DNA from: Ethanoligenens harbinense YUAN-3
Lineage (GTDB): Bacteria; Bacillota; Clostridia; Oscillospirales; Ethanoligenentaceae
Length of the DNA: 64,000 nucleotides
Assembly: GCF_000178115.2 (NCBI RefSeq)
Contig: NC_014828.1
Span: 2,139,310-2,203,309, forward strand
Reading direction: 5' to 3'
A program made the translations under genes and the position numbers. Shown here one piece after another: positions 1 through 64,000 of the stretch (the stretch's first letter is position 1; the number at the start of each line of letters is the position of its first letter). Below the pieces are notes generated by a model. That model made no database searches, was not told where the DNA came from, and saw only the letters and a program-made list of their open reading frames with translations.

Positions 1-653
1 CGTTCCACTATGCCTTTTCCGAAAACTACATCCTCCCCATCTCTCACGACGAAGTGGTGCATGGCAAGCGCTCGCTGCTTGAGAAAATGCCGGGCGATAA
101 GGCGGAGCAATTCGCCGGCGTGCGCGTCTTCCTGGCCTACATGATCGCCCACCCCGGCAAAAAGCTGCTGTTCATGGGCAGCGAGTTTGGCCAGGTGCAC
201 GAATGGGACTGCCATGACGCGCTGCAGTGGCAGCTGCTCGGTGAAAAAGGCCATCAGAACCTGCAGGATTTCACCGCGGCCCTCAACCACTTCTATCTCG
301 ACCAGTCGCCTTTGTGGCAGAATGATTTCTCATGGGAGGGATTCCAATGGATATCTTACGACGACAACCTGCAAAACATCATCGCGTTCCGGCGTATTGA
401 CCGGAAAGGTGAAGAGCTCGTCTGCCTGTTCAATTTCGCCCCGGTAAAACGTGACGATTACCGGATCGGCATTCCTGCCGCCGGCTATTATCAGGAAGCG
501 TTCAACACGGATGCGGAACAGTTTGGAGGAACGGGGGAAAGCAATAAGGAGCCGGTGCCAACCGAAAAGATTCCTCTCCACGGGTACCAGCAATCCATTG
601 CGCTCACCGTTCCGCCGATGGCGGCACTCTTCTTGAAGCATCAACCAAAATGA
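1..653 (+). CDS. glgB: 1,4-alpha-glucan branching enzyme, C-terminal part (5' end outside window)
   Basis: GlgB is a GH13 enzyme that adds alpha-1,6 branches to glycogen. The reading frame is open from base 3, so the start lies upstream and about 216 C-terminal residues are visible. Near the edge the frame reads LPISHDEVVHGKRSLLEKM, the conserved GlgB block that carries a transition-state histidine-aspartate pair. LLFMGSEFGQ follows, then the all-beta C-terminal domain. The gene stops 38 nt before glgC and is the first visible gene of the glycogen operon. Family assignment is secure. Whether the upstream part is intact cannot be seen. Confidence 0.95.
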   Translation, partial: FHYAFSENYILPISHDEVVHGKRSLLEKMPGDKAEQFAGVRVFLAYMIAHPGKKLLFMGSEFGQVHEWDCHDALQWQLLGEKGHQNLQDFTAALNHFYLDQSPLWQNDFSWEGFQWISYDDNLQNIIAFRRIDRKGEELVCLFNFAPVKRDDYRIGIPAAGYYQEAFNTDAEQFGGTGESNKEPVPTEKIPLHGYQQSIALTVPPMAALFLKHQPK

Positions 654-691
654 ATTTCGGCTCAACGTAATGAAAGCGGGAGGTATGGGTT

Positions 692-1903
692 ATGGCTGGG
701 AATACAAAATGCATCGCAATGCTGTTGGCCGGCGGACAGGGAAGCCGGCTCGGCGTTCTGACGAAGAGCAGGGCTAAGCCTGCTGTTCCGTTTGGCGGCA
801 AATATCGCATCATCGACTTTACGCTGTCCAACTGCGTCAACTCCGGCGTGAGCACCGTGGGCGTGCTGACGCAATACCAACCCCTGGAGCTCAACGACTA
901 CATCGGCAACGGCCAGCCTTGGGATCTCGACCGCATGGACGGCGGGGTCCATGTCCTGCCGCCTTACCAGCACCGCAAGGGAGCCGACTGGTATTCCGGA
1001 ACCGTCAACGCAATCTACCAAAACATTCCCTTCATCGACCGCTACAATCCCGACTACCTGCTGGTGCTCGGCGGCGACCACATCTACAAAATGGATTACG
1101 CGAAAATGCTCGCGTTCCATCGTGAAAAGCAGGCGGACTGCACCATTGCCGGCTTGGTGGTGCCCAAAGATCAGGCTTCGCGTTTCGGCATCATGAACAC
1201 CAACGGCGACAACAGTATTTACGAATTCGAAGAAAAGCCCGCGAGGCCGAAAAGCAACTTCGCTTCCATGGGCATCTATATCTTCTCCTGGAAAAAACTG
1301 CGGGCCTACATGACCTCTGAAGAAGGCCGCAAGCTGGACGACTTCGGCAAGCACCTCATTCCCGCCATGCTTGAAGCGGGCGAACGCATTTTTGCTTACC
1401 CGTTCGAAGGCTATTGGAAAGACGTGGGCACGGTGGAAAGCTACTGGCAGTCCAACATGGATATGCTCAACCCGACTTCCGGCCTGAACATGCACGACCC
1501 CAACTGGCGCATCTACGCCCGCAGCGCCGCCGAACCGCCGCATTACACCGGGTGCAATGCCGTCATACGCAACTCGATTGTGGCGGAAGGCTGCTCGGTG
1601 GACGGCACCATCTATAATTCCGTGCTGTTCTGCGGCGCAAAGATCGAAGCCGGCGCCGTGGTGCGTGATTCGATCGTGCTGCCGGGTGCCATCATCCGTG
1701 CCGGCGCAAAGGTTCAGAAAGCCGTCATCGGAGAGACGGCGATCATCGGAGAAAACACCATCGTCGGTTTCCGCTCCGACGAGATTGGCAAACCGGTCGC
1801 CGGAATCACCGTCGTGGGCGACGGTGTGCACGTGGGCCGCAGCGCCATCGTGATGGAAGAAACCATGCTGGATGCTGATATTCCAGAGGTGAAAGCTGTA
1901 TGA
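692..1903 (+). CDS. glgC: glucose-1-phosphate adenylyltransferase
   Basis: Makes ADP-glucose from glucose-1-phosphate and ATP, the committed step of bacterial glycogen synthesis. The 403 residues fit the family. The N-terminal nucleotidyltransferase domain has the [10 protein letters not shown] loop near residue 10, then [26 protein letters not shown] is near residue 130 and [15 protein letters not shown] near residue 235. The C-terminal third is a left-handed beta-helix with hexapeptide repeats. The stop overlaps the glgD start in ATGA at 1900-1903, which implies translational coupling and fits a GlgC-GlgD complex. Confidence 0.97.
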
Positions 1904-3009
1904 ACAACAAAACAACCGGCATCATTTTTGCAGACATTTCCGACGGAAATCTGCATGAACTGACTGCCCACCGCCCCACCGCATCGGTGCCGTTCGGAGG
2001 AAGATATCGTCTGATCGACTTTGTCCTCTCCAATTTCCACCGGTCGGACATCACCGATGTCGGCGTGATCGTCCAGAGCAATTACCGCTCCCTGATGGAT
2101 CACCTGGGTTCGGGCAAAGACTGGGATCTTTCCCGGAAACACGGCGGGCTGTCCCTCCTGCCGCCGCTGGCCGGCCAGCGCATGTATCACACCCGGCTGG
2201 AAGCGCTCTGCGGCATCCGCAACTACCTCAGCGCCAACCAGAGCGACTATGTTATTCTGGCGGACAGCGACGTCATCTACAGCATGGACCTGAGCACGCT
2301 GCTGGAGCGGCACGCGGAAACCGACGCGGACATAACCGCCGTCTATCGCATGGAGACGCTGGAAGGCGCGCCGAGTTTTTCGATCCACGCCTATGAAACC
2401 GACCAAACCGGGCGCATCACCGCCATCGTCGCCAACCCCAAACCCGGTGAGCAGCAGATCGGCATGCACCTGATGGTCTTCAACAAACCGCTTTTGCTGG
2501 AGATTATCAACGAAGCCGCTTCGTACGGCTTGAACGACCTGCACCGCGACATCCTGCAAAAACGCACGGACGTCTACCACATATACGGCTGGGAGTTCGG
2601 CGGATATGCCGCGCGCATCGATTCGCTGCCGCACTATCTGAGCACCAACATCGACCTGCTGGATGCCGATGTGCGCGAGGATCTGTTCCACCGCTACGGT
2701 TCCGTCTGCACGCGTGTGCGAGACGAAGTGCCCGCGCAGTATGGTGAAAACGCATCGGTGACCAACTCGTTCATCGCCGACGGTTGCGTCATTGAAGGAG
2801 AAGTGGAAAACTCCATCCTGTTCCGCGGCGTCACGGTGGGCAGCGGCACCAAAATCTCCAACTCCATTGTTTTAAAAAACAGCCATGTGGGCAGCAATGC
2901 CACGCTGGATTACTGCATCATCGACAAGGAAGTGCAGGTCCGCGACGACCGGTCGCTGATGGGATACGGCACATACCCCCTGTTCATCAGTTCCGGCAGC
3001 ATTGTTTGA
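1900..3009 (+). CDS. glgD: GlgD, adenylyltransferase-like partner subunit
   Basis: A 369-residue GlgC paralogue of the Firmicutes GlgD type. It keeps the fold ([19 protein letters not shown] near residue 30, hexapeptide-repeat C-terminus), but the N-terminal pyrophosphorylase loop is replaced by [20 protein letters not shown]. This agrees with the family, in which GlgD is regulatory and has little activity alone. It overlaps glgC by 4 nt. A hairpin and about 170 nt separate it from glgA. Confidence 0.94.
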
Positions 3010-3024
3010 TCGCAGCGGCCCCCG

Positions 3025-3066
3025 CCGGGCAGGCGGAAAAGGTTCCCACCCTTTCCGCCTGCCCGG
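3025..3066. terminator. hairpin between glgD and glgA
   Basis: Long inverted repeat. The arms CCGGGCAGGCGGAAA (3025-3039) and TTTCCGCCTGCCCGG (3052-3066) pair over 15 bp around a 12-nt loop, followed by TGGTCTTTC. The T run is poor, so it may be a partial terminator, a processing site or an mRNA-stabilising stem. It would let glgCD and glgAP be expressed at different levels. Confidence 0.6.
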
Positions 3067-3177
3067 TGGTCTTTCACCCCACCAACACTCCAGACCGTTT
3101 TTTAATGGTACAAAGGTTAAAAACAGATTCGGCCATTTCCGGCGGTATCAAGAACGTGTAAGAGAGGAGAACCACGC

Positions 3178-4596
3178 ATGAAGATTTTATATGCCGCGAG
3201 CGAAGCGGTTCCTTTCGCCAAAACCGGCGGCCTTGCGGATGTAGCGGGCTCCCTGCCGAAGGCGCTTGTGGAAGAAGGCGTGGACTGCCGGGTCGTACTT
3301 CCGCTGTACGACAGCATTCAGGGCCTGCTGAGACAAAATCTGCATTTTCTCTGCCATTTTCAGGTGTCGGTATCCTGGCGCAGCAAATATTGCGGGGTTT
3401 TTGAGTCCAAGATCGGTAATGTGACCTATTATCTGATAGACAACGAATACTATTTCAAACGCCAGAACTACTATGGGCATTACGACGACGCGGAACGCTT
3501 TGCCTTTTTTGCCCGCGCGGTGCTTGAAATGCTGCCACACATCGGCTTCCAGCCGGATATCATCCATGCCAACGACTGGCAGACCGCGCTTACCCCGGTT
3601 TACCTGGCGGCCTACTACCGCAGCAACCCGTTTTTTGCCGGAATCAGATCGGTTTTCACCGTGCACAACGTGGAATATCAGGGCAAATACGGCTACGAGA
3701 TTTACAACGACGTGATCGGCCTGCCGCATTATTTCTTCCATGTGATGGATTACGACGACTGTGTAAACTTCATGAAAGGCGCGGTCGTCTGTTCAGACGA
3801 GGTAACCACCGTCAGCCCGTCTTACAGCTATGAGCTGCGTTACCCGTATTTTTCGTTCGGGCTCGACCGTATCTTCAATATGTACGGCTACAAGATGCGC
3901 GGCATCCTCAACGGCATCAGCAACGAGGACTACAACCCGTCCACCGATAAATGTCTCTTTGCCAACTACACTCCGGAAGCCCCCGGCAAGAAAGCCGTCA
4001 ACAAGCAGGGACTTCAGAAAATGCTGAACCTGCCGGAAGACCCGAGCGCCATGATCGTCGGCTATATCGGGCGGCTGGTGCAGGCCAAGGGCATCGAGCT
4101 CCTCCGCTACGTGCTGGAGGAACTGCTCCAGCACCATGTCCAGTTGGTCGTGCTCGGCACGGGCGACTGGAAATATGAAAACTTTTTCAGCGAAATGCAA
4201 TGGCAATATCCGGGCAAGCTGTGCGCCCGCATCACGTTCTCCAACGACCTTGCCCGCAAGATTTACGCAGGGGCCGACACACTGCTGATGCCTTCGCGTT
4301 CCGAACCGTGCGGGCTCTCCCAGCTCATTGCGCTGCGCTACGGCACCATTCCCATCGTGCACCAGATCGGCGGGCTGGGCGACAGCATTTCCGACTGCGG
4401 CGACGGCAAAGGCAACGGCTTCACATTCAAGCAATTCAACGCGCACGATATGATCGGTGCCATCAGCCGGGCAGAAGGCTGCTTCACACACAAAGATGAT
4501 TGGGATGTCTTGATACAGCGTGCCATGACGTGCGATTTCAGCTGGCACCATTCCGTGCAATCCTACAAGGCGCTTTATGAAAATGTACTTCACTGA
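3178..4596 (+). CDS. glgA: glycogen synthase (ADP-glucose, GT5)
   Basis: Transfers glucose from ADP-glucose to growing alpha-1,4-glucan. At 472 residues it has normal length. The N-terminal KTGGLADVAGSLPKAL is the KxGGL ADP-glucose motif, HANDWQTAL lies near residue 125, and SRSEPCGLSQL near residue 378 is the GT5 active-site block. The start is fixed by AGAGAGGAGAACCACGC directly before ATG. It is followed after 91 nt by glgP if the downstream glgP start is used. Confidence 0.97.
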   Translation: MKILYAASEAVPFAKTGGLADVAGSLPKALVEEGVDCRVVLPLYDSIQGLLRQNLHFLCHFQVSVSWRSKYCGVFESKIGNVTYYLIDNEYYFKRQNYYGHYDDAERFAFFARAVLEMLPHIGFQPDIIHANDWQTALTPVYLAAYYRSNPFFAGIRSVFTVHNVEYQGKYGYEIYNDVIGLPHYFFHVMDYDDCVNFMKGAVVCSDEVTTVSPSYSYELRYPYFSFGLDRIFNMYGYKMRGILNGISNEDYNPSTDKCLFANYTPEAPGKKAVNKQGLQKMLNLPEDPSAMIVGYIGRLVQAKGIELLRYVLEELLQHHVQLVVLGTGDWKYENFFSEMQWQYPGKLCARITFSNDLARKIYAGADTLLMPSRSEPCGLSQLIALRYGTIPIVHQIGGLGDSISDCGDGKGNGFTFKQFNAHDMIGAISRAEGCFTHKDDWDVLIQRAMTCDFSWHHSVQSYKALYENVLH

Positions 4597-4687
4597 TAAT
4601 CAGAGCCCGGACACGGGCAGACGCAGCAGCGTGATCTCCACCCTGCTGAAAATAAGACACGATAAAAAGAAGGAGGCGGACATTCCG

Positions 4688-7111
4688 ATGCGCGCAGCCT
4701 ATAATAAGGTTCAGGCAAAAACAAATGTCCAGACCAAACTGGAGTGCCATTTCGGCGTGACTCCATCTCGCGCAACACCTGAACAAATGTATAACGCCGT
4801 CGCCATGGCGGTGCAGGATATCCTTTCCGTACAGCGCAGAGAATGGACAGAAAAGCAAAACCGCAGCAAAGGCAAGACCGCCTACTACCTCTGCATGGAG
4901 TTTCTGATGGGCCGCTCCCTCAAAAACCATCTGTTCAATCTGGGTGTGACCGAAGTGTTTGCAGACTGTGTGAAAGATTTCGGGTTCGATCTGGATGACC
5001 TGTTTGAACTGGAACCGGACGCCGGGCTCGGCAACGGCGGTCTGGGCAGGCTGGCGGCCTGCTTTCTGGATGCGGCGGCCGGCCTTCGCTATCCGCTTTA
5101 CGGTTATTCCATCCGGTATGATTATGGCATTTTCCGCCAGAAGGTCGTGGACGGCTGGCAGACCGAACTGCCCGATTTCTGGCTGCCGGGCGGCGAAGTG
5201 TGGCTGACCCCGCGGCCCGACGAAGCGGTTACAGTGGGGTTCGACGGCGAGATCAAAGATGAATGGAACGGGAACCGGCACTCGGTCTCCTATTCCGGGC
5301 AGCATGTGGTCACGGCGCTGCCGTATGATATGATGATTTCGGGCTATAAAAGCGGCGCCGTGGGCGTGTTGCGCCTATGGAGCGCGCGCAGCCCGTCGTT
5401 CGACATCGGCCTGTTCAACCAGGGCGATTATATGCACGCCATTGAAGAAAGCGCGATGGCCGAGGTCATCAGCAAGGTGCTCTACCCCTCCGACAACCAC
5501 ATCGAGGGCAAGAGCCTGCGCCTGCGCCAGCAGTATTTCCTCGTTTCCGCATCGATGCAGGACATCATCCGCAAGCACATGGAACGGTATGGCACACTGA
5601 ACAACCTGACGGACAAGGTCGCCATCCACATCAATGAAACGCATCCGGCACTTTGCATCCCGGAACTGATGCGCATCCTGTTGGATGAACACGGATACGA
5701 ATGGGACGCTGCGTGGTCGATCGTTACCAAAACCACCGCCTACACCAACCACACCGTCATGCACGAAGCGCTGGAGGTCTGGCCGGAAGATCTGTTTCAA
5801 CGGATGCTGCCACGCATCTACCAGATCGCGCACGAGATCAACGAGCGGCTTTGCAAGCATCTCTGGATCTATTATCCCGGAGACTGGGCCAAAATCGCCA
5901 GCATGGCCATCATCTCCTATGGGCAGATCCACATGGCCAATCTGTGCATCGCCTGCTGCCACACGGTCAACGGCGTTTCCACCATTCACTCCAACATCAT
6001 CAAGACCTCGCTGTTCGCCGACTATGCGCGTACGTTTCCGGAAAAATTCACCAACGTCACCAACGGCATCGCGCACAGACGGTGGCTGGCAGAATCCAAC
6101 CCGCAGCTTGCCGGCCTTATCCGCGAACTGATCGGCAACGCCTATCTCACCGACGCAGGCCAGCTGAGCAAGCTCCGCGCCTATGCGGACGACCCGGCGG
6201 TGCTGGAACGGCTGGCAAAGATCAAACGCGCCAACAAAGCGCGGATGGCAGATTATATCAAAAAGGCCGAGGGCATCACGGTTGATCCCGACTCCATTTT
6301 CGATGTGCAGGTCAAGCGGCTGCATGAATACAAGCGCCAACTGCTCAACGCGCTGCACATCCTGCACCTTTACAACCGGCTGAAGTCCGACCCACAGTTG
6401 GACATCCCGCCGCAGACATTCCTGTTCGGGGCCAAAGCCGCTCCCGGCTACCTCATGGCCAAATATATCATCCGCCTGATCTGCTCCATCGCCAAAGAAG
6501 TGGACAGCGATCCGGTCATTTCCCAGAAACTGAAAATTGTATTTCTGGAAGATTACCGCGTTACCATGGCGGAAGCGCTGATGCCCGCCGCGGAGATCAG
6601 TGAACAGATCTCGCTCGCGGGCACGGAAGCCAGCGGCACCGGCAACATGAAACTGATGATCAACGGCGCCATCACGATCGGCACGCTCGACGGCGCGAAC
6701 GTGGAAATGCACGAAGCCGTTGGGGATGAGAACATTCTGATCTTCGGACTGCACGCCGACGAGGTCGATCAGCTGCACGCCAGGGGCTACAGCCCCACGG
6801 CCTATTATCACAACAACGCCGACCTGCGCGCTGCGCTGGACCGGCTGAACGGCGGCATCGGCGGGATCCGGCACACCGAGATCAGCAATTCGCTGATCGG
6901 CCGGGGCAGCGGGCAGGCCGACCCCTACATGGTGCTGGCCGATTTCGCCTCCTACTGCGGCATCCATGAAGAGGCACTCAAGCGCTATGCCGACCCTGCG
7001 CAATGGAACCGCATGTCCCTGCTGAACATTGCATCGGCGGGCATCTTCTCTGCCGACCGCGCGCTCACAGAATACGCACAGCGCATCTGGAATCTGGAAG
7101 CAATGGACTGA
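4688..7111 (+). CDS. glgP: glycogen phosphorylase
   Basis: Releases glucose-1-phosphate from glycogen (GT35, PLP-dependent). The phosphorylase signature EASGTGNMKLMINGA is present with the PLP lysine at residue 655. NVTNGIAHRRW and VKRLHEYKRQLLN are also conserved. I chose ATG 4688 because AAGGAGG lies 11 nt upstream and the resulting 807 residues fit the family. An in-frame ATG at 4577 would add 37 residues, overlap glgA and has no clear ribosome site. Synthesis and breakdown genes share one transcription unit here. Confidence 0.95.
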   Translation: MRAAYNKVQAKTNVQTKLECHFGVTPSRATPEQMYNAVAMAVQDILSVQRREWTEKQNRSKGKTAYYLCMEFLMGRSLKNHLFNLGVTEVFADCVKDFGFDLDDLFELEPDAGLGNGGLGRLAACFLDAAAGLRYPLYGYSIRYDYGIFRQKVVDGWQTELPDFWLPGGEVWLTPRPDEAVTVGFDGEIKDEWNGNRHSVSYSGQHVVTALPYDMMISGYKSGAVGVLRLWSARSPSFDIGLFNQGDYMHAIEESAMAEVISKVLYPSDNHIEGKSLRLRQQYFLVSASMQDIIRKHMERYGTLNNLTDKVAIHINETHPALCIPELMRILLDEHGYEWDAAWSIVTKTTAYTNHTVMHEALEVWPEDLFQRMLPRIYQIAHEINERLCKHLWIYYPGDWAKIASMAIISYGQIHMANLCIACCHTVNGVSTIHSNIIKTSLFADYARTFPEKFTNVTNGIAHRRWLAESNPQLAGLIRELIGNAYLTDAGQLSKLRAYADDPAVLERLAKIKRANKARMADYIKKAEGITVDPDSIFDVQVKRLHEYKRQLLNALHILHLYNRLKSDPQLDIPPQTFLFGAKAAPGYLMAKYIIRLICSIAKEVDSDPVISQKLKIVFLEDYRVTMAEALMPAAEISEQISLAGTEASGTGNMKLMINGAITIGTLDGANVEMHEAVGDENILIFGLHADEVDQLHARGYSPTAYYHNNADLRAALDRLNGGIGGIRHTEISNSLIGRGSGQADPYMVLADFASYCGIHEEALKRYADPAQWNRMSLLNIASAGIFSADRALTEYAQRIWNLEAMD

Positions 7112-7165
7112 GACGCCATTCCCCTTTGGGAACAGTCTACGTCCTGATATATTGGGAGGATCCGA

Positions 7166-9046
7166 TTGGGCAACGAGATCTATGACGCATGGGACACCGC
7201 CTTCAAAAAGCCGTTCGGCGCGCTGCGCGCCTATCAGAGCGCATCGTTCTTTATCCGGCCGCCCCGTTCCGAAGGCGTGCATGCGGCGAGACTGTATATC
7301 CACGCAGACGGCGACGGCGGCTGGGGCATCGACATGCAGCCAATCGGCACAGACGATGCCGTCGATACGTTTTTTTGCACCTGCGCACTGGCGAAACCCG
7401 GACTGTACTGGTATACGTTCACGCTGGAAACACAGTACGGGCCGCGCAAACTGGTGCGCGGCAAAGGCGGGGCGGCGCAGCTGGCATCCGCAGAGCAAAA
7501 AGACGGCGAATGGCAACTGACCGTATACGACCCTGCTTTCCACACGCCGGACTGGCTGGCGGGCGGCATCCTCTACCAGATTTTTCCCGACCGGTTCCGC
7601 CGCGGCGGCGGCAAATTGCCGACCCGGATGCCGCCCGACCGCGTGCTGCGTGAAAAATGGGACAGCATACCTGAATATCGTGCGGAGGAAGATGAATTTG
7701 CGTTTTCCTGCACCTATTTCGGCGGAAACCTGGCCGGCATCACCGAAAAACTGCCGTATCTGCGCGAGCTGGGTATAACCGCACTGTACCTCAACCCGAT
7801 TTTTGAAGCGCATTCCAACCACAGGTACAACACTGCCGATTATATGAAGATCGACCCTCTGCTCGGCACCGAGGACGATTTCCGCACCCTCTGCAAAAAA
7901 GCAAAGGCGCTCGGCATCGGCATCATCCTCGACGGCGTATTCGGCCATACCGGTGACGACAGCGTTTATTTCAACCGCACGGGCCGCTACCGCAGCGTCG
8001 GCGCCTACCAATCCAAGGAATCGCCCTATTACAACTGGTATCAGTTCACGTCATGGCCGGATCAATACCGCTGCTGGTGGAATTTCGACACCCTGCCCCA
8101 AGTGGATCAGATGGCTCCGAGTTTTCTGGAGCTCATCACCGGTGAATCCGGCGTGCTGGCACACTGGCTGGGCGCGGGCGCAAAAGGATGGCGGCTTGAC
8201 GTGGCGGACGAACTCAATCCCGCGTTTATCGACCGCCTTCACGCACGCGTGAAGGCGACCGACCCGGACGGGGTGGTCCTCGGCGAGGTGTGGGAAGACG
8301 CTTCCACCAAAATCGCCTATGGGCAGCGGCGGCAGTACCTGCTGGGCCGGCAACTGGATGGTGTGATGAATTATCCGTTCCGGGAGGCCATCATCGCGTT
8401 CCTGCACGGCGGTGATGCGGACACGCTGCATTTCCTTGTGACTCAGATCGTGGAAAATTACCCTGCGCCCGCGATGCGCGTCACGATGAACTTGCTGGAT
8501 TCGCATGACACCGAGCGCATCCTCACCGCGCTCGCGGGGGAAAACGGCGAAGGGCACGACCGCGCGTGGAAAGCCAAACAGCGCCTTTCCCCCGCGCAGC
8601 GAAAATACGGGCTGACCTTGCTGCGTCTCGCGTATGCCATCCTGTTCTTCCTGCCGGGCGTACCCTGCATTTATTACGGCGACGAAGTGGGTATGGAGGG
8701 ATATGACGACCCGTTTTGCCGTGGCACATTCCCCTGGGGGCACGAAGACAACAACCTCTTCAACGATGTGCGCAGCCTTGCGAGACTGCGCCGCGCCTGT
8801 CCGATACTGGCCGATGGCTCCTACACTACGTTAGCGTCCAAAGGCGGTTTGTTTGTCTTCCGGAGAGGCGAAGGAGAAAGCCAGTTGATCTGCGCCGTCA
8901 ACCGCTCGGAAGCGCCCGCCGCATTCACGCCGCCACCGGACGGGTTTGAATTTAAACTGCTGGCAGGCAAAGGCGAAGCTTTCTGGGATATCCCCGCCGA
9001 AAGTTTTAAATTGTTCGGCACAGGCAGCTGGACCAAAAAGTTATAA
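7166..9046 (+). CDS. GH13 alpha-glucan hydrolase (neopullulanase / cyclomaltodextrinase type)
   Basis: A 626-residue GH13 enzyme starting at TTG 7166, preceded by GGGAGGA. The first ~130 residues look like an N-terminal beta domain of the CBM34 kind. The catalytic barrel follows: LYLNPIFEAHSNHRYNT, GWRLDVADE (nucleophile Asp), VLGEVWED (acid/base Glu) and NLLDSHDTERI (third acid). There is no signal peptide, so it should act in the cytoplasm on maltodextrins or glycogen branches left by glgP. Exact specificity cannot be read from sequence. Confidence 0.92.
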   Translation: MGNEIYDAWDTAFKKPFGALRAYQSASFFIRPPRSEGVHAARLYIHADGDGGWGIDMQPIGTDDAVDTFFCTCALAKPGLYWYTFTLETQYGPRKLVRGKGGAAQLASAEQKDGEWQLTVYDPAFHTPDWLAGGILYQIFPDRFRRGGGKLPTRMPPDRVLREKWDSIPEYRAEEDEFAFSCTYFGGNLAGITEKLPYLRELGITALYLNPIFEAHSNHRYNTADYMKIDPLLGTEDDFRTLCKKAKALGIGIILDGVFGHTGDDSVYFNRTGRYRSVGAYQSKESPYYNWYQFTSWPDQYRCWWNFDTLPQVDQMAPSFLELITGESGVLAHWLGAGAKGWRLDVADELNPAFIDRLHARVKATDPDGVVLGEVWEDASTKIAYGQRRQYLLGRQLDGVMNYPFREAIIAFLHGGDADTLHFLVTQIVENYPAPAMRVTMNLLDSHDTERILTALAGENGEGHDRAWKAKQRLSPAQRKYGLTLLRLAYAILFFLPGVPCIYYGDEVGMEGYDDPFCRGTFPWGHEDNNLFNDVRSLARLRRACPILADGSYTTLASKGGLFVFRRGEGESQLICAVNRSEAPAAFTPPPDGFEFKLLAGKGEAFWDIPAESFKLFGTGSWTKKL

Positions 9047-9065
9047 GTTTTTCTGTTTTTCATAC

Positions 9066-9095
9066 AAAAAGCGCCGGCTGGTCCGGCGCTTTTTT
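9066..9095. terminator. bidirectional rho-independent terminator
   Basis: GCGCCGG (9071-9077) and CCGGCGC (9083-9089) pair around a 5-nt loop. An A run lies on the left and a T6 run on the right, so it can end both the glycogen operon and the convergent XRE gene. Confidence 0.9.
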
Positions 9096-9108
9096 ATGTT
9101 GCGTTCTT

Positions 9109-9897
9109 TCAGGCGCGCAGGTGGCTTCCGCCATATTGAACAAACGCAGTCAGAAACCGCAGCAACGGTTTCCAGATATGCGGGTAGACCTGCTCAATCC
9201 ACACGCGCGCCTGCGCCGCGTTTTCAATGGGGATCCGGCGGCTGCCGACATACAACAGAGTACCTCCGCTGTCCCGCACCACAAATGCCAGACGCGCGCT
9301 TGCCAGGCCGCCCACCGCCACATCGGAGGCAAACGCCGCGCCACCCACTGCGTATTTTCCGGCTGCCAGACCGCCGAACGCCACCGCGCCCACAGCCATG
9401 CCGCCGAACGCCATGCCGCCTACGGCCAGTCCGCCAAGCGCAATCAATCCCAGCGCCGCGCCCGCAAACCCAAGCAGCCCGAGTGCCAGCACGCCGAAAC
9501 ACAATCCACCGCACGCGATGATACCAAGCGAGATCGCCCCGACGGAAACGTTTCCGATTGCCAGAATACCTTTGGCAACATAAGGTCTGCCCCAGCCGAC
9601 ATTCACGTGAAAAAGCGGGATGCCGAATATGGTGTGTTTGCTTTTGTATTCGTAATGATAGACCGGCAGCCCAAACCGAAACTCCCGCGGCCCGGCATCC
9701 GCTTTGCCTTTCACCAGTTCATCCAGGCTGATGCCAAACAGCTTGCTTAAAAGAACAAGTTTGTCCATATCCGGCTGGGACTGCCCCGCTTCCCATTTGG
9801 ACACCGCCTGCCGGGATACGCCGCACGCTTCCGCCAGCTTTTCCTGCGAAAGACCCGCCTGTTTGCGCAGGGCCTGCAGCCGCTCGCTGAATTCCAT
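9109..9897 (-). CDS. XRE-family regulator with C-terminal glycine pentad-repeat domain
   Basis: 262 residues from ATG 9897, with ribosome site GAGGTGAT. An in-frame codon at 9948 lacks one. Residues 1-60 are a clear XRE/Cro helix-turn-helix (LSQEKLAEACGVSRQAVSKW). After a linker, residues ~110-189 are 16 consecutive five-residue units of pattern G-x-Φ-[AS]-Φ, for example GGLAV, GGMAF, GGMAV, GAVAF. The tail (~200-262) is ordinary mixed sequence. The repeat could be a transmembrane bundle or a beta-solenoid; no function is known to me. It may regulate itself or the neighbouring glycogen operon, but nothing in the sequence proves that. Confidence 0.85.
   Translation of the reverse strand: MEFSERLQALRKQAGLSQEKLAEACGVSRQAVSKWEAGQSQPDMDKLVLLSKLFGISLDELVKGKADAGPREFRFGLPVYHYEYKSKHTIFGIPLFHVNVGWGRPYVAKGILAIGNVSVGAISLGIIACGGLCFGVLALGLLGFAGAALGLIALGGLAVGGMAFGGMAVGAVAFGGLAAGKYAVGGAAFASDVAVGGLASARLAFVVRDSGGTLLYVGSRRIPIENAAQARVWIEQVYPHIWKPLLRFLTAFVQYGGSHLRA
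9331..9570 (-). repeat. 16 tandem pentad codon units (GxΦAΦ)
   Basis: Within the XRE gene this stretch encodes 80 residues that divide evenly into 16 units from GILAI to GGAAF. Glycine holds position 1 in 15 units (AGAAL is the exception). Position 4 is A, S, C or G and position 5 is hydrophobic in nearly all. Codons vary between units, so this is a protein-level repeat, not a recent DNA duplication. Confidence 0.85.
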
Positions 9898-10034
9898 CTG
9901 TATCACCTCGCGTTTATCATACAGGAAAAACACGGGAATGGCTAGCATCCGGCGCTATCATTTTGTCAACCTCTGGTTGCGGCGGCCGATTTTTTTCACC
10001 GATCGTATAGAACAGCATAATATATACATATTAT

Positions 10035-11144
10035 TCATGTGCCTGCGGCACGCGGCTTTGCGTTTTCCATTGCCTGCCGGATCAGGCGCATATTGTTTTG
10101 CAGGCGCGCATCACCAGGCGCGTATGCCAGCGCCCGCAAAGCATGCGCTTCCGCTCGCTCAAGCATCCCCAGGCGATAGCAGGCAATGGCACAGAGGTCA
10201 TCCGGCGTCTGGTCCCACGCATATCCCATGTTGACATAAGTCTGCGAGCGCGACCGGATCTGAAGCGCCTCTTCCGTCAGCCAGAAAACCTGCGGCCAAT
10301 CTTCCAGCGCATAGGCCATCTGCGCATATTCAACGTAGCCGTCACGCATCGCGGGCGCCTCGGCAATGGCGCGGGCATACCAGCGGCGGGCTTCATCCCA
10401 CGCGCCGCTTTTCCACCAAGCGCAGGCGATCCAGCGCATGGCGGCGGCGCGTTCCTCCGCCCAGGTAGCCGAGGGCAGTTCCAGATAGGTCGTCAGCGTG
10501 CCGATGCAGTCATTCCAGCGCCCCGCATAGAAATATTCCCGTCCCAGATAGTAGCGCATCCGGTCGCTTTGCGGCTCTTCCCACACCGCTGCTTCCAGCA
10601 GCGGCAGATAGCTTTTGCGCGATTTTGCAGGGTCGGGGCGATGGTCGAGCGCCACGCCGTCAAGGAATACCGTCTGTTCGCTCTCGGGGTGTTCACACTC
10701 GATGTATTCGTGCACGGGATACCGCCAACGGTAGCCGTGCCGTGCATGGATCTTGGAGTATACGAACTGCACGTCAGGGCTGCCGTCCGGTTTCAGGCTC
10801 CAGTTGTACAGGTAACGCCCGCAGCCCGTTCCCGGCCGCCACGCCTGTTCCAACTTCTCACGCCAGCCCGGGCGGAACACCTCGTCCAGATCGGTGCAGA
10901 CGCAGATGTCCACATCCTCCGGCAGATGCGCCAGCGAACGGTTGCGCGCCTCGTCAAACCGCCAGGGCAAGACGGTTTCGGCAAACACCTGCGCACCGCG
11001 CGCGCGCAGGTTCTCCACCGTGCGGTCGGTGGAGCCGGTGTCGGTCACCGCCACAAGGTCGGCCTCCCCCATCGAATCCATCCAGCGGTCCACAAAAGCT
11101 TCTTCGTCTTTAGAAATGGCATACACCGCCACATTCCACCGCAT
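10035..11144 (-). CDS. GT2 glycosyltransferase with C-terminal helical/TPR region (paralogue B)
   Basis: 369 residues. ATG 11144 was chosen because GATGAGG lies 8 nt upstream; it sits 4 nt after the stop of paralogue A. The N-terminal GT-A domain shows AVYAISKDEEAFVDRWMDS, TDTGSTDRTVE and CVCTDLDEVF, where DLD is the metal-binding DxD. From ~residue 190 it is helical with TPR-like spacing. It closely parallels the upstream gene, so the pair arose by tandem duplication. Acceptor and sugar are unknown. Confidence 0.85.
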   Translation of the reverse strand: MRWNVAVYAISKDEEAFVDRWMDSMGEADLVAVTDTGSTDRTVENLRARGAQVFAETVLPWRFDEARNRSLAHLPEDVDICVCTDLDEVFRPGWREKLEQAWRPGTGCGRYLYNWSLKPDGSPDVQFVYSKIHARHGYRWRYPVHEYIECEHPESEQTVFLDGVALDHRPDPAKSRKSYLPLLEAAVWEEPQSDRMRYYLGREYFYAGRWNDCIGTLTTYLELPSATWAEERAAAMRWIACAWWKSGAWDEARRWYARAIAEAPAMRDGYVEYAQMAYALEDWPQVFWLTEEALQIRSRSQTYVNMGYAWDQTPDDLCAIACYRLGMLERAEAHALRALAYAPGDARLQNNMRLIRQAMENAKPRAAGT

Positions 11145-11148
11145 ATAC

Positions 11149-12240
11149 TCATACCTCATCAATCAATCGTTCATGGATCACCCGAAAATTTGCGCGCAAA
11201 CGCGCATTATCCGGATGAAACGCCAGCGCCGCCGCCGCATCGCGTTCCGCCTGCGCATACAGGCCCAGGTGCCAGCACGCAATCGCACGCAGATCATGCA
11301 GCGCGCCGCTCCATGCCTCCGGCTCGGACAGATAGCTTCCCGAAGGCCGCCGGCATTCCAGTCCTTTGCAGGCCATGCCGTAGACCAGTGGCCACTCCTG
11401 CCAGCGATAGGCGGCCTGCGCTGTTTCCCAATACGGTTCGCGCAGGTGCGGGCTTTCTGCCACGGCGCGATACAGCCACGCGCGGGCGCACGGGACATCC
11501 CCTTTTTCCATAAAGCATCGTGCAAGGAACCGCATGGACGCACAACGTTCCTCTTCCCACCGGGCGGAGGGCAGTTTCAGGTGCTCTTCCAGCGTACGGA
11601 TAGCGTCATCATACCGTTTGTGGAAAAAATACTCCCGCCCAAGCCAGAACACCGTACTGCTGTCCTGCGGATTCTCCTTTGCCGAAAGCTCCAGCAGCGG
11701 CAGGTACTGCCCGCGTGATTTGGATGGATCGGGATAATGGCTAAGCACCACGCCCTCTGCCCAGACCGCCTTTTGCTCCGCCCGGCCGCTGTACGCCAGC
11801 ACCTCATGCACCGGATGCACCCAACGGTAATCCTTCCTGGCGTGGATCTTCTCATAGACAAATTGCACGTCCGGGCTGCCGTCCGGCTTCACTCTCCAAT
11901 TATAGAAATAACGCGCCAGCCCGGCATCCGGCGTCCAGGCATGCTCCAGTTTTTCCCGCCAGCCTTTGTTGAACACTTCGTCCAGATCGGTGCAGACGCA
12001 GATGTCCGCGTCGCCCGGCACATGCGCCAGCGAGCGGTTGCGCGCCTCATCGAACCGCCAGGGCCGCACGGCTTCGGCAAACACCTCCGCGCCCCGTGCG
12101 CGCAGTTTTTCCGTCGTGCGGTCGGTGGAGCCGGTATCCGCGACGACCACCCGGTCGGCTTCTTCCATCGAATCCATCCACCGGTCCGCAAAACCTTCCT
12201 CATTTTTACAAATAGCATATACACAAACCCGGTACGGCAT
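11149..12240 (-). CDS. GT2 glycosyltransferase with C-terminal helical/TPR region (paralogue A)
   Basis: 363 residues. ATG 12240 follows AGGAGGTGGGACG. Motifs match paralogue B: CVYAICKNEEGFADRWMDS, VADTGSTDRTTEKLRARGA, ICVCTDLDEVF. The C-terminal half carries helical repeats. It lacks transmembrane segments, so it is probably cytoplasmic or peripheral. The two genes form one minus-strand unit. Proteins of this build are often annotated as GT2/TPR proteins that modify peptides or surface glycans; neither role is shown here. Confidence 0.85.
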   Translation of the reverse strand: MPYRVCVYAICKNEEGFADRWMDSMEEADRVVVADTGSTDRTTEKLRARGAEVFAEAVRPWRFDEARNRSLAHVPGDADICVCTDLDEVFNKGWREKLEHAWTPDAGLARYFYNWRVKPDGSPDVQFVYEKIHARKDYRWVHPVHEVLAYSGRAEQKAVWAEGVVLSHYPDPSKSRGQYLPLLELSAKENPQDSSTVFWLGREYFFHKRYDDAIRTLEEHLKLPSARWEEERCASMRFLARCFMEKGDVPCARAWLYRAVAESPHLREPYWETAQAAYRWQEWPLVYGMACKGLECRRPSGSYLSEPEAWSGALHDLRAIACWHLGLYAQAERDAAAALAFHPDNARLRANFRVIHERLIDEV

Positions 12241-12465
12241 CGTCCCACCTCCTGTTATCGGACATTCTGTGTCCAGAATCCCCCTATCCAAAAATATGCG
12301 AAAATTCCGCACAAGTGCAAAAACCCGTTCCATTGTCGGCGGCCGATTTTGAATGTATTCCGTCCAACTCACGCAAAACCGAGCGCGATCATGTGCTTTT
12401 TCTTCATGTATTTATGCAATTTTCTTAAAATTTGCATTTTTGTGCGTGTTTTTTTAGCGATATGA

Positions 12466-12494
12466 TTGACAATGACTGTTTGTTATTGTATGAT
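12466..12494 (+). promoter_or_regulatory. sigma-70-type promoter of the fructose PTS gene
   Basis: TTGACA (12466-12471), 17-bp spacer, TATGAT (12489-12494). Transcription should begin near 12501, giving a leader of about 62 nt before fruA. Confidence 0.85.
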
Positions 12495-12506
12495 GATGAG
12501 GGCAAT

Positions 12507-12519
12507 GAACGTACCGTTC
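12507..12519. promoter_or_regulatory. candidate operator palindrome at the fruA start site
   Basis: GAACG-TAC-CGTTC is a 5+3+5 palindrome placed just downstream of the expected transcription start. That position suits a repressor. No regulator gene is adjacent. Confidence 0.4.
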
Positions 12520-12562
12520 TCATAAAAAGAAACCATAAAGTAATGGGGAGGCTGCACGTAGC

Positions 12563-14635
12563 ATGAAAATCAATGAATTGCTCAGTGAAACTGGCATTGA
12601 GCTGGGCGCTGTCGTCGGTTCAAAAGACGAAGCCATCGACAAACTGATCGGGCTGCTGGACGCCGAGGGATGTCTCTCGGACAAGGCGGCATTCAAAGAA
12701 GGCATCCTAAAGCGGGAATCCCACAGTTCCACCGGCATCGGCGGAGGCATCGCCATTCCGCACGCAAAAGTGGACGCCGTGAAAAAGGCCGGCCTTGCCG
12801 CCATGACGGTGCCCGCCGGCGTGGATTATCAGGCCATGGACAAAAAACCGTCCGATCTGTTTTTTATGATCGCGGCACCGGCTTCCGGCAGTGATATCCA
12901 CTTGCAGGCCCTGCAGCGCCTGGCGGTTATCCTGATGGACCCGGCGTTCAAAAAGAGCCTGCTCGAAGCAAAAGACAAAAATGCATTTCTGGCGCTGATC
13001 GCCAAAAAAGAAGCGGAGAAATACCCCGAAAAGCCGGCGGCCCCGGCGCAGACGGAAAAAACCGCGGAGGCAAAATCTGAAACAAAGCCGGCAGCCAAAT
13101 ACCGCGTACTGGCGGTCACGGCCTGCCCCACCGGCATTGCGCACACCTTCATGGCGGCCGAAAATCTGGAGCTCAAGGGCAAACAGATGGGCATCCCGGT
13201 GAAAGCCGAGACCAACGGTGCGGACGGCGTGAAAAACCCCCTCACCACCGAAGAGATTACCGCCGCAGACGGCATCATCGTCGCGGCGGACAAAAACGTG
13301 GACATGGCGCGCTTTGACGGAAAGCCCGTCGTCATCACCAGCGTGTCCGCCGGCATCAACAAAGCCGAGGAGCTCATCCGTCAGGTGGTGGACGGCAAAG
13401 CCCCCATCTACCATCATGCCGGCGGAAAAGGCAGCGCCCGCGCAGAAGAAGCAAGCGGCGAAAGTGCCGGCCATCGCATCTACAAGCACCTGATGAACGG
13501 CGTTTCCCACATGCTGCCGTTCGTGGTTGGCGGCGGTATCCTCATCGCGCTGGCGTTCCTCATTGATTCCCTCAGCGGCGTGCACGGCGGCCCGAACTTC
13601 GGTTCCACCACGCCGGTCGCGGCCTTCTTCAAAGGCATCGGCGGCTTCTCGTTCAACATGATGCTGCCGGTTCTGGCCGGTTTCATCGCCATGAGCATCG
13701 CGGACCGTCCCGGTCTTGCGGTCGGCTTTGTGGGCGGCCTGGTCGCCCAGTATGGCGCCACGTTTGCCAACCCACAGGGCACCACGGCGGCTGCCGACAT
13801 CGTAGCCAAGACGCACACCGTCAGCGCGGGCTTTCTGGGCGCGCTGCTGGCCGGTTTCGTTGCCGGTTATCTGGTCCTCCTTCTGAAAAAACTGTTCAGC
13901 TATCTGCCGAAAGCGCTTGAGGGCATCAAACCCGTTTTGCTGTATCCGCTCGTCGGCATTCTGGTCATCGGCATCATTATGGCTGCCATCGACCCGTTGA
14001 TGGGCCTCATCAACATCGGCATCGGCGATTTCCTCAACTTCCTCAACAGCACCCACCTTTCGGCTCTGGTCGGCATCATCGTCGGCGGCATGATGGCCAT
14101 CGATATGGGCGGCCCGATCAACAAGGCGGCCTATCTGTTCTCCACCGGCCTGCTGACCAACGCCGCACAGGCTGGCGTCTCGGCTTCCTCGGCGGCTGTC
14201 AGCTACCGCATCATGGCCTCCTGCATGGCGGGCGGCATGGTGCCCCCGCTGGCCATCGCGCTCTGCACCACGTTGTTTAAAAACCGCTTCACCCCGAAAG
14301 AGCGCCAGTCCGGTCTGGTCAACTACGTCCTGGGTCTCTCGTTCATCACCGAAGGCGCCATCCCCTACGCGGCGGGCGATCCCATCCACGTGATCCCCTC
14401 CCTGATGGTCGGTTCCGCTGTAGGCGGCGGCCTGTCTATGATTTTCGGCTGCCAACTGCGCGCCCCGCACGGCGGCATCTTCGTTCTGCCGACCATCAGC
14501 AACCCGTTGGGCTATTTCATTGCGCTGGCGGCCGGCATGATTGTGGGCGCCATTGTCCTCTCCATCCTGAAAAAGCCGCTTCCGAAAGAAGTGTATGACG
14601 CGGAACCGGTTGCGGGCGACAGCGACCTGTTCTAA
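12563..14635 (+). CDS. fruA: PTS fructose transporter, fused EIIA-EIIB-EIIC
   Basis: Takes up fructose and phosphorylates it during transport. The 690 residues have three parts. EIIA (1-145) contains TGIGGGIAIPHAKVD with the phospho-histidine. An Ala/Lys/Glu linker leads to EIIB (~170-275), where VTACPTGIAHTFMAAE carries the phospho-cysteine. The membrane domain EIIC (~305-675) has about ten hydrophobic segments and GHYxx-like GEGAIPYA equivalents (ITEGAIPYAAGDP). Ribosome site GGGGAGG precedes ATG 12563. A PfkB-family sugar kinase is convergent downstream. Confidence 0.95.
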   Translation: MKINELLSETGIELGAVVGSKDEAIDKLIGLLDAEGCLSDKAAFKEGILKRESHSSTGIGGGIAIPHAKVDAVKKAGLAAMTVPAGVDYQAMDKKPSDLFFMIAAPASGSDIHLQALQRLAVILMDPAFKKSLLEAKDKNAFLALIAKKEAEKYPEKPAAPAQTEKTAEAKSETKPAAKYRVLAVTACPTGIAHTFMAAENLELKGKQMGIPVKAETNGADGVKNPLTTEEITAADGIIVAADKNVDMARFDGKPVVITSVSAGINKAEELIRQVVDGKAPIYHHAGGKGSARAEEASGESAGHRIYKHLMNGVSHMLPFVVGGGILIALAFLIDSLSGVHGGPNFGSTTPVAAFFKGIGGFSFNMMLPVLAGFIAMSIADRPGLAVGFVGGLVAQYGATFANPQGTTAAADIVAKTHTVSAGFLGALLAGFVAGYLVLLLKKLFSYLPKALEGIKPVLLYPLVGILVIGIIMAAIDPLMGLINIGIGDFLNFLNSTHLSALVGIIVGGMMAIDMGGPINKAAYLFSTGLLTNAAQAGVSASSAAVSYRIMASCMAGGMVPPLAIALCTTLFKNRFTPKERQSGLVNYVLGLSFITEGAIPYAAGDPIHVIPSLMVGSAVGGGLSMIFGCQLRAPHGGIFVLPTISNPLGYFIALAAGMIVGAIVLSILKKPLPKEVYDAEPVAGDSDLF

Positions 14636-14690
14636 ACGGAACCGCATAAAAACACGCCGAGAATCTCGGCTTTGCACATAAGCGCACGAC

Positions 14691-14727
14691 AACAGCCCCC
14701 TTTTTTGTTAAAGGGGGCTGTTGCTCT
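14691..14727. terminator. rho-independent terminator after fruA
   Basis: AACAGCCCCCTTT (14691-14703) pairs with AAAGGGGGCTGTT (14710-14722) around a short loop. Both flanks can supply partial T runs, so it may serve both fruA and the convergent kinase. Confidence 0.85.
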
Positions 14728-14778
14728 TTCGGTAGCTTTCATGGCCTTTTTCGGTTGTACGGGCATCGGGCGTTTTGC

Positions 14779-15759
14779 TCAATCTTCCACAATCAGGTGG
14801 GGCACTTTCATCTGGCAGTCCAGCACATCTTCCCGCAGCGGCATGGCCGGGATGGCGCCGCTTTTGCCGGTGACCAGCGACCCGACGGCATTGGCGTAAT
14901 CAATGATCGTTTCGAGTTCCTGTGTGGAAAGACTGCGGAGTTCCTTCAAGCTTTTGCCCTTGAGACCATAATGCACCGCGCCGGTAAAGGCGTCGCCCGC
15001 GCCGTTTGTGTCAATGGTATGTACGTCATAGGTGGGCAGAATGTTGCTGCGATCGCCCAGACGGTAATACGCTCCCTTTTTGCCCAGCGTGACGAGAACC
15101 AGCGACGCACCGGCTTTCTGAAGCTCCCGCGCGCCCGCATTCAGATCGGTCTCCCCGGTCAGGAGGGCCAATTCCTCTTCGGACAGTTTCACCACATCCG
15201 CATACGCAAGGCCGGCTTTCATCTGCTCCACGGCTTCTTCTCTGCTGTTCCAGAGCGGCGCACGGTAGTTGGGGTCATAGCTGATGACCGCACCCGCGTC
15301 TTTGGCGGTCTGCACGGCTTTAAACGTTGCGGACCGGGCGGGTTCGTCGGTCAGCGAAAGCGAACCGAAGTGCAGGATGCCAGTCTGGCGCAGCAGATTG
15401 AGGTCGAGCTCATCCTCCCGGAGCAGCACATCCGCGCCGGGCTTGCGGTAAAAACTAAACGACCGGTCGCCGGAAGAATCCAGATGCACAAAAGCCAGCG
15501 TGGTGTGCACGTCGTCGGTCAGCACCAGATTGTGCGTATCAATACCGAGCTCGTCCAGCGTATCTTTCAGGAAACGGCCGAAATCGTCGTCGCCGACCTT
15601 ACCGATGAATGCCGTTTTGGCACCCAGGCGGCTGCTGGACGCCAACACATTCGCCGGCGCTCCACCCGGATTGCGCGCAAACAGAGCAGCCCCATTGCCG
15701 CCCACTCCGGCGGGTGTGAAGTCGATGAGAAGCTCGCCAATAGCTACAACGTCAAACAT
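14779..15759 (-). CDS. fructokinase, PfkB family
   Basis: Phosphorylates fructose or a related sugar. 326 residues from ATG 15759, with TTTAGGAGGCATTTT upstream. The N-terminal GELLIDFTP and GGAPANVLASSSRLG are PfkB signature 1 features, FYRKPGADVLL is typical of fructokinases, and TIDTNGAGDAFTGA near residue 255 is the anion-hole and catalytic Asp (signature 2). It is convergent with the fructose PTS. If the PTS yields fructose-1-phosphate, a 1-phosphofructokinase role is also possible, but the sequence reads as a fructokinase. Confidence 0.9.
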   Translation of the reverse strand: MFDVVAIGELLIDFTPAGVGGNGAALFARNPGGAPANVLASSSRLGAKTAFIGKVGDDDFGRFLKDTLDELGIDTHNLVLTDDVHTTLAFVHLDSSGDRSFSFYRKPGADVLLREDELDLNLLRQTGILHFGSLSLTDEPARSATFKAVQTAKDAGAVISYDPNYRAPLWNSREEAVEQMKAGLAYADVVKLSEEELALLTGETDLNAGARELQKAGASLVLVTLGKKGAYYRLGDRSNILPTYDVHTIDTNGAGDAFTGAVHYGLKGKSLKELRSLSTQELETIIDYANAVGSLVTGKSGAIPAMPLREDVLDCQMKVPHLIVED

Positions 15760-15909
15760 AAAAATGCCTCCTAAAATATAAACATTCTCCGCCGGCGACC
15801 TTTGCGTAAATTGGCGCGGGCGGCAAAAGGACATACGGCTGCGAAACAGTTTCCCGACCGAGGGAGAGCGGACACACCGCCTTTTTTCTTCGCCACAGAT
15901 CCGGGCGTC

Positions 15910-17130
15910 TTATTCGGACCGGCTTTGCAACGTCTGGGAACGAATCAGCTCCGTGCGCTGCAGCGTGCCGCTCGGCTGCACCTTGGGCAGAAACAGCCCG
16001 TACAGGTCGGTCGCCCTGCATTCCAGCGCATAGATGTGCCTGGCAAAGGTGCCAAGCCCCATGATGTCGGCATGACGCGTGACGATGGGCAGGCGGGCCG
16101 CCTGCCCGGCACAGCGCAATATCTCCCGTCCGCGCGGGCCCAGGCCCACCACCCGCAGATAAGGCGGACGGGCGGCCGTATGGGAACGGGAAAGGCCCAG
16201 GAACGCGCCCCAGATGGCACGGCGCACCCGCGCGAGTGTATACCGCTTGGATTTGACGGCGGCAAACAACTGCTCCAGCCCCCCCGCGTGGCGCACGGCG
16301 GCCAGCATGCGGTTTTCCAGCCCCTCGGATACATCCGGCACCCGGGCGATGGCCGCCGCATCCAAACAGCGCAGGCGCGCCAGCACGGCGCGCTCGGCAT
16401 AAGCGGCGCGGTAGGGCGCCGCGCCATCCTCCAGCGCCCGCCGGTAGAGCAGAGCCGCCGCCTCGGGCACACAGTCCAGCGCCTTGTCGTCCCGCCCGGC
16501 CGCAAGCAGCGCGCGCACCCGCGCCGCGCTGGCAAATCCGCCCGGCTCCCCCTGCGCATCGTGTCCCGCAAAGATACGGCGCACCGCGACCGGCGCAAAC
16601 GGCGCCTCCAGCTTGGCGCAGGCCTGCAAATACGCGATGGCAAGGGTATCGTTCGGCCGGGAAAGCGGCGTGATGTCGGCCTGCGGAAACAAGGTGCGGA
16701 CGGCGTGCTGCCTTGCGCGCGGGAACGAACAGCCCGACGCGAGCGCGTCGGCAAAAGCGCCGCTGCCGTCCGCCTCTCCCAGCATTCGCACGCAGTCGGA
16801 CAATTTTCCGGTGTCGCCCGTTTCACTGCCGAACACCAGCCGGTCCACACAGCCCAGCGCGCTGAGCAACGAAACCGCCCCAACGGCAAATGTGTCGGCC
16901 GCCGCCATCGCCCACGGCAGCGGCAGCTCGATCACCAGGTCTGCGCCCGCCCGCAGGGCGGCTGCGCAGCGCAGCGCGGGCGGCATACACGCAGGCTCTC
17001 CCCGCTGGGTAAAACAGCCGCTCATCACCACCGCGACGGCGTCGGCCCCCGTGCGGCGCGCCTGTTCGAGCAGATAGGCGTGCCCCTTGTGAAACGGATT
17101 GAATTCGGCGATCACTCCCGCTGCCCGCAT
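15910..17130 (-). CDS. tmcAL: tRNA(Met) cytidine acetate ligase (TmcAL / YlbM)
   Basis: TmcAL uses acetate and ATP to make N4-acetylcytidine at the wobble position of elongator tRNA-Met. 406 residues match the family. The N-terminus GVIAEFNPFHKGH holds the HxGH nucleotidyltransferase motif (residues 14-17); VVMSGCFTQRGEPA and SRPNDTLAIAYL are also conserved. ATG 17130 gives the family N-terminus, with GGAAGGA about 13 nt upstream. Acetate kinase is transcribed divergently, a reasonable neighbour for an acetate-using enzyme. Confidence 0.9.
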   Translation of the reverse strand: MRAAGVIAEFNPFHKGHAYLLEQARRTGADAVAVVMSGCFTQRGEPACMPPALRCAAALRAGADLVIELPLPWAMAAADTFAVGAVSLLSALGCVDRLVFGSETGDTGKLSDCVRMLGEADGSGAFADALASGCSFPRARQHAVRTLFPQADITPLSRPNDTLAIAYLQACAKLEAPFAPVAVRRIFAGHDAQGEPGGFASAARVRALLAAGRDDKALDCVPEAAALLYRRALEDGAAPYRAAYAERAVLARLRCLDAAAIARVPDVSEGLENRMLAAVRHAGGLEQLFAAVKSKRYTLARVRRAIWGAFLGLSRSHTAARPPYLRVVGLGPRGREILRCAGQAARLPIVTRHADIMGLGTFARHIYALECRATDLYGLFLPKVQPSGTLQRTELIRSQTLQSRSE

Positions 17131-17286
17131 CCGCTCACACCGTTCCTTCCCGCCGTTTGCCGCGCGCCTGACCGCCCGCCGCAAACAACCATGCCCTGAT
17201 GCGATTCTGATGCAGACGCAGCCGGCCCGCAGCCTGGCTCCTGCGCGTCAAAACCGTCATAAAGCAAACAGAATCCCGCATACTAC

Positions 17287-17315
17287 TTGCAACTGCTTTC
17301 CCTACCTTATATAAT
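17287..17315 (+). promoter_or_regulatory. sigma-70-type promoter of ackA
   Basis: TTGCAA (17287-17292), 17-bp spacer, TATAAT (17310-17315), about 70 nt before the acetate kinase start. Confidence 0.75.
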
Positions 17316-17384
17316 AGTACATGTTGTATCGGCATTGCAATGCTTTCATCGAATGCTTTATTTTATTATGCAGGGGGATCATAC

Positions 17385-18584
17385 ATGAAAATCTTGGTCA
17401 TCAACGCGGGAAGTTCTTCGCTGAAATACCAACTGATCAACGTGGAGAACAAGGACGTGCTGGCAAAAGGCAACTGCGAGCGCATCGGCATCGACGGGCG
17501 GTTCAAGCACAAAACAGGCGACGGCCGCGGGTTTGAGCGCGAAGTGGCGCTCCCCGACCACCGCGCGGCGTTCCGTCTGGTTATCGAAGCCCTTACCACC
17601 GGTGAATTTGCCGTAATCGGCAGCACCAGTGAGATCGACGCGGTGGGCCACCGCATCGTGCACGGCGGCGATAAGTTCACACACTCCGTGCTGGTGACCG
17701 ACGAGGTGCTCAAAGAATTTCAGGGAGTCATCAATTTCGCCCCCCTGCACAACCCTCCGGCACTCAGCGGCATTGAGGCCTGCCGGGAGACACTGGGCAA
17801 AGCTGTGCCCAACGTCATGGTGTTCGACACCGCATTCCACCAGACCATGCCGCCCCAGGCCTACATCTTCGGCGTGCCGTATAAATATTATGAGCAGTAC
17901 CGCGTTCGCCGCTACGGCGCGCATGGCACCTCCCACCGCTATGTCAGCCTGCGTTGCGCGGAGCTGCTGGGTAAAAAGCCGGAAGAAACCAAGATCGTCA
18001 CCTGCCATCTGGGCAACGGTTCCTCCATCTCCGCGGTGGACGCCGGCAAATGTGTGGACACCAGCATGGGCTTCACCCCGCTCGGCGGCATCATCATGGG
18101 CACCCGCAGCGGCGACCTCGACCCCTCGGTGGTCACGTTTATCATGGAAAAAGAAGGAATCAGCCCGCGCGATATGGAAAACCTGCTGAACAAGGAATCC
18201 GGCTTCATCGGCATCTCCGGTATCTCCAGCGACGACCGCGACCTGGAGGAAGCCACCGCCAAGGGCATTGAGCGCTCGAAGATTGCGCAGGACGCCCAGC
18301 GCTATCAGATCAAAAAACTCGTCGGCGCTTATTCGGCGGCCATGGGCGGCCTGGACGCGCTGGTGTTCACCGGCGGCATCGGCGAAAATTCCTCGCTGCT
18401 GCGCGCAGCCGTCTGCGAAAACATGGAATACCTCGGCATCACCTTCGACCCCGCGAAAAACGAAGAAACCATCCGCGGCAAAGAGGGCGACCTTTCCCTG
18501 CCCGGCGGCAAAGTGCGCGTTTATGTTATCCCCACCAACGAGGAATATATGATCGCGCTCGACACCAAGACACTCGTCGGCTAA
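17385..18584 (+). CDS. ackA: acetate kinase
   Basis: Converts acetyl phosphate and ADP to acetate and ATP. 399 residues from ATG 17385. MKILVINAGSSSLKYQL is signature 1, and MVFDTAFHQTMP plus VRRYGAHGTSHRYVS are signature 2 with the catalytic Asp and His. No phosphotransacetylase gene is adjacent, so pta must be elsewhere. It is monocistronic: own promoter upstream and a strong terminator downstream. Confidence 0.98.
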   Translation: MKILVINAGSSSLKYQLINVENKDVLAKGNCERIGIDGRFKHKTGDGRGFEREVALPDHRAAFRLVIEALTTGEFAVIGSTSEIDAVGHRIVHGGDKFTHSVLVTDEVLKEFQGVINFAPLHNPPALSGIEACRETLGKAVPNVMVFDTAFHQTMPPQAYIFGVPYKYYEQYRVRRYGAHGTSHRYVSLRCAELLGKKPEETKIVTCHLGNGSSISAVDAGKCVDTSMGFTPLGGIIMGTRSGDLDPSVVTFIMEKEGISPRDMENLLNKESGFIGISGISSDDRDLEEATAKGIERSKIAQDAQRYQIKKLVGAYSAAMGGLDALVFTGGIGENSSLLRAAVCENMEYLGITFDPAKNEETIRGKEGDLSLPGGKVRVYVIPTNEEYMIALDTKTLVG

Positions 18585-18610
18585 AAGCAACCCTAATAAA
18601 ACGAATATAT

Positions 18611-18647
18611 AAAAAGCGACGTTCCAAGATCTGGAACGTCGCTTTTT
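18611..18647 (+). terminator. rho-independent terminator after ackA
   Basis: AAAAAGCGACGTTCCA and TGGAACGTCGCTTTTT form a near-perfect 16-bp stem with a 5-nt loop and a T5 tail. Confidence 0.92.
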
Positions 18648-18711
18648 AACATTCCGCCGCCGCGGAATGCGTTTTCCATACAGATGCGCGGCAATGGCGG
18701 CACTGCTTGCT

Positions 18712-18927
18712 TTATGACGTGTGATGCGACTCCACAATCTCGCGTTCGCGAAACAACAGCGAAATGCACCAGATGCCCGCGATGGCCACGAGCGTGAAGA
18801 TGATACGGCTGACAGCGGAACCGGCTCCACCGAATGCCCAGCCGACCACATCAAAATTAAAAATGCCGACGCTGCCCCAGTTAAGCGCGCCAATAATCAC
18901 CAGCAGCAAAGCGATCCTGTCCAGCAT
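18712..18927 (-). CDS. DUF378 family small membrane protein
   Basis: 71 residues with two transmembrane segments. The DUF378 hallmark LLLVIIGALNWGSVGIFNFD is near the N-terminus, followed by a second helix IIFTLVAIAGIW. Ribosome site AAAGGGAGTTGATTTC precedes the ATG. Function is unknown; members are widespread in Firmicutes. Confidence 0.88.
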   Translation of the reverse strand: MLDRIALLLVIIGALNWGSVGIFNFDVVGWAFGGAGSAVSRIIFTLVAIAGIWCISLLFREREIVESHHTS

Positions 18928-19050
18928 GAAATCAACTCCCTTTTGTTTGCAGCCGCGCGGTTTCCTTTACGGTAACCGCAACGGTCCGTCAAAGGTTCAA
19001 AAAACAGATGAAGCATTCAGCTACCATCCGCTTTCGCAGATAGTATGGAC

Positions 19051-19080
19051 AAAAACGGGCGGATTATGCATCCGCCCGTT
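19051..19080 (-). terminator. rho-independent terminator after mscL
   Basis: On the minus strand AACGGGCGGA and TCCGCCCGTT pair around a 7-nt loop, followed by TTTTTG. Confidence 0.85.
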
Positions 19081-19104
19081 CCATCGCCTTTTATGTATTG
19101 CCGG

Positions 19105-19521
19105 TTATTCCTCGGCGCCGCTTCTCTGCTCTTTGAGCAAATCGCGGATCTCCTGCAAGACCACCAGATCCGGCGCGGGAGCAGCCGCTTCCTCTTTTTT
19201 TTCTTCTTTTTGATGCAGCTTGGAAACTGCCTTGACCATCAGGAAAATGCAGAACGCAATGATGATGAAATTGATAATCGCCTGCAAAAAATCACCGTAC
19301 GGCAATATGATGCTCTTTGTCCCCGGAATTCCATTGATGGTATAGGTTAGCTTGGAAACGTCGATATGTCCGGTAAAAATACCAATCAGCGGTGTCATAA
19401 TGTCCTTTACCAGCGCCGTCACGATCGAACTGAACGCGGCGCCGATGATGACACCGATAGCCAGATCAAACGCATTGCCTTTCATGGCAAAATCACGAAA
19501 TTCTTCTAAAAATCTTTTCAA
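19105..19521 (-). CDS. mscL: large-conductance mechanosensitive channel
   Basis: Pressure-relief channel of the inner membrane, a pentamer with two helices per subunit. 138 residues when started at TTG 19521, which sits 6 nt after GGAGGG. The only upstream ATG (19587) would add 22 non-family residues. The N-terminus LKRFLEEFRDFAMKGNAFDLAIGVIIGAAF is typical with the TM1 glycine-alanine pore lining. TM2 spans about 75-98, then a charged Lys/Glu tail with LLKEQ. Confidence 0.95.
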   Translation of the reverse strand: MKRFLEEFRDFAMKGNAFDLAIGVIIGAAFSSIVTALVKDIMTPLIGIFTGHIDVSKLTYTINGIPGTKSIILPYGDFLQAIINFIIIAFCIFLMVKAVSKLHQKEEKKEEAAAPAPDLVVLQEIRDLLKEQRSGAEE

Positions 19522-19599
19522 TACATACCCTCCGTTGACTATAAGTGCCGTATACAAATCGGACGACCGCTTTATTTTAGCAAACAAAGAGGATATTTG

Positions 19600-20460
19600 T
19601 CAATTTGATCCCGTTCCGCCCATTTCCAGCTCAGTCTGCAGCAAAGGCAGCTCTTCCTCGAAATCGACGCCGAATCGCACGTCCGTGCCCGCGGCTTTGG
19701 TACGCCGGATGCTCCCCGCCGTGAAATCCACCGCGAGCTGCGTGGCCGACGGCAGCGGCAAGCCGCGCATCAGCCCAGCCAGCAGTGCGCTGCCGAACAC
19801 GTCGCCCGTTCCATGATAGTATCCCTCGATTTTTTCGTTGAACGCATAGGCGATGGAACCGGCATGTTTTGCATAAGAGGCGGCACCCAGCTGCCCATCC
19901 CCGAACCAGATGCCGGTGAGCACCACGCGCGGTGCGCCCAGGGCGACCAGCGCATGCAGCAAGCGCTCCACATAGGCGCGGTCATATGGCCCTTCACGAT
20001 ACGGCTCACCCAGCAGAAATGCCGCTTCCGTCATGTTCGGCACGATCAGGCCCGCTTTGGCGCAGAGCCCGGCCATACCTTTGGGAAAATCGGGGGTGTA
20101 GACGCTGTAAAGCTTGCCGTTATCCGCCATCACGGGATCTACCATCACCAGCGTATCGTCCGCGCGCAGCATATCGAAGATCTCAGAAACAATGCCAAGC
20201 TGCGCGAACGACCCCAGAAACCCGGAGTAAAGCGCGTCGAAATGCACATGCAGCGATTTCCAATGCGCCGCGAAAGCTAGAAGGTCGTCGGTCAGGTCGC
20301 GGTATGTAAACCCGGTAAATCCACCGGTATGGGTGGAAAGCACAGCCGTGGGCATGATGCTGGTGCGGATACCCGCCGCGGAGAGAATAGGCAGCGCCAC
20401 CGTAAGCGAACACTTGCCCATGCCGGAAATATCGTGGATGGCCGCAACGTGTTTCTGCAT
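19600..20460 (-). CDS. pdxY: pyridoxal/pyridoxamine kinase
   Basis: Phosphorylates B6 vitamers to pyridoxal or pyridoxamine 5'-phosphate. 286 residues, PfkB/ribokinase fold. HDISGMGKCSLTVALPILS is the N-terminal block, VDPVMADNGKLY is near residue 107, and YYHGTGDVFGSALLAG holds the catalytic Asp. Ribosome site AAGAAGGA precedes ATG 20460. It lies 78 nt upstream of mscL in the same direction and could share its transcript. Confidence 0.9.
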   Translation of the reverse strand: MQKHVAAIHDISGMGKCSLTVALPILSAAGIRTSIMPTAVLSTHTGGFTGFTYRDLTDDLLAFAAHWKSLHVHFDALYSGFLGSFAQLGIVSEIFDMLRADDTLVMVDPVMADNGKLYSVYTPDFPKGMAGLCAKAGLIVPNMTEAAFLLGEPYREGPYDRAYVERLLHALVALGAPRVVLTGIWFGDGQLGAASYAKHAGSIAYAFNEKIEGYYHGTGDVFGSALLAGLMRGLPLPSATQLAVDFTAGSIRRTKAAGTDVRFGVDFEEELPLLQTELEMGGTGSN

Positions 20461-20588
20461 GGATGTTTTCCTTCTTTATCTTAAAATACCCCGGCGGAAC
20501 GGCCGGAAAAATCCGTTTTGAACCATAAGAATGCCGCCCTGCGGCGGCAAACAGTGCATATGTGTGGAAAGCGGCCAGACAGTGGCGG

Positions 20589-21011
20589 TCAGGTCTTGTG
20601 AATGAACGCGCAATGACAGACCGGGCAGGTCACCGCCAGTTTACCGCGCCCTTTGGGCAGCCGCAGCAGCTTGTGGCAGCTGGGGCAATGTATGAACACG
20701 TGCGTTTTCCGTTCACGGATACGCAGCGCCAACGTGGAAACGGTGCGGGATATCCACAAAAACGCCCGCCGGAACGCGCGGCCGACCGGCACGAACACAT
20801 GCCAAATGGTCTGCATCAAGCGCGCGAACTGCCATTGCTCCCGGCTGCGGGCGATGGTGTTGCGTGAAAAACCGCGCAGCACCACCAGCACAATGAGCGC
20901 CAGCGAAACGATCCACATGAACGGAATGCCCAGAACCGCCGCGGCCACCAGCAGCAAAAACAGGGAAAACGGATCGACGCCGTATCTGCCATCAAAAAAA
21001 TGGGTATACAT
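20589..21011 (-). CDS. membrane protein with C-terminal zinc-ribbon-like motif
   Basis: 140 residues from ATG 21011, preceded by AAAGGAGGATATC. A hydrophobic hairpin covers about residues 17-50, then a basic region. The C-terminus has HCPSCHKLLRLPKG and CPVCHCAF, two CxxC pairs that should bind zinc. Function is unknown to me. Confidence 0.75.
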   Translation of the reverse strand: MYTHFFDGRYGVDPFSLFLLLVAAAVLGIPFMWIVSLALIVLVVLRGFSRNTIARSREQWQFARLMQTIWHVFVPVGRAFRRAFLWISRTVSTLALRIRERKTHVFIHCPSCHKLLRLPKGRGKLAVTCPVCHCAFIHKT

Positions 21012-21123
21012 GATATCCTCCTTTTGCGGAAGGCTCATATGAAAAACAGCCCGCCGTGCATGCTGTTTTATTTTGTATAGCTATAGTAGCGCCTTTTTCT
21101 CCGGCTGTCAATAACCGCACATC

Positions 21124-21158
21124 AAAACAGCCCCCGCCGCATTGTGCGGGAGGGCTGG
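21124..21158 (-). terminator. rho-independent terminator
   Basis: On the minus strand CAGCCCTCCCGC and GCGGGGGCTG pair imperfectly around ACAATGCG, followed by TTTTGATG. It serves the secreted-protein gene at 21263. Confidence 0.75.
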
Positions 21159-21262
21159 TGCCGCGCGCATGACCGAAAGCGTTTACCGCCCGGCCGCCGC
21201 CGCTACGCGGCTACATCCCATGTTTTTCACGTTTCTTTCTTTTGATGGAAAAACACGGCCCG

Positions 21263-21931
21263 TTAAAGCCGGAATACCGGCTTCAACGTTCCGTCAAGAG
21301 ATTGGAGCGAGATCCTGAACGTTTGAACGCCGCAATCCTCGGTGAAGCTCTCCCCCTGCTGGAACAGCAGCACCAGTTCCGTTTTAGTCAGATAGAAATC
21401 CTGTTCCGCGCCGATCTGTTTGAAAGGCCGGCGCAACCGGTCCGTCAGTCCTTTTGCGTGGATCTGCGCCTGCACCTGCTCGCTGAGCACGCCCACATAA
21501 TCCGCGTGATCGACAAACAGACCGCTCAAACTGTAAACGCGCCCGTCCGCCGTATTCACCGTCACACCTTTTTGCACTGTTCCGGTCCTGCCGTTCTGTG
21601 TGAAGGTGCGCGTCGTCACCAAGCTAAACGTCCCGCCCTCATTGCGGGTCACTTCGTAGCCAAAACTACCGCGAACCGGCGCCGCTTTCGCGGCGTATTC
21701 CGCCTGCTTCTGGGCACACAGCGCCTGCTCACGCAGAGAACGGTTCAGCTTTTGCTGGTTCTGCACGTTGCCGATACCGGAGACGTGCGGATATACGCAC
21801 TCGAACTGCACGCCCGGCGCATCCAGCGGGCTGTGCACCGTTTCCACATGCACATGCCCCAGCGCCGTGGCCGGCAGTGTGAACGCAAGCGAAAGCAGGA
21901 CAAGCGCTGCGAGCTTCAATCGTCTGAACAT
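21263..21931 (-). CDS. secreted DUF3298/DUF4163-like protein
   Basis: 222 residues from ATG 21931, with AGGGGGTGGCGGC upstream. Residues 1-25 form a signal peptide (MFRRLKLAALVLLSLAF, then an Ala-x-Ala-like site). The rest resembles the extracytoplasmic part of RsiV-type proteins: repeated YPHVSGIGNVQNQQKLN at the start and TKTELVLLFQQGE near the end. There is no anti-sigma helix, so it is more likely a free secreted protein than an anti-sigma factor. Confidence 0.75.
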   Translation of the reverse strand: MFRRLKLAALVLLSLAFTLPATALGHVHVETVHSPLDAPGVQFECVYPHVSGIGNVQNQQKLNRSLREQALCAQKQAEYAAKAAPVRGSFGYEVTRNEGGTFSLVTTRTFTQNGRTGTVQKGVTVNTADGRVYSLSGLFVDHADYVGVLSEQVQAQIHAKGLTDRLRRPFKQIGAEQDFYLTKTELVLLFQQGESFTEDCGVQTFRISLQSLDGTLKPVFRL

Positions 21932-22183
21932 GCCGCCACCCCCTGAAAGAGTGCTTGCGCGCGGCACAATGCTAGTGTGCGCAGAGCGGCGGCAAAAATC
22001 GCAAAAAAAATCGGGCAGCCGGCGGTTATTTTGCCTTTTCATCCAATTCGAGGTGACGTACGCCGGCGGTGAAAGAACTCCTGCCCGTCCACATATACTA
22101 ACAAACGAAAAGCGCATTTTTCATTTTTGGGAAACTGTTGAAAAACAAATCCGCACAACAGCAGTATTCCCACTGCACACGAA

Positions 22184-22212
22184 AAAAGCGCCGACCTGAA
22201 CGGCGGCGCTTT
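22184..22212 (-). terminator. rho-independent terminator
   Basis: On the minus strand AGCGCCG and CGGCGCT pair around a loop of about 9 nt, followed by TTTTTTCG. It lies 23 nt after the glycosyltransferase stop. Confidence 0.85.
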
Positions 22213-22234
22213 CCATTTTGCGGAATATCAAAGA

Positions 22235-23491
22235 TTACTGGCGATGGACGGATTCCATCTCGCCGATGGTGATGCCACGGACGTGCACGATGGGTTTCCA
22301 CACATTGCTGCGCACGAAAAACGCGCGCAGATAGATAACCATCCATGTCAGGTAAAAATAGGGGAAATATACCACCGCCTTGCGCAGCCCGCGCAGATCC
22401 TCCGGCTTCTCGAACACCACGGTCATGAACGCCGCGCCGCAGAAGCTGCCCAGAATGCCCACGATAAGCACCAGATTGTTCAGCACGGAGGTACCGATAG
22501 GGAACACGCCAAGCACCGTCAGCGCGATGTAGACGAACGCGCTCACCGCGCCCAGCAGCGTGATGGGCAGCGTGAGCAGAAACATCAGCATATCGAATTT
22601 CACAAGGCTCGGGCGTCTTACAAACCCCCGGGACATGGGGCGAATGTATTTGCCCAGGCACTGCACGAAGCCGTTCGTCCAGCGGGTGCGCTGTGTCATC
22701 GACTGGCTCTGCGTCAGCGGCTGCTCGTCGAACACGCGGGCCGCCGGCACCCAAGCCACCCGTTCGCCCAGCATCACCGTCTGCATGGTGTATTCCAGAT
22801 CCTCGGTGAGGGTACTGACATCATAGCCGTGCACGCGCAGATGGTCGGCCGCGATCATGAAGCCCGTGCCGTTGATGGACGCCGAAAGGCCCAGACAGGC
22901 GCGCGCATAGTTGGAAAACCGGTTCTGCATCCAGTAATAAATGGCGTGGCAGCCCGACACCCATGTGTCGAACGGGTTCTTGATGTCCCGGTAGCCCTGC
23001 GCCACCTTCACGCCGCCGCACAGCGCGCGGTTCATCTCCGTAAAGAAATTCTTTTCCACCAAATTATCAGCGTCGAAAACGCAGAAGGCATCGTAAACGT
23101 CCCGTTCCGCAAAAATTTTCTCAAAGGCGAATTTCAGCACATACCCCTTGCCGATTTCCGCGCGGTTAAACCGCTCGTAGACAATGGCGCCGGCCGCGCG
23201 CGCGGCATCCGCCGTACCGTCGGTGCAGTTGTCGGCTACCACGATCACATCAATCATCCCGTCGGGATATTCCTGCCTGCGGATGCTCTCGATGAGGTTG
23301 CAGATGACCTGCTCTTCATTGCGCGCGGCGATCAGCGCGGCAAAACGGTGACGGACCGGCACCTCCTGCTGCGGCTGGCTGTGCATCCGGATCGCCACAA
23401 CGCTGACCGCCATCTGATACAGGAAAAAGGCGCATGTCGAAAAATTGAACAACAGCCAACAGTTGATCAGCCCGTTATAAAACCATGCCAT
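22235..23491 (-). CDS. membrane GT2 glycosyltransferase
   Basis: 418 residues. An N-terminal helix (10-34) leads into a processive-type GT2 domain: AALIAARNEEQVICNLIESI, VVADNCTDGTAD, FDADNLVEKNFF (DxD) and the QRTRW motif near residue 268. Three or four C-terminal helices follow. This plan is shared by polysaccharide synthases and glycolipid synthases. Ribosome site GAGGTGATTTTCC precedes the ATG. It stands alone, so the product cannot be named. Confidence 0.88.
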   Translation of the reverse strand: MAWFYNGLINCWLLFNFSTCAFFLYQMAVSVVAIRMHSQPQQEVPVRHRFAALIAARNEEQVICNLIESIRRQEYPDGMIDVIVVADNCTDGTADAARAAGAIVYERFNRAEIGKGYVLKFAFEKIFAERDVYDAFCVFDADNLVEKNFFTEMNRALCGGVKVAQGYRDIKNPFDTWVSGCHAIYYWMQNRFSNYARACLGLSASINGTGFMIAADHLRVHGYDVSTLTEDLEYTMQTVMLGERVAWVPAARVFDEQPLTQSQSMTQRTRWTNGFVQCLGKYIRPMSRGFVRRPSLVKFDMLMFLLTLPITLLGAVSAFVYIALTVLGVFPIGTSVLNNLVLIVGILGSFCGAAFMTVVFEKPEDLRGLRKAVVYFPYFYLTWMVIYLRAFFVRSNVWKPIVHVRGITIGEMESVHRQ

Positions 23492-23638
23492 GGAAAATCA
23501 CCTCGTGCACAGCGGCGCAAACGCCGCACATGAAAAGAACGCGCGGCCTCCCCAAAACCGTGTCGGCCGCGTTTTTATCCATCACCCGATTATATCACAT
23601 CGACGGCCATTTGTCGAGAGAGACACGTTCCTTTTCTT

Positions 23639-24439
23639 TCAAGTAATGGAGATTTCAAACGGCTGCCTGGCGCGGAAAACACAGATATGGGGAAAGCCCG
23701 CCTGTACGGCCAGCCGCATCCCTTCGTCGACGTGCGAACCCACGTCCTGCAGGGTGTGCGCGTCCGAACCGATGGTGAGAATTGTGCCGCCCAGGCTGCG
23801 GTAGAGCGAAAGCCCCCAGATATCCGGCATGGTCATGCCGTAGGCCTGCCGCAGACCGGAGGTGTTCAGTTCCAGCCCGATGCCCTTTTCAATCGCTTTG
23901 CGGAGCACGCGGGTGATCTGCCCCTCGAATTTCCGGACATCCACATTTTTCTTCTGCTCCCCGTTGATGTAGCGCAGCGGATAGGTCAGATGTGCGAGCA
24001 CATCGAACTCTCCCCACTCCACCATATGCTCCATTTCCTCATAATACGCCGCCAGCAGCGCTTCGGGGTCCTGTTCTTCATAATCAAGGAATGCGAAATC
24101 GTCCACCCCTTTGATATGGTGCAGCGAGCCGAGTACGAAGTCGTATGGATGGGCGCGGATGACGTCGTGCGCCAGCTTGGTGTCATACATGACATTGCCG
24201 AGCTCGATGCCCTGCAAGATCTCCAGCCGGTCTTCAAAGACCTTTCTGGCCTTGAGAACATCGAAAAACGACTGACGCACCGAGCGGTCGTAACCGTCCA
24301 CCTCATATCGGTCGATCTCGCAGTGATCGGTGACGGCGATGATGCCGATCCCCTTTTCAATGGCGCTGATGCAGATTTCGGTGGTGGAATGCTCCGCGTC
24401 GGGAGAATTGTCCGTATGGATATGCAAATCGGTGCGCAT
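23639..24439 (-). CDS. PHP-domain phosphatase (histidinol-phosphatase HisK family)
   Basis: 266 residues from ATG 24439, preceded by GGAGGCAAAAGC. The metal-binding PHP motifs are in order: MRTDLHIHTDNSPD, VTDHCEIDRY, GIELGN, GSLHHIKG, LAHLTYPLRY, IGSDAHTLQDVG. The family includes histidinol-phosphate phosphatase and other phosphoesterases. No his genes are nearby, so the substrate is open. Confidence 0.87.
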   Translation of the reverse strand: MRTDLHIHTDNSPDAEHSTTEICISAIEKGIGIIAVTDHCEIDRYEVDGYDRSVRQSFFDVLKARKVFEDRLEILQGIELGNVMYDTKLAHDVIRAHPYDFVLGSLHHIKGVDDFAFLDYEEQDPEALLAAYYEEMEHMVEWGEFDVLAHLTYPLRYINGEQKKNVDVRKFEGQITRVLRKAIEKGIGLELNTSGLRQAYGMTMPDIWGLSLYRSLGGTILTIGSDAHTLQDVGSHVDEGMRLAVQAGFPHICVFRARQPFEISIT

Positions 24440-24779
24440 GCTTTTGCCTCCAAAAAAGCCGAACCGGCCGCCCAAACGCCCGACCCGCTCAAATTTTCTT
24501 TCAGTTTATGATGAGAAATGCATGAAAATGTGCTATGATAGGAAAGCGATTTGCGGCTGTCCGGCCATCGCCCCGCCTTCTTCATTATACACCATCCGGA
24601 CGCCGCGCCAACTGCCGGAGCCGTATTTTTTGTAAAAACCCGGCTTTTTCCGGATTCCCGTCGGCATGCGTCCCGCCGTGCCGGGCGGCACACGGGCGCG
24701 TAAACTGTCCATTTCCGGCCTGCACGCTTTATGGCGCCCGCAGGCCGGCAGTCCCTTTACACAGGAGGTACGTATTTTT
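24440..24779. other. intergenic region upstream of the ACT/UPF0210 pair
   Basis: 340 nt without a supportable gene. A minus-strand TATAAT (24584-24589) with TTGGCG 16 bp away may drive the PHP gene. A plus-strand TATGAT (24534-24539) has a poor -35. CCGGCCTGC (24715-24723) and GCAGGCCGG (24740-24748) form a 9-bp hairpin 15 nt before the ACT gene ribosome site AGGAGG. Confidence 0.55.
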
Positions 24780-25049
24780 ATGAAAGCCGTCATTACCGTC
24801 ATCGGCAAGGATATGACCGGTATCATCGCCCGTGTGAGCAGCATCTGCTCCGAAAACAAGATCAACATCACGGAGGCCACGCAGTCGGTTCTGCAGGATG
24901 TGTTTGCCATGATTATGCTGGTGGACATGAGCTCCGCCCAGATCGACTGCGCCGGCCTGAGCGACAAAATGGACGGACTCGGCAAGGAAATGGGCCTGAC
25001 CATCCATGTCATGCACGAAAATCTATTCAATTCTATGCACCGCATCTGA
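24780..25049 (+). CDS. ACT-domain protein, UPF0237 family
   Basis: 89 residues from ATG 24780, with AGGAGG 11 nt upstream. It is a single ACT domain: [19 protein letters not shown] followed by [20 protein letters not shown]. The family is presumed to bind an amino acid or similar ligand. It lies 38 nt before the UPF0210 gene, a pairing conserved in many bacteria and archaea, so the two probably work together. Ligand unknown. Confidence 0.92.
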
Positions 25050-25087
25050 GCACCTGGCGGGTAATCTACTGGAGGGTTTTATACCAT

Positions 25088-26446
25088 ATGTTAAACGTTG
25101 GAGATATCTTGGAAACTGTGGAAATGATCGAGCACGACAACCTCGATATCCGCACCATCACCATGGGCATCTCGCTGTTCGACTGCTGCGATCCCGACAT
25201 CGACAAGGCCTGCAATAAAATCTATGAAAAAATTGTGCGCAAGGCGGAAAAACTGGTAAAAACCGGGGAAGATATTGAAAAGGAATACGGCATTCCCATC
25301 ATTCACAAACGCATTTCCGTCACGCCCATCTCGCTGATCGCATCCAGCTCCGGCAACCACGATTATGTCAAATACGCGCTGGCGCTGGACAAAGCGGCCA
25401 AAGCGGTGGGCGTCAACTTCCTCGGAGGCTACACCGCGCTGGTGCACAAGGGCTTTGCGGGCGCGGATTCCAAATTCATCGAGTCCATCCCCGAGGCGCT
25501 GGCCAGCACGGAATTTGTCTGCTCCTCCGTCAACGTGGGCACCACCAAGGCCGGCATCAATATGGACGCCGTGGCGCTGATGGGCCGCATTGTGCGTGAG
25601 TGCGCCGAGCGCACGGCCGACCGGCAATCCATCGCGGCAGCCAAACTGGTGGTATTCTGCAATGCACCGGAAGACAACCCCTTTATGGCGGGCGCGTTCC
25701 ACGGTCCGGGCGAACCGGAAACCGTCATCAACGTGGGCGTGTCCGGTCCGGGCGTGGTGCGCGCGGCCCTGCAAAAGGCCGGCGACTGCGACCTGACCGG
25801 CGTGGCCGACTGCATCAAAAAGACCGCGTTCAAGATCACGCGCGTGGGCCAACTGGTGGCCAAAGAAGCCGCCCGTCGGCTCGGCGTGCCCTCGGGTATC
25901 GTGGACCTTTCTCTCGCGCCCACGCCCGCACGCGGCGACTCGGTGGCCCACATTCTTGAAGAAATGGGTTTGGAGTGCTGCGGCGGCGCCGGCACCACGG
26001 CGGCGCTGGCCCTGCTCAACGACGCGGTGAAAAAAGGCGGCGTGATGGCCTCCTCGCATGTAGGCGGCCTTTCCGGCGCGTTCATTCCCGTGACGGAAGA
26101 CGCGGGCATGATCGCCGCGGCACGCTGCGGCGCGCTGCGCATTGAAAAACTGGAAGCCATGACCTCCGTCTGCTCGGTGGGGCTGGACATGATCGTCATC
26201 CCTGGCGACACGCCCGCAGAGGTCATTTCCGCCGTCATCGCGGACGAAGCCGCCATCGGCATGGTCAACAGCAAAACCACGGCCGTGCGCGTCATTCCCG
26301 CCATCGGCAAAACGGTGGGCGACGAACTGGAGTTCGGCGGCCTGCTCGGTTCCGGCCCGGTGATGGAAGTCAGCCGCTACTCTCCGGCCCGGCTGATTGC
26401 CCGCGGCGGCCGCCTCCCCGCCCCTATCCAGAGCTTAAAAAACTGA
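25088..26446 (+). CDS. UPF0210 (PFL family) protein
   Basis: 452 residues from ATG 25088. Conserved features include [16 protein letters not shown] near the N-terminus, [15 protein letters not shown], and [12 protein letters not shown]. It has several Gly-rich loops and no transmembrane helices. The family has been structurally related to glycyl-radical PFL-like barrels, but this protein lacks a glycyl-radical domain and its reaction is not known to me. GGAGG lies 11 nt upstream of the start. Confidence 0.9.
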
Positions 26447-26492
26447 CTAATATGTGCAGATTGGCCGAAAACAAATTTAGCCATTGTGAACA

Positions 26493-26520
26493 TTGCAAAA
26501 TAAAATAAAAAGTCTATCAT
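26493..26520 (+). promoter_or_regulatory. candidate promoter of the V/A-ATPase operon
   Basis: TTGCAA (26493-26498), 16-bp A/T-rich spacer, TATCAT (26515-26520). It is followed by a perfect GGGCGGTG/CACCGCCC palindrome (26534-26549) in the leader. Confidence 0.6.
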
Positions 26521-26570
26521 AAGTAGCGTACGTGGGCGGTGCACCGCCCCGAATGAATGGAGGTACTGCC

Positions 26571-26882
26571 ATGCAGGATATCATTCAAAAAATCATTGAA
26601 ATCGATAAAATGGCACAGACTATGACGGCGGAAGCCCAGCAGCTTCGTTCCGAAGCGGAAACATCCATCCGCAAAGATAAGGACAAGCTGCGGGAAGAAT
26701 ATCTGGAGCGCGCGCGCAAGCGCATCGCCAAAACCGCCGCCACCGAAGAAGGGTTCCAGCAGCAGTCGCTCGCGGAAATCGAGAAGAAATACGCTGCAAC
26801 CGCCGACACCCTGCGCGCGATGTATGAAAAAAATCATACGCAATGGGTCGATCAGCTTTTTAAAAAAGTGATTGGCGGGTGA
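26571..26882 (+). CDS. V/A-type ATPase subunit G/H (peripheral stalk)
   Basis: 103 residues from ATG 26571, with GGAGG upstream. It is almost entirely charged coiled coil with Lys, Glu, Arg and Ala heptads (for example AEAQQLRSEAETSIRKDKDK), as in the stalk subunit that pairs with subunit E. First gene of the nine-gene operon; its stop lies 4 nt before the subunit C start. Confidence 0.8.
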   Translation: MQDIIQKIIEIDKMAQTMTAEAQQLRSEAETSIRKDKDKLREEYLERARKRIAKTAATEEGFQQQSLAEIEKKYAATADTLRAMYEKNHTQWVDQLFKKVIGG

Positions 26883-26886
26883 TGGC

Positions 26887-27936
26887 ATGGCTGGTACATC
26901 GGATAGCATCGCACTTGCCACAAAGATCCACGCGATGTTCGGCAAGCGGATCACGGCGGACAATTACCGTGAACTGCTGCGCAAACAGAGCGTGGGCGAG
27001 ATTGCCGTTTACCTCAAGCAGCAGACCAATTACAGCGATCTGCTGCACGATGTGAATGAATCCTCCGTGCACCGCGGGCAGCTCGAAAACGTGCTGCGCC
27101 GCGCAATCTACGAGGATTACACGCGGATGCTGGTCTACATTTCGCCGAACAACCGGAAGTTCTACCGGTTTTTCTTAGTGCGGATGGAGATCAACGAGAT
27201 CCTCAGCTATCTGCGTTTCCTCAATGCGGGCCGCGAAACGGAATACCTGTTTTCGCTGCCCTCTTACTTCGCCGAGCATGCGGATTTTGATCTGTATGGC
27301 CTGGCAAAAGTCCGCAGCTTCGACGAGTTGCTCCGTCTGCTCGCCGACACGCCTTACGCCGACATCCTCAGGAATTATGACCCCGCGGGCGGCGACGCGC
27401 GCGACAGCGTACAGATCGACAACGCGTTTGAGCAGTATTACTACAAATACCTCAACCACGCCATCGAAAACAATTTCGCCGGGCAGGATAAAGACAAGCT
27501 CAAACGCGCCGTCGGCGTGGAAATTGATCTGCAAAACATCACACAGATCATCCGGCTCAAACGGTATTTCCATGCATCCCCCGATTACATCCGCTCCCTG
27601 CTCATTCCGCATACGGTGCGCATCAAGGCGGACGCGCTGAACAAAATGGTCGAAGCGCCCGATGCCGATGCCGCCTTGGCCATCCTCGCGGACACGGGCT
27701 ATGCGGCGTTCTTCACACCGGGCAGCTTCGATTATATTGAGGAAGGCGCCAACCGCGCCGTCTACGCCTACAACAAAAAGCTGCTGGCCACTTCCAATTC
27801 TTCGGCCGTGGCCATGCTGGCCTACCTCAACCTCAAGCAGCTGGAGCTGCAGAACGTCATCACCATCATCGAAAGCGTGCGCTACGGCCTGCATCCGGCG
27901 GACACCGAAAAACTCCTGGTAGGCGTGACCGCCTGA
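26887..27936 (+). CDS. V/A-type ATPase subunit C (AC39/d-like)
   Basis: 349 residues, helical V0 cap that joins the central stalk to the membrane ring. It shows the V_ATP_synt_AC39 pattern with KIHAMFGKRITADNYRELL at the start, three pseudo-repeats of helices and IEVDLQNI-type GVEIDLQNITQIIRLKRYF near residue 215. The start ATG 26887 has only a weak ribosome site, consistent with coupling to the upstream gene. Confidence 0.88.
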   Translation: MAGTSDSIALATKIHAMFGKRITADNYRELLRKQSVGEIAVYLKQQTNYSDLLHDVNESSVHRGQLENVLRRAIYEDYTRMLVYISPNNRKFYRFFLVRMEINEILSYLRFLNAGRETEYLFSLPSYFAEHADFDLYGLAKVRSFDELLRLLADTPYADILRNYDPAGGDARDSVQIDNAFEQYYYKYLNHAIENNFAGQDKDKLKRAVGVEIDLQNITQIIRLKRYFHASPDYIRSLLIPHTVRIKADALNKMVEAPDADAALAILADTGYAAFFTPGSFDYIEEGANRAVYAYNKKLLATSNSSAVAMLAYLNLKQLELQNVITIIESVRYGLHPADTEKLLVGVTA

Positions 27937-28008
27937 GTTTTGCCCCGCGGATGACAGCGGCACACTTTTCATATTTTTTCAAGGAACCACGAAGGAGGCG
28001 GCTTTTGT

Positions 28009-29949
28009 ATGGCGGTTGCCAAAATGAAGCTGGTCAACATCGTCGGTCGGCTCAAAGATTTCGACACGGTAGTGCAGCAGTGCTGTATCAACGGAAATTT
28101 TCACGTGGAGCAATCCGCCACGGCGCTCGAACACGTTGAGGAATTCCATCCCATCGATACAGTGAATCCTTATGAAAAGGATTTGCAAAAGAGCATCGAT
28201 ATCGGCGTTCACGCCAATATCCCCCTGCACTACAGCAATTTTGAACATCTGGATATGTCGACCGAGGAACTGAGCGCATACGTTTCCAAGGCGGGTTTCA
28301 CACTCGACGCGCTGTACGCGCGTGTCCGCGATCTCACACAGGCAAGCGGGCGCTACAAACAGGTGCTGGTCCAACTGGAACACCTCAAAACGCTGCATGT
28401 CAGCCTGGACGACATTTTCAACTGTTCCTACATCGGGTTTCGCTTCGGCCGGCTGCCCAAAGACAGCTATCCGAAAGTCTATGCCGACCATGAGGGCGTT
28501 GAACTGTTGTTCGTCCCGCTTGAAGAGAGCGACCTTTTCTACTGGGGCTTTTATGTGGCTCGAAAGCCCCAACTTGCAGAAGCGGATGAGTTTTTCAATT
28601 CGCTGTATTTTGAGCGAATCCCCATCATCGAACAGGCGCACGGCACACCGTCGGAAGCGTCCGTAAAGATTCAGAAAGAGCTGGAAAAGACCGAAACCGA
28701 ACGGCGGGATGCTGAAAAAGCCGTCGAAAAATACTGGACGGCCAACCGCGAAACGTTCCTCAAAGTTTACTCCAAGCTGCGCTATCTGCACGACAGTTTC
28801 GACCTGCGCAAATACGCATCGGAATACGATGACAATTTCTATATCTTCGGTTGGGTGCCGGAACAGGAAATTCCGCGTTTCACCAAGCAGTTCGACCGGT
28901 TCCCTCATGTGGACTGTGTCGTGGAAGGCATCGAGGAAGCGCCCGGCATCGAACCGCCAACCCATCTGGTCAACAATAAGATGGCGAAGCCGTATGAAGG
29001 CTATCTGGAGCTCTACGGCCTGCCGCTTTACAATGAGATTGACCCCACGCCGATCATGTCCATTACCTATTCGGTCATTTTCGGTATCATGTTCGGTGAC
29101 ATCGGGCAGGGCTTTGTCATTCTGTTGCTCGCACTGTTCATGAAGCTCAAGAAGAAGATGTTCTTAGGCGACATTCTGATCCGCTGCAGTATTTTCTCGA
29201 TGATTTTCGGTTTTCTTTACAACTCGTTCTTCGGTTTTTCGGGTGAACGTGCCGTCCTGCCTCTCAACTTCAACCACGGCCAGTCCATCCTCCCGGTGGA
29301 AAACAGCGGCAACCTGATGTATGTGCTGCTGCTGTCGGTGGCCGGCGGCGCCTGTCTCATCATCTTTTGCATGGTGCTCAACATCATCAACGGTGTGCGG
29401 CAGAAAAACCCCGAAAAGACATTCTTCAGCCAGAACGGCGTAACCGGTCTGGTCTTCTATGTAGCCATCCTCATCGGCGTGGCGCTGATGATGTTCAAGG
29501 GCAGCAAACTCATCCTTAACCCGCTGTTCATCATCCTGCTGCTGGTGGTGCCGCTGCTCATCATCGCCTGCAAGGAACCGTTGGGGCGGCTCGTCGAGCA
29601 CAAGAAAGACTGGGCGCCGCACAACATCGGCGAATTCATCATGCTGGCATTCTTTGAACTGTTCGACATCCTGCTTTCCTTTGTTTCCAACACCATTTCC
29701 TACATCAGGGTGGGGGCGTTCATCCTGAGCCACGCCGCCATGATGAGCGCCGTCTTTATCATCGCGCAGATGACCGGCAACAGCAACAACCCTATTGTGC
29801 TGATCGTCGGCAACCTGTTCGTCATCGGCCTGGAAGGGCTGATCGTGGGCATCCAGGGCTTGAGGCTCCAGTTCTACGAGATGTTCAGCCGCTTCTATGA
29901 AGGCGGCGGCAAAGCGTATGAGCCGGTGCGCATCCGGTATGAAAACTGA
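28009..29949 (+). CDS. V/A-type ATPase subunit I (a subunit)
   Basis: 646 residues. The N-terminal ~340 are a cytoplasmic coiled-coil arm, and the C-terminal half has 7-8 transmembrane helices that form the ion half-channels. Conserved YSVIFGIMFGDIGQGFV begins the membrane part, and SNTISYIRVGAFILSHA near residue 565 holds the essential arginine. AAGGAGG lies upstream of ATG 28009. Confidence 0.95.
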   Translation: MAVAKMKLVNIVGRLKDFDTVVQQCCINGNFHVEQSATALEHVEEFHPIDTVNPYEKDLQKSIDIGVHANIPLHYSNFEHLDMSTEELSAYVSKAGFTLDALYARVRDLTQASGRYKQVLVQLEHLKTLHVSLDDIFNCSYIGFRFGRLPKDSYPKVYADHEGVELLFVPLEESDLFYWGFYVARKPQLAEADEFFNSLYFERIPIIEQAHGTPSEASVKIQKELEKTETERRDAEKAVEKYWTANRETFLKVYSKLRYLHDSFDLRKYASEYDDNFYIFGWVPEQEIPRFTKQFDRFPHVDCVVEGIEEAPGIEPPTHLVNNKMAKPYEGYLELYGLPLYNEIDPTPIMSITYSVIFGIMFGDIGQGFVILLLALFMKLKKKMFLGDILIRCSIFSMIFGFLYNSFFGFSGERAVLPLNFNHGQSILPVENSGNLMYVLLLSVAGGACLIIFCMVLNIINGVRQKNPEKTFFSQNGVTGLVFYVAILIGVALMMFKGSKLILNPLFIILLLVVPLLIIACKEPLGRLVEHKKDWAPHNIGEFIMLAFFELFDILLSFVSNTISYIRVGAFILSHAAMMSAVFIIAQMTGNSNNPIVLIVGNLFVIGLEGLIVGIQGLRLQFYEMFSRFYEGGGKAYEPVRIRYEN

Positions 29950-30024
29950 CTGCCTGGACCGCACATGATTTTGCTTTTCCTTTATTCTTATTTTAATCCA
30001 TAAACATTTTGGAGGAGAATTTTT

Positions 30025-30447
30025 ATGTACTATCTGATTGCTTTGGGCCTGCTTGCCATCATCCTTGCCCCGCTGTTCGTCACCTACTACAACATGAAAC
30101 GCGGTAAGAAAACCACCCATTCCAAACGTGCGCTCCTGTTTAACCTCGCTGCCTTCGCGGTCGTCTGCCTGACCGCCATCGTCCTGCCGCTGGGCGGCTT
30201 CGCTTCCGCCGCCACCACCGACAGCACCGGCCTTGCCACCGGTCTTGGCTATCTGGGCGCCGGCCTCTCCACCGGTCTGGCCTGCATCGGCGCCGGCGTG
30301 GGCGTCGGCCACGGCGCTGCGGCTGCCATCGGTGCGGTCACCGAGGACCCGAAGGTGTTTGGACGTGCGATGATCTTCGTGGTGCTTGGCGAAGGTATTG
30401 CGATCTATGGCCTGATCATCTCCTTCATGATCGTCGGCCGTCTGTAA
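30025..30447 (+). CDS. V/A-type ATPase subunit K (c-ring)
   Basis: 140 residues with four hydrophobic segments (about 2-20, 37-57, 71-101, 114-138). Only the second pair is a c-type hairpin: GAGLSTGLACIGAGVGVGHG and VVLGEGIAIYGLI, with the ion-binding Glu at residue 123. The first pair carries no carboxylate and is not a repeat of the second. The Ser/Thr pair that follows the glutamate in many sodium c subunits is absent (Glu-Gly-Ile here). GGAGGAG precedes the start. Confidence 0.92.
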   Translation: MYYLIALGLLAIILAPLFVTYYNMKRGKKTTHSKRALLFNLAAFAVVCLTAIVLPLGGFASAATTDSTGLATGLGYLGAGLSTGLACIGAGVGVGHGAAAAIGAVTEDPKVFGRAMIFVVLGEGIAIYGLIISFMIVGRL

Positions 30448-30466
30448 GTAAAGTTGGTGAAGCGAA

Positions 30467-30775
30467 ATGCGCTTTTACCTGATAAGCGATAATGTGGATA
30501 CATTGGTGGGCATGCGGCTCACCGGCATTGAAGGCGTTGTGGTGCATGAGAAAAAAGAAGTGACCGAAGCCCTCCATGCCGCTATGGATAATCCCGACAT
30601 CGGCATCGTTCTTGTAACGGAGAAGTTGGTGGCGCTCGTCCCCGACTTGGTCTATGACTTGAAACTCAACCGCAAGACCCCGCTGATTGTCGAGATTCCC
30701 GACCGGCACGGGTCCGGCCGCGCGCAGGACTCCATCACCCGCTATGTACGCGACGCCATTGGCGTAAAGATTTGA
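30467..30775 (+). CDS. V/A-type ATPase subunit F
   Basis: 102 residues, a small Rossmann-like central-stalk subunit. MRFYLISDNVDTLVGMRLTG and DIGIVLVTEKLVALVPDLV match the ATP-synt_F domain. It lies 19 nt after subunit K and 10 nt before subunit E. Confidence 0.92.
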   Translation: MRFYLISDNVDTLVGMRLTGIEGVVVHEKKEVTEALHAAMDNPDIGIVLVTEKLVALVPDLVYDLKLNRKTPLIVEIPDRHGSGRAQDSITRYVRDAIGVKI

Positions 30776-30785
30776 GGTGGGCGCA

Positions 30786-31385
30786 ATGTCTGAAACAGAT
30801 GTCAATCTGAAAAAATTCACTTCCGCAGTGCTCAACGACGCGGAACAGGAACGCGCAAAGATCCTTGCGGAAATCGAAGCCTACCGCCAGCAGGAACTGC
30901 AGCGCGCCGAAGAGGATGTGCTGCACGAAGCATATAATCTCATCCAAAGTGAGATCGCAAACATCCGTAACCAGCAGAGCCGCGCAATCTCGCTGGCCGA
31001 GCTGGAAGGCCGCCGCAAGCTGCTCCTGCTGCGCGAAGAGATCACGCAGAAAGTGTTCAAGGAAGCCGCCGAACGCATCGTGGCCTATACCCAAACCGAC
31101 GCCTATTCCGAATGGCTGTGCGATGCCGTCAAGCAGAGCAGCGCCACCATGGCGGAAGGCGAACTGGTGATCGAGGTCAAGCGCGGGGAACACACCCCGG
31201 CAGCGAAACTGATTGCAGCCAGCGGGCGGAAAGCAACCGTACGGGAGGTGCCCGGCATCCTGATCGGCGGGTTCATCCTTGTCAACAACGAAAAAGGCTT
31301 TGTAATCGACGAAACGCTCGACCAGAAGCTGCAAAATGAAAAAGACTGGTTCGCCGCATCTTCGGGGCTCACCCTGAGACTCTGA
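30786..31385 (+). CDS. V/A-type ATPase subunit E (peripheral stalk)
   Basis: 199 residues from ATG 30786, with GAGGTGGG upstream. The N-terminal half is a long amphipathic helix and the C-terminal half a compact alpha/beta domain with VPGILIGGFILVNNEKGFVID. It would pair with subunit G/H to form the outer stalk. Confidence 0.88.
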   Translation: MSETDVNLKKFTSAVLNDAEQERAKILAEIEAYRQQELQRAEEDVLHEAYNLIQSEIANIRNQQSRAISLAELEGRRKLLLLREEITQKVFKEAAERIVAYTQTDAYSEWLCDAVKQSSATMAEGELVIEVKRGEHTPAAKLIAASGRKATVREVPGILIGGFILVNNEKGFVIDETLDQKLQNEKDWFAASSGLTLRL

Positions 31386-31449
31386 CGGGCCGGCTGTGCG
31401 CCTGCGGCCGCAGCGCATATTTTCAAGGCTTATTGAAGTAGGTGAAAAA

Positions 31450-33225
<1,776 letters not shown>

Positions 33226-33306
33226 CCCCGACAGGTGCCGCGCCGTGCGGGTATCCCGCGCGGCGGCTGCCTGATCTTTCGATGCGCCTAACGCATGGAG
33301 GTTCAT

Positions 33307-34707
33307 ATGAGTCTTGAATATGTAGGCCTCAAAGAGATCAACGGCCCGTTGATTGCGCTTGACGGCGTCAAAGACACCGCCTTTGAAGAAATGGTGGATA
33401 TTGCCCTTGACGACGGCACGCACAGAACCGGCCGTGTGATTCAGATTGAAGGCGAAAAAGCAATCATTCAGGTGTTTGAAGGCACGCAGAGCATTTCACT
33501 CACCAATACGCATACCCATTTTCAGGGCCGCCCGATGGAGATCGCCCTTTCCAAAGAAGTGCTCGGACGCATCTTCGACGGCGTCGGTCGCCCCATCGAC
33601 GGCCTGGGCGAGATTTTCCCCGAGCAGCGCCGCGATATCAACGGCAACCCGATCAACCCGGTCTCCCGCATCTATCCCCGTAACTATATCCGCACCGGCA
33701 TTTCGTCCATCGACGCGCTGATGACCCTGATTCGTGGCCAGAAGCTGCCGATCTTCTCCGGTTCCGGTATGCCGCACAACGAGCTGGCCGTGCAGATCGT
33801 ACGCCAGTCGCAGATCGCGGCGGAGGAAGGCTCCGAATTCGCCATCGTGTTCGCCGCCATGGGCGTCAAGAACGACGTTGCGGACTATTTCCGCCGCTCG
33901 TTCGAGGAATCCGGCGTGCTCCAGCGCGTGGTCATGTTTCTCAACCTCTCCAACGACCCGATCATCGAACGTATCCTCACGCCGCGCTGCGCGCTGACGG
34001 TCGCCGAGTATCTGGCGTTTGAGAAAGACATGCACATCCTCGTCGTGATGACGGATATGACATCCTACGCCGAGGCTCTGCGTGAATTTTCCTCCTCCAA
34101 GGGCGAGATTCCGGGTCGTAAAGGGTTCCCGGGCTACCTCTACTCCGATCTGGCTTCGCTGTACGAGAGAGCCGGCATGATCAAGGGCCGCAAAGGTTCC
34201 GTCACGCAGATCCCCGTGCTCACGATGCCGAATGACGACATCACCCACCCGATTCCTGACCTCACCGGTTACATCACCGAGGGCCAGATCGTGTTGGATC
34301 GCAACCTCGACCAGACTGGCATCTACCCGCCGGTGGGCATCCTGCCTTCCCTGTCTCGTTTGATGAAAGACGGCATCGGCGAAGGCTATACCCGCGGCGA
34401 CCACTCCGCCGTTTCCAACCAGTTGTTTGCCTCTTACGCCAAGGTGCAGGATGCGCGTTCGCTCGCCTCCGTTATTGGTGAAGAAGAGCTTTCGGCGGTT
34501 GATAAGAAATATCTGGAATTCGGCCGGAAATTCGAGAAATTCTTCGTTGGGCAGAGCGCAAATGAAAACCGCGCCATTGACTATACGCTCGATCTGGGCT
34601 GGAAACTGCTTTCCCTGCTGCCTAAAGAAGAACTCGACCGGGTGGACAGCAAACTGCTGGACAAATACTACAAACCCGAATCTGCAGAGGATCTGAAGGG
34701 GGAATAA
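33307..34707 (+). CDS. V/A-type ATPase regulatory subunit B
   Basis: 466 residues. ATG 33307 sits 5 nt after GGAGG. It lacks a P-loop ([14 protein letters not shown] at that place), as expected for [23 protein letters not shown] is the family signature. Three nucleotides separate it from subunit D. Confidence 0.97.
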
Positions 34708-34710
34708 CGC

Positions 34711-35370
34711 ATGGCGGAAACTGTATTCCCCACAAAAGGTAATCTGATCGCCATCAAGCGTTCCCTTTCGCTGGCGAAGCTCGGCTATGACCTGATGGAT
34801 CGCAAGCGCAACATCCTCATCCGTGAGATGATGGGCTTGATCGACACAGCCAGCAAGGTACAGGGCCAGATTAACGACACCTATGCGCGCGCCTACAATG
34901 CGCTGCAAAAAGCCAATATCACGCTGGGCATCATCGACAACATTTCCAAAACGGTGCCCATCGAAACCGGCATCAATATCACGTCGCGGAGCGTGATGGG
35001 TGTGGAGATCCCCATCGTCACCTATGAGGACCAGGCACCCAAACCGTATTACAGTTTCTCCACCTCCAACTCCATGCTGGACGATGCCTATATCAGTTTC
35101 TACCATGTCAAGCAGCTTACGGCTGTGCTGGCAGAAATCGAAAACAGCGTCTACCGGCTGGCCAACTCCATCCGCAAGACACAACGCCGCGCCAATGCAT
35201 TAAAGAACATCATCATCCCCCGTTTTGAGGAAAATGTGAAGTTCATCACCGAAGCGCTGGAAGAAAAAGAGCGTGAGGAATTCTCCCGCCAGAAGGTTAT
35301 CGGCAAGACCAAAGAGCGCAAACGCCTCGAGGCCGCCGAACTCGAAAGCGAGACAAAAGCCGCGTCCTAA
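34711..35370 (+). CDS. V/A-type ATPase subunit D (central stalk)
   Basis: 219 residues, the rotor shaft. N-terminal VFPTKGNLIAIKRSLSLAKLGYDLMDRK and C-terminal KTQRRANALKNIIIPRFEENVKFI form the antiparallel coiled coil. Last gene of the operon, followed by a strong terminator. Confidence 0.95.
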   Translation: MAETVFPTKGNLIAIKRSLSLAKLGYDLMDRKRNILIREMMGLIDTASKVQGQINDTYARAYNALQKANITLGIIDNISKTVPIETGINITSRSVMGVEIPIVTYEDQAPKPYYSFSTSNSMLDDAYISFYHVKQLTAVLAEIENSVYRLANSIRKTQRRANALKNIIIPRFEENVKFITEALEEKEREEFSRQKVIGKTKERKRLEAAELESETKAAS

Positions 35371-35388
35371 GCCAATCATGGAATGCAA

Positions 35389-35433
35389 AAAACCGCCGCT
35401 GCCAAGCTAAACTTGACAGCGGCGGTTTTTTAT
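35389..35433 (+). terminator. rho-independent terminator of the V/A-ATPase operon
   Basis: AACCGCCGCTG and CAGCGGCGGTT form an 11-bp stem, followed by a T6 run. Confidence 0.92.
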
Positions 35434-35493
35434 ATAGTGTTTGGAACAGCCCCAACTATTGTATAAAGGAACAGCCGGTTTTGCATGTCCTCT

Positions 35494-35889
35494 TTAATGG
35501 AATGATTTTGCCAACTGCGCAATTTTGGTTTCAATCGTCTGGATAACCGAAAGGAATGCCTCATCGTTTTTACCGGTTGGGTCTGGAAGCCCCCAATCTT
35601 CACGGCGCTTGCAGGGCAGGTAGGGGCATTTCACATTGCAGCCCATCGTGATAACCACATCCACAGGAGGAATATCTGAAAGCAGCTTTGGATGCTGGTT
35701 TTCTTCCATATCGATCTTGTAAAGCTGCTTCATAATGCGAACCGCGTCAGGGTTGATACGGTCTTTTACCTCTGTCCCTGCAGAATAGCTTTCAAAAATA
35801 TCATCGGCAAAATGTTTCCCAAGCGCTTCGGCAATCTGGCTGCGACAGGAATTGTGAACACAGATAAAAGCAACCTTGGGTTTACTCAT
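35494..35889 (-). CDS. arsC: arsenate reductase, thioredoxin-coupled
   Basis: Reduces arsenate to arsenite; low-molecular-weight phosphatase fold. 131 residues from ATG 35889. The P-loop CVHNSCR is at 10-16, and the redox cysteines are in [14 protein letters not shown] (the second and third cysteines of the thioredoxin-linked mechanism). It is the promoter-distal gene of the ars module. Its start overlaps the stop of the broken ACR3 gene, a fossil of translational coupling. Confidence 0.95.
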
Positions 35890-36342
35890 ATTCAAACCAT
35901 CCTTTCGTATTGTTTGCAACCCAAATAAGCATAACTAGTACCTCAACGAGAACGCCGACTGTGGTCGCCAGTGCCACAGGGCTTTGTGCACCAAACAGTG
36001 CAATGGTGACAGCAAACGACCGTTCAAAGAAACCGGAGTGAAAAGATGATGACCAACGTCAGCAACAAGCCAGCGATGGTGATGTCACCAAATTTTGGAA
36101 CATCCCTCTTTTCAAGGTGATCAAGCCCATGTTTTTGTGATATAACGGCGCGTGATTACCCCACCTATCCCAAGAAGGAACGCGACCATGGGCGTAAACA
36201 CTATCAGGATAATCATATCGTTTTACTCGAAACGCTCAAGGAACGCCGGAATGCCCAAAAGAAATCTGCCGATCAACACGCCCGCTGCCATGCACAAAAC
36301 AACCCCTATTGTCAGATACTTTTCAAAGAAGCTGATTACCAT
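35882..36342 (-). pseudogene. decayed ACR3-type arsenite efflux permease
   Basis: No open frame of useful length, but pieces of ACR3 are readable in order on the minus strand. From ATG 36342 the frame reads MVISFFEKYLTIGV, then MAAGVLIGRFLLGIPAFLERFE, then a stop. Later segments, in shifted frames and with large deletions, give [18 protein letters not shown] and [18 protein letters not shown], the typical ACR3 C-terminus, ending at 35882. About 460 nt remain of a gene that is normally over 1 kb. Identity rests on reading known family motifs; no search was run. Confidence 0.8.
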
Positions 36343-36384
36343 ATTTTATTTTTTATATTCATGCCCCCAAGCATGACCGAAATG

Positions 36385-36732
36385 TCATCTGACCCGCTGC
36401 AGAATCTTCAAAACCTCTTCGGTTCTGAGGACTTTCCCGTAAGAAACCACTTTCCCGTCTACGACAAGGGCGGGCGTAGACATCACTCCATAGGCCGCGA
36501 TCTGTGAAAAATCCGTTATGTGGTCTATTGCCGTGTCCATGCCGAGTTGCTCCAGTGCAGCTTTTGTTGCCGCTTCAAGCTGATTGCACTTGGCGCAGCC
36601 GCTGCCCAAAATCTTGATACGCGCACCCTCGGTTTTTTCATGTTCCGCCTTGGCCATACCCGTGGCATCACAGTTGCCGCAGCAGCGGGAGGAAGTTTCT
36701 TCCTTTTTCTTTCCATGGTTAAACAGTGACAT
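36385..36732 (-). CDS. thioredoxin-fold small protein with Cys-rich N-terminal tail
   Basis: 115 residues from ATG 36732; another ATG at 36738 is only 3 nt from AAGGAG and so less likely. The tail (1-35) has RCCGNCD. The rest is the short glutaredoxin/thioredoxin-like family: ILGSGCAKCNQLEAA (CxxC at 46-49), VMSTPALVVDGKVVSYG with the cis-proline. Such genes often sit beside SO_0444/ArsP-type permeases. It may keep ArsC or the permease reduced. Confidence 0.87.
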   Translation of the reverse strand: MSLFNHGKKKEETSSRCCGNCDATGMAKAEHEKTEGARIKILGSGCAKCNQLEAATKAALEQLGMDTAIDHITDFSQIAAYGVMSTPALVVDGKVVSYGKVLRTEEVLKILQRVR

Positions 36733-36837
36733 ATTCATACTCTCCTTTACAGTCAGCCGACGGTCTTTAGCAGCCGACGGAACCGTTGCCTGGCGTTCCA
36801 AACGCAGTTTTCAAAGCGGTTTTGACAAGTATTCCAC

Positions 36838-37851
36838 CTATATGATAAACGTTTGAAGCGCATTAAAAACGTAACCTACTATAATAATTCCAACTGTACA
36901 GATAACAACAAACAGCGCCAGCAGCTTCGGTTTTACAGCTTTGCGAAGCATGATGATGGATGGCAGAGACAGCGTTGTGACAGCCATCATGAAAGACAGA
37001 ATGGAGCCAAGCTGCGCCCCCTTATAGAACAGAGCCTCCGCAATAGGAATGGTGCCGAAAATATCGGCATATATCGGAACACCCACCAGCGTTGCCAGCA
37101 GGACGCCGAAAGGATTTTTGCTGCCAAGCACCGCTGCCACCCATTCCTCCGGAATCCAGTTGTGAATAACAGCGCCGATTCCCACACCGATCAGGATATA
37201 AGGAAACACCTTTTTGAAGGTGGTGAGCATTTGCTCTTTTGCATAAAGAATCCGATCTTTTTTCTTCAGGTCGGGCAGTTCAATATCCACACTTCCAGCC
37301 GTCAGGATAAAACTCTCCACGTACTTTTCCATATGCAGCTTCTCAATCAGCGTGCCCCCGATTACCGCAACAATCAGACCGACAACCACATAAAGGATTG
37401 CAACCTTCGCACCAAAAATACTCACCAGCAGAAGCAGAGAGCCAAGGTCCACCATCGGGGAGGAAATCAGGAACGAAAACGTCACGCCGACCGGAAGTCC
37501 TGCAGACGTGAAACCGATGAATAGTGGAATGGACGAACAGGAACAAAACGGTGTCACCGTACCCAGGAGCGCCGAAATGCAGTTCGCCCAGATACCATGA
37601 AAGCGCCCGAGTATTCTTTTGCTTCGTTCCGGCGGAAAGTAGCTTTGCAGATAGCTGATAACAAAGATCAGGAAGCACAGAAGCACGGTGATCTTTATGA
37701 CATCATACAGAAAAAACTGGAGGCTCCCGATCCACCGGCTGTTCGTATCAAGCCCCAACGCGGAAAGACCTGTTTGGATCAGTCCGTCCAGCCATTTCAT
37801 GCCCAAAATCTGATACTGGAAAAAATTCCAGATTGCCGTCCATATTTGCAT
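36838..37851 (-). CDS. permease, ArsP/DUF318 type
   Basis: 337 residues with about eight transmembrane helices. PFCSCSSIPLFIGFTSAGLP near residue 100 is the cysteine motif of this permease family, and LVGVPIYADIFGTIPIAEAL is near residue 255. Members export trivalent or organic arsenicals or other thiophilic metals. With ACR3 broken, this is the only intact candidate exporter in the module. A perfect ArsR-like operator lies just upstream. Confidence 0.87.
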   Translation of the reverse strand: MQIWTAIWNFFQYQILGMKWLDGLIQTGLSALGLDTNSRWIGSLQFFLYDVIKITVLLCFLIFVISYLQSYFPPERSKRILGRFHGIWANCISALLGTVTPFCSCSSIPLFIGFTSAGLPVGVTFSFLISSPMVDLGSLLLLVSIFGAKVAILYVVVGLIVAVIGGTLIEKLHMEKYVESFILTAGSVDIELPDLKKKDRILYAKEQMLTTFKKVFPYILIGVGIGAVIHNWIPEEWVAAVLGSKNPFGVLLATLVGVPIYADIFGTIPIAEALFYKGAQLGSILSFMMAVTTLSLPSIIMLRKAVKPKLLALFVVICTVGIIIVGYVFNALQTFII

Positions 37852-37887
37852 TGCCGAAACATCCTCACTCTCAACAAAGGATCATTC

Positions 37888-37907
37888 ACATCAAATATTT
37901 TTGATGT
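37888..37907. promoter_or_regulatory. ArsR operator 2 (upstream of the permease)
   Basis: ACATCAAATATTTTTGATGT is a perfect 20-bp palindrome with 8-bp arms and a 4-bp spacer. The ATCAAA-N4-TTTGAT core is the same as at the arsR promoter. Confidence 0.75.
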
Positions 37908-37930
37908 ATCTTGCTCTTTAAAAGCCATCG

Positions 37931-38257
37931 TCACAATGGTTTTTCACTTATGCAGCAGTTGGTTGCTTCTATAACCGTATTCGGTGTTGTCAGCTCTTTC
38001 AGCAGAACAGCGGCATGAGCGCTGCCCGTTTTACTTATTTTGTAATGTGTCCATTTGCCCTCCTGCCGACTCTCCACCACACCTGACTCAACCAGGATCT
38101 TCATGTGGTAGGAAAGCCCCGACTGCCCCAAGTCCAACTGCTCCAACAAAACGCAGGCGCATTTTTCACCGCAGCGCAGCAATTCAAGTATCCTCAAACG
38201 TTTTTCGTCGCAAAATGCCTTGAAGACTTTTGCGTGTTCTTCATACGCCGTTGCCAA
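37931..38257 (-). CDS. arsR: ArsR-family metalloregulatory repressor
   Basis: 108 residues starting at TTG 38257, 5 nt after GAGGTG. Winged HTH: FKAFCDEKRLRILELL, then EKCACVLLEQLDLGQSGLSYHMKIL. Cysteines 29, 33 and 35 lie at the start of the recognition helix, where As(III) sensors of the CxC type bind metal. It should repress its own promoter until arsenite binds. Confidence 0.93.
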   Translation of the reverse strand: MATAYEEHAKVFKAFCDEKRLRILELLRCGEKCACVLLEQLDLGQSGLSYHMKILVESGVVESRQEGKWTHYKISKTGSAHAAVLLKELTTPNTVIEATNCCISEKPL

Positions 38258-38270
38258 CCCATCACCTCAT

Positions 38271-38286
38271 ATCAAAATTATTTGAT
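38271..38286. promoter_or_regulatory. ArsR operator 1
   Basis: ATCAAA-ATTA-TTTGAT overlaps the expected arsR transcription start. Same core and spacing as operator 2. Confidence 0.75.
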
Positions 38287-38294
38287 CTGTTATC

Positions 38295-38323
38295 AGTATA
38301 GACGTCAAATCAAATTTTGTCAA
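38295..38323 (-). promoter_or_regulatory. arsR operon promoter
   Basis: On the minus strand TTGACA (38323-38318), 17-bp spacer, TATACT (38300-38295), with operator 1 immediately downstream. Confidence 0.85.
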
Positions 38324-38392
38324 TATGAATTGCAAAATATCTGCACAACCCTCGGGCCATGCAACATCCCAGCGAATTTTTGTACATAAAAA

Positions 38393-38428
38393 TAAAAAAA
38401 CAGCTCAAAACCTTCGTTTTAAGCCGTT
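38393..38428 (-). terminator. terminator after tRNA-Ala
   Basis: On the minus strand ACGGCTTAAAAC and GTTTTGAGCTGT pair with G-U bonds around GAAG, followed by T7. Confidence 0.8.
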
Positions 38429-38430
38429 TC

Positions 38431-38506
38431 TGGTGGAGATAAGCGGGATCGAACCGCTGACCTCCTGCATGCCATGCAGGCGCTCTCCCAGCTGAGCTAT
38501 ACCCCC
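38431..38506 (-). tRNA. tRNA-Ala (anticodon GGC)
   Basis: 76 nt with encoded CCA. Acceptor GGGGGTA pairs with TATCTCC allowing two G-U pairs. The D arm is AGCTCAGCTGGGAGAGC. The anticodon stem CCTGC/GCAGG encloses ATGGCAT with anticodon GGC. The T arm has GGTTCGATC. All standard features are present. Confidence 0.97.
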
Positions 38507-38592
38507 AAAAGCAGTGCCACTCGCAAGCGGCTTAATTAGTATAGCACTCTCTAAAATGAAAAGCAAGCACTTTTTGCGCTTTTTTCATCTTT

Positions 38593-38796
38593 TTAGACAT
38601 CTTCTAAAATTTCCTGCACGCGGCCGACCTGATTGCCTTCTTCCAGCATCACCTTGATGCCATGGGGATGTGTCGGGCTGTTTGTCAGGATACGCCGCAC
38701 ATGCCCGCGGGTGCGTTTCCCTGTGGGCTGGTCTTTTTTCAGCACAATATCCACCAACGCACCAATATGGATATTGCTGCGGATCTTTCCATCCAT
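38593..38796 (-). CDS. ywbE: YwbE family protein
   Basis: 67 residues. IHIGALVDIVLKKDQPTGKR and GHVRRILTNSPTHPHGIKV match the short YwbE family, a probable small RNA- or DNA-binding OB/SH3-like barrel of unknown role. AAGGAGG precedes ATG 38796. Confidence 0.9.
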   Translation of the reverse strand: MDGKIRSNIHIGALVDIVLKKDQPTGKRTRGHVRRILTNSPTHPHGIKVMLEEGNQVGRVQEILEDV

Positions 38797-38835
38797 TCGG
38801 GCTTTTCCTCCTTGAACAATACAGAAACAGGCGCG

Positions 38836-39369
38836 TCAGCCCTGCCCTGTCAGCTTAACGGCCGCCTGCGGCAGATAACGCAGGCGACCCTCCAGCCTTG
38901 TGGATTCCATCAGACAAATTGTGTCCACCTGCTGCGAAAGGGCCGGCACTTCCAGCATATCCGGATCGTACGCATGCGGGAGCACCACGCGCCTGCCAAG
39001 CGTGATATGCGGCGTATAAGGGCGGTTTTCCAGCATAAAGCCGGCGGCCCGCAGCCGGCCGCAAATCCTTGCCTGCAAGCCTGTCAGCGCCTCGTTTGCC
39101 TGCACGCCCATCCAGACCACATCGCCGCCCCGCCCGGGAAAGCGTCCCCATCCGCCAAGTACGAGTGTGAACGATCCGCCCGCTTCCTCACGCATAGCCT
39201 GTTCCACCAGGTCCGGGCGGGCGGTCTCGCCCAGGAACGCCAACGTCAGATGCAGGTTTTCCCGAGCCGTAAAATGCCCGCGCAGCGCGGCGGATTCCAG
39301 ACGCCCCACGGCATCCATGATCTGCTTTGCAACATCCGGCTCAAACAAAACGGCAATGAACGTTCGCAT
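38836..39369 (-). CDS. thpR: RNA 2',3'-cyclic phosphodiesterase
   Basis: 177 residues of the LigT/2H superfamily. Both HxTx motifs are present: HLTLAFLGE near residue 40 and HITLGR near residue 121. The family opens 2',3'-cyclic phosphates on RNA. Start ATG 39369 is 6 nt after the upstream DUF503 stop, so both are probably one transcript. Confidence 0.92.
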   Translation of the reverse strand: MRTFIAVLFEPDVAKQIMDAVGRLESAALRGHFTARENLHLTLAFLGETARPDLVEQAMREEAGGSFTLVLGGWGRFPGRGGDVVWMGVQANEALTGLQARICGRLRAAGFMLENRPYTPHITLGRRVVLPHAYDPDMLEVPALSQQVDTICLMESTRLEGRLRYLPQAAVKLTGQG

Positions 39370-39375
39370 GATCTC

Positions 39376-39657
39376 TCACCTAATTTCCCTCTGCACACCC
39401 ACAACAGTTGCTTCGGTATTTTGGTCGACAAAATCCAGCACATGGTCCAGAATGCTGTCGGCCTGCACGGCGGAATCGGTCACGCAGGCAATACCCAGCA
39501 CGGCCAACTGGTGGATATCCTGCTCCGCCACCTCGGCGACGGACACATTGAACACATGCCGCAGCTTGGCAAGAAGGCTTTTGACAACCATGCGCTTTTC
39601 CTTGAGCGAATGTGCCCAAGGGATATGCAGCCGTATTTCCAGCACGCCGATTTGCAT
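39376..39657 (-). CDS. DUF503 family protein
   Basis: 93 residues from ATG 39657. The family pattern is IGVLEIRLHIPWAHSLKEKR, then SLLAKLRHVFNVSVAEV and LGIACVTDS. It is a small ferredoxin-like fold protein; relatives sit near ribosome-binding factor genes. Function is unknown. Confidence 0.88.
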   Translation of the reverse strand: MQIGVLEIRLHIPWAHSLKEKRMVVKSLLAKLRHVFNVSVAEVAEQDIHQLAVLGIACVTDSAVQADSILDHVLDFVDQNTEATVVGVQREIR

Positions 39658-39761
39658 CCTCACAACCTCGATTGATCTAATTTGACCCGCCGCGCGACAG
39701 CTTGCGCCCGCAGCCCATTTGGGTTGAACCCATTGTACTACATCCGGCGTGCTTCGTCAAA

Positions 39762-39824
39762 ACCGCCCACAACACCCCCGCATACGCCGCCGGACAGCGG
39801 GCATACGGGGGTGTTGTGGGCGGT
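39762..39824 (-). terminator. very long hairpin terminator
   Basis: Perfect 19-bp arms (39762-39780 and 39806-39824) with a 25-nt loop, starting 4 nt after the stop of the EAL gene. On the minus strand it ends in TTTT. Confidence 0.85.
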
Positions 39825-39827
39825 CAC

Positions 39828-41636
39828 TCAATCAATAAAATAGCAGCTTGTCCACTGCTGTTTGCATTTCTTCTTCAAAACCACCGCATACTCGGCTAGC
39901 TGGTATACATCCTGGAAACAGCGGGAGCTATTGGTCACCCCTGCGATTGAGATGCTCATGATGGGGTACTGCTCCACCTCATTCCTGCGGTTTTTGGCAA
40001 TGATAAATCCCTTTTGCAGATCTTCTTGTACGTAGAATTCCCGCACCTTTTTGTCAAACTCCGCAATGATCTTCTGGCAATAGATGTCCACGTCATATGT
40101 CCGGAAAATGGCGATGAAGTCATCTCCGCCCACATGCCCGACAAACGTGTCCCGCGGCACACAATGCTCCAGGCTGCGCGCCAACATCCCGATAATGCCG
40201 TCGCCCTTTTCAAACCCATAGACATCATTGTAGGCTTTGAAATTGTCGATATCGATGTAGAGGACCGCATATCGCTGCGCATTCTTGATACAGTCGCCAA
40301 GGTTTTGCTCGATCAGCATATTGCCCGGCAGGCCCGTCAGCGGATTTTGGTGCCTGGCATTGGATACCTCGATCTCCGTCGTCTTTTCCAGCAGTGTTTT
40401 GATGGTAACGATGCCCGCATACCGGCCGCCGTTGGTCACCACGATGCAGTCATACAGCTTACCGGTGGGGCGGGACATCGCCATCTTGGACACCACATCG
40501 ATCGGCATCTGATGGTCTACGATCAGCGGATGCTTGTCCATAATCAGAGAAATCGGCCGACGGGCATGCAGACTGAAACCGAACGGGCCGCTCATCATGT
40601 GGTCGATGTGCGTTTTGGTCACCAAGCCCTCCACCACGCCGTGGTTCACCACCGTGATGCCCAGCAACGCGCTGTCTTTTAAGAAGATCTGGTAAACGTC
40701 TTCAGACAGCGTATCCGACGAGACCGTGTGGCTGTTGTAGCAGAGATTCCCAATGTAGATATTGGAGAGGTAATGGTAATACGTGTGGTTCTTGTGCTCG
40801 TTGCGGATACGGATTGCTTCGAGCACCTCCGGCACGACCTCGCAGACGCGCGGCTGCGGCCGCTGGATGAAATAGCCCTGCCCGTAATGTACGCCGATAT
40901 CGATAAGGGTGTCCAGCTCTTCTTCCCGCTCAATTCCTTCGGCAATGAGGGATATCTCCGTCAGGCGGCTGAATTCGTACAGGCTTTTGACCATCGCCCT
41001 CTTATATCCATCCTGATCGATATCGCGGATCAGCTGGATGTCCAGTTTGATATAATGAGGGCGAACATCGGTAATGAGGTTCAGGCCCGAATACCCGGCA
41101 CCCGCGTCGTCGATCGCGATTTTATAATCCTGCCGCTTATAATACTCTATGGTATTTTTGAACCCGTCAAAATCTTTGATGATGCTGCGCTCGGTAATTT
41201 CAAAATGCAGATTTCCCGGAGAAAGTCCGAACGGCTTGAGGTAATCCGCCGTAAAGCCTTGTTGGAATTTGGTATCGTGGATGGTGGCCGGATTGACATT
41301 CAAAAACAGCTTGATCCCCGCCTGCAGGCACATCACCGTTTCCAGCGCTCTGGTGCGGCATAAATTTTCCAGTTCCCAAAGCCGCCCGTATGTTTCTGCA
41401 GCCGCAAAAAGCGCCGTCGGCATACGCAACACCGAGTTTACGGGGCCGCGGGACAAAGCCTCATACCCCAGCACCGACCCGTCCCGCAGGGATATAATGG
41501 GCTGAAAATAGGTCTGAATGTCCCGCTCTGCCAGTATCTTGTTCAGCTCATCCTGGACCGAACGTTTCTGTTCCATTTTATCAACGCTGCCATACGTCTG
41601 CAACAAGAAACAACATCCTTTTCCGTCCATCTGCAT
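39828..41636 (-). CDS. EAL-CBS-GGDEF cyclic-di-GMP signalling protein
   Basis: Up to 602 residues in unusual order. An EAL phosphodiesterase domain is first (~30-270): YEALSRG, FEITER, IDDAGAGYSGL, KLDIQ and AEGIE keep the metal and catalytic acids. A CBS pair (~290-420) follows, then a GGDEF domain (~430-595) whose signature reads GGDDF. So it is probably a c-di-GMP hydrolase with a sensor-like GGDEF. There is no membrane segment. Start is uncertain: ATG 41636 follows a TATAAT but has no ribosome site, while a TTG near 41606 has AAAAGGA upstream. Confidence 0.9.
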   Translation of the reverse strand: MQMDGKGCCFLLQTYGSVDKMEQKRSVQDELNKILAERDIQTYFQPIISLRDGSVLGYEALSRGPVNSVLRMPTALFAAAETYGRLWELENLCRTRALETVMCLQAGIKLFLNVNPATIHDTKFQQGFTADYLKPFGLSPGNLHFEITERSIIKDFDGFKNTIEYYKRQDYKIAIDDAGAGYSGLNLITDVRPHYIKLDIQLIRDIDQDGYKRAMVKSLYEFSRLTEISLIAEGIEREEELDTLIDIGVHYGQGYFIQRPQPRVCEVVPEVLEAIRIRNEHKNHTYYHYLSNIYIGNLCYNSHTVSSDTLSEDVYQIFLKDSALLGITVVNHGVVEGLVTKTHIDHMMSGPFGFSLHARRPISLIMDKHPLIVDHQMPIDVVSKMAMSRPTGKLYDCIVVTNGGRYAGIVTIKTLLEKTTEIEVSNARHQNPLTGLPGNMLIEQNLGDCIKNAQRYAVLYIDIDNFKAYNDVYGFEKGDGIIGMLARSLEHCVPRDTFVGHVGGDDFIAIFRTYDVDIYCQKIIAEFDKKVREFYVQEDLQKGFIIAKNRRNEVEQYPIMSISIAGVTNSSRCFQDVYQLAEYAVVLKKKCKQQWTSCYFID

Positions 41637-41653
41637 GATACGAGCTTAATCGT

Positions 41654-41659
41654 ATTATA
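41654..41659 (-). promoter_or_regulatory. -10 element for the EAL-CBS-GGDEF gene
   Basis: Minus-strand TATAAT 18 nt before ATG 41636. It overlaps an AAGGAGG-like run and has a weak -35, so the leader would be very short. Confidence 0.5.
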
Positions 41660-41778
41660 CACCCCCCTCCTTACAATAGAAAGCAAATATTTCCAACATA
41701 AATGTAATATTTGTGTAAAGCCCGGCAGACGAGGCGGCCGGTTCTGCCGACGGCGCGCCCCCGCGCAGAGCAGCCTGC

Positions 41779-43263
41779 TCAGGAAATATAAAACGATGCG
41801 GAAACGACCGCAAAAGCAAACACCAGCCACCCGGCTGCCGGAACGGCCCACCGCGCGGCCGCCGGACACCGGCGGCGCAGGCGGACAACTGCCAGCCCCA
41901 GAAACCCCGCGCCGGAAAACAGCGTCGGTACGATATAACGGAAGTCCATGGTGCAACCGAACGGATATTTGAGATTGAACACCAAAAACGAACCCATCTG
42001 CAGAATCCACAGGCCGCCAAGCAGAAAACGGGGCAGACGCGGCATCTCTTCGGCGCGCAGCACCCAGACCGTCGCGATGAGCGACAATACAATCAGCACC
42101 AGGTTCAGCATGAGAAGGGGCGCGGCATATACCAGCCCGCTCGTAAAGGTAAATTCCCCGAACATGGAGTTCTTCACCAGATAGAGCCACAGGTTGTAAT
42201 CTCCGTAAGGATTGCAGAAAAAGCTGGTGAACAACTGCCACACAGGGAACGACAAAAACCGGGAGGCAAAACTGTGCCAGCCGATATAAAGCGGCCCGTT
42301 GGTGCTCATCGGTAACACATAACCGAACGGCTGGCCGAAAAGCAGCCAGTTGCGCACCGCATACCAAAGCCCCAGCGGCAGGCAAACCAGCGCAAACAGA
42401 CCGAACTGCGCGATCCGTTTCCTGCGGTCGGCCGCCGACCGCTGCTGCCACAGCGCCGCCAGAAAAACGCCCGCCGTCAGCGGCGCGACCATCACGCCCG
42501 AAACCTTGGTGGTAACCGCCAGTGCGATCACCACCGCCAGCGCCAAAATATTGCGCACTGTTTGGTTTTTGTACCACTTTACGGTGTATAATAGGGATAC
42601 GGCCATCCAGAAAACCATCAGCATATCATTGTTGATGCTGGCCGAAAGGATAAAAAACGTGGGGTGGAACGCAAGCACCGCCATTGCAATCAGTGTGGCC
42701 CTGCGCGGGAAATCCAGCTCCCGGAAAAAGCGCCGGCACACCACCAGCAGCGCGCAGGATGCAAAAGCCGGAACCAGTTTGGCCGCCTCAAACAGCGCCG
42801 TGATGCTTTTCCCAGGCGCCAGCAGCGCATACCCTTTCATCACCATCGCGTCCAGAAAAAACGCTACCGGCGGATGATAAAACAGGCCGGCATTGGTCGA
42901 AGGCAGACGGCCATAGAGAAAGATCGTGGCGACATAGCCCGCGTTCTGAGAACCGAAAACGGTACCGATATCATGCCCGCGCAGATCATAAGGCGTATAC
43001 AACATGTATCCGATGCGCAGTACCAGCCCCGCCGCAACGATCGCCGCGAGCAAGCGGGACGTGCTGAGCCGCCTGTGGATGAACCAATAGCCCGTCAGCA
43101 GCCCAAGTGCCCCCAAAACAGCCAGCATTCCCGTTTTGATCCACGTTGTGGGCAGACCATTCAAACAAACAAACGAAATCGCCAATCCGCACACGATGCC
43201 CACATATGGCCACGGGCCCGCCGCCGGATTCGGGAGCCTGTGTTTCGCTATCCTGCGCTGCAT
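41779..43263 (-). CDS. GT39/ArnT-like membrane glycosyltransferase (PMT family)
   Basis: 494 residues with about twelve transmembrane helices. The first outer loop has YTPYDLRGHDIGTV, where the Asp pair marks GT-C enzymes. YHPPVAFFLDAMVMKG follows. These enzymes move a sugar from a polyprenyl phosphate to a protein or lipid acceptor on the outer face. The start has AAAGGGTGACACC upstream. Acceptor unknown. Confidence 0.87.
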   Translation of the reverse strand: MQRRIAKHRLPNPAAGPWPYVGIVCGLAISFVCLNGLPTTWIKTGMLAVLGALGLLTGYWFIHRRLSTSRLLAAIVAAGLVLRIGYMLYTPYDLRGHDIGTVFGSQNAGYVATIFLYGRLPSTNAGLFYHPPVAFFLDAMVMKGYALLAPGKSITALFEAAKLVPAFASCALLVVCRRFFRELDFPRRATLIAMAVLAFHPTFFILSASINNDMLMVFWMAVSLLYTVKWYKNQTVRNILALAVVIALAVTTKVSGVMVAPLTAGVFLAALWQQRSAADRRKRIAQFGLFALVCLPLGLWYAVRNWLLFGQPFGYVLPMSTNGPLYIGWHSFASRFLSFPVWQLFTSFFCNPYGDYNLWLYLVKNSMFGEFTFTSGLVYAAPLLMLNLVLIVLSLIATVWVLRAEEMPRLPRFLLGGLWILQMGSFLVFNLKYPFGCTMDFRYIVPTLFSGAGFLGLAVVRLRRRCPAAARWAVPAAGWLVFAFAVVSASFYIS

Positions 43264-43387
43264 GGTGTCACCCTTTCTCGTTCAACAATGTTCCCCGCCG
43301 GCCCAAGCGCCGGTCATCTCGTTCCTCCACACTGCGCGCATGCGTGAGCGCACGGCGCATATCCGTTCCATATAAAGGAGTGGTCAC

Positions 43388-44266
43388 ATGAAAACACCGG
43401 AAATTTTTCGCTTTGACGGCACACGTCCCTGCCGTCTGGATGAAATCGACCCTGCGGGCACCGGCCCGTTCCAAAACCGGGAGGAGATTCTGAAAACTTT
43501 TGAAGAAAACAAAGCCATCCTGGCCAAAGAACAGGAAAAACTCTACGCCCAGAAAGATTATACGCTCCTCGTCATCCTGCAGGGGCTGGACGCCGCCGGC
43601 AAGGACGGTGTGATTCGCCATGTGTTCAGCGGGCTCAACCCCGAAGGTGTGAAGGTCTGGAGCTTCAAGCAGCCCAGCGACGAAGAACTCAAACACGATT
43701 TCCTTTGGCGCACGCACACCCATCTGCCCGAACGCGGCCAGGTTGGCATCTTCAACCGCTCGTATTATGAAGAAGTGCTGGTGGTGCGGGTGCACGACCT
43801 GCTGCCGACCGAACATATTCCCCCGAACCTGATAACCAAGCACATCTGGGAAAAGCGCTACCGGGACATTTCGCAGTTTGAAGCATACCTGCGGGAAAAC
43901 GGCATCCTGCCGGTGAAGTTTTTCCTTCACATTTCCAAAGACGAGCAGAAAGAACGTCTGCTTGCCCGCCTGGAAGACCCTTCAAAGAACTGGAAATTCA
44001 GTACTTCCGACGTCAAAGAACGAGCCTTCTGGAACAAATATCAGGCCTGCTATGAGGAGACCGTGAACCATACCGCATCCGCCGGCGCACCGTGGTACAT
44101 TATTCCAGCAGACAAAAAATGGTATGCACGCTACCTGATTTCCCACATTCTCGTGGGCATCGTGCGAGACCTGCACCTGCAATACCCCGAAACCTCCCCG
44201 GAACAACAGAAAGTGCTGGCGGCCTACCGCGACCTGCTGGAACACGGCACCGGTGAGCATGCCTGA
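43388..44266 (+). CDS. polyphosphate:nucleotide phosphotransferase, PPK2 family
   Basis: 292 residues. Walker A QGLDAAGKDG at 65-74 and Walker B-like FNRSYYEEVLVVRVH near residue 125, with lid residues in ERGQVGIFNRSYY. It transfers phosphate from polyphosphate to nucleoside mono- or diphosphates. AAAGGAGTGGTCAC precedes ATG 43388. No ppk1 or ppx is nearby. Confidence 0.92.
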   Translation: MKTPEIFRFDGTRPCRLDEIDPAGTGPFQNREEILKTFEENKAILAKEQEKLYAQKDYTLLVILQGLDAAGKDGVIRHVFSGLNPEGVKVWSFKQPSDEELKHDFLWRTHTHLPERGQVGIFNRSYYEEVLVVRVHDLLPTEHIPPNLITKHIWEKRYRDISQFEAYLRENGILPVKFFLHISKDEQKERLLARLEDPSKNWKFSTSDVKERAFWNKYQACYEETVNHTASAGAPWYIIPADKKWYARYLISHILVGIVRDLHLQYPETSPEQQKVLAAYRDLLEHGTGEHA

Positions 44267-44363
44267 CGGAGCCGCGACACGGTTGACAAAGCGGACCGCG
44301 GCTGCTACACGGAGTCAACCAATAATCAGCTGCGATATCATTTGCAGCATGGGAGGTATGCTT

Positions 44364-45008
44364 ATGCCGACAGACATCCCCGCGGACGATTTTAAAGACT
44401 ACGGGCAATTCCGCAAGCCCACCGGCACGACCGGGCTCGACGTTGTGAACGGGATGAACCGCAGCCATTATGACCTGACCACATGGGGCCTGGCGCATGT
44501 GCGGGTGCAGCCGCAGGACACTCTGCTGGACATCGGGTGCGGCGGCGGCATCACAGTGGAGCGCCTTGCGGTTCTCGCACCGGAAGGCACCGTCTATGGT
44601 GCGGACCATTCGAACGACTGTGTGCAGTGGTCCAAAGAGCGCAACCGCACAGCCATTGCAAACGGCCGGGTGCATATCCGGCAGGCCAGCGTGGAACAAC
44701 TGCCGTTTGACAACGCCTTTTTTGATAAAGTATTCGCCGTCGAAACCGTTTATTTCTGGCCGAATCTTCCGCAAAATTTCGCGGAAGTAGCCCGCATAAC
44801 CAAGCCGGGCGGGCAATTCGTCATCATCCACGAGGCCTATGCGTGCGAGCGGTTCCGGGACCGCAACCGGGAAACCGAAGCCAAGTGCCGCATGCACATT
44901 CCTTCTCCTGAGGAGGCCGTTTCCGGTCTGGAGCAGGCCGGATTCTCAAAGGTGGACGTGGATACGCTGGAAGACCGGAACTGGATGTGCTGCATGGCAA
45001 CCAGATAA
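44364..45008 (+). CDS. class I SAM-dependent methyltransferase
   Basis: 214 residues from ATG 44364, 7 nt after GGGAGG. Motif I is LLDIGCGGGITVERLA, motif II VYGADHSNDCV, and the post-I block LPFDNAFFDKVFAVETVYFW. It is of the Methyltransf_11 type. The substrate is unknown. It lies 97 nt after PPK2 in the same direction. Confidence 0.88.
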   Translation: MPTDIPADDFKDYGQFRKPTGTTGLDVVNGMNRSHYDLTTWGLAHVRVQPQDTLLDIGCGGGITVERLAVLAPEGTVYGADHSNDCVQWSKERNRTAIANGRVHIRQASVEQLPFDNAFFDKVFAVETVYFWPNLPQNFAEVARITKPGGQFVIIHEAYACERFRDRNRETEAKCRMHIPSPEEAVSGLEQAGFSKVDVDTLEDRNWMCCMATR

Positions 45009-45034
45009 GGCCGGGTTCGCTGTCTTTGCAAACG

Positions 45035-45070
45035 ACAAGCCGATATTTCACGATGGAAATATCGGCTTGT
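45035..45070 (+). terminator. inverted repeat after the methyltransferase gene
   Basis: ACAAGCCGATATTTC and GAAATATCGGCTTGT form a perfect 15-bp stem around ACGATG. No T run follows, so termination would be weak. Confidence 0.6.
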
Positions 45071-45183
45071 ATCATAACGGTGTCTCCGCCTGCCGGCTCG
45101 ACGGTTTCTCCGGTATCCATACGATACCACGGCCAAATGAACACCATATGAAATTTTTTAAAACATACCGGTCATGCCCCGCA

Positions 45184-45634
45184 TCACGCGATGCCGCTAA
45201 AAACCGCACCGGGAAAACTGCTGTTCAGATCGTTCTGATGCAACTGCACCATACTGCCAGCCACCGCATTCCGATTCACAGAGCCGGCAAACACCGTCAA
45301 CCCCAACTGCTGCGCCGTATACTGTGACTGCGCATACAACTGGGCTCTGCCGATGCCGCTCAGCGGCGGTTTCGAATCGATGCCGGTCTGGAAAAGCGAC
45401 CGATAGGCCGGCAACTGGCTTTCAGTGTACAGCCCGGAAACATCGGCGTCCAGATTGGATACCGCGCTCAAATCACCGGTCTGCGCGGGCAGGGACAGCG
45501 CGGCCCCCAAGTTCTGCACACCCCATCTGCTTTTGCATCGCGGCGGCATCGTCCGAAAGACCATTGGCACAGGTACTGTTGTTGACAACCTGATAGGTAT
45601 TCCAGTATAATCCGGCCAATTAGCTGACGGTCAT
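45184..45634 (-). pseudogene. small frameshifted gene of unknown family
   Basis: From ATG 45634, with GAGAAGGTGAGAGC upstream, the frame reads MTVS then TAA. The same frame then continues as LAGLYWNTYQVVNNSTCANG until about 45520, where it must shift to remain open. The second frame gives ~110 residues (SLPAQTGDLSAVSNLDADV... to FSGIA) with good composition. One stop and one frameshift are therefore needed to join it. I do not recognise the family. Sequencing error at both spots is possible. Confidence 0.55.
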
Positions 45635-45742
45635 GCTCTCACCTTCTCCCACACATTCATCATACCAATTTCCATATAAAAAAGCAAGGCTGTGTACGGT
45701 GCGCCATCCGTGTTCCCGGAGAAAACCCAAACACGCCCGTCA

Positions 45743-46708
45743 TCACCTGTGCGCGTGCAGATATTGGCCCGCCAGCACGGCAGTATCATGCGCAAACGCG
45801 CCGGGCACATCGCCCTCCCGCAGTTGCCGGTCCAGCCGAAGCAGGCGGTGCAGCATCAGAAATGTGGGCAACTCGTTGGCCTCCTCGCGGGAAATCTTGC
45901 GGTAGGTGCGATAGCCTTCCAGCCATGCGCGCGTCAGCTTGGGCAGCAGCGGATGCAGTTCCATGCCGGAAACAGACGCCGCAAAATCATACAGAAACCA
46001 GCCGTATCCGCAGTCGTCAAAATCCAGAACCGCCACACTGTCACGGTCCAGCAGCAGGTTGGCCGGCCGCAGGTCCGCATGGATGAGGCCGAACCGGTCG
46101 GGCGTGCGCCCAAAACCGGCCAGCCGCTCCCGGACCACCGAAAGCGCGCCAATCAGCTCGCCGGCATCCGCCAGCGTTTCCAGCCGCGATTCGCTCACCG
46201 CTTCGCCGTCCAGCGTCGGGCGGGGCAAACGGCCCGCACAGTTCCAGAGAATGGCGTTCTGATGCAATTGGGCGGCCAGCCCGCCTAATTGCCGGAGCAG
46301 GGCAGCGAACGAGCAGGTATCCGCTTCGGGAGACATACCGCGCAGATAGCTGAACATCATGCAATAATAGTTCTGCGGCAGCAACGGATGGGAGATTTCG
46401 GTGCAGAACGAGCCGGTGCCGCTCTGGAGAGGCTGCGGCACCAGCAGGTTGGAATCGCGCCGGATCTCGCACATCCAAAGCGCCTCGGCAGCCAACTCCT
46501 GCTCGCTGCGACGCAGGCCGGATACGCGCAGCATCACGCGCGTGTCGCTTCTGGGATCTTCCACGATGTAGAAAAGATTATTTTTGCGGCAAAACGGGCG
46601 GCAATGCGCAGTTTCCGAAATATGATAGGCAGAGAAAACTCCCTTGAGCGACTCGGCCGGGGGCTCGATCAACAAAGGCATCCTTTCTTTCACCGGCATC
46701 TGTATCAT
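45743..46708 (-). CDS. APH-fold phosphotransferase
   Basis: 321 residues from ATG 46708; ATG 46714 is also possible but lies only 3 nt from AGGAGG. The kinase core has LIHADLRPANLLLD near residue 208 (the Brenner motif; catalytic Asp) and VLDFDDCGYGWFLYD with the metal-binding Asp. This fold includes choline, homoserine and aminoglycoside kinases. Nothing points to drug resistance. A promoter and a hairpin lie in its 250-nt leader. Confidence 0.85.
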   Translation of the reverse strand: MIQMPVKERMPLLIEPPAESLKGVFSAYHISETAHCRPFCRKNNLFYIVEDPRSDTRVMLRVSGLRRSEQELAAEALWMCEIRRDSNLLVPQPLQSGTGSFCTEISHPLLPQNYYCMMFSYLRGMSPEADTCSFAALLRQLGGLAAQLHQNAILWNCAGRLPRPTLDGEAVSESRLETLADAGELIGALSVVRERLAGFGRTPDRFGLIHADLRPANLLLDRDSVAVLDFDDCGYGWFLYDFAASVSGMELHPLLPKLTRAWLEGYRTYRKISREEANELPTFLMLHRLLRLDRQLREGDVPGAFAHDTAVLAGQYLHAHR

Positions 46709-46863
46709 GTCCATTCTCCTCCTGTTCTCATCCAGGCCTTGTTTGAAGATAGCAGAGCCTTGTCTGTTTCGGCTAAAAATCCGTCGGTTATTTTAAACAA
46801 GGCCCGGTGGAACCACGATGCTGCCCGCCCGCACGCCGACCCGACGGCTTGCGCCCAAAACAC

Positions 46864-46903
46864 AAAGGCGCAGTTGCAAGCAAACACTTGCGACTGCGCC
46901 TTT
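46864..46903 (-). terminator. terminator-like hairpin in the phosphotransferase leader
   Basis: AAAGGCGCAGT(T)GCAAG and CTTGC(G)ACTGCGCCTTT pair over 16 bp around CAAACA. On the minus strand TTTGTGTTTT follows. It sits about 60 nt after the predicted transcript start and 150 nt before the gene, as an attenuator would. Confidence 0.6.
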
Positions 46904-46968
46904 GCAATCACGGCAGGACATCATCCTCACCGATTATACTTCAACACATCATTATACCATTTTGTTGT

Positions 46969-46997
46969 ATTATAAACGAACGTGCGCGGCCTGTCAA
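46969..46997 (-). promoter_or_regulatory. minus-strand sigma-70-type promoter
   Basis: TTGACA (46997-46992), 17-bp spacer, TATAAT (46974-46969): a perfect consensus pair driving the phosphotransferase leader. Confidence 0.85.
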
Positions 46998-47042
46998 GTC
47001 CCTTGCGGCTTTTACCGACCTTTTTGCAAAGCCACCCGCGTG

Positions 47043-47071
47043 TTGACAAGGCGGCCCGGCTCCTGTATACT
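47043..47071 (+). promoter_or_regulatory. queT promoter
   Basis: TTGACA (47043-47048), 17-bp spacer, TATACT (47066-47071). Transcription should begin near 47078, leaving a leader of about 160 nt. Confidence 0.85.
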
Positions 47072-47086
47072 GAAAAAAATCGTATA

Positions 47087-47126
47087 GGACAGTTCGGAAC
47101 CATCCTGTCTCGAAACAAAACTACGG
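47087..47126 (+). promoter_or_regulatory. candidate preQ1 riboswitch aptamer upstream of queT
   Basis: GACAG (47088-47092) pairs with CTGTC (47105-47109). The 12-nt loop is TTCGGAACCATC and the tail is A-rich, CGAAACAAAACTACGG. This 5-bp stem, C-rich loop and AAAAC-containing tail resemble the small preQ1-I aptamer; the AACAAAAC tail also occurs in a known thermophile example. The gene it precedes is a QueT transporter. Covariance-model search was not possible, and classes II and III are alternatives. Confidence 0.6.
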
Positions 47127-47131
47127 AATAC

Positions 47132-47154
47132 AGCCGCCTGTGACACAGGCGGCT
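47132..47154 (+). promoter_or_regulatory. leader hairpin between aptamer and terminator
   Basis: AGCCGCCTGT and ACAGGCGGCT form a perfect 10-bp stem with a 3-nt loop. It may help switch the downstream terminator. Confidence 0.6.
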
Positions 47155-47160
47155 CGGGAT

Positions 47161-47194
47161 GGCGCTGCTTTTCAGGCAGCGCCTGTTTTGTTGT
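47161..47194 (+). terminator. queT leader terminator (expression platform)
   Basis: GGCGCTGC (47161-47168) and GCAGCGCC (47176-47183) pair around a 7-nt loop, then TGTTTTGTTGT. It stands 46 nt before the queT ATG. Confidence 0.8.
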
Positions 47195-47239
47195 ATTGCG
47201 CTTCCGGCGGCGGGATGGGTTTCAAAAAGGAGAAAAAAC

Positions 47240-47731
47240 ATGAACGCATCCAGCAAAGCCAAAATCCGCGCCGTTACCACCGGCGCCGTGATTGCCGCGC
47301 TCTACGCGGCGCTGACACTCCTCTTCCAGCCCATCAGCTATGGCCCCCTTCAGTTCCGCATATCCGAAGTGCTGACGGTACTGCCGTTCTTCACACCCGC
47401 AGCCATCCCCGGTCTGTTTGTGGGCTGTATGTTTGCCAACATCGCCAGCTCGCTCGGTCCGGTCGATATTGTCGTGGGCAGCGCCGCCACCCTGCTGGCG
47501 GCCTGGCTCACCTATAAAATGCCGACCAAATGGCTGGCCCCGCTGCCCCCGGTGATCTGCAACGGCGTAATCGTGGGATTGGAACTCTATTTTGTCTTCC
47601 ACGCCCCGCTGCTGCTGACCATTGGCTCGGTCGCATTTGGAGAAGCGGTCGTCTGCTTCGCCGGTGGCATCCCGCTCATGCTGGGCCTTGGGAAAGTGCA
47701 GGACCGCCTGTTTTCGCCCGCCAGGCATTGA
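47240..47731 (+). CDS. queT: QueT-family queuosine-precursor transporter
   Basis: 163 residues from ATG 47240, with AAAAAGGAGAAAAAAC upstream. Five or six hydrophobic segments; the family hallmark is QPISYGPLQFRISEVLTVLPFFTP near residue 30. GLELYFVFHAPLLL and GEAVVCFAGGIPL follow. QueT is taken to be the substrate-binding component for preQ1-like precursors, likely of the ECF type. Confidence 0.92.
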   Translation: MNASSKAKIRAVTTGAVIAALYAALTLLFQPISYGPLQFRISEVLTVLPFFTPAAIPGLFVGCMFANIASSLGPVDIVVGSAATLLAAWLTYKMPTKWLAPLPPVICNGVIVGLELYFVFHAPLLLTIGSVAFGEAVVCFAGGIPLMLGLGKVQDRLFSPARH

Positions 47732-47827
47732 CTACCAGCCGATCGAGCCGGCGGCGATCTTCAGCATATTCCGAAACACGGCGGCCGGTTTTGCACGTTT
47801 GCGGCAAACTGCCCCGCTGCTCTCTGT

Positions 47828-48067
47828 TCAGTCTTCCCCTTTTTTCACCAGAAGATAGAACGTGCCGTCGTCAGCGGCCCGCATGTCCAGCACTGTGTGT
47901 CCCTCGTCTTCCAGACTGCGGGGCACATTCTGGATAGGCTCTCCGCCGTTGAGGTGGATCTCCAGCGTCTGGCCGGCCCCCAGTTCCTCCATGGCGATCT
48001 TCGTCTTGACGAAGGTAATGGGGCAGACCACGTCGGTGATGTCCACGAATGCATCCGCTTTGCTCAT
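47828..48067 (-). CDS. TusA-like sulfur-relay protein
   Basis: 79 residues from ATG 48067, with GGAGGAGG upstream. VDITDVVCPITFVKTKIAME has the TusA Cys at residue 15; the usual CPxP reads CPIT here. It is the last gene of the E1-JAMM-TusA unit, 17 nt after the JAMM gene. It would accept and pass sulfane sulfur. Confidence 0.9.
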   Translation of the reverse strand: MSKADAFVDITDVVCPITFVKTKIAMEELGAGQTLEIHLNGGEPIQNVPRSLEDEGHTVLDMRAADDGTFYLLVKKGED

Positions 48068-48084
48068 TGGGTTACCTCCTCCAG

Positions 48085-48519
48085 TCACTCAACCACCCCC
48101 ATTTTTTCATCCTCCAGCAGCGTGATCGGTTCCTTTTCCATATGCCCCCCGCGGATATGAAAGCATCTCAGCACCGGCTCCTCGTCCATGAGAGAAAGGA
48201 TGAGGTAGCGCAGCGAAGGATCGAACGCCAGGCGTTTATCTTCTGCCGAGGGCCTGGGGGGCGAAGACGGATGGCTGTGCAGGTTGCCCAGCAGCGCCCA
48301 GCCGTGCCGGCGCATATCCTTGATGGCCGCAAATTGCTCTTTGGGGTCCATTGAAAAGTGTTCGGGGCTCTGATCCATGTTGGTCAACAGGTAGATCCAC
48401 TGTACGGTTGCGTTTGCTCCGTCCAAGGTGCCGCTCAACAACGCGCAGGCCTCGTACGGCAGGCCATTTTTTGCGTGAGCGAGAAAACGCGCCAGCTGCG
48501 TTTTCGGAACGTTCAGCAT
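48085..48519 (-). CDS. JAMM/Mov34 family metalloprotease
   Basis: 144 residues. The complete zinc site is present: Glu23 in PYEACALLSG, then HSHPSSPPRPSAED with His81, His83, Ser91 and Asp94. Bacterial members trim residues from sulfur-carrier protein C-termini so that the terminal di-Gly can be activated. It overlaps the E1 gene by 7 nt. Confidence 0.9.
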   Translation of the reverse strand: MLNVPKTQLARFLAHAKNGLPYEACALLSGTLDGANATVQWIYLLTNMDQSPEHFSMDPKEQFAAIKDMRRHGWALLGNLHSHPSSPPRPSAEDKRLAFDPSLRYLILSLMDEEPVLRCFHIRGGHMEKEPITLLEDEKMGVVE

Positions 48520-49349
48520 GGCTTTTGCCTCTCCGCGGCGCCTTTCAAATCACAGGGGGCCTGCCCGTAATCGGTCAGTCTGGTGATGGTAGGGTGCTTG
48601 CCGCAGACCGCGCAGTTTTCCACCTTGCCCAACTTGATCTTGCGGAACTCCATGCGCAGCGCATCGTAGGTGAGCAGAGCACCGGTGAGCAGTCCGCCCA
48701 CGCCAAGAATATATTTGAGCGCCTCACTGGCTTGAAGGGTGCCGATGACGCCGCCCATCACACCCAGTACACCCGCCTGCCGGCAGGTGGGCACGGCGTC
48801 GGGGGGAGGCGGATTTTGAAACACACAGCGATAGCAGGGGCCCTGACCGGGCACATATGTCATGGTCTGCCCCTGAAAACGGATGATGCCCGCGTGAGAA
48901 AACGGTTTTTTCGTTATGACACACGCGTCATTGATGAGAAATTTGGATGGGAAATTATCGGTGCAGTCAAGAATGAAATCATAGTCCCGGTCTTTGATGA
49001 TATCGAGGATATTGTCGGCGCGAATCCATTCGTTGTAGGTCACCACGTTAACATCGGGATTTATCGCATGGATGGTTTCCTTGCCGGACTGCACCTTGGG
49101 CTTGCCCACGTCCTTGGTCTGGTGGATGATCTGGCGCTGAAGGTTGGAGAGATCGACTTGATCGAAATCCACCAGTCCGATGGTGCCCACCCCGGCCGCG
49201 CCCAGATACATGGCCGCGGGAGAACCCAGCCCGCCGGTGCCCACCACCAGCACTTTTGCGTTCAGCAGCTTGATCTGCCCCTTCACGCCCACTTCTTTGA
49301 GGATGATGTGGCGTGAATAGCGCTCCATCATCTCATTGGTAAAATTCAC
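48513..49349 (-). CDS. HesA/MoeB/ThiF family E1-like adenylyltransferase
   Basis: 278 residues from GTG 49349, chosen because it gives the family start NFTNEMMERYSRHIIL. ATP loop GTGGLGSP at 37-44, DFDQVDLSNLQRQI next. Zinc cysteines are at 172/175 and 246/249, and Cys189 in CRQAGVLG is the conserved thioester-position cysteine. It adenylates the C-terminus of a ThiS/MoaD-like carrier so sulfur can be added. No such carrier gene is visible within the window. Confidence 0.92.
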   Translation of the reverse strand: MNFTNEMMERYSRHIILKEVGVKGQIKLLNAKVLVVGTGGLGSPAAMYLGAAGVGTIGLVDFDQVDLSNLQRQIIHQTKDVGKPKVQSGKETIHAINPDVNVVTYNEWIRADNILDIIKDRDYDFILDCTDNFPSKFLINDACVITKKPFSHAGIIRFQGQTMTYVPGQGPCYRCVFQNPPPPDAVPTCRQAGVLGVMGGVIGTLQASEALKYILGVGGLLTGALLTYDALRMEFRKIKLGKVENCAVCGKHPTITRLTDYGQAPCDLKGAAERQKPC

Positions 49350-49463
49350 AGACACTGCGCACCGTCCCCCATAAAATACAAACCCGACGACCTCTCCGTC
49401 CTGGACCGGATATATCTCAAACACGGCGCGGGCGGCATATCTGCCCACGGCCGCACCCGGCCG

Positions 49464-50687
49464 TCAGCCCGAATGCTGCACAGCCTGCACACGGGAGTCC
49501 GGCAGGGCCTCGGCCGCCTCCTCCAGCGCGAGCGCGGCGCCGCCTACCGCAATCGCGTCTTCTTCCAGGCTTCCGCCCCGATGGAACTTCACGCCGCTCT
49601 GCACCGCCCAGACCTGCTTTTGAGCCACGCCGGCCGCCGTTTCATAAAACAGATCGGACTGCCGGATAAGCGGCCCGCTGAGAATGACCAGACCCGGCCC
49701 GAGCAGGTTGATGAGGTTGGAAAGCCCGATGCCCAGATAGGTGGCGGCATGCCGCAGCACGCTCGCCGCCAGCGCATCGCCCTGCCGGGCAGCCGCGCAG
49801 ATACTCTCCCATGTGACATCCGCAGGCAAATCGGAATGCTCACCCCTCGCGCGGCACTCTGCGAATTCAGACGTAACGGCACGGATAGTGGCATAGCAGT
49901 CCAAGCAACCGCGTTTTCCACAGGTACAGAGTCTGCCGTCCGCATTCACCACCATGTGGCCAAATACATCTTCCGCGTTTTGCGAAGTACGGATGAGCAC
50001 GCCGTCTAAAAACGTGCCGGTGCGAATGCCCACGCCGCAGTTGACGTAAACCACACGCGGCACACCCCGGCCGATGCCGTAAAGCGCTTCAGCCAGCACG
50101 GCGGTATTGGCGCCGTTGTCCAGCGAGACCGGGCAGCCCAGGCCTTGGCGGAGCATCGACACCAGCGGCACATCTTTCCATCCAGACGCCTGAAAATACC
50201 GCGGAGAAAGAAGCACTCCGTCCGTGCGGGACATCGGCCCCACCGCGCCAACCCCGGCCAGCACGATCCGCCCGCCCGGAGTCGTGGCTTGATCTGCCAG
50301 CTCACGGGCGGTCTCCACGATCGTCCGCACCGTCCGCTCCGGTGTGGACTGTCCATCCATATGAAAACGGCGGGAGGCCCTCACGCGCAGTTTCAGGTCG
50401 GTAAGCACAATCTGCATGTAGGTGCGTGAGATATCCACGCCCAGCAAATAGTAATCCCGATCGGTCACGTCATACAGCGCCGGCTTGCGCCCGCCGGATG
50501 ACTCGCCGAACTGCGGCCTCACCACCAACCGCAACTCCTCCAGCGGCCGCAGAAAGCGGCTGAGCGTCGTCAACTTGAGGCCCGTCAGCGCAAGAAGCTG
50601 ACTTTTGGACACCGGGCCGAATTTTTGCAATGCGCAAAATACACGTTTTTCCTGTGGGCCACAGGTGGAAAACAGGTCGGGCAGCAT
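49464..50687 (-). CDS. ROK-family transcriptional regulator
   Basis: 407 residues from ATG 50687, with GGAGGAAATCCCC upstream. Residues ~10-65 are a winged HTH (VSKSQLLALTGLKLTTLSRFL). The ROK sugar-kinase-like domain follows: LGVDISRTYMQIVLTDL, SLDNGANTAVLAEAL, GHMVVNADG and the zinc motif CTCGKRGCLDC. It is of the NagC/XylR type. Inducer and targets are unknown. Confidence 0.9.
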   Translation of the reverse strand: MLPDLFSTCGPQEKRVFCALQKFGPVSKSQLLALTGLKLTTLSRFLRPLEELRLVVRPQFGESSGGRKPALYDVTDRDYYLLGVDISRTYMQIVLTDLKLRVRASRRFHMDGQSTPERTVRTIVETARELADQATTPGGRIVLAGVGAVGPMSRTDGVLLSPRYFQASGWKDVPLVSMLRQGLGCPVSLDNGANTAVLAEALYGIGRGVPRVVYVNCGVGIRTGTFLDGVLIRTSQNAEDVFGHMVVNADGRLCTCGKRGCLDCYATIRAVTSEFAECRARGEHSDLPADVTWESICAAARQGDALAASVLRHAATYLGIGLSNLINLLGPGLVILSGPLIRQSDLFYETAAGVAQKQVWAVQSGVKFHRGGSLEEDAIAVGGAALALEEAAEALPDSRVQAVQHSG

Positions 50688-50923
50688 GGGGATTTCCTCC
50701 GGCGCATCCAGCAAACCCGTTTGCCGGTGGCTGAAAACCAACCGGACAACCTGCCGTTTCGGATGCGGTATAAAATAAAACTAAGTTACTTTGTATACAT
50801 GACTTTTATGCCTCTATTTTAAGAGAACCCTCTCTGTTTGTCAAGAAAAAACAAGTGGTACATAAAGATATAGCAGCGCCCATCCAACAAGGCGGATGTC
50901 AGACGGGAACCCATTTCTCAAAC

Positions 50924-50952
50924 AAAAACCGGCCGTTTTCCGGCCGGTTTTT
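50924..50952. terminator. bidirectional rho-independent terminator
   Basis: ACCGGCCG and CGGCCGGT around TTTTC, with A5 on the left and T5 on the right. Confidence 0.9.
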
Positions 50953-50974
50953 CAAGCAAATAAAGCATCCTCCA

Positions 50975-51217
50975 TTACGATTCGGAAGGATGCGCGATAG
51001 ATGACAAAACCTCTTCCACCGTTTTTCCGCTGGATTCAATCGCCTGAAGCAGTTCGTCCAACTGCACTCTTTTCTGCGCATCTTTCAGTTCTTTGATCTG
51101 GCTGTCCAGTTCCGCGATCTTTGCTTTATAATTGTCAATCTTCACTTGAAATTCCGCTTTTTTGGCTTCGATATCTGCGATCCGTTCCTCGGATGTTTTC
51201 GCCACGCCTCTTGCCAT
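50975..51217 (-). CDS. small coiled-coil protein of unknown function
   Basis: 80 residues from ATG 51217, with AGGAGTGATTTTA upstream. A basic N-terminus is followed by about 45 residues of coiled coil (AELDSQIKELKDAQKRV) and a short helical end LLQAIESSGKTVEEVL. The last part recalls DUF4315-like mobile-element proteins, but I cannot assign it. No mobile-element genes are nearby. Confidence 0.75.
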   Translation of the reverse strand: MARGVAKTSEERIADIEAKKAEFQVKIDNYKAKIAELDSQIKELKDAQKRVQLDELLQAIESSGKTVEEVLSSIAHPSES

Positions 51218-51593
51218 TAAAATCACTCCTAATAGATATTATTTGTTTACAGTGTATCGCACTGAAAAGAAAATGTAAAGAGCTTAAAGCAGATTTTTAT
51301 CTCAAAACAAAAAAATATATTGACCGTTTGCCTTCTTTTTTCAGCCCATAAAAACGCCCCGCTTTTTATCCTATAGGTTTGCCAGCCGCTACGCATATTT
51401 TTATATAAGATAAATCGAAAACCTTCCATTTTCATATTTCTGAGCACGGGTCTTCGGATCTTTTATCGTCTGCACGGCTGCGCCCGATCCGCTGTTTTAT
51501 AAAAGCGCTCAAAAGAAAAAAGGAGGTATAAAAACCTCCCCTTTTATGACGGTTCACCGTTTCGGCGCTCCTGTATGCATCCGCTTTCGCACA
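51218..51593. other. A/T-rich intergenic region
   Basis: 376 nt without a supportable gene. It contains the minus-strand terminator at 51511-51540 near its right end. Otherwise I see nothing firm. Confidence 0.6.
51511..51540 (-). terminator. rho-independent terminator
   Basis: On the minus strand GGAGGT/ACCTCC (6 bp) around a 6-nt loop, followed by T6CT4. It serves the secreted-protein gene at 51594. Confidence 0.8.
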
Positions 51594-52064
51594 TCAAGCG
51601 TGCACATGCCCAACGGTCACAATCTTGACGCCGTCGATCTTTGCCACGCGCTGAGCCAACTCCTCATACAGCTTTGTACCGTCGGCCTGCGAAAGACTCC
51701 CCTGATCTTGCATCGCACGAATCCGCTGCTGCTGTTTTTCCAGATAGCGCTTTTTCAGCGCGTCCAGATTGTTCGTCTGCTTTGCGATCTGCCATGGAGT
51801 CTGCTGCGGATACTGCTGCTTCAGATCTTTGACGCTTTTGCCGGAAAGATCGGCCAGCAATACGAGCGCGACACGGTCACCGCCAATATGGCATTTTTGG
51901 TGTTTTGCAGTGCCTGATCCGGGCGTCCCGGATGAAGCCGATGAAGACGAAGTTCCCGATGATGTGGGCGCGGCGGCTTTCACCGTGGCGGCTCCCGCCG
52001 GGAAAACCAGCGCCGCAGCCAAAGCCAGCGCAGCCGCACCTGTAACAAATCGTTTTTTCAACAT
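51594..52064 (-). CDS. secreted DUF2680-like protein
   Basis: 156 residues. The signal peptide covers 1-25 (FVTGAAALALAAALVF, Ala-x-Ala). A Ser/Gly/Thr-rich linker of about 30 residues follows, then a helical domain: LADLSGKSVKDLKQQYPQQT, PWQIAKQTNNLDALKKRYLE. The latter matches the DUF2680 pattern of short repeats that start with a Leu-Gly-like helix. Function is unknown. Confidence 0.8.
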   Translation of the reverse strand: MLKKRFVTGAAALALAAALVFPAGAATVKAAAPTSSGTSSSSASSGTPGSGTAKHQKCHIGGDRVALVLLADLSGKSVKDLKQQYPQQTPWQIAKQTNNLDALKKRYLEKQQQRIRAMQDQGSLSQADGTKLYEELAQRVAKIDGVKIVTVGHVHA

Positions 52065-52332
52065 ATCGATACCTCCGCTGCCTTATAATCTTTTCGAAAA
52101 GATTCCCAGCGCACCGTTTAGTGTCCAGATGACGCAGGGCGGTCTATAAAAACAAAACGACCTCATCACATCACCGCCGGATAAAACCAAAAACACGTTT
52201 AAACGGCGTATGAAGAAAGTCGCAATGTTCATACCATCAACTTGGATGGCTCTATGATAGTTTGACCGGAAATACACAGCGCAAGCATAAATAATTCTGG
52301 AAAAACGGTATAGACTGTCAATTTATGATTTA

Positions 52333-53190
52333 TTATGATTTATTTTGACTCAGTTTCCACGCGGCAATAAATTCATACGATGCGGGAGCCGAAAAACCGG
52401 GGTTCTGGAAATCCCAGCTTCCGCTCAAGCCCGCCTGTAACGCGCCCGCCTCAAAATGGCACATTGCGATACCCAAATCGACATATCGGATATCGCTCTC
52501 CGCCGCGTTCGCCTGCTCTTTGCCCCTGTCCAGATAAAAAGCCACGGACGTTTGGGAAAGAAGCAAGCGCCAAGGCTGTTTGTTCACCGCTGACGGCGCG
52601 AGCCGGACACACGAAAGCGGCACGGAAAACGCGCCCGCCGCCTGCTCGGAAAGAGGCGTTCCGTTTTCCGCATTGAAAAACAGTTTTTCAAATGGCTTCC
52701 GGTTTGCGCTGCCCGCCGCGCCGCGCACGATATGTTCCAGCAGGCGCATTTTCCCGCCGGGGTAACCGATCGGCAGCACGATGACCAACTGTTCCCCATC
52801 ACCGGTGCCTGAAGCCTGCCAGAACGCCGTTTTGTCAAATGTTCCGCCCAACCAGCAGGCGCCGAGACCGCAATCGGTCGCGAGCAGGACCGCCTGCTCC
52901 ATCTGATACCCGATCTGAAGGAACCCCGCCCGCAGGTCCTTTTTGGAAGTCACGGCGGTCAAAAACGTTTTGGCGCCGTGAACCATTCCATAGGTACCCA
53001 GTTTAATCGGTGTCTGCTTCACATGGACGGCCGTATAACGCGTCTCCGCTCCGAAAAGAGCCGTTTCACTTGTGAGCGGCACCATACAGGCATCCAGCGC
53101 CTGCGCATCCACATCCCGCGGCTGGAAGGTACGCACCGACCGCCGCATCACCGCCAGTTCTGAAACATCGTGTTGAAAATCGAGCTGCAT
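52333..53190 (-). CDS. nitroreductase-family protein (TM_nitroreductase type)
   Basis: 285 residues. MRRSVRTFQPRDVDAQALD is the FMN-binding start of the fold, and GLGACWLGGTFDKTAFWQA and SAVNKQPWRLLLSQ follow. It is a fused two-domain nitroreductase-like protein as in Firmicutes. Substrate is unknown. GGAGGAAGAGGC precedes the ATG. Confidence 0.85.
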   Translation of the reverse strand: MQLDFQHDVSELAVMRRSVRTFQPRDVDAQALDACMVPLTSETALFGAETRYTAVHVKQTPIKLGTYGMVHGAKTFLTAVTSKKDLRAGFLQIGYQMEQAVLLATDCGLGACWLGGTFDKTAFWQASGTGDGEQLVIVLPIGYPGGKMRLLEHIVRGAAGSANRKPFEKLFFNAENGTPLSEQAAGAFSVPLSCVRLAPSAVNKQPWRLLLSQTSVAFYLDRGKEQANAAESDIRYVDLGIAMCHFEAGALQAGLSGSWDFQNPGFSAPASYEFIAAWKLSQNKS

Positions 53191-53290
53191 GCCTCTTCCT
53201 CCTGTTTCATGTTCTTTCCCGGCCCGTATACATCGCTCTCTGCCACCTTTACAGGAACATACGCAAACACATCATGGGGACCAAAACCGT

Positions 53291-55276
53291 TCAGACATGG
53301 CGGCGGAACGTGGCCAGCAGAAATGGCGGCAGCGCCCAGATCAGCTGCAGCAACAGCGCTTCCAGCGGTTCCAGCATGCGGCCCTGCGCCAACAGCACAG
53401 CACCTGCCAGGACAAGATTGGCCAGCGCGCCGATCACCTGCATGGCCGCAACGGCGCGGGCGGTGCTGTCCAACCGCACGCATGCGACCACGGCGCGGAC
53501 AAGCGCGACCGCGTGATCCCGTATATATAATGCAGCCCCGTCGTTCTCATCAGCCGACGGCAGCGAGAGCTCTTCTACCTGCCGGTGCGGCAACACCCGC
53601 ACCATGCGTTTTTTCAGCCGGAACTGCTCCGCGAGCATTTCCCGGTTGATGTTCGCATCGGCTGCGCCCGCCAGCAGCCGCACGCCCGTGCGTGTCAGTC
53701 TGCGCAGAACGGTCCGCAGCTTTTTATCCGGTGTATATTGCAAAACAAAGAGCGCCGCCGGCACATCATCCACCACCAGATAGACGAAATCATTGCCTTT
53801 GACGGCATATTTGGCTTCCACTTCCAACAGCATCCGCCCGGTGAGGTCCACACGCTTCTGACGCAGGAGGCTCCGGCTGCCGAGCAGAATATGGCTACCG
53901 TCCACCCATGCTTCGACGCCCATCTCATCAATCACCTGCAGCCGTTCCACCGGCCGCAGGATCGTTTCCCCGCCGTCAAAAAGGCCCCGGATAGCGGAGG
54001 CTATGGACATCTGCGCGGCCGCCGCCACGCTGGCTGCCGCCAGCACGGCGTTTTCCACGCCGTGTTCGGACATGGGCCGGAGCGCGCAGATTTTCACCTG
54101 CCCGTCCGGATAGAGCAGCCGCTCGGGAAGAAACAGCGCATCCGCGGTACCAAACGTGCGCACCGCACCATAACCGGAAAGTGCCGCGCCGCGCTTTTGC
54201 AGGGCTTTTGCAGCAGCCAGAAGCGACAGGTTCACAGAAAAGCCCATCATCAGCGGCGCGCCCACAGAAGCAAACTCGGCAAAAACCAGCGCGCCCTGTT
54301 CCGCCGGGCGATGAAAGAGAAACACGACCGCACAGGCAGCCGCAGCCGCAATGACCAGCACCGCAAGCGCAAGCACCGACGCCACCCGTCCGGTCGGGAT
54401 CTCACCGGTATCCTGCACATCCTGCGCCGGCGCCTGCCTGCCGGGCACCACAACATCCTGCACCCCTTCGGACGGACCGACCTCCACGCTTCGGATAAAC
54501 GCACGGCGCGGCATTTCCATCTTCCGCAGCGCGACGTTGCCCGCCCGCGCCGCGCGGGCAGCCAACAGCCTCGATCCGGTTTCAAAAGTCAGACAGGCGC
54601 ACGCGCTCAAAGCAAACGGCACCGCATCGGCCGCACCTGCGCCATGCAGTACGGCGGGTAAAAAGCCCGCCGCACCACCCAAAAAAGCAAGCGCCGCTGC
54701 GCCGGCCGTTTCCCGCCGCAGCGTAAACAGGGCGGTGAAGCCTTCCGCCAGTATCCGGGCGGCAAAAACACCGGCAAGAAGAAGCAGCGCGGCACCGGCC
54801 GCGGCATAAGGAACCGGCTGCTCCAGATACGCCAGCACGGACGGCAGCGGGTAATGGAACGTGACCGCGCAGACCAGCAGCAAAAAGGCTGCCAGAATGA
54901 CCAACTCCGCCGCCAGACGCGCCGCAAGCCCGGCCGCGCCGCGCCGCGCGGGGGAAGGGAGTTCGTCCGCCTCCGCTTCCGAAACCGTCTGCGGCTTATC
55001 CGGAATACGCTCGATCTGCTCCGGCACGATTTCCGATTCTGCGGGCCGGTCCCCGGTATGTAACGACGCGTCCGCAGGCGGTTCGTTTGGCTCCGGTTCC
55101 AACGGCGGGGCGTCCTGTTCCCCGGGCACCGTCCGTTCCGTCTCCCGCTCGACCTCCACGGCCTGCGCGGCAGCCTCGCGTGCGGCGCGCTGCTTCAGCC
55201 GTTCTTCCGCCTCACGCTCCCACTGTTCCAGAGGGGCCTGCATCCGCCCTCTGTCGATCGGGTCCTCTTTTTTCAT
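53291..55276 (-). CDS. P-type ATPase-like protein lacking the phosphorylation Asp (pseudoenzyme)
   Basis: 661 residues. Residues 1-115 are a charged, Pro/Glu-rich cytoplasmic tail. Hydrophobic segments lie at about 122-140, 155-175, 190-232, 300-320, 335-357 and 610-655. Soluble parts align with the P1B ATPase frame: GVEAWVDGSHILLGSRSLL (453-471) is the N-domain, but at the DKTGTLT site the protein has PERLLYP with Pro384 in place of Asp, TGDN is AGAA and GDGxND is degraded to DENDG. There is no CPx or heavy-metal domain. It is probably catalytically dead. The start overlaps the rlmB stop in ATGA. Confidence 0.8.
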   Translation of the reverse strand: MKKEDPIDRGRMQAPLEQWEREAEERLKQRAAREAAAQAVEVERETERTVPGEQDAPPLEPEPNEPPADASLHTGDRPAESEIVPEQIERIPDKPQTVSEAEADELPSPARRGAAGLAARLAAELVILAAFLLLVCAVTFHYPLPSVLAYLEQPVPYAAAGAALLLLAGVFAARILAEGFTALFTLRRETAGAAALAFLGGAAGFLPAVLHGAGAADAVPFALSACACLTFETGSRLLAARAARAGNVALRKMEMPRRAFIRSVEVGPSEGVQDVVVPGRQAPAQDVQDTGEIPTGRVASVLALAVLVIAAAAACAVVFLFHRPAEQGALVFAEFASVGAPLMMGFSVNLSLLAAAKALQKRGAALSGYGAVRTFGTADALFLPERLLYPDGQVKICALRPMSEHGVENAVLAAASVAAAAQMSIASAIRGLFDGGETILRPVERLQVIDEMGVEAWVDGSHILLGSRSLLRQKRVDLTGRMLLEVEAKYAVKGNDFVYLVVDDVPAALFVLQYTPDKKLRTVLRRLTRTGVRLLAGAADANINREMLAEQFRLKKRMVRVLPHRQVEELSLPSADENDGAALYIRDHAVALVRAVVACVRLDSTARAVAAMQVIGALANLVLAGAVLLAQGRMLEPLEALLLQLIWALPPFLLATFRRHV

Positions 55277-56049
55277 GCTTTACCACCTCCCGTACGGATA
55301 CGGGTCTTGGCCGCTTCATACAGGACGATGCCGGCCGCCACCGAAGCGTTCAGCGACGTGATGCGCCCGCGCATGGGGATGGATACGACCACGTCGCACT
55401 TTTCCCGGAGCAGGCGCGAAATGCCTTTGCCCTCCGAGCCGATGATTACCGCCGCACCGCCGGAAAAATCCGTTTCATAAAACGGCTGCCCGTCCATATC
55501 CGTGCCGTAGACCCAGACGCCCTCTTTTTTGAGTTCTTCCACCGTGGCGGCAAGATTGGACACGCGGGCGACCGGCATGTATTCCAGCGCGCCGCTGGCC
55601 GCTTTGTCTACCGCCGCCGTCAGGCCCACCGCACCACGCTTGGGGATGATGACGCCGTGCGCACCGCAGCATTCCGCCGTGCGGATGATCGCACCGAGGT
55701 TGTGGGGGTCGTTGATCTCGTCGCAGATAACCAGAAACGGCGGCTCTCCACGCTCTTTCGCCGCGTGGAGCATATCGGACACCCCTACATACTCATGCGC
55801 CGCGGCCATGGCCGCCACTCCCTGGTGGCTCATGCCGCCGCAAATGGCATCCAGCTTGACGCTGCTTACATCTTTAATGACCACCCCGCGCTCCCGGCAC
55901 AGCTCTACAATGCGGCGCACCGGCCCGCCGCTGTTGCCTTTGGCGATGAGTACGCTGTCCACCGGGCGGCCCGCACGCAACGCTTCAAACACTGCGTTTC
56001 GCCCCACCAGCACATCTTCCTTGCGTTTTTCCCGTTTATCTGTATACAT
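55273..56049 (-). CDS. rlmB: 23S rRNA (guanosine-2'-O)-methyltransferase, SpoU/TrmH family
   Basis: 258 residues. N-terminal substrate-binding part VLVGRNAVFEALRAGRPVDSV. SPOUT knot motifs: DEINDPHNLGAIIRTAE (motif 1), VIIGSEGKGIS (motif 2) and IPMRGRITSLNASVAAGIVLYE (motif 3). RlmB methylates G2251 of 23S rRNA in E. coli. The stop overlaps the downstream pseudo-ATPase start, so the two are translationally coupled. Confidence 0.93.
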   Translation of the reverse strand: MYTDKREKRKEDVLVGRNAVFEALRAGRPVDSVLIAKGNSGGPVRRIVELCRERGVVIKDVSSVKLDAICGGMSHQGVAAMAAAHEYVGVSDMLHAAKERGEPPFLVICDEINDPHNLGAIIRTAECCGAHGVIIPKRGAVGLTAAVDKAASGALEYMPVARVSNLAATVEELKKEGVWVYGTDMDGQPFYETDFSGGAAVIIGSEGKGISRLLREKCDVVVSIPMRGRITSLNASVAAGIVLYEAAKTRIRTGGGKA

Positions 56050-56193
56050 CGGCAGACTCCCGTCCCGTTTTTGATCGATCAGGCGCGCGGCGCGCCCCTG
56101 TCCGGCCGCCGCGCATCGGATTCCATATCTAGTATACCATATTTAAGCGAAAGGACGACGGCTCTGCGGAAAATCTTCCAAATTGTTTGACGG

Positions 56194-56949
56194 TCACCTG
56201 CCGCCATCCGTCAGCCTGCGAACGGCTTCCACTGCCACGCGGATAGCAGCGCCCGAATCGTGCGTTTCGGGGTTGGAAAGCCCGGCCGCCTGCCGTTCCT
56301 GGTTCCAGACACAGGTGAGCACCGCCCCCGCACGCACGCCCAGGCAAGCGGCCACGGTAAAGAGCGCCGCGCACTCCATCTCGCTGGCCAGCGCGCCGCC
56401 TTTGATCCACGCCTGCCAGTCGGCCTGCAGGCGCTGCCCCACCGGCATCCGTTCCGGCTCGTGCTGCCCATAGAATGAATCCTTGCTCTGCACTACCCCC
56501 AGATGGCCGCGCAGGCCGGACTGCTCCGCAGCGTCCGCCAGCGCGCGCGTAAGGGAAAAATCCGCGACGGCGGGGAACTCCACCGGCAGATACTCGCGGG
56601 AGGTGCCGTCCATGCGGATGGCGGCGGTGGGCACAACAATGTCCCCGCCCTGCACCGCAAGCTGCATGCCGCCGCACGTACCCACCCGGATAAAGGTATC
56701 CACCCCGATGGACGCCAGTTCTTCCATAGCGATGGCGGCCGACGGTCCCCCGATGCCGGTGGACGTGACCAGCACGCGCTCGCCCGCCACCATGCCGGCC
56801 CAAGTGCAGAATTCCCGGTTGACGGCCACCTGCCGTGCGCCGTCCAGGCAGGCGGCGATCTGTTCCACCCGGCCTGGGTCGCCCGGCAGCAGCGCAAACC
56901 GCGCCCCATCCTCCGGCTTCAAATTTAAATGGTACATCCGCTCTTTCAT
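56194..56949 (-). CDS. nucleoside phosphorylase (uridine phosphorylase type)
   Basis: 251 residues from ATG 56949, 6 nt after CGGAGG. LLPGDPGRVEQIAACLD, STGIGGPSAAIAMEEL and IRVGTCGGMQL are the NP-I family blocks. ALASEMECAALFTVAACLGVRAG holds the ribose-binding Glu-Met-Glu. The EMEC and RVGTCGG patterns favour uridine phosphorylase over purine phosphorylase. Confidence 0.9.
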   Translation of the reverse strand: MKERMYHLNLKPEDGARFALLPGDPGRVEQIAACLDGARQVAVNREFCTWAGMVAGERVLVTSTGIGGPSAAIAMEELASIGVDTFIRVGTCGGMQLAVQGGDIVVPTAAIRMDGTSREYLPVEFPAVADFSLTRALADAAEQSGLRGHLGVVQSKDSFYGQHEPERMPVGQRLQADWQAWIKGGALASEMECAALFTVAACLGVRAGAVLTCVWNQERQAAGLSNPETHDSGAAIRVAVEAVRRLTDGGR

Positions 56950-56999
56950 GTGCATCCTCCGTTCGCATCGCGTGACAGGTTCCAAGCTCCACAAAACAC

Positions 57000-57042
57000 A
57001 TCGGGGGTGAACCCGCCGCCATACGGCCGTTCACCCCCGATA
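57000..57042 (-). terminator. rho-independent terminator of the CorA-like gene
   Basis: ATCGGGGGTGAAC and GTTCACCCCCGAT are perfect 13-bp arms around a 16-nt loop. On the minus strand GTGTTTTG follows. Confidence 0.8.
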
Positions 57043-57096
57043 AACAGGCCCGCCTGCGCGGGCAAAATCACAGACTCCACATATAAGCTGCACCGC

Positions 57097-58026
57097 TCAC
57101 GGCGTCTGCCGGCCGGCTCGACCCCGGTGCAGCACCAGCGCCCCGCAACTCATGCAAAAAGCCGACAGGGCGAGCACCAGAAACACGCCCACCCTGGGAA
57201 AGCCGGGCGTTTGCAGCCCATATACAAAAAAACCGGCCAACAAAATCGCCAGCAGAATGATGACGATGGAAAACACGCGAAGCATCCGGTTGAGGTTGTT
57301 CGATGCAATGGTCGCCAGCGTCCCGATCGTTCCGTCCAACAGCCTGCTGTAGGCAGCCGCCAGTTCGCCCGTGCGTTTCATCTCCGCCCGCACATGCTCA
57401 AGCAGCAAGCGTTCTTCCTCCGTCAGGGTCAACAGCCGGCCCCGCAGCAGGCTCTCCAGAACCGTTTCATTCTCTCGAAGCGCCATGGAAAAGCGGACTA
57501 GGGCCGTTTCTAGATCCAGCAGTTCCCGCAGCTTGTGGTTGCGTTTTGCACTGCCCGGCTGCTTTTCGAGATACGTCGTGATCTTTTCGATCTGACGCAG
57601 ATGCCGCGCAAAACGCGCCGCCAAAACCTGCATAAATTGCAGCACTACACGGCCGTTCTGATTGGCTGCGGCGCCGAGACCCTGCACCAGTTCATTGACC
57701 GCCGGATTCTCCCGGCCGCATACGGCTGCGGCAGTCCGCCCGCTCAGAACCAGAGAAAGCGGAACTACCTCGAACCGCATGGCCTCCCCTCGCCTGTATG
57801 CGACCGGGGAAGCGCAAACAAACAGCACGGCCCCTTCAAACACTTCCATACGGGGCGTGGCATCCGCCTCCAGCGCGGCACGAAAAACGTCGCGGCCGGT
57901 GCCCAAATGTGCCGACAAACGGGATACCTCCGCATCCGTCGGCGTGACGGCGCTGATGAAGCGCACATCTTTTCCTTCGCCTGTTTCGGCCAAACGGTCG
58001 TCAGGCGCACGATAAAAACGCAGCAT
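57097..58026 (-). CDS. CorA-like membrane protein with altered GMN motif
   Basis: 309 residues from ATG 58026, with AAAGGAG about 8 nt upstream. The cytoplasmic N-domain and the long helix (~125-245) follow CorA. Two C-terminal transmembrane helices are at 251-267 and 281-300. The canonical YGMN is YGLQ at 269-272, and the MPEL loop is PGFP. The Mg2+ selectivity motif is therefore absent, so transport of Mg2+ is doubtful. A structured leader precedes the gene. Confidence 0.8.
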   Translation of the reverse strand: MLRFYRAPDDRLAETGEGKDVRFISAVTPTDAEVSRLSAHLGTGRDVFRAALEADATPRMEVFEGAVLFVCASPVAYRRGEAMRFEVVPLSLVLSGRTAAAVCGRENPAVNELVQGLGAAANQNGRVVLQFMQVLAARFARHLRQIEKITTYLEKQPGSAKRNHKLRELLDLETALVRFSMALRENETVLESLLRGRLLTLTEEERLLLEHVRAEMKRTGELAAAYSRLLDGTIGTLATIASNNLNRMLRVFSIVIILLAILLAGFFVYGLQTPGFPRVGVFLVLALSAFCMSCGALVLHRGRAGRQTP

Positions 58027-58234
58027 AACGCGCACTCCTTTCCGGAGGAGCGGCGTGTGTCAGACACGGCGGGCTCCCCCGCTCAATATTGGTTTGTAAA
58101 CCCGAGGTCTTCGGCTTACAGGGTCGCCCACAGTTCAATCACCTCTGCTTTTTTATCGGATCGTGCGGTCCCCCCGGCGCCTGAGGCGCGAAAGATCCGG
58201 CACATTCGATCCATGATGAATAAGCCTACATTGT
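58027..58234 (-). ncRNA. structured leader or small RNA upstream of the CorA-like gene
   Basis: Predicted transcript of about 200 nt from the promoter at 58235-58263 to the start codon. Hairpins visible on the minus strand are CGGATC/GATCCG enclosing GGCGCC-like arms, GTAAGCCGA/TCGGGTTTAC, GCGGG/CCCGC and CTCCT/AGGAG next to the ribosome site. No clear T run is seen. I do not recognise it. Riboswitch or free 6S-like RNA are both possible. Confidence 0.45.
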
Positions 58235-58263
58235 ATTATAGCACACACATGCCTTTTTGGGAA
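58235..58263 (-). promoter_or_regulatory. promoter of the CorA-like gene leader
   Basis: On the minus strand TTCCCA (58263-58258), 17-bp spacer, TATAAT (58240-58235). The -35 is weak. Confidence 0.55.
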
Positions 58264-58446
58264 CCTGTTCCGCCGATATTTTATCAAAAAAAGCAGTATG
58301 CGGCAATATGAACCGAAAATTCCGGGAAAACCCCGAAATTCCCGGTCACATCCCCTGTTTTAGCGCGTTTTGATGTGATATTGCACGCAATCAGGTCACT
58401 GTTCCCGTCTGTGCCGCCGTCAGAGCATCCCTAAAAAAGGGTATGG

Positions 58447-58475
58447 AAAAGGCGCCGCAGCAAAGGCGGCGCACA
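58447..58475 (-). terminator. hairpin after ftsZ
   Basis: GCGCCGC and GCGGCGC around a short loop, followed on the minus strand by TTTTCC. It begins about 30 nt after the ftsZ stop. Confidence 0.65.
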
Positions 58476-58498
58476 GAAAATGCCAAATAGATCGGGGA

Positions 58499-59653
58499 TT
58501 ATTTGCGACGGTTGAAGATGCTCATGATATCGAAATACTCGTCATCCGCCGTATTGGGGCGGGAAGAAGGCATGCCGGGCTTCGCAGCGGACTGGCCGGG
58601 CGCGGCCTGCGATGACGCCTTGCCGGTTTCCGGACCGCGGGCGGCAGCGGCGGAAGCGGAAGCGGAAGCAGAAACATTCCGCACCGATCCGGTATCTTCC
58701 GAATCGAACCCCGTGGCGATTACGGTGATGTTGATCTCGTCATCGAGCGTGTCGGAAAGCGCCGCGCCCCAGATGATGTTCGCACCCGGATCGGCGGCTT
58801 CAGTCACCATGGAGGACGCGATCTCGACTTCTTCGAGCCCGATGTCGGCAGAAGCCATCACGTTGATGATTACACCGCGCGCACCGGCGATGGAGGTCTC
58901 CAGCAGCGGGCTGGAGATCGCCATCCGGGCCGCCTGCTCCGCCTTGTCCTTGCCCGAGGCGCGACCCACGCCCATGTGCGCGTAGCCGGCGTCCCGCATT
59001 ACGGCGGTCACGTCGGCAAAGTCGAGGTTGACCAGCCCCGGCACCTTGATAAGATCGGAGATGCTCTGCACACCCTGCCTGAGCACATCGTCGGCCACCT
59101 CAAAGGCGTTGGCCAACGTGATCTTCTGCTCGGACACCAGCTTGAGCCGCTCGTTGGGAATGATGACCAGCGAATCGACATGTTCGCGCAGCGCCATGAT
59201 GCCGGATTCGGCCTGTTCCATCCGCCGCCGGCCCTCGAACGCAAACGGTTTGGTCACGATGCCGACCGTGAGGATGCCCAGTTCCTTGGCCACCGCCGCG
59301 ATTACAGGCGCGGCGCCCGTACCCGTGCCGCCGCCCATGCCCGCGGTGATGAAGACCATATGCGTGCCTTTGAGCGCATCGGCAATCTCGTCGCGGCTCT
59401 CCTCGGCGGCCCGCTGGCCTTTTTCAGGGTTAGCGCCCGCGCCCTGCCCGTGAGTAAGCTTGTCCCCAATCTGGAGTTTATGCGTCGCCTGCGACAGGAT
59501 CAGCGCCTGCCGATCTGTATTAATGGAAATAAATTCTACGCCCTGTACATCGGAATTGATCATGCGGTTGACAGCGTTATTCCCGCCGCCGCCCACGCCG
59601 ACCACTTTTATCTGAACAATATTGTCAATATCACGATCAAGCTCAAAAGCCAT
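58499..59653 (-). CDS. ftsZ: cell division protein FtsZ
   Basis: 384 residues. The tubulin signature GGGTGTG is at 107-113, the T7-loop region [15 protein letters not shown] is present, and the synergy NPEKGQ loop is at 75-80. After ~residue 320 a Ser/Ala-rich linker ends in [14 protein letters not shown], the conserved C-terminal peptide that binds FtsA/SepF-type partners. GGAGGAAGAAAG precedes the ATG. It is the last gene of the division cluster. Confidence 0.98.
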
Positions 59654-59833
59654 CTTTCTTCCTCCAAATCATAGGACAGGCCCATTATTAGTCTTATTCT
59701 ACAGGTTTTTTACGGTCATTTCAATAGGGAATAACACAAAACGCCGGGAAACTATGTAAAAGCATGCACTTCCTGCCAACAGGCTTCTGCTCACCGCTTT
59801 TATGCGCCAGGCAACGCGGTTTTTCGTCCATTT

Positions 59834-60685
59834 TCATCCGCCCGCGGGGCTGAACACCGCCTGATTGCTCTGCGCAGCCTTGGAAACATCCAGCGTACCG
59901 GTATCGGATGACAGGAGCTGCTTGGTAAGCATATAGGCAGCGAACCGCAGCTTTTCATCAAGATCGGCCGACGTGCCGATCAGCACCGTGATACGGTTCT
60001 GATGGCCAAACGTGATCTGGAACGGATCGTGCACATCCACGGACGTGGCCTGCGGGATGCCTGCCGCCTTGACGGCGCGCAGCAGCATGACGGCGGAAGC
60101 CAGTTTGGCCTGTGCGGGTTTGCCCAGCGCCTGCCCCGGTGTCAGAGAGCCGACGTCCGGTCCGGTCACAGAGGGAACGCCGGGAAACGCCTTCAAATCC
60201 GCCGGGGTTTCCAGCACCTTGCCCTCCGCATCCAGCACGGTGTAGCCACCCGTCCGGGGCACGGCCGCGACCGGCACGGCCTTTGTCAAATGGAGCACCA
60301 GCGTATCCGGCAGGCGCCACGAAACGGACGCGGATGCGATATACGGCAGATTGGCCTCCAGCAGGCGCGCGGTCTTCTTTTTGTCCACCCCGAAAAGGCG
60401 GTCACCGACGGTCACGCCGCTCACCTGCAGGATTTTTTCACGCGGATAAGACGTCTGCCCCGTCACCGTGACCGCACCCACCGGTAAAATGAGCCACACA
60501 GCCGCGCCGGCGGCCACCGCCAGGGCCAGCAATACGCACACAAGCACCACCAGCCGACCGGCCCGTGAGAGTTTGCGCCGCTTTCGCCGGACCTGCGGTT
60601 TTGCTGCCGCGGCGCGGCGGCTTCTGCTCCGTGCGCTTTGCGGTGCGGGCCGGCGCCCCGACCGCCTTTCCTGTTCCCGTATCAT
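59834..60685 (-). CDS. ftsQ: cell division protein FtsQ/DivIB
   Basis: 283 residues from ATG 60685, 6 nt after GGAGG. A basic N-terminus, one transmembrane helix (47-69), then a POTRA domain with VGAVTVTGQTSYPREKIL and the FtsQ beta domain. It recruits division factors and regulates septal synthesis. Located 30 nt after murA and 180 nt before ftsZ; no ftsA is present between them. Confidence 0.9.
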   Translation of the reverse strand: MIREQERRSGRRPAPQSARSRSRRAAAAKPQVRRKRRKLSRAGRLVVLVCVLLALAVAAGAAVWLILPVGAVTVTGQTSYPREKILQVSGVTVGDRLFGVDKKKTARLLEANLPYIASASVSWRLPDTLVLHLTKAVPVAAVPRTGGYTVLDAEGKVLETPADLKAFPGVPSVTGPDVGSLTPGQALGKPAQAKLASAVMLLRAVKAAGIPQATSVDVHDPFQITFGHQNRITVLIGTSADLDEKLRFAAYMLTKQLLSSDTGTLDVSKAAQSNQAVFSPAGG

Positions 60686-60715
60686 CGACATCCTCCGTTG
60701 TGAAATACAGCCGGG

Positions 60716-61981
60716 CTATCCGTTGGCAACCGCCCGGTGGATCTGCGCGCCCAGCCGTGTCAGATCCTGTTCGATCGATGTGTACCCACGGTCGATATGG
60801 TGCAGGCCGGTCACCTCGGTGACTCCTTCGGCGGCCAGCCCCGCCACCACCAGCGCCGCGCCGCCGCGCAGGTCGGCCGCCACGACCGGCGCGCCGAACA
60901 GCGTGCCCACTCCCTCGACCACCGCCACCTTGCCCTCCAGTTTGATGGAAGCGCCCATCCGCACAAGCTCCGGCACATGCTTGTAGCGGTTTTCAAAGAT
61001 ATTCTCCACAAACAAGCTGTTGCCCGCCGCCAGCGTGGACATGGCCATCACCGGAGCCTGCGCGTCGGTGGGGAAACCCGGATACGGCATGGTGCGGACA
61101 CAGCGCAGAGGCGACAGAGGATGCGCGCCCCGCAGAAACAGCCGGTTTCCCGCGATGCGGATAGCACATCCCGCTTCCAGGAAAACGGGAACCACCGGGC
61201 TGAGGTGCGCCTGCCGCACGCCGCGCAGTTCCACCTCGCCGCCGGTCGCGGCTGCGGCGGCCATGTAGGTGGCCGCCACAATGCGGTCCGGAATCACCGC
61301 ATGTTCGCATCCGTGCAGGGCATCCACACCCTCGATCTCCACCACGCTTTCCCCCGCGCCGCGCACTTTGGCGCCGCAGCGGTTGAGGAAAGACGCCAGA
61401 TCGGCAATCTCCGGCTCGCGCGCGGCATTGATGATCGTGGTCATTCCCTTTGCGGTCGCTGCCGCGAGCAGAATATTTTCGGTCGCGCCCACACTGGGGA
61501 ACGAGAGCGCGATGGTCTCGCCGTGCAGCCTGCCCGTACAGTGGCAGTCCAGATACCCATGTTCCTCATGGATGACCAACCCCAGCCTGCGCAGCGCGGC
61601 CAGGTGCAGGTCGATGGGACGCGGCCCCAACTCGCAGCCGCCCGGAAATGAGATGTGCGCCCGGCCGAGCCTTGCCGCGATGGCGCCGAGAAATACGATG
61701 GAAGACCGCATTTCCCGCATCAGTGCATCGGGGATGCCGGGCTCCGTCACACCCGTGGGATCGACCGTCACCGTTCCCCGCTCTTTCCGGACCCGGCAGC
61801 CCAGATGCTCCAGAATCTTACAGGAAGCATCCACGTCCAGCAGGCCCGGGCAGTTATGTATCACGCAGGGGGACCCGCAAAGCACACAGGCAGCCAGCAC
61901 CGGCAGCGCGGCATTCTTTGCGCCCTGAATGTCAACCGTCCCCCGTAGCTGCCTGCCGCCTTCGATCATCAACTTGCACAT
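60716..61981 (-). CDS. murA: UDP-N-acetylglucosamine 1-carboxyvinyltransferase
   Basis: First committed step of peptidoglycan precursor synthesis. 421 residues from ATG 61981. Lys22-Asn23 in GAKNAALPVL, and the active-site Cys116 in FPGGCELGPRPIDLH, are conserved; this Cys is the fosfomycin target. DAQAPVMAM is near residue 302. GAAAGGG lies about 10 nt before the start. Sits between ftsW and ftsQ. Confidence 0.97.
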   Translation of the reverse strand: MCKLMIEGGRQLRGTVDIQGAKNAALPVLAACVLCGSPCVIHNCPGLLDVDASCKILEHLGCRVRKERGTVTVDPTGVTEPGIPDALMREMRSSIVFLGAIAARLGRAHISFPGGCELGPRPIDLHLAALRRLGLVIHEEHGYLDCHCTGRLHGETIALSFPSVGATENILLAAATAKGMTTIINAAREPEIADLASFLNRCGAKVRGAGESVVEIEGVDALHGCEHAVIPDRIVAATYMAAAAATGGEVELRGVRQAHLSPVVPVFLEAGCAIRIAGNRLFLRGAHPLSPLRCVRTMPYPGFPTDAQAPVMAMSTLAAGNSLFVENIFENRYKHVPELVRMGASIKLEGKVAVVEGVGTLFGAPVVAADLRGGAALVVAGLAAEGVTEVTGLHHIDRGYTSIEQDLTRLGAQIHRAVANG

Positions 61982-62080
61982 CGTCACGCACCCTTTCAGC
62001 AAATTGGGGCAATGCCCCCCGGCAATGCCATCATATGCCGAAACGCGGCGCGTGGTGCGGACGGGGATACCCGCAGGTTT

Positions 62081-63244
62081 CTACGTCTGCTCGATGCTGG
62101 AATAACGGGAAATAGACAGGATGACCCCCATCTGGAACAGCAGCATCAACAGAGAGGAACCGCCGTAGCTGAAAAACGGCAGGCTGATGCCCGTGTTCGG
62201 GATGGTGTTGGTGGTGACGGCAATATTGAGAATGGCCTGCAGGCCCACCTGCGTGGTAAGCCCGACCGCCATCAGGGCGCCGAAACGATCGGGGGCGCGC
62301 ATGGCAATAACGTACCCCCGCCATACCAGCAGGGCGAACAGCACGATGACAAGGACCGCGCCGACCAGCCCCAGTTCCTCGCAGAGGATGGGAAATACGA
62401 AGTCGTTCTGCGGTTCGGAAACATACAGGTATTTCTGTCTGGAATTACCCAGACCCAGCCCCATGATGCCGCCCGAACCGATGGCATAGAGCGACTGGAT
62501 GGTCTGCCAGCCGTGGTGCTGCGGATCTTTGAACGGGTCCAGCCAGTAGACCAGACGGTTTTTGGCATAGACGATGACCTTTGTAAACAGCACCATCCCC
62601 AGCAGCGCGGCGCCCGCCAGACTGAGCCCGACGACGAACCAACGGATGCGCGTACCGCCCACAAACATCATCACACACCCGATACCGAGGATCAGGATGG
62701 TGCCGGACAAATGCGGCTCCTTGATCATCAGCGCCGCCACGCTGGCCAACACGAGCACAAACGGCGCCACGCCGTATTTGAACGTCTGCATCTTGTTCCG
62801 ACGCTTATTGGAAAATTTGGCGATGAGGTGCGCAAACAGCAGCACCACGGCAAATTTGGCGATCTCCGACGGCTGGATGTTGATGGGACCGACATCAATC
62901 CAGCGCCGCACCCCGTTGATGGGGTGGGTAAACAGCACCACGCCCAGCAGGAGATAGGTGACGGCCATCACCGGCAGGACGAATTTGCGCAGCCTGTGGT
63001 AATCCACACGCGCCATGATATACATCACCACCAGCCCGAGGGCGGCCCACAGCCCCTGCCGCTTGATGTAGTAAAAGCCGTCGCCGTGATGATTATAATA
63101 GCCGTCCGCATAGCTGGCGGAAAACATCATGACCAGCCCCAGCATCAGGATGATCATTACCAGCACGAACAGCGGCAGGTCAAACCCGCCGCGCAGCAGT
63201 TGCTTTTTTTTCTGCAGCCGTTGCCGTGATCCGGCAGCCGTCAT
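62081..63244 (-). CDS. ftsW: SEDS-family glycan polymerase FtsW
   Basis: 387 residues, ten transmembrane helices. ATG 63244 was chosen because GGGAGG lies 8 nt upstream. RRWIDVGPINIQPSEIAK has the conserved SEDS Asp, ITLPFFSYGGSS-like SLPFFSYGGSSLLMLL is near the C-terminus. It makes septal peptidoglycan with a class B PBP. Lies 32 nt after mraY with no murD between. Confidence 0.95.
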   Translation of the reverse strand: MTAAGSRQRLQKKKQLLRGGFDLPLFVLVMIILMLGLVMMFSASYADGYYNHHGDGFYYIKRQGLWAALGLVVMYIMARVDYHRLRKFVLPVMAVTYLLLGVVLFTHPINGVRRWIDVGPINIQPSEIAKFAVVLLFAHLIAKFSNKRRNKMQTFKYGVAPFVLVLASVAALMIKEPHLSGTILILGIGCVMMFVGGTRIRWFVVGLSLAGAALLGMVLFTKVIVYAKNRLVYWLDPFKDPQHHGWQTIQSLYAIGSGGIMGLGLGNSRQKYLYVSEPQNDFVFPILCEELGLVGAVLVIVLFALLVWRGYVIAMRAPDRFGALMAVGLTTQVGLQAILNIAVTTNTIPNTGISLPFFSYGGSSLLMLLFQMGVILSISRYSSIEQT

Positions 63245-63276
63245 GGCATCCACCTCCCGTCACCCACCGGTGCGAT

Positions 63277-64000
63277 TCAGAACAGGCCCATATAGACGGC
63301 CAGCCATGCCACCGCCGCGGCGGAGCAAAGAATCGTCACCAGCGAGAAAATCAGTACGATCTTGTTTTCCTTCCAGCCCGAAAGTTCAAAGTGGTGGTGG
63401 ATCGGGCTCATTTTAAAGACCCGCTTGCCGGTCGTCTTGAACGAAATTACCTGGATGATGACCGAAAGCGTCTCCACAATGTATATAATGCCCAGCGGAA
63501 CCAAAATTAACGGCTGGCCGATGCCAAAAGCCAGCGCGCAGAGCAGGCCGCCCAGAAACAGGGAACCCGTATCACCCATGAACACGCGCGCCGGGTGGAA
63601 ATTCCACACCAAAAAGCCCAGGCAGCCGCCCGCAAGGGCGGCGGAAAGCGCCGCAAAGCCCGCATAGGACACGATCTTGGAACAAAGCAGAAACGCGATG
63701 GCGACGATCATCGTCACCGACCCGCACAGACCGTCGATGCCGTCGGTGAGGTTGACGGCGTTGACCGTGCCCACGATGATGAGCGCCGCAAACGGCCAGT
63801 ACAGCACACCCAGGCGCAGCTGCACGTTTAAAAACGGGATGAGCATGGTGGACGGGCGGTCGCCCGCGAGATACATGACGATCAGGAACACCACGGCGGC
63901 GCATAGCTGCAACACCGATTTCTGCCTGGCCGTCAGCCCCAGGTTGCGCTTTTTGACCACCTTTACATAGTCGTCCATAAAGCCAATGAACCCGAACAAC
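63277..64000 (-). CDS. mraY: phospho-N-acetylmuramoyl-pentapeptide transferase, C-terminal part (5' end outside window)
   Basis: About 240 residues are visible and the frame continues past the window edge. Membrane enzyme making lipid I. GFIGFMDDYVKV carries the first Asp pair, NAVNLTDGIDGLCG the catalytic loop, FMGDTGSLFLGG and SPIHHHFELSGW (HHH motif) are intact. The visible part spans about seven helices. It is the most upstream visible gene of the wall and division cluster. Confidence 0.95.
   Translation of the reverse strand, partial: LFGFIGFMDDYVKVVKKRNLGLTARQKSVLQLCAAVVFLIVMYLAGDRPSTMLIPFLNVQLRLGVLYWPFAALIIVGTVNAVNLTDGIDGLCGSVTMIVAIAFLLCSKIVSYAGFAALSAALAGGCLGFLVWNFHPARVFMGDTGSLFLGGLLCALAFGIGQPLILVPLGIIYIVETLSVIIQVISFKTTGKRVFKMSPIHHHFELSGWKENKIVLIFSLVTILCSAAAVAWLAVYMGLF

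Follow-up and report, generated by a model that had tools for sequence, protein, structure and literature searches.

Few descriptions exist of catalytically dead P-type ATPases, proteins familiar from textbooks as pumps. The copper-transporting P1B members (LpCopA, PDB 3rfu and 4bbj; ATP7B; CopA) share with the family described here the whole-length fold, eight membrane helices arranged 4+2+2, the glycines of the N-domain and the Asp of TGD. The family differs from them in lacking DKTGT, TGES, GDGxND, CPC, the His of SEHP and the hinge Lys, in its reduced actuator domain, and in a long acidic tail that replaces the metal-binding domains. The nearest precedent found is human TMEM94/ERMA, also a P-type-like membrane protein in which TGES and GDGxND are lost and whose ATPase activity is disputed or absent. 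ERMA features DKQGI and GSSANL, and ATP-dependent Mg uptake has been reported for it (PMC13322241), whereas P-type activity has been argued against (PMC12134183). By analogy, ERMA would also serve as a warning, since ATP-dependent uptake is reported by one group for a protein that has likewise lost TGES and GDGxND. Nevertheless, ERMA keeps the catalytic Asp (in DKQGI) and has ten membrane helices, whereas the present family is bacterial, P1B-derived and has eight; where ERMA has Asp, the protein studied here, P0001, has Pro384. An order-wide, single-copy and constrained pseudo-pump represents a clean test case for the P-type fold without catalysis, and its fixed position behind an rRNA methyltransferase gene raises the possibility that, in a major group of anaerobes, ribosome assembly is connected to the membrane. 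Nothing relevant to pseudo-P-type ATPases associated with rlmB was found in the literature searched, where the family is undescribed.

P0001, its gene context and its fold

Within the window, i.e. the 64,000-nucleotide stretch of Ethanoligenens harbinense YUAN-3 DNA analysed here, P0001 is encoded on the minus strand at 53291..55276 in an intact open reading frame of 661 residues. It follows rlmB (55273..56049, minus strand), encoding a 23S rRNA 2'-O-methyltransferase in which both Pfam domains, SpoU_methylase and SpoU_sub_bind, are present. The rlmB stop is overlapped by the ATG of P0001 in a 4-nt ATGA (AAAGCATGA), and a GGAGG ribosome-binding site lies about 10 nt 5' of the P0001 start, inside rlmB (site and overlap, 55273..55290, minus strand). 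The intact frame and the ATGA overlap, both claimed in a first-pass annotation of this DNA, are thus confirmed: P0001 is translationally coupled to rlmB, and its relatives also lie close behind that gene. Elsewhere in the window, an open reading frame at 51594-52064 (minus strand) encodes a 156-residue protein with a signal-peptide-like start and without a Pfam match.

No Pfam match was obtained for P0001. The NCBIfam CopA model matches residues 290-570 at a score far below its curated cut-off (48 bits, E 4e-13), and a sequence search of the PDB reached CopA 3rfu at E 1e-7. Family-averaged hydropathy gives membrane segments in a 4+2+2 pattern. An AlphaFold model computed from residues 100-661 and 54 relatives has a pLDDT of 88.7 and a pTM of 0.89, and copper P1B-ATPases rank at the top across its whole length (Foldseek, VIA-align), with E 3e-16 against 4bbj and Z 22.9 over 470 residues against LpCopA 3rfu. 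Superposed on CopA by itself, the N-domain agrees to 2.2 A across 117 residues; the overall rmsd of the model to a P1B-ATPase is large, at 9.1 A, as the domain movements of this superfamily would give. According to both sequence and predicted structure, the eight-helix membrane domain and the N-domain are preserved, as is most of the P-domain fold, and fold and topology are those of a P1B-type ATPase. The earlier annotation had recognised the N-domain and transmembrane layout from the letters and had proposed structure prediction as a check, with a lack of similarity to P-type ATPases as grounds for giving up its reading; the model instead returned the P1B fold.

The former catalytic head

Columns of the family alignment were counted over about 102 members and compared with 14 control pump records. 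DKTGT is present in all control pumps and in none of the 104 family members, at this position or elsewhere in the protein. As already noted in the first-pass annotation, P0001 aligns to the motif without gaps (VLDKTGTITEG against FLPERLLYPDG), with PERLLYPDG replacing DKTGTLTxG at residues 384-392 (54101..54127; this and all other P0001 features are on the minus strand). The Pro at the catalytic position, by contrast, does not define the family, being unique to P0001 among the 104 members. In the DKTGT columns Asp occurs in 41/102 members and the first Thr in 12, while Lys, Gly and the last Thr occur in none. GDGxND is likewise absent from all 104 members. The TGDN motif, also reported as lost in P0001, is so only in part: in the equivalent segment (residues 534-545, 53642..53677) TGDN reads AADA, and Asp540 and Asn542 are kept, both conserved in the family, where the TGD Asp is present in 96/102 members.

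The losses extend to the remaining domains. The actuator domain is a reduced remnant without TGES (residues 240-295, 54392..54559), seen as two strands in the model; the TGES column is largely deleted across the family, and three TGE[SAP] strings elsewhere in members are chance occurrences. In the sixth membrane helix, the equivalent of M4 (residues 330-360, 54197..54289), CPC reads APL with Pro341 kept; family-wide, Cys is retained at each CPC position by 4 of about 102 members and the Pro by 77/102, and the second Pro of the TP motif is shifted or lost. The N-domain (residues 393-500, 53777..54100; column counts and VIA-align rows) has lost the SEHP His, as have all 101 members scored, and keeps Gly453 and Gly466, conserved in 101 and 102 of about 102 members, respectively. 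The hinge Lys survives in 1/102 members, and the conserved P-domain Asp in none of about 102, its place being taken by Tyr in 93/102 members (Tyr514 in P0001, 53735..53737).

Several features are newly conserved. Counted from the old catalytic Asp, these are an acidic residue ([DE]) at +3, an aromatic one ([FY]) at +5 and Pro at +6, to which Tyr514 and the sequence Asp540-x-Asn542-[IV]-T are added. P0001 keeps Tyr389, Pro390, Tyr514, Asp540 and Asn542, and has Pro384 and Leu387 at the old Asp position and at +3. By homology, the loops bearing these residues would line the former phosphorylation pocket, which therefore seems to have been rebuilt rather than to be drifting.

With these losses, members of the family very probably do not pump. 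Residual chemistry is possible in some of them, since Asp survives at the catalytic column in about 40%. It could be argued further that the family comprises unconventional but active ATPases, or HAD-type phosphatases, that use another acidic residue, as claimed for ERMA. The surviving Asp, the frequent second acidic residue at +3 and the widely retained TGD Asp would fit such an enzyme, and ERMA itself offers a precedent. Nevertheless P0001 reads Pro-Glu-Arg-Leu at the catalytic site; at HAD phosphatase motif I, DxDx(T/V), it has PERLL, and the region of the acidic motif IV is lost in the family. None of the 102 members has the Lys, Gly or last Thr of the motif, a single one keeps the hinge Lys, the metal-binding GDGxND and the ATP-contacting His are lost throughout, and ERMA is contested and needs its Asp. 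We regard this possibility as very improbable.

The membrane domain invites another explanation, that ATP coupling was lost and the membrane path now passively conducts an ion or a small molecule, gated by the head. All eight membrane helices are kept, and so is the helix-breaking Pro of M4 in 77/102 members. However, the two metal-binding Cys residues of CPC have disappeared from all but 4 members each, the second TP Pro is displaced or lost, and on coarse inspection the membrane segments showed no new arrangement of polar residues, so that a channel or passive facilitator appears unlikely.

Distribution, selection and association with rlmB

Of 59 relatives searched in six frames, 56 contained matches; a few of the weakest are ordinary pumps, e.g. 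L080 and L081, which were used as controls in the alignment. A 43-member profile was built from the fetched loci; P0001, which is part of it, scores 496 bits, and loci found through rlmB, outside the profile, score 226-609 bits. Of 148 genomes of the order that are at least 95% complete, 144 contain one and only one match at a threshold of E 1e-60. Outside the order, no genome in the class and phylum samples reaches half of the score of P0001, and the matches opened there, at most about 209 bits, have intact DKTGT, TGES or TGEP, CPC, TGDN and GDGxND. The sampled family forms one clade with support of 100/100. Members are labelled Oscillospiraceae, Ruminococcaceae, Negativibacillus or Clostridia MAGs, which presumably places them in the GTDB order Oscillospirales. 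No dedicated Pfam or NCBIfam model matched the family. A viral origin was considered and set aside, as no relative was found in viral contigs with P0001 as a query that reaches close relatives only; one weak plasmid match occurs in Subdoligranulum.

Pairs of family members within genera give dN/dS values of 0.05-0.21 for the core and 0.15-0.33 for the tail, compared to 0.01-0.11 for rlmB where synonymous sites are not saturated; these are values for the family, the nearest relative of P0001 in the data being about 27-29% identical. The core values, obtained in a check that the first-pass annotation had proposed, show purifying selection: the family is functional and not decaying. The idea of a decaying copper-pump pseudogene could draw on the loss of all catalytic motifs and on two members interrupted by a stop or frameshift (L033:4125-6557 and L068), which may be assembly errors. 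Given the low dN/dS in several genera, retention across the order and the newly conserved residues, it is hardly credible, and it was rejected for the family on selection and distribution. The initial reading of P0001 as having lost catalysis and retained the P1B fold holds, and extends across the order. Since the residues for pumping are absent and yet selection is strong, the protein is probably maintained in the membrane for a job other than pumping.

Whether linkage to rlmB is conserved had been raised along with that reading, and it is: the pseudo-pump gene lies downstream of rlmB on the same strand in 46/46 loci with both genes scored, mostly within 70 nt. The linkage persists at about 20% identity while other neighbours are shuffled, and a search for a universal downstream partner gave none, an EF-G-like gene being next in only 7/47 loci. 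As a sample not selected on the pseudo-pump, 80 loci were collected through rlmB; a strong member lies downstream in 54, no member is present in 14 that offer over 2 kb of sequence for one (a few of these rlmB-only cases being MAGs labelled e.g. Oscillospiraceae bacterium, which may belong to the order), and the remaining loci are ambiguous or not long enough. Among rlmB genes without a downstream member are those of Clostridium, Paenibacillus, Fictibacillus and Anaerotignum. Within the order, rlmB was found in 143/148 genomes, with both genes on one contig in 138/143 (listings compared by eye). The four genomes without a member (G254, G264, G271, G279) also lack a close rlmB. As two of them (G254 and G264) share a genus, joint loss of both genes is suggested, but assembly gaps can mimic it. 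The only copy with readable context that is truly unlinked to rlmB (L073:6024-9671) lies about 20 nt behind a putative ObgE-like gene, which would also encode a ribosome-assembly factor.

Such linkage could also mean that an unrelated membrane protein sits behind rlmB for its expression and has nothing to do with ribosomes. That rlmB stands alone outside the order, that one copy is unlinked and that downstream genes vary would all agree with this. On the other hand, the linkage has outlasted divergence to about 20% identity amid shuffled neighbours, genomes without the pseudo-pump gene also lack rlmB, and the unlinked copy, a single case, adjoins another putative ribosome-assembly gene. Mere hitchhiking thus has a low probability; it would be compatible with a scaffold role in another process.

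The N-terminal tail and a second pseudo-pump

The Pro/Glu-rich N-terminal tail described in the first-pass annotation was recovered in P0001, at 114 residues rather than 115 (residues 1-114, 54935..55276), and is assigned to the cytosolic side. It is short for the family, whose tails have a median length of 275 residues and a high content of Glu, Asp and Pro. A motif, (F/Y)S(L/V)(D/E)(D/E)ILxE, occurs in 48/100 tails where 1 is expected (score threshold 10.2, set at 1% of shuffled sequences), and 41 of the 48 occurrences are located in the first 70 residues of the open frame. When the member L139 was modelled at full length, its tail was predicted to be disordered except mainly for the motif, with a helix at residues 7-21 at modest confidence. 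The motif is absent from P0001 (score -3.3 against the threshold of 10.2). As a general motif it was discarded: its clear matches in 12 genomes are family tails or the second pseudo-pump described below.

It is reasonably probable, and our best inference, that the family acts as a membrane-anchored scaffold or sensor that recruits a cytosolic partner; the motif conserved in the tails of relatives adds weight to this. The inert head would hold a fixed or ligand-set conformation through the rebuilt pocket, and the long acidic tail would recruit a soluble partner, many members doing so by means of the short helical motif close to the tail tip. Against this reading, P0001 and about half of the tails lack the motif, and outside the order rlmB works without a pseudo-pump gene. 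With a short tail lacking the motif, the sequence implies that any tail-mediated recruitment must be altered or lost in the P0001 lineage. Gene order points tentatively to a partner on the ribosome-assembly side (RlmB or 50S assembly), although genes can stay linked for the sake of joint expression even if their products do not interact physically. It is tempting to speculate, as a distant prospect, that a copper pump became a membrane docking platform for 50S maturation, with a tail recruiting RlmB or an assembly intermediate; rRNA 2'-O-methylation would then take place at the membrane or be signalled to it.

A second pseudo-pump was encountered in one genus. In genome G037 it is a P-type ATPase with NKTGT and without CPC or GDGxND (L215:4535-6424, minus strand), and a 44% identical relative from the same genus (L246, genome G300) has SLSGT in place of DKTGT. 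Like the P0001 family, these proteins have the P-type fold, have lost the catalytic Asp and carry the same N-terminal tail motif; unlike it, they keep TGDN and SDHP, were seen only in the one genus and arose independently, branching with Zn/Cd-type pumps and not with the rlmB-linked family. The copy in G037 adjoins a fructose-bisphosphate-aldolase-like gene rather than rlmB. As both lineages carry the motif and branch apart, these are two dead P-type ATPases of separate origins with one shared tail motif. A P-type ATPase with DKTGV and without a tail (L247, genome G606) branches with this second lineage and is a possible intermediate.
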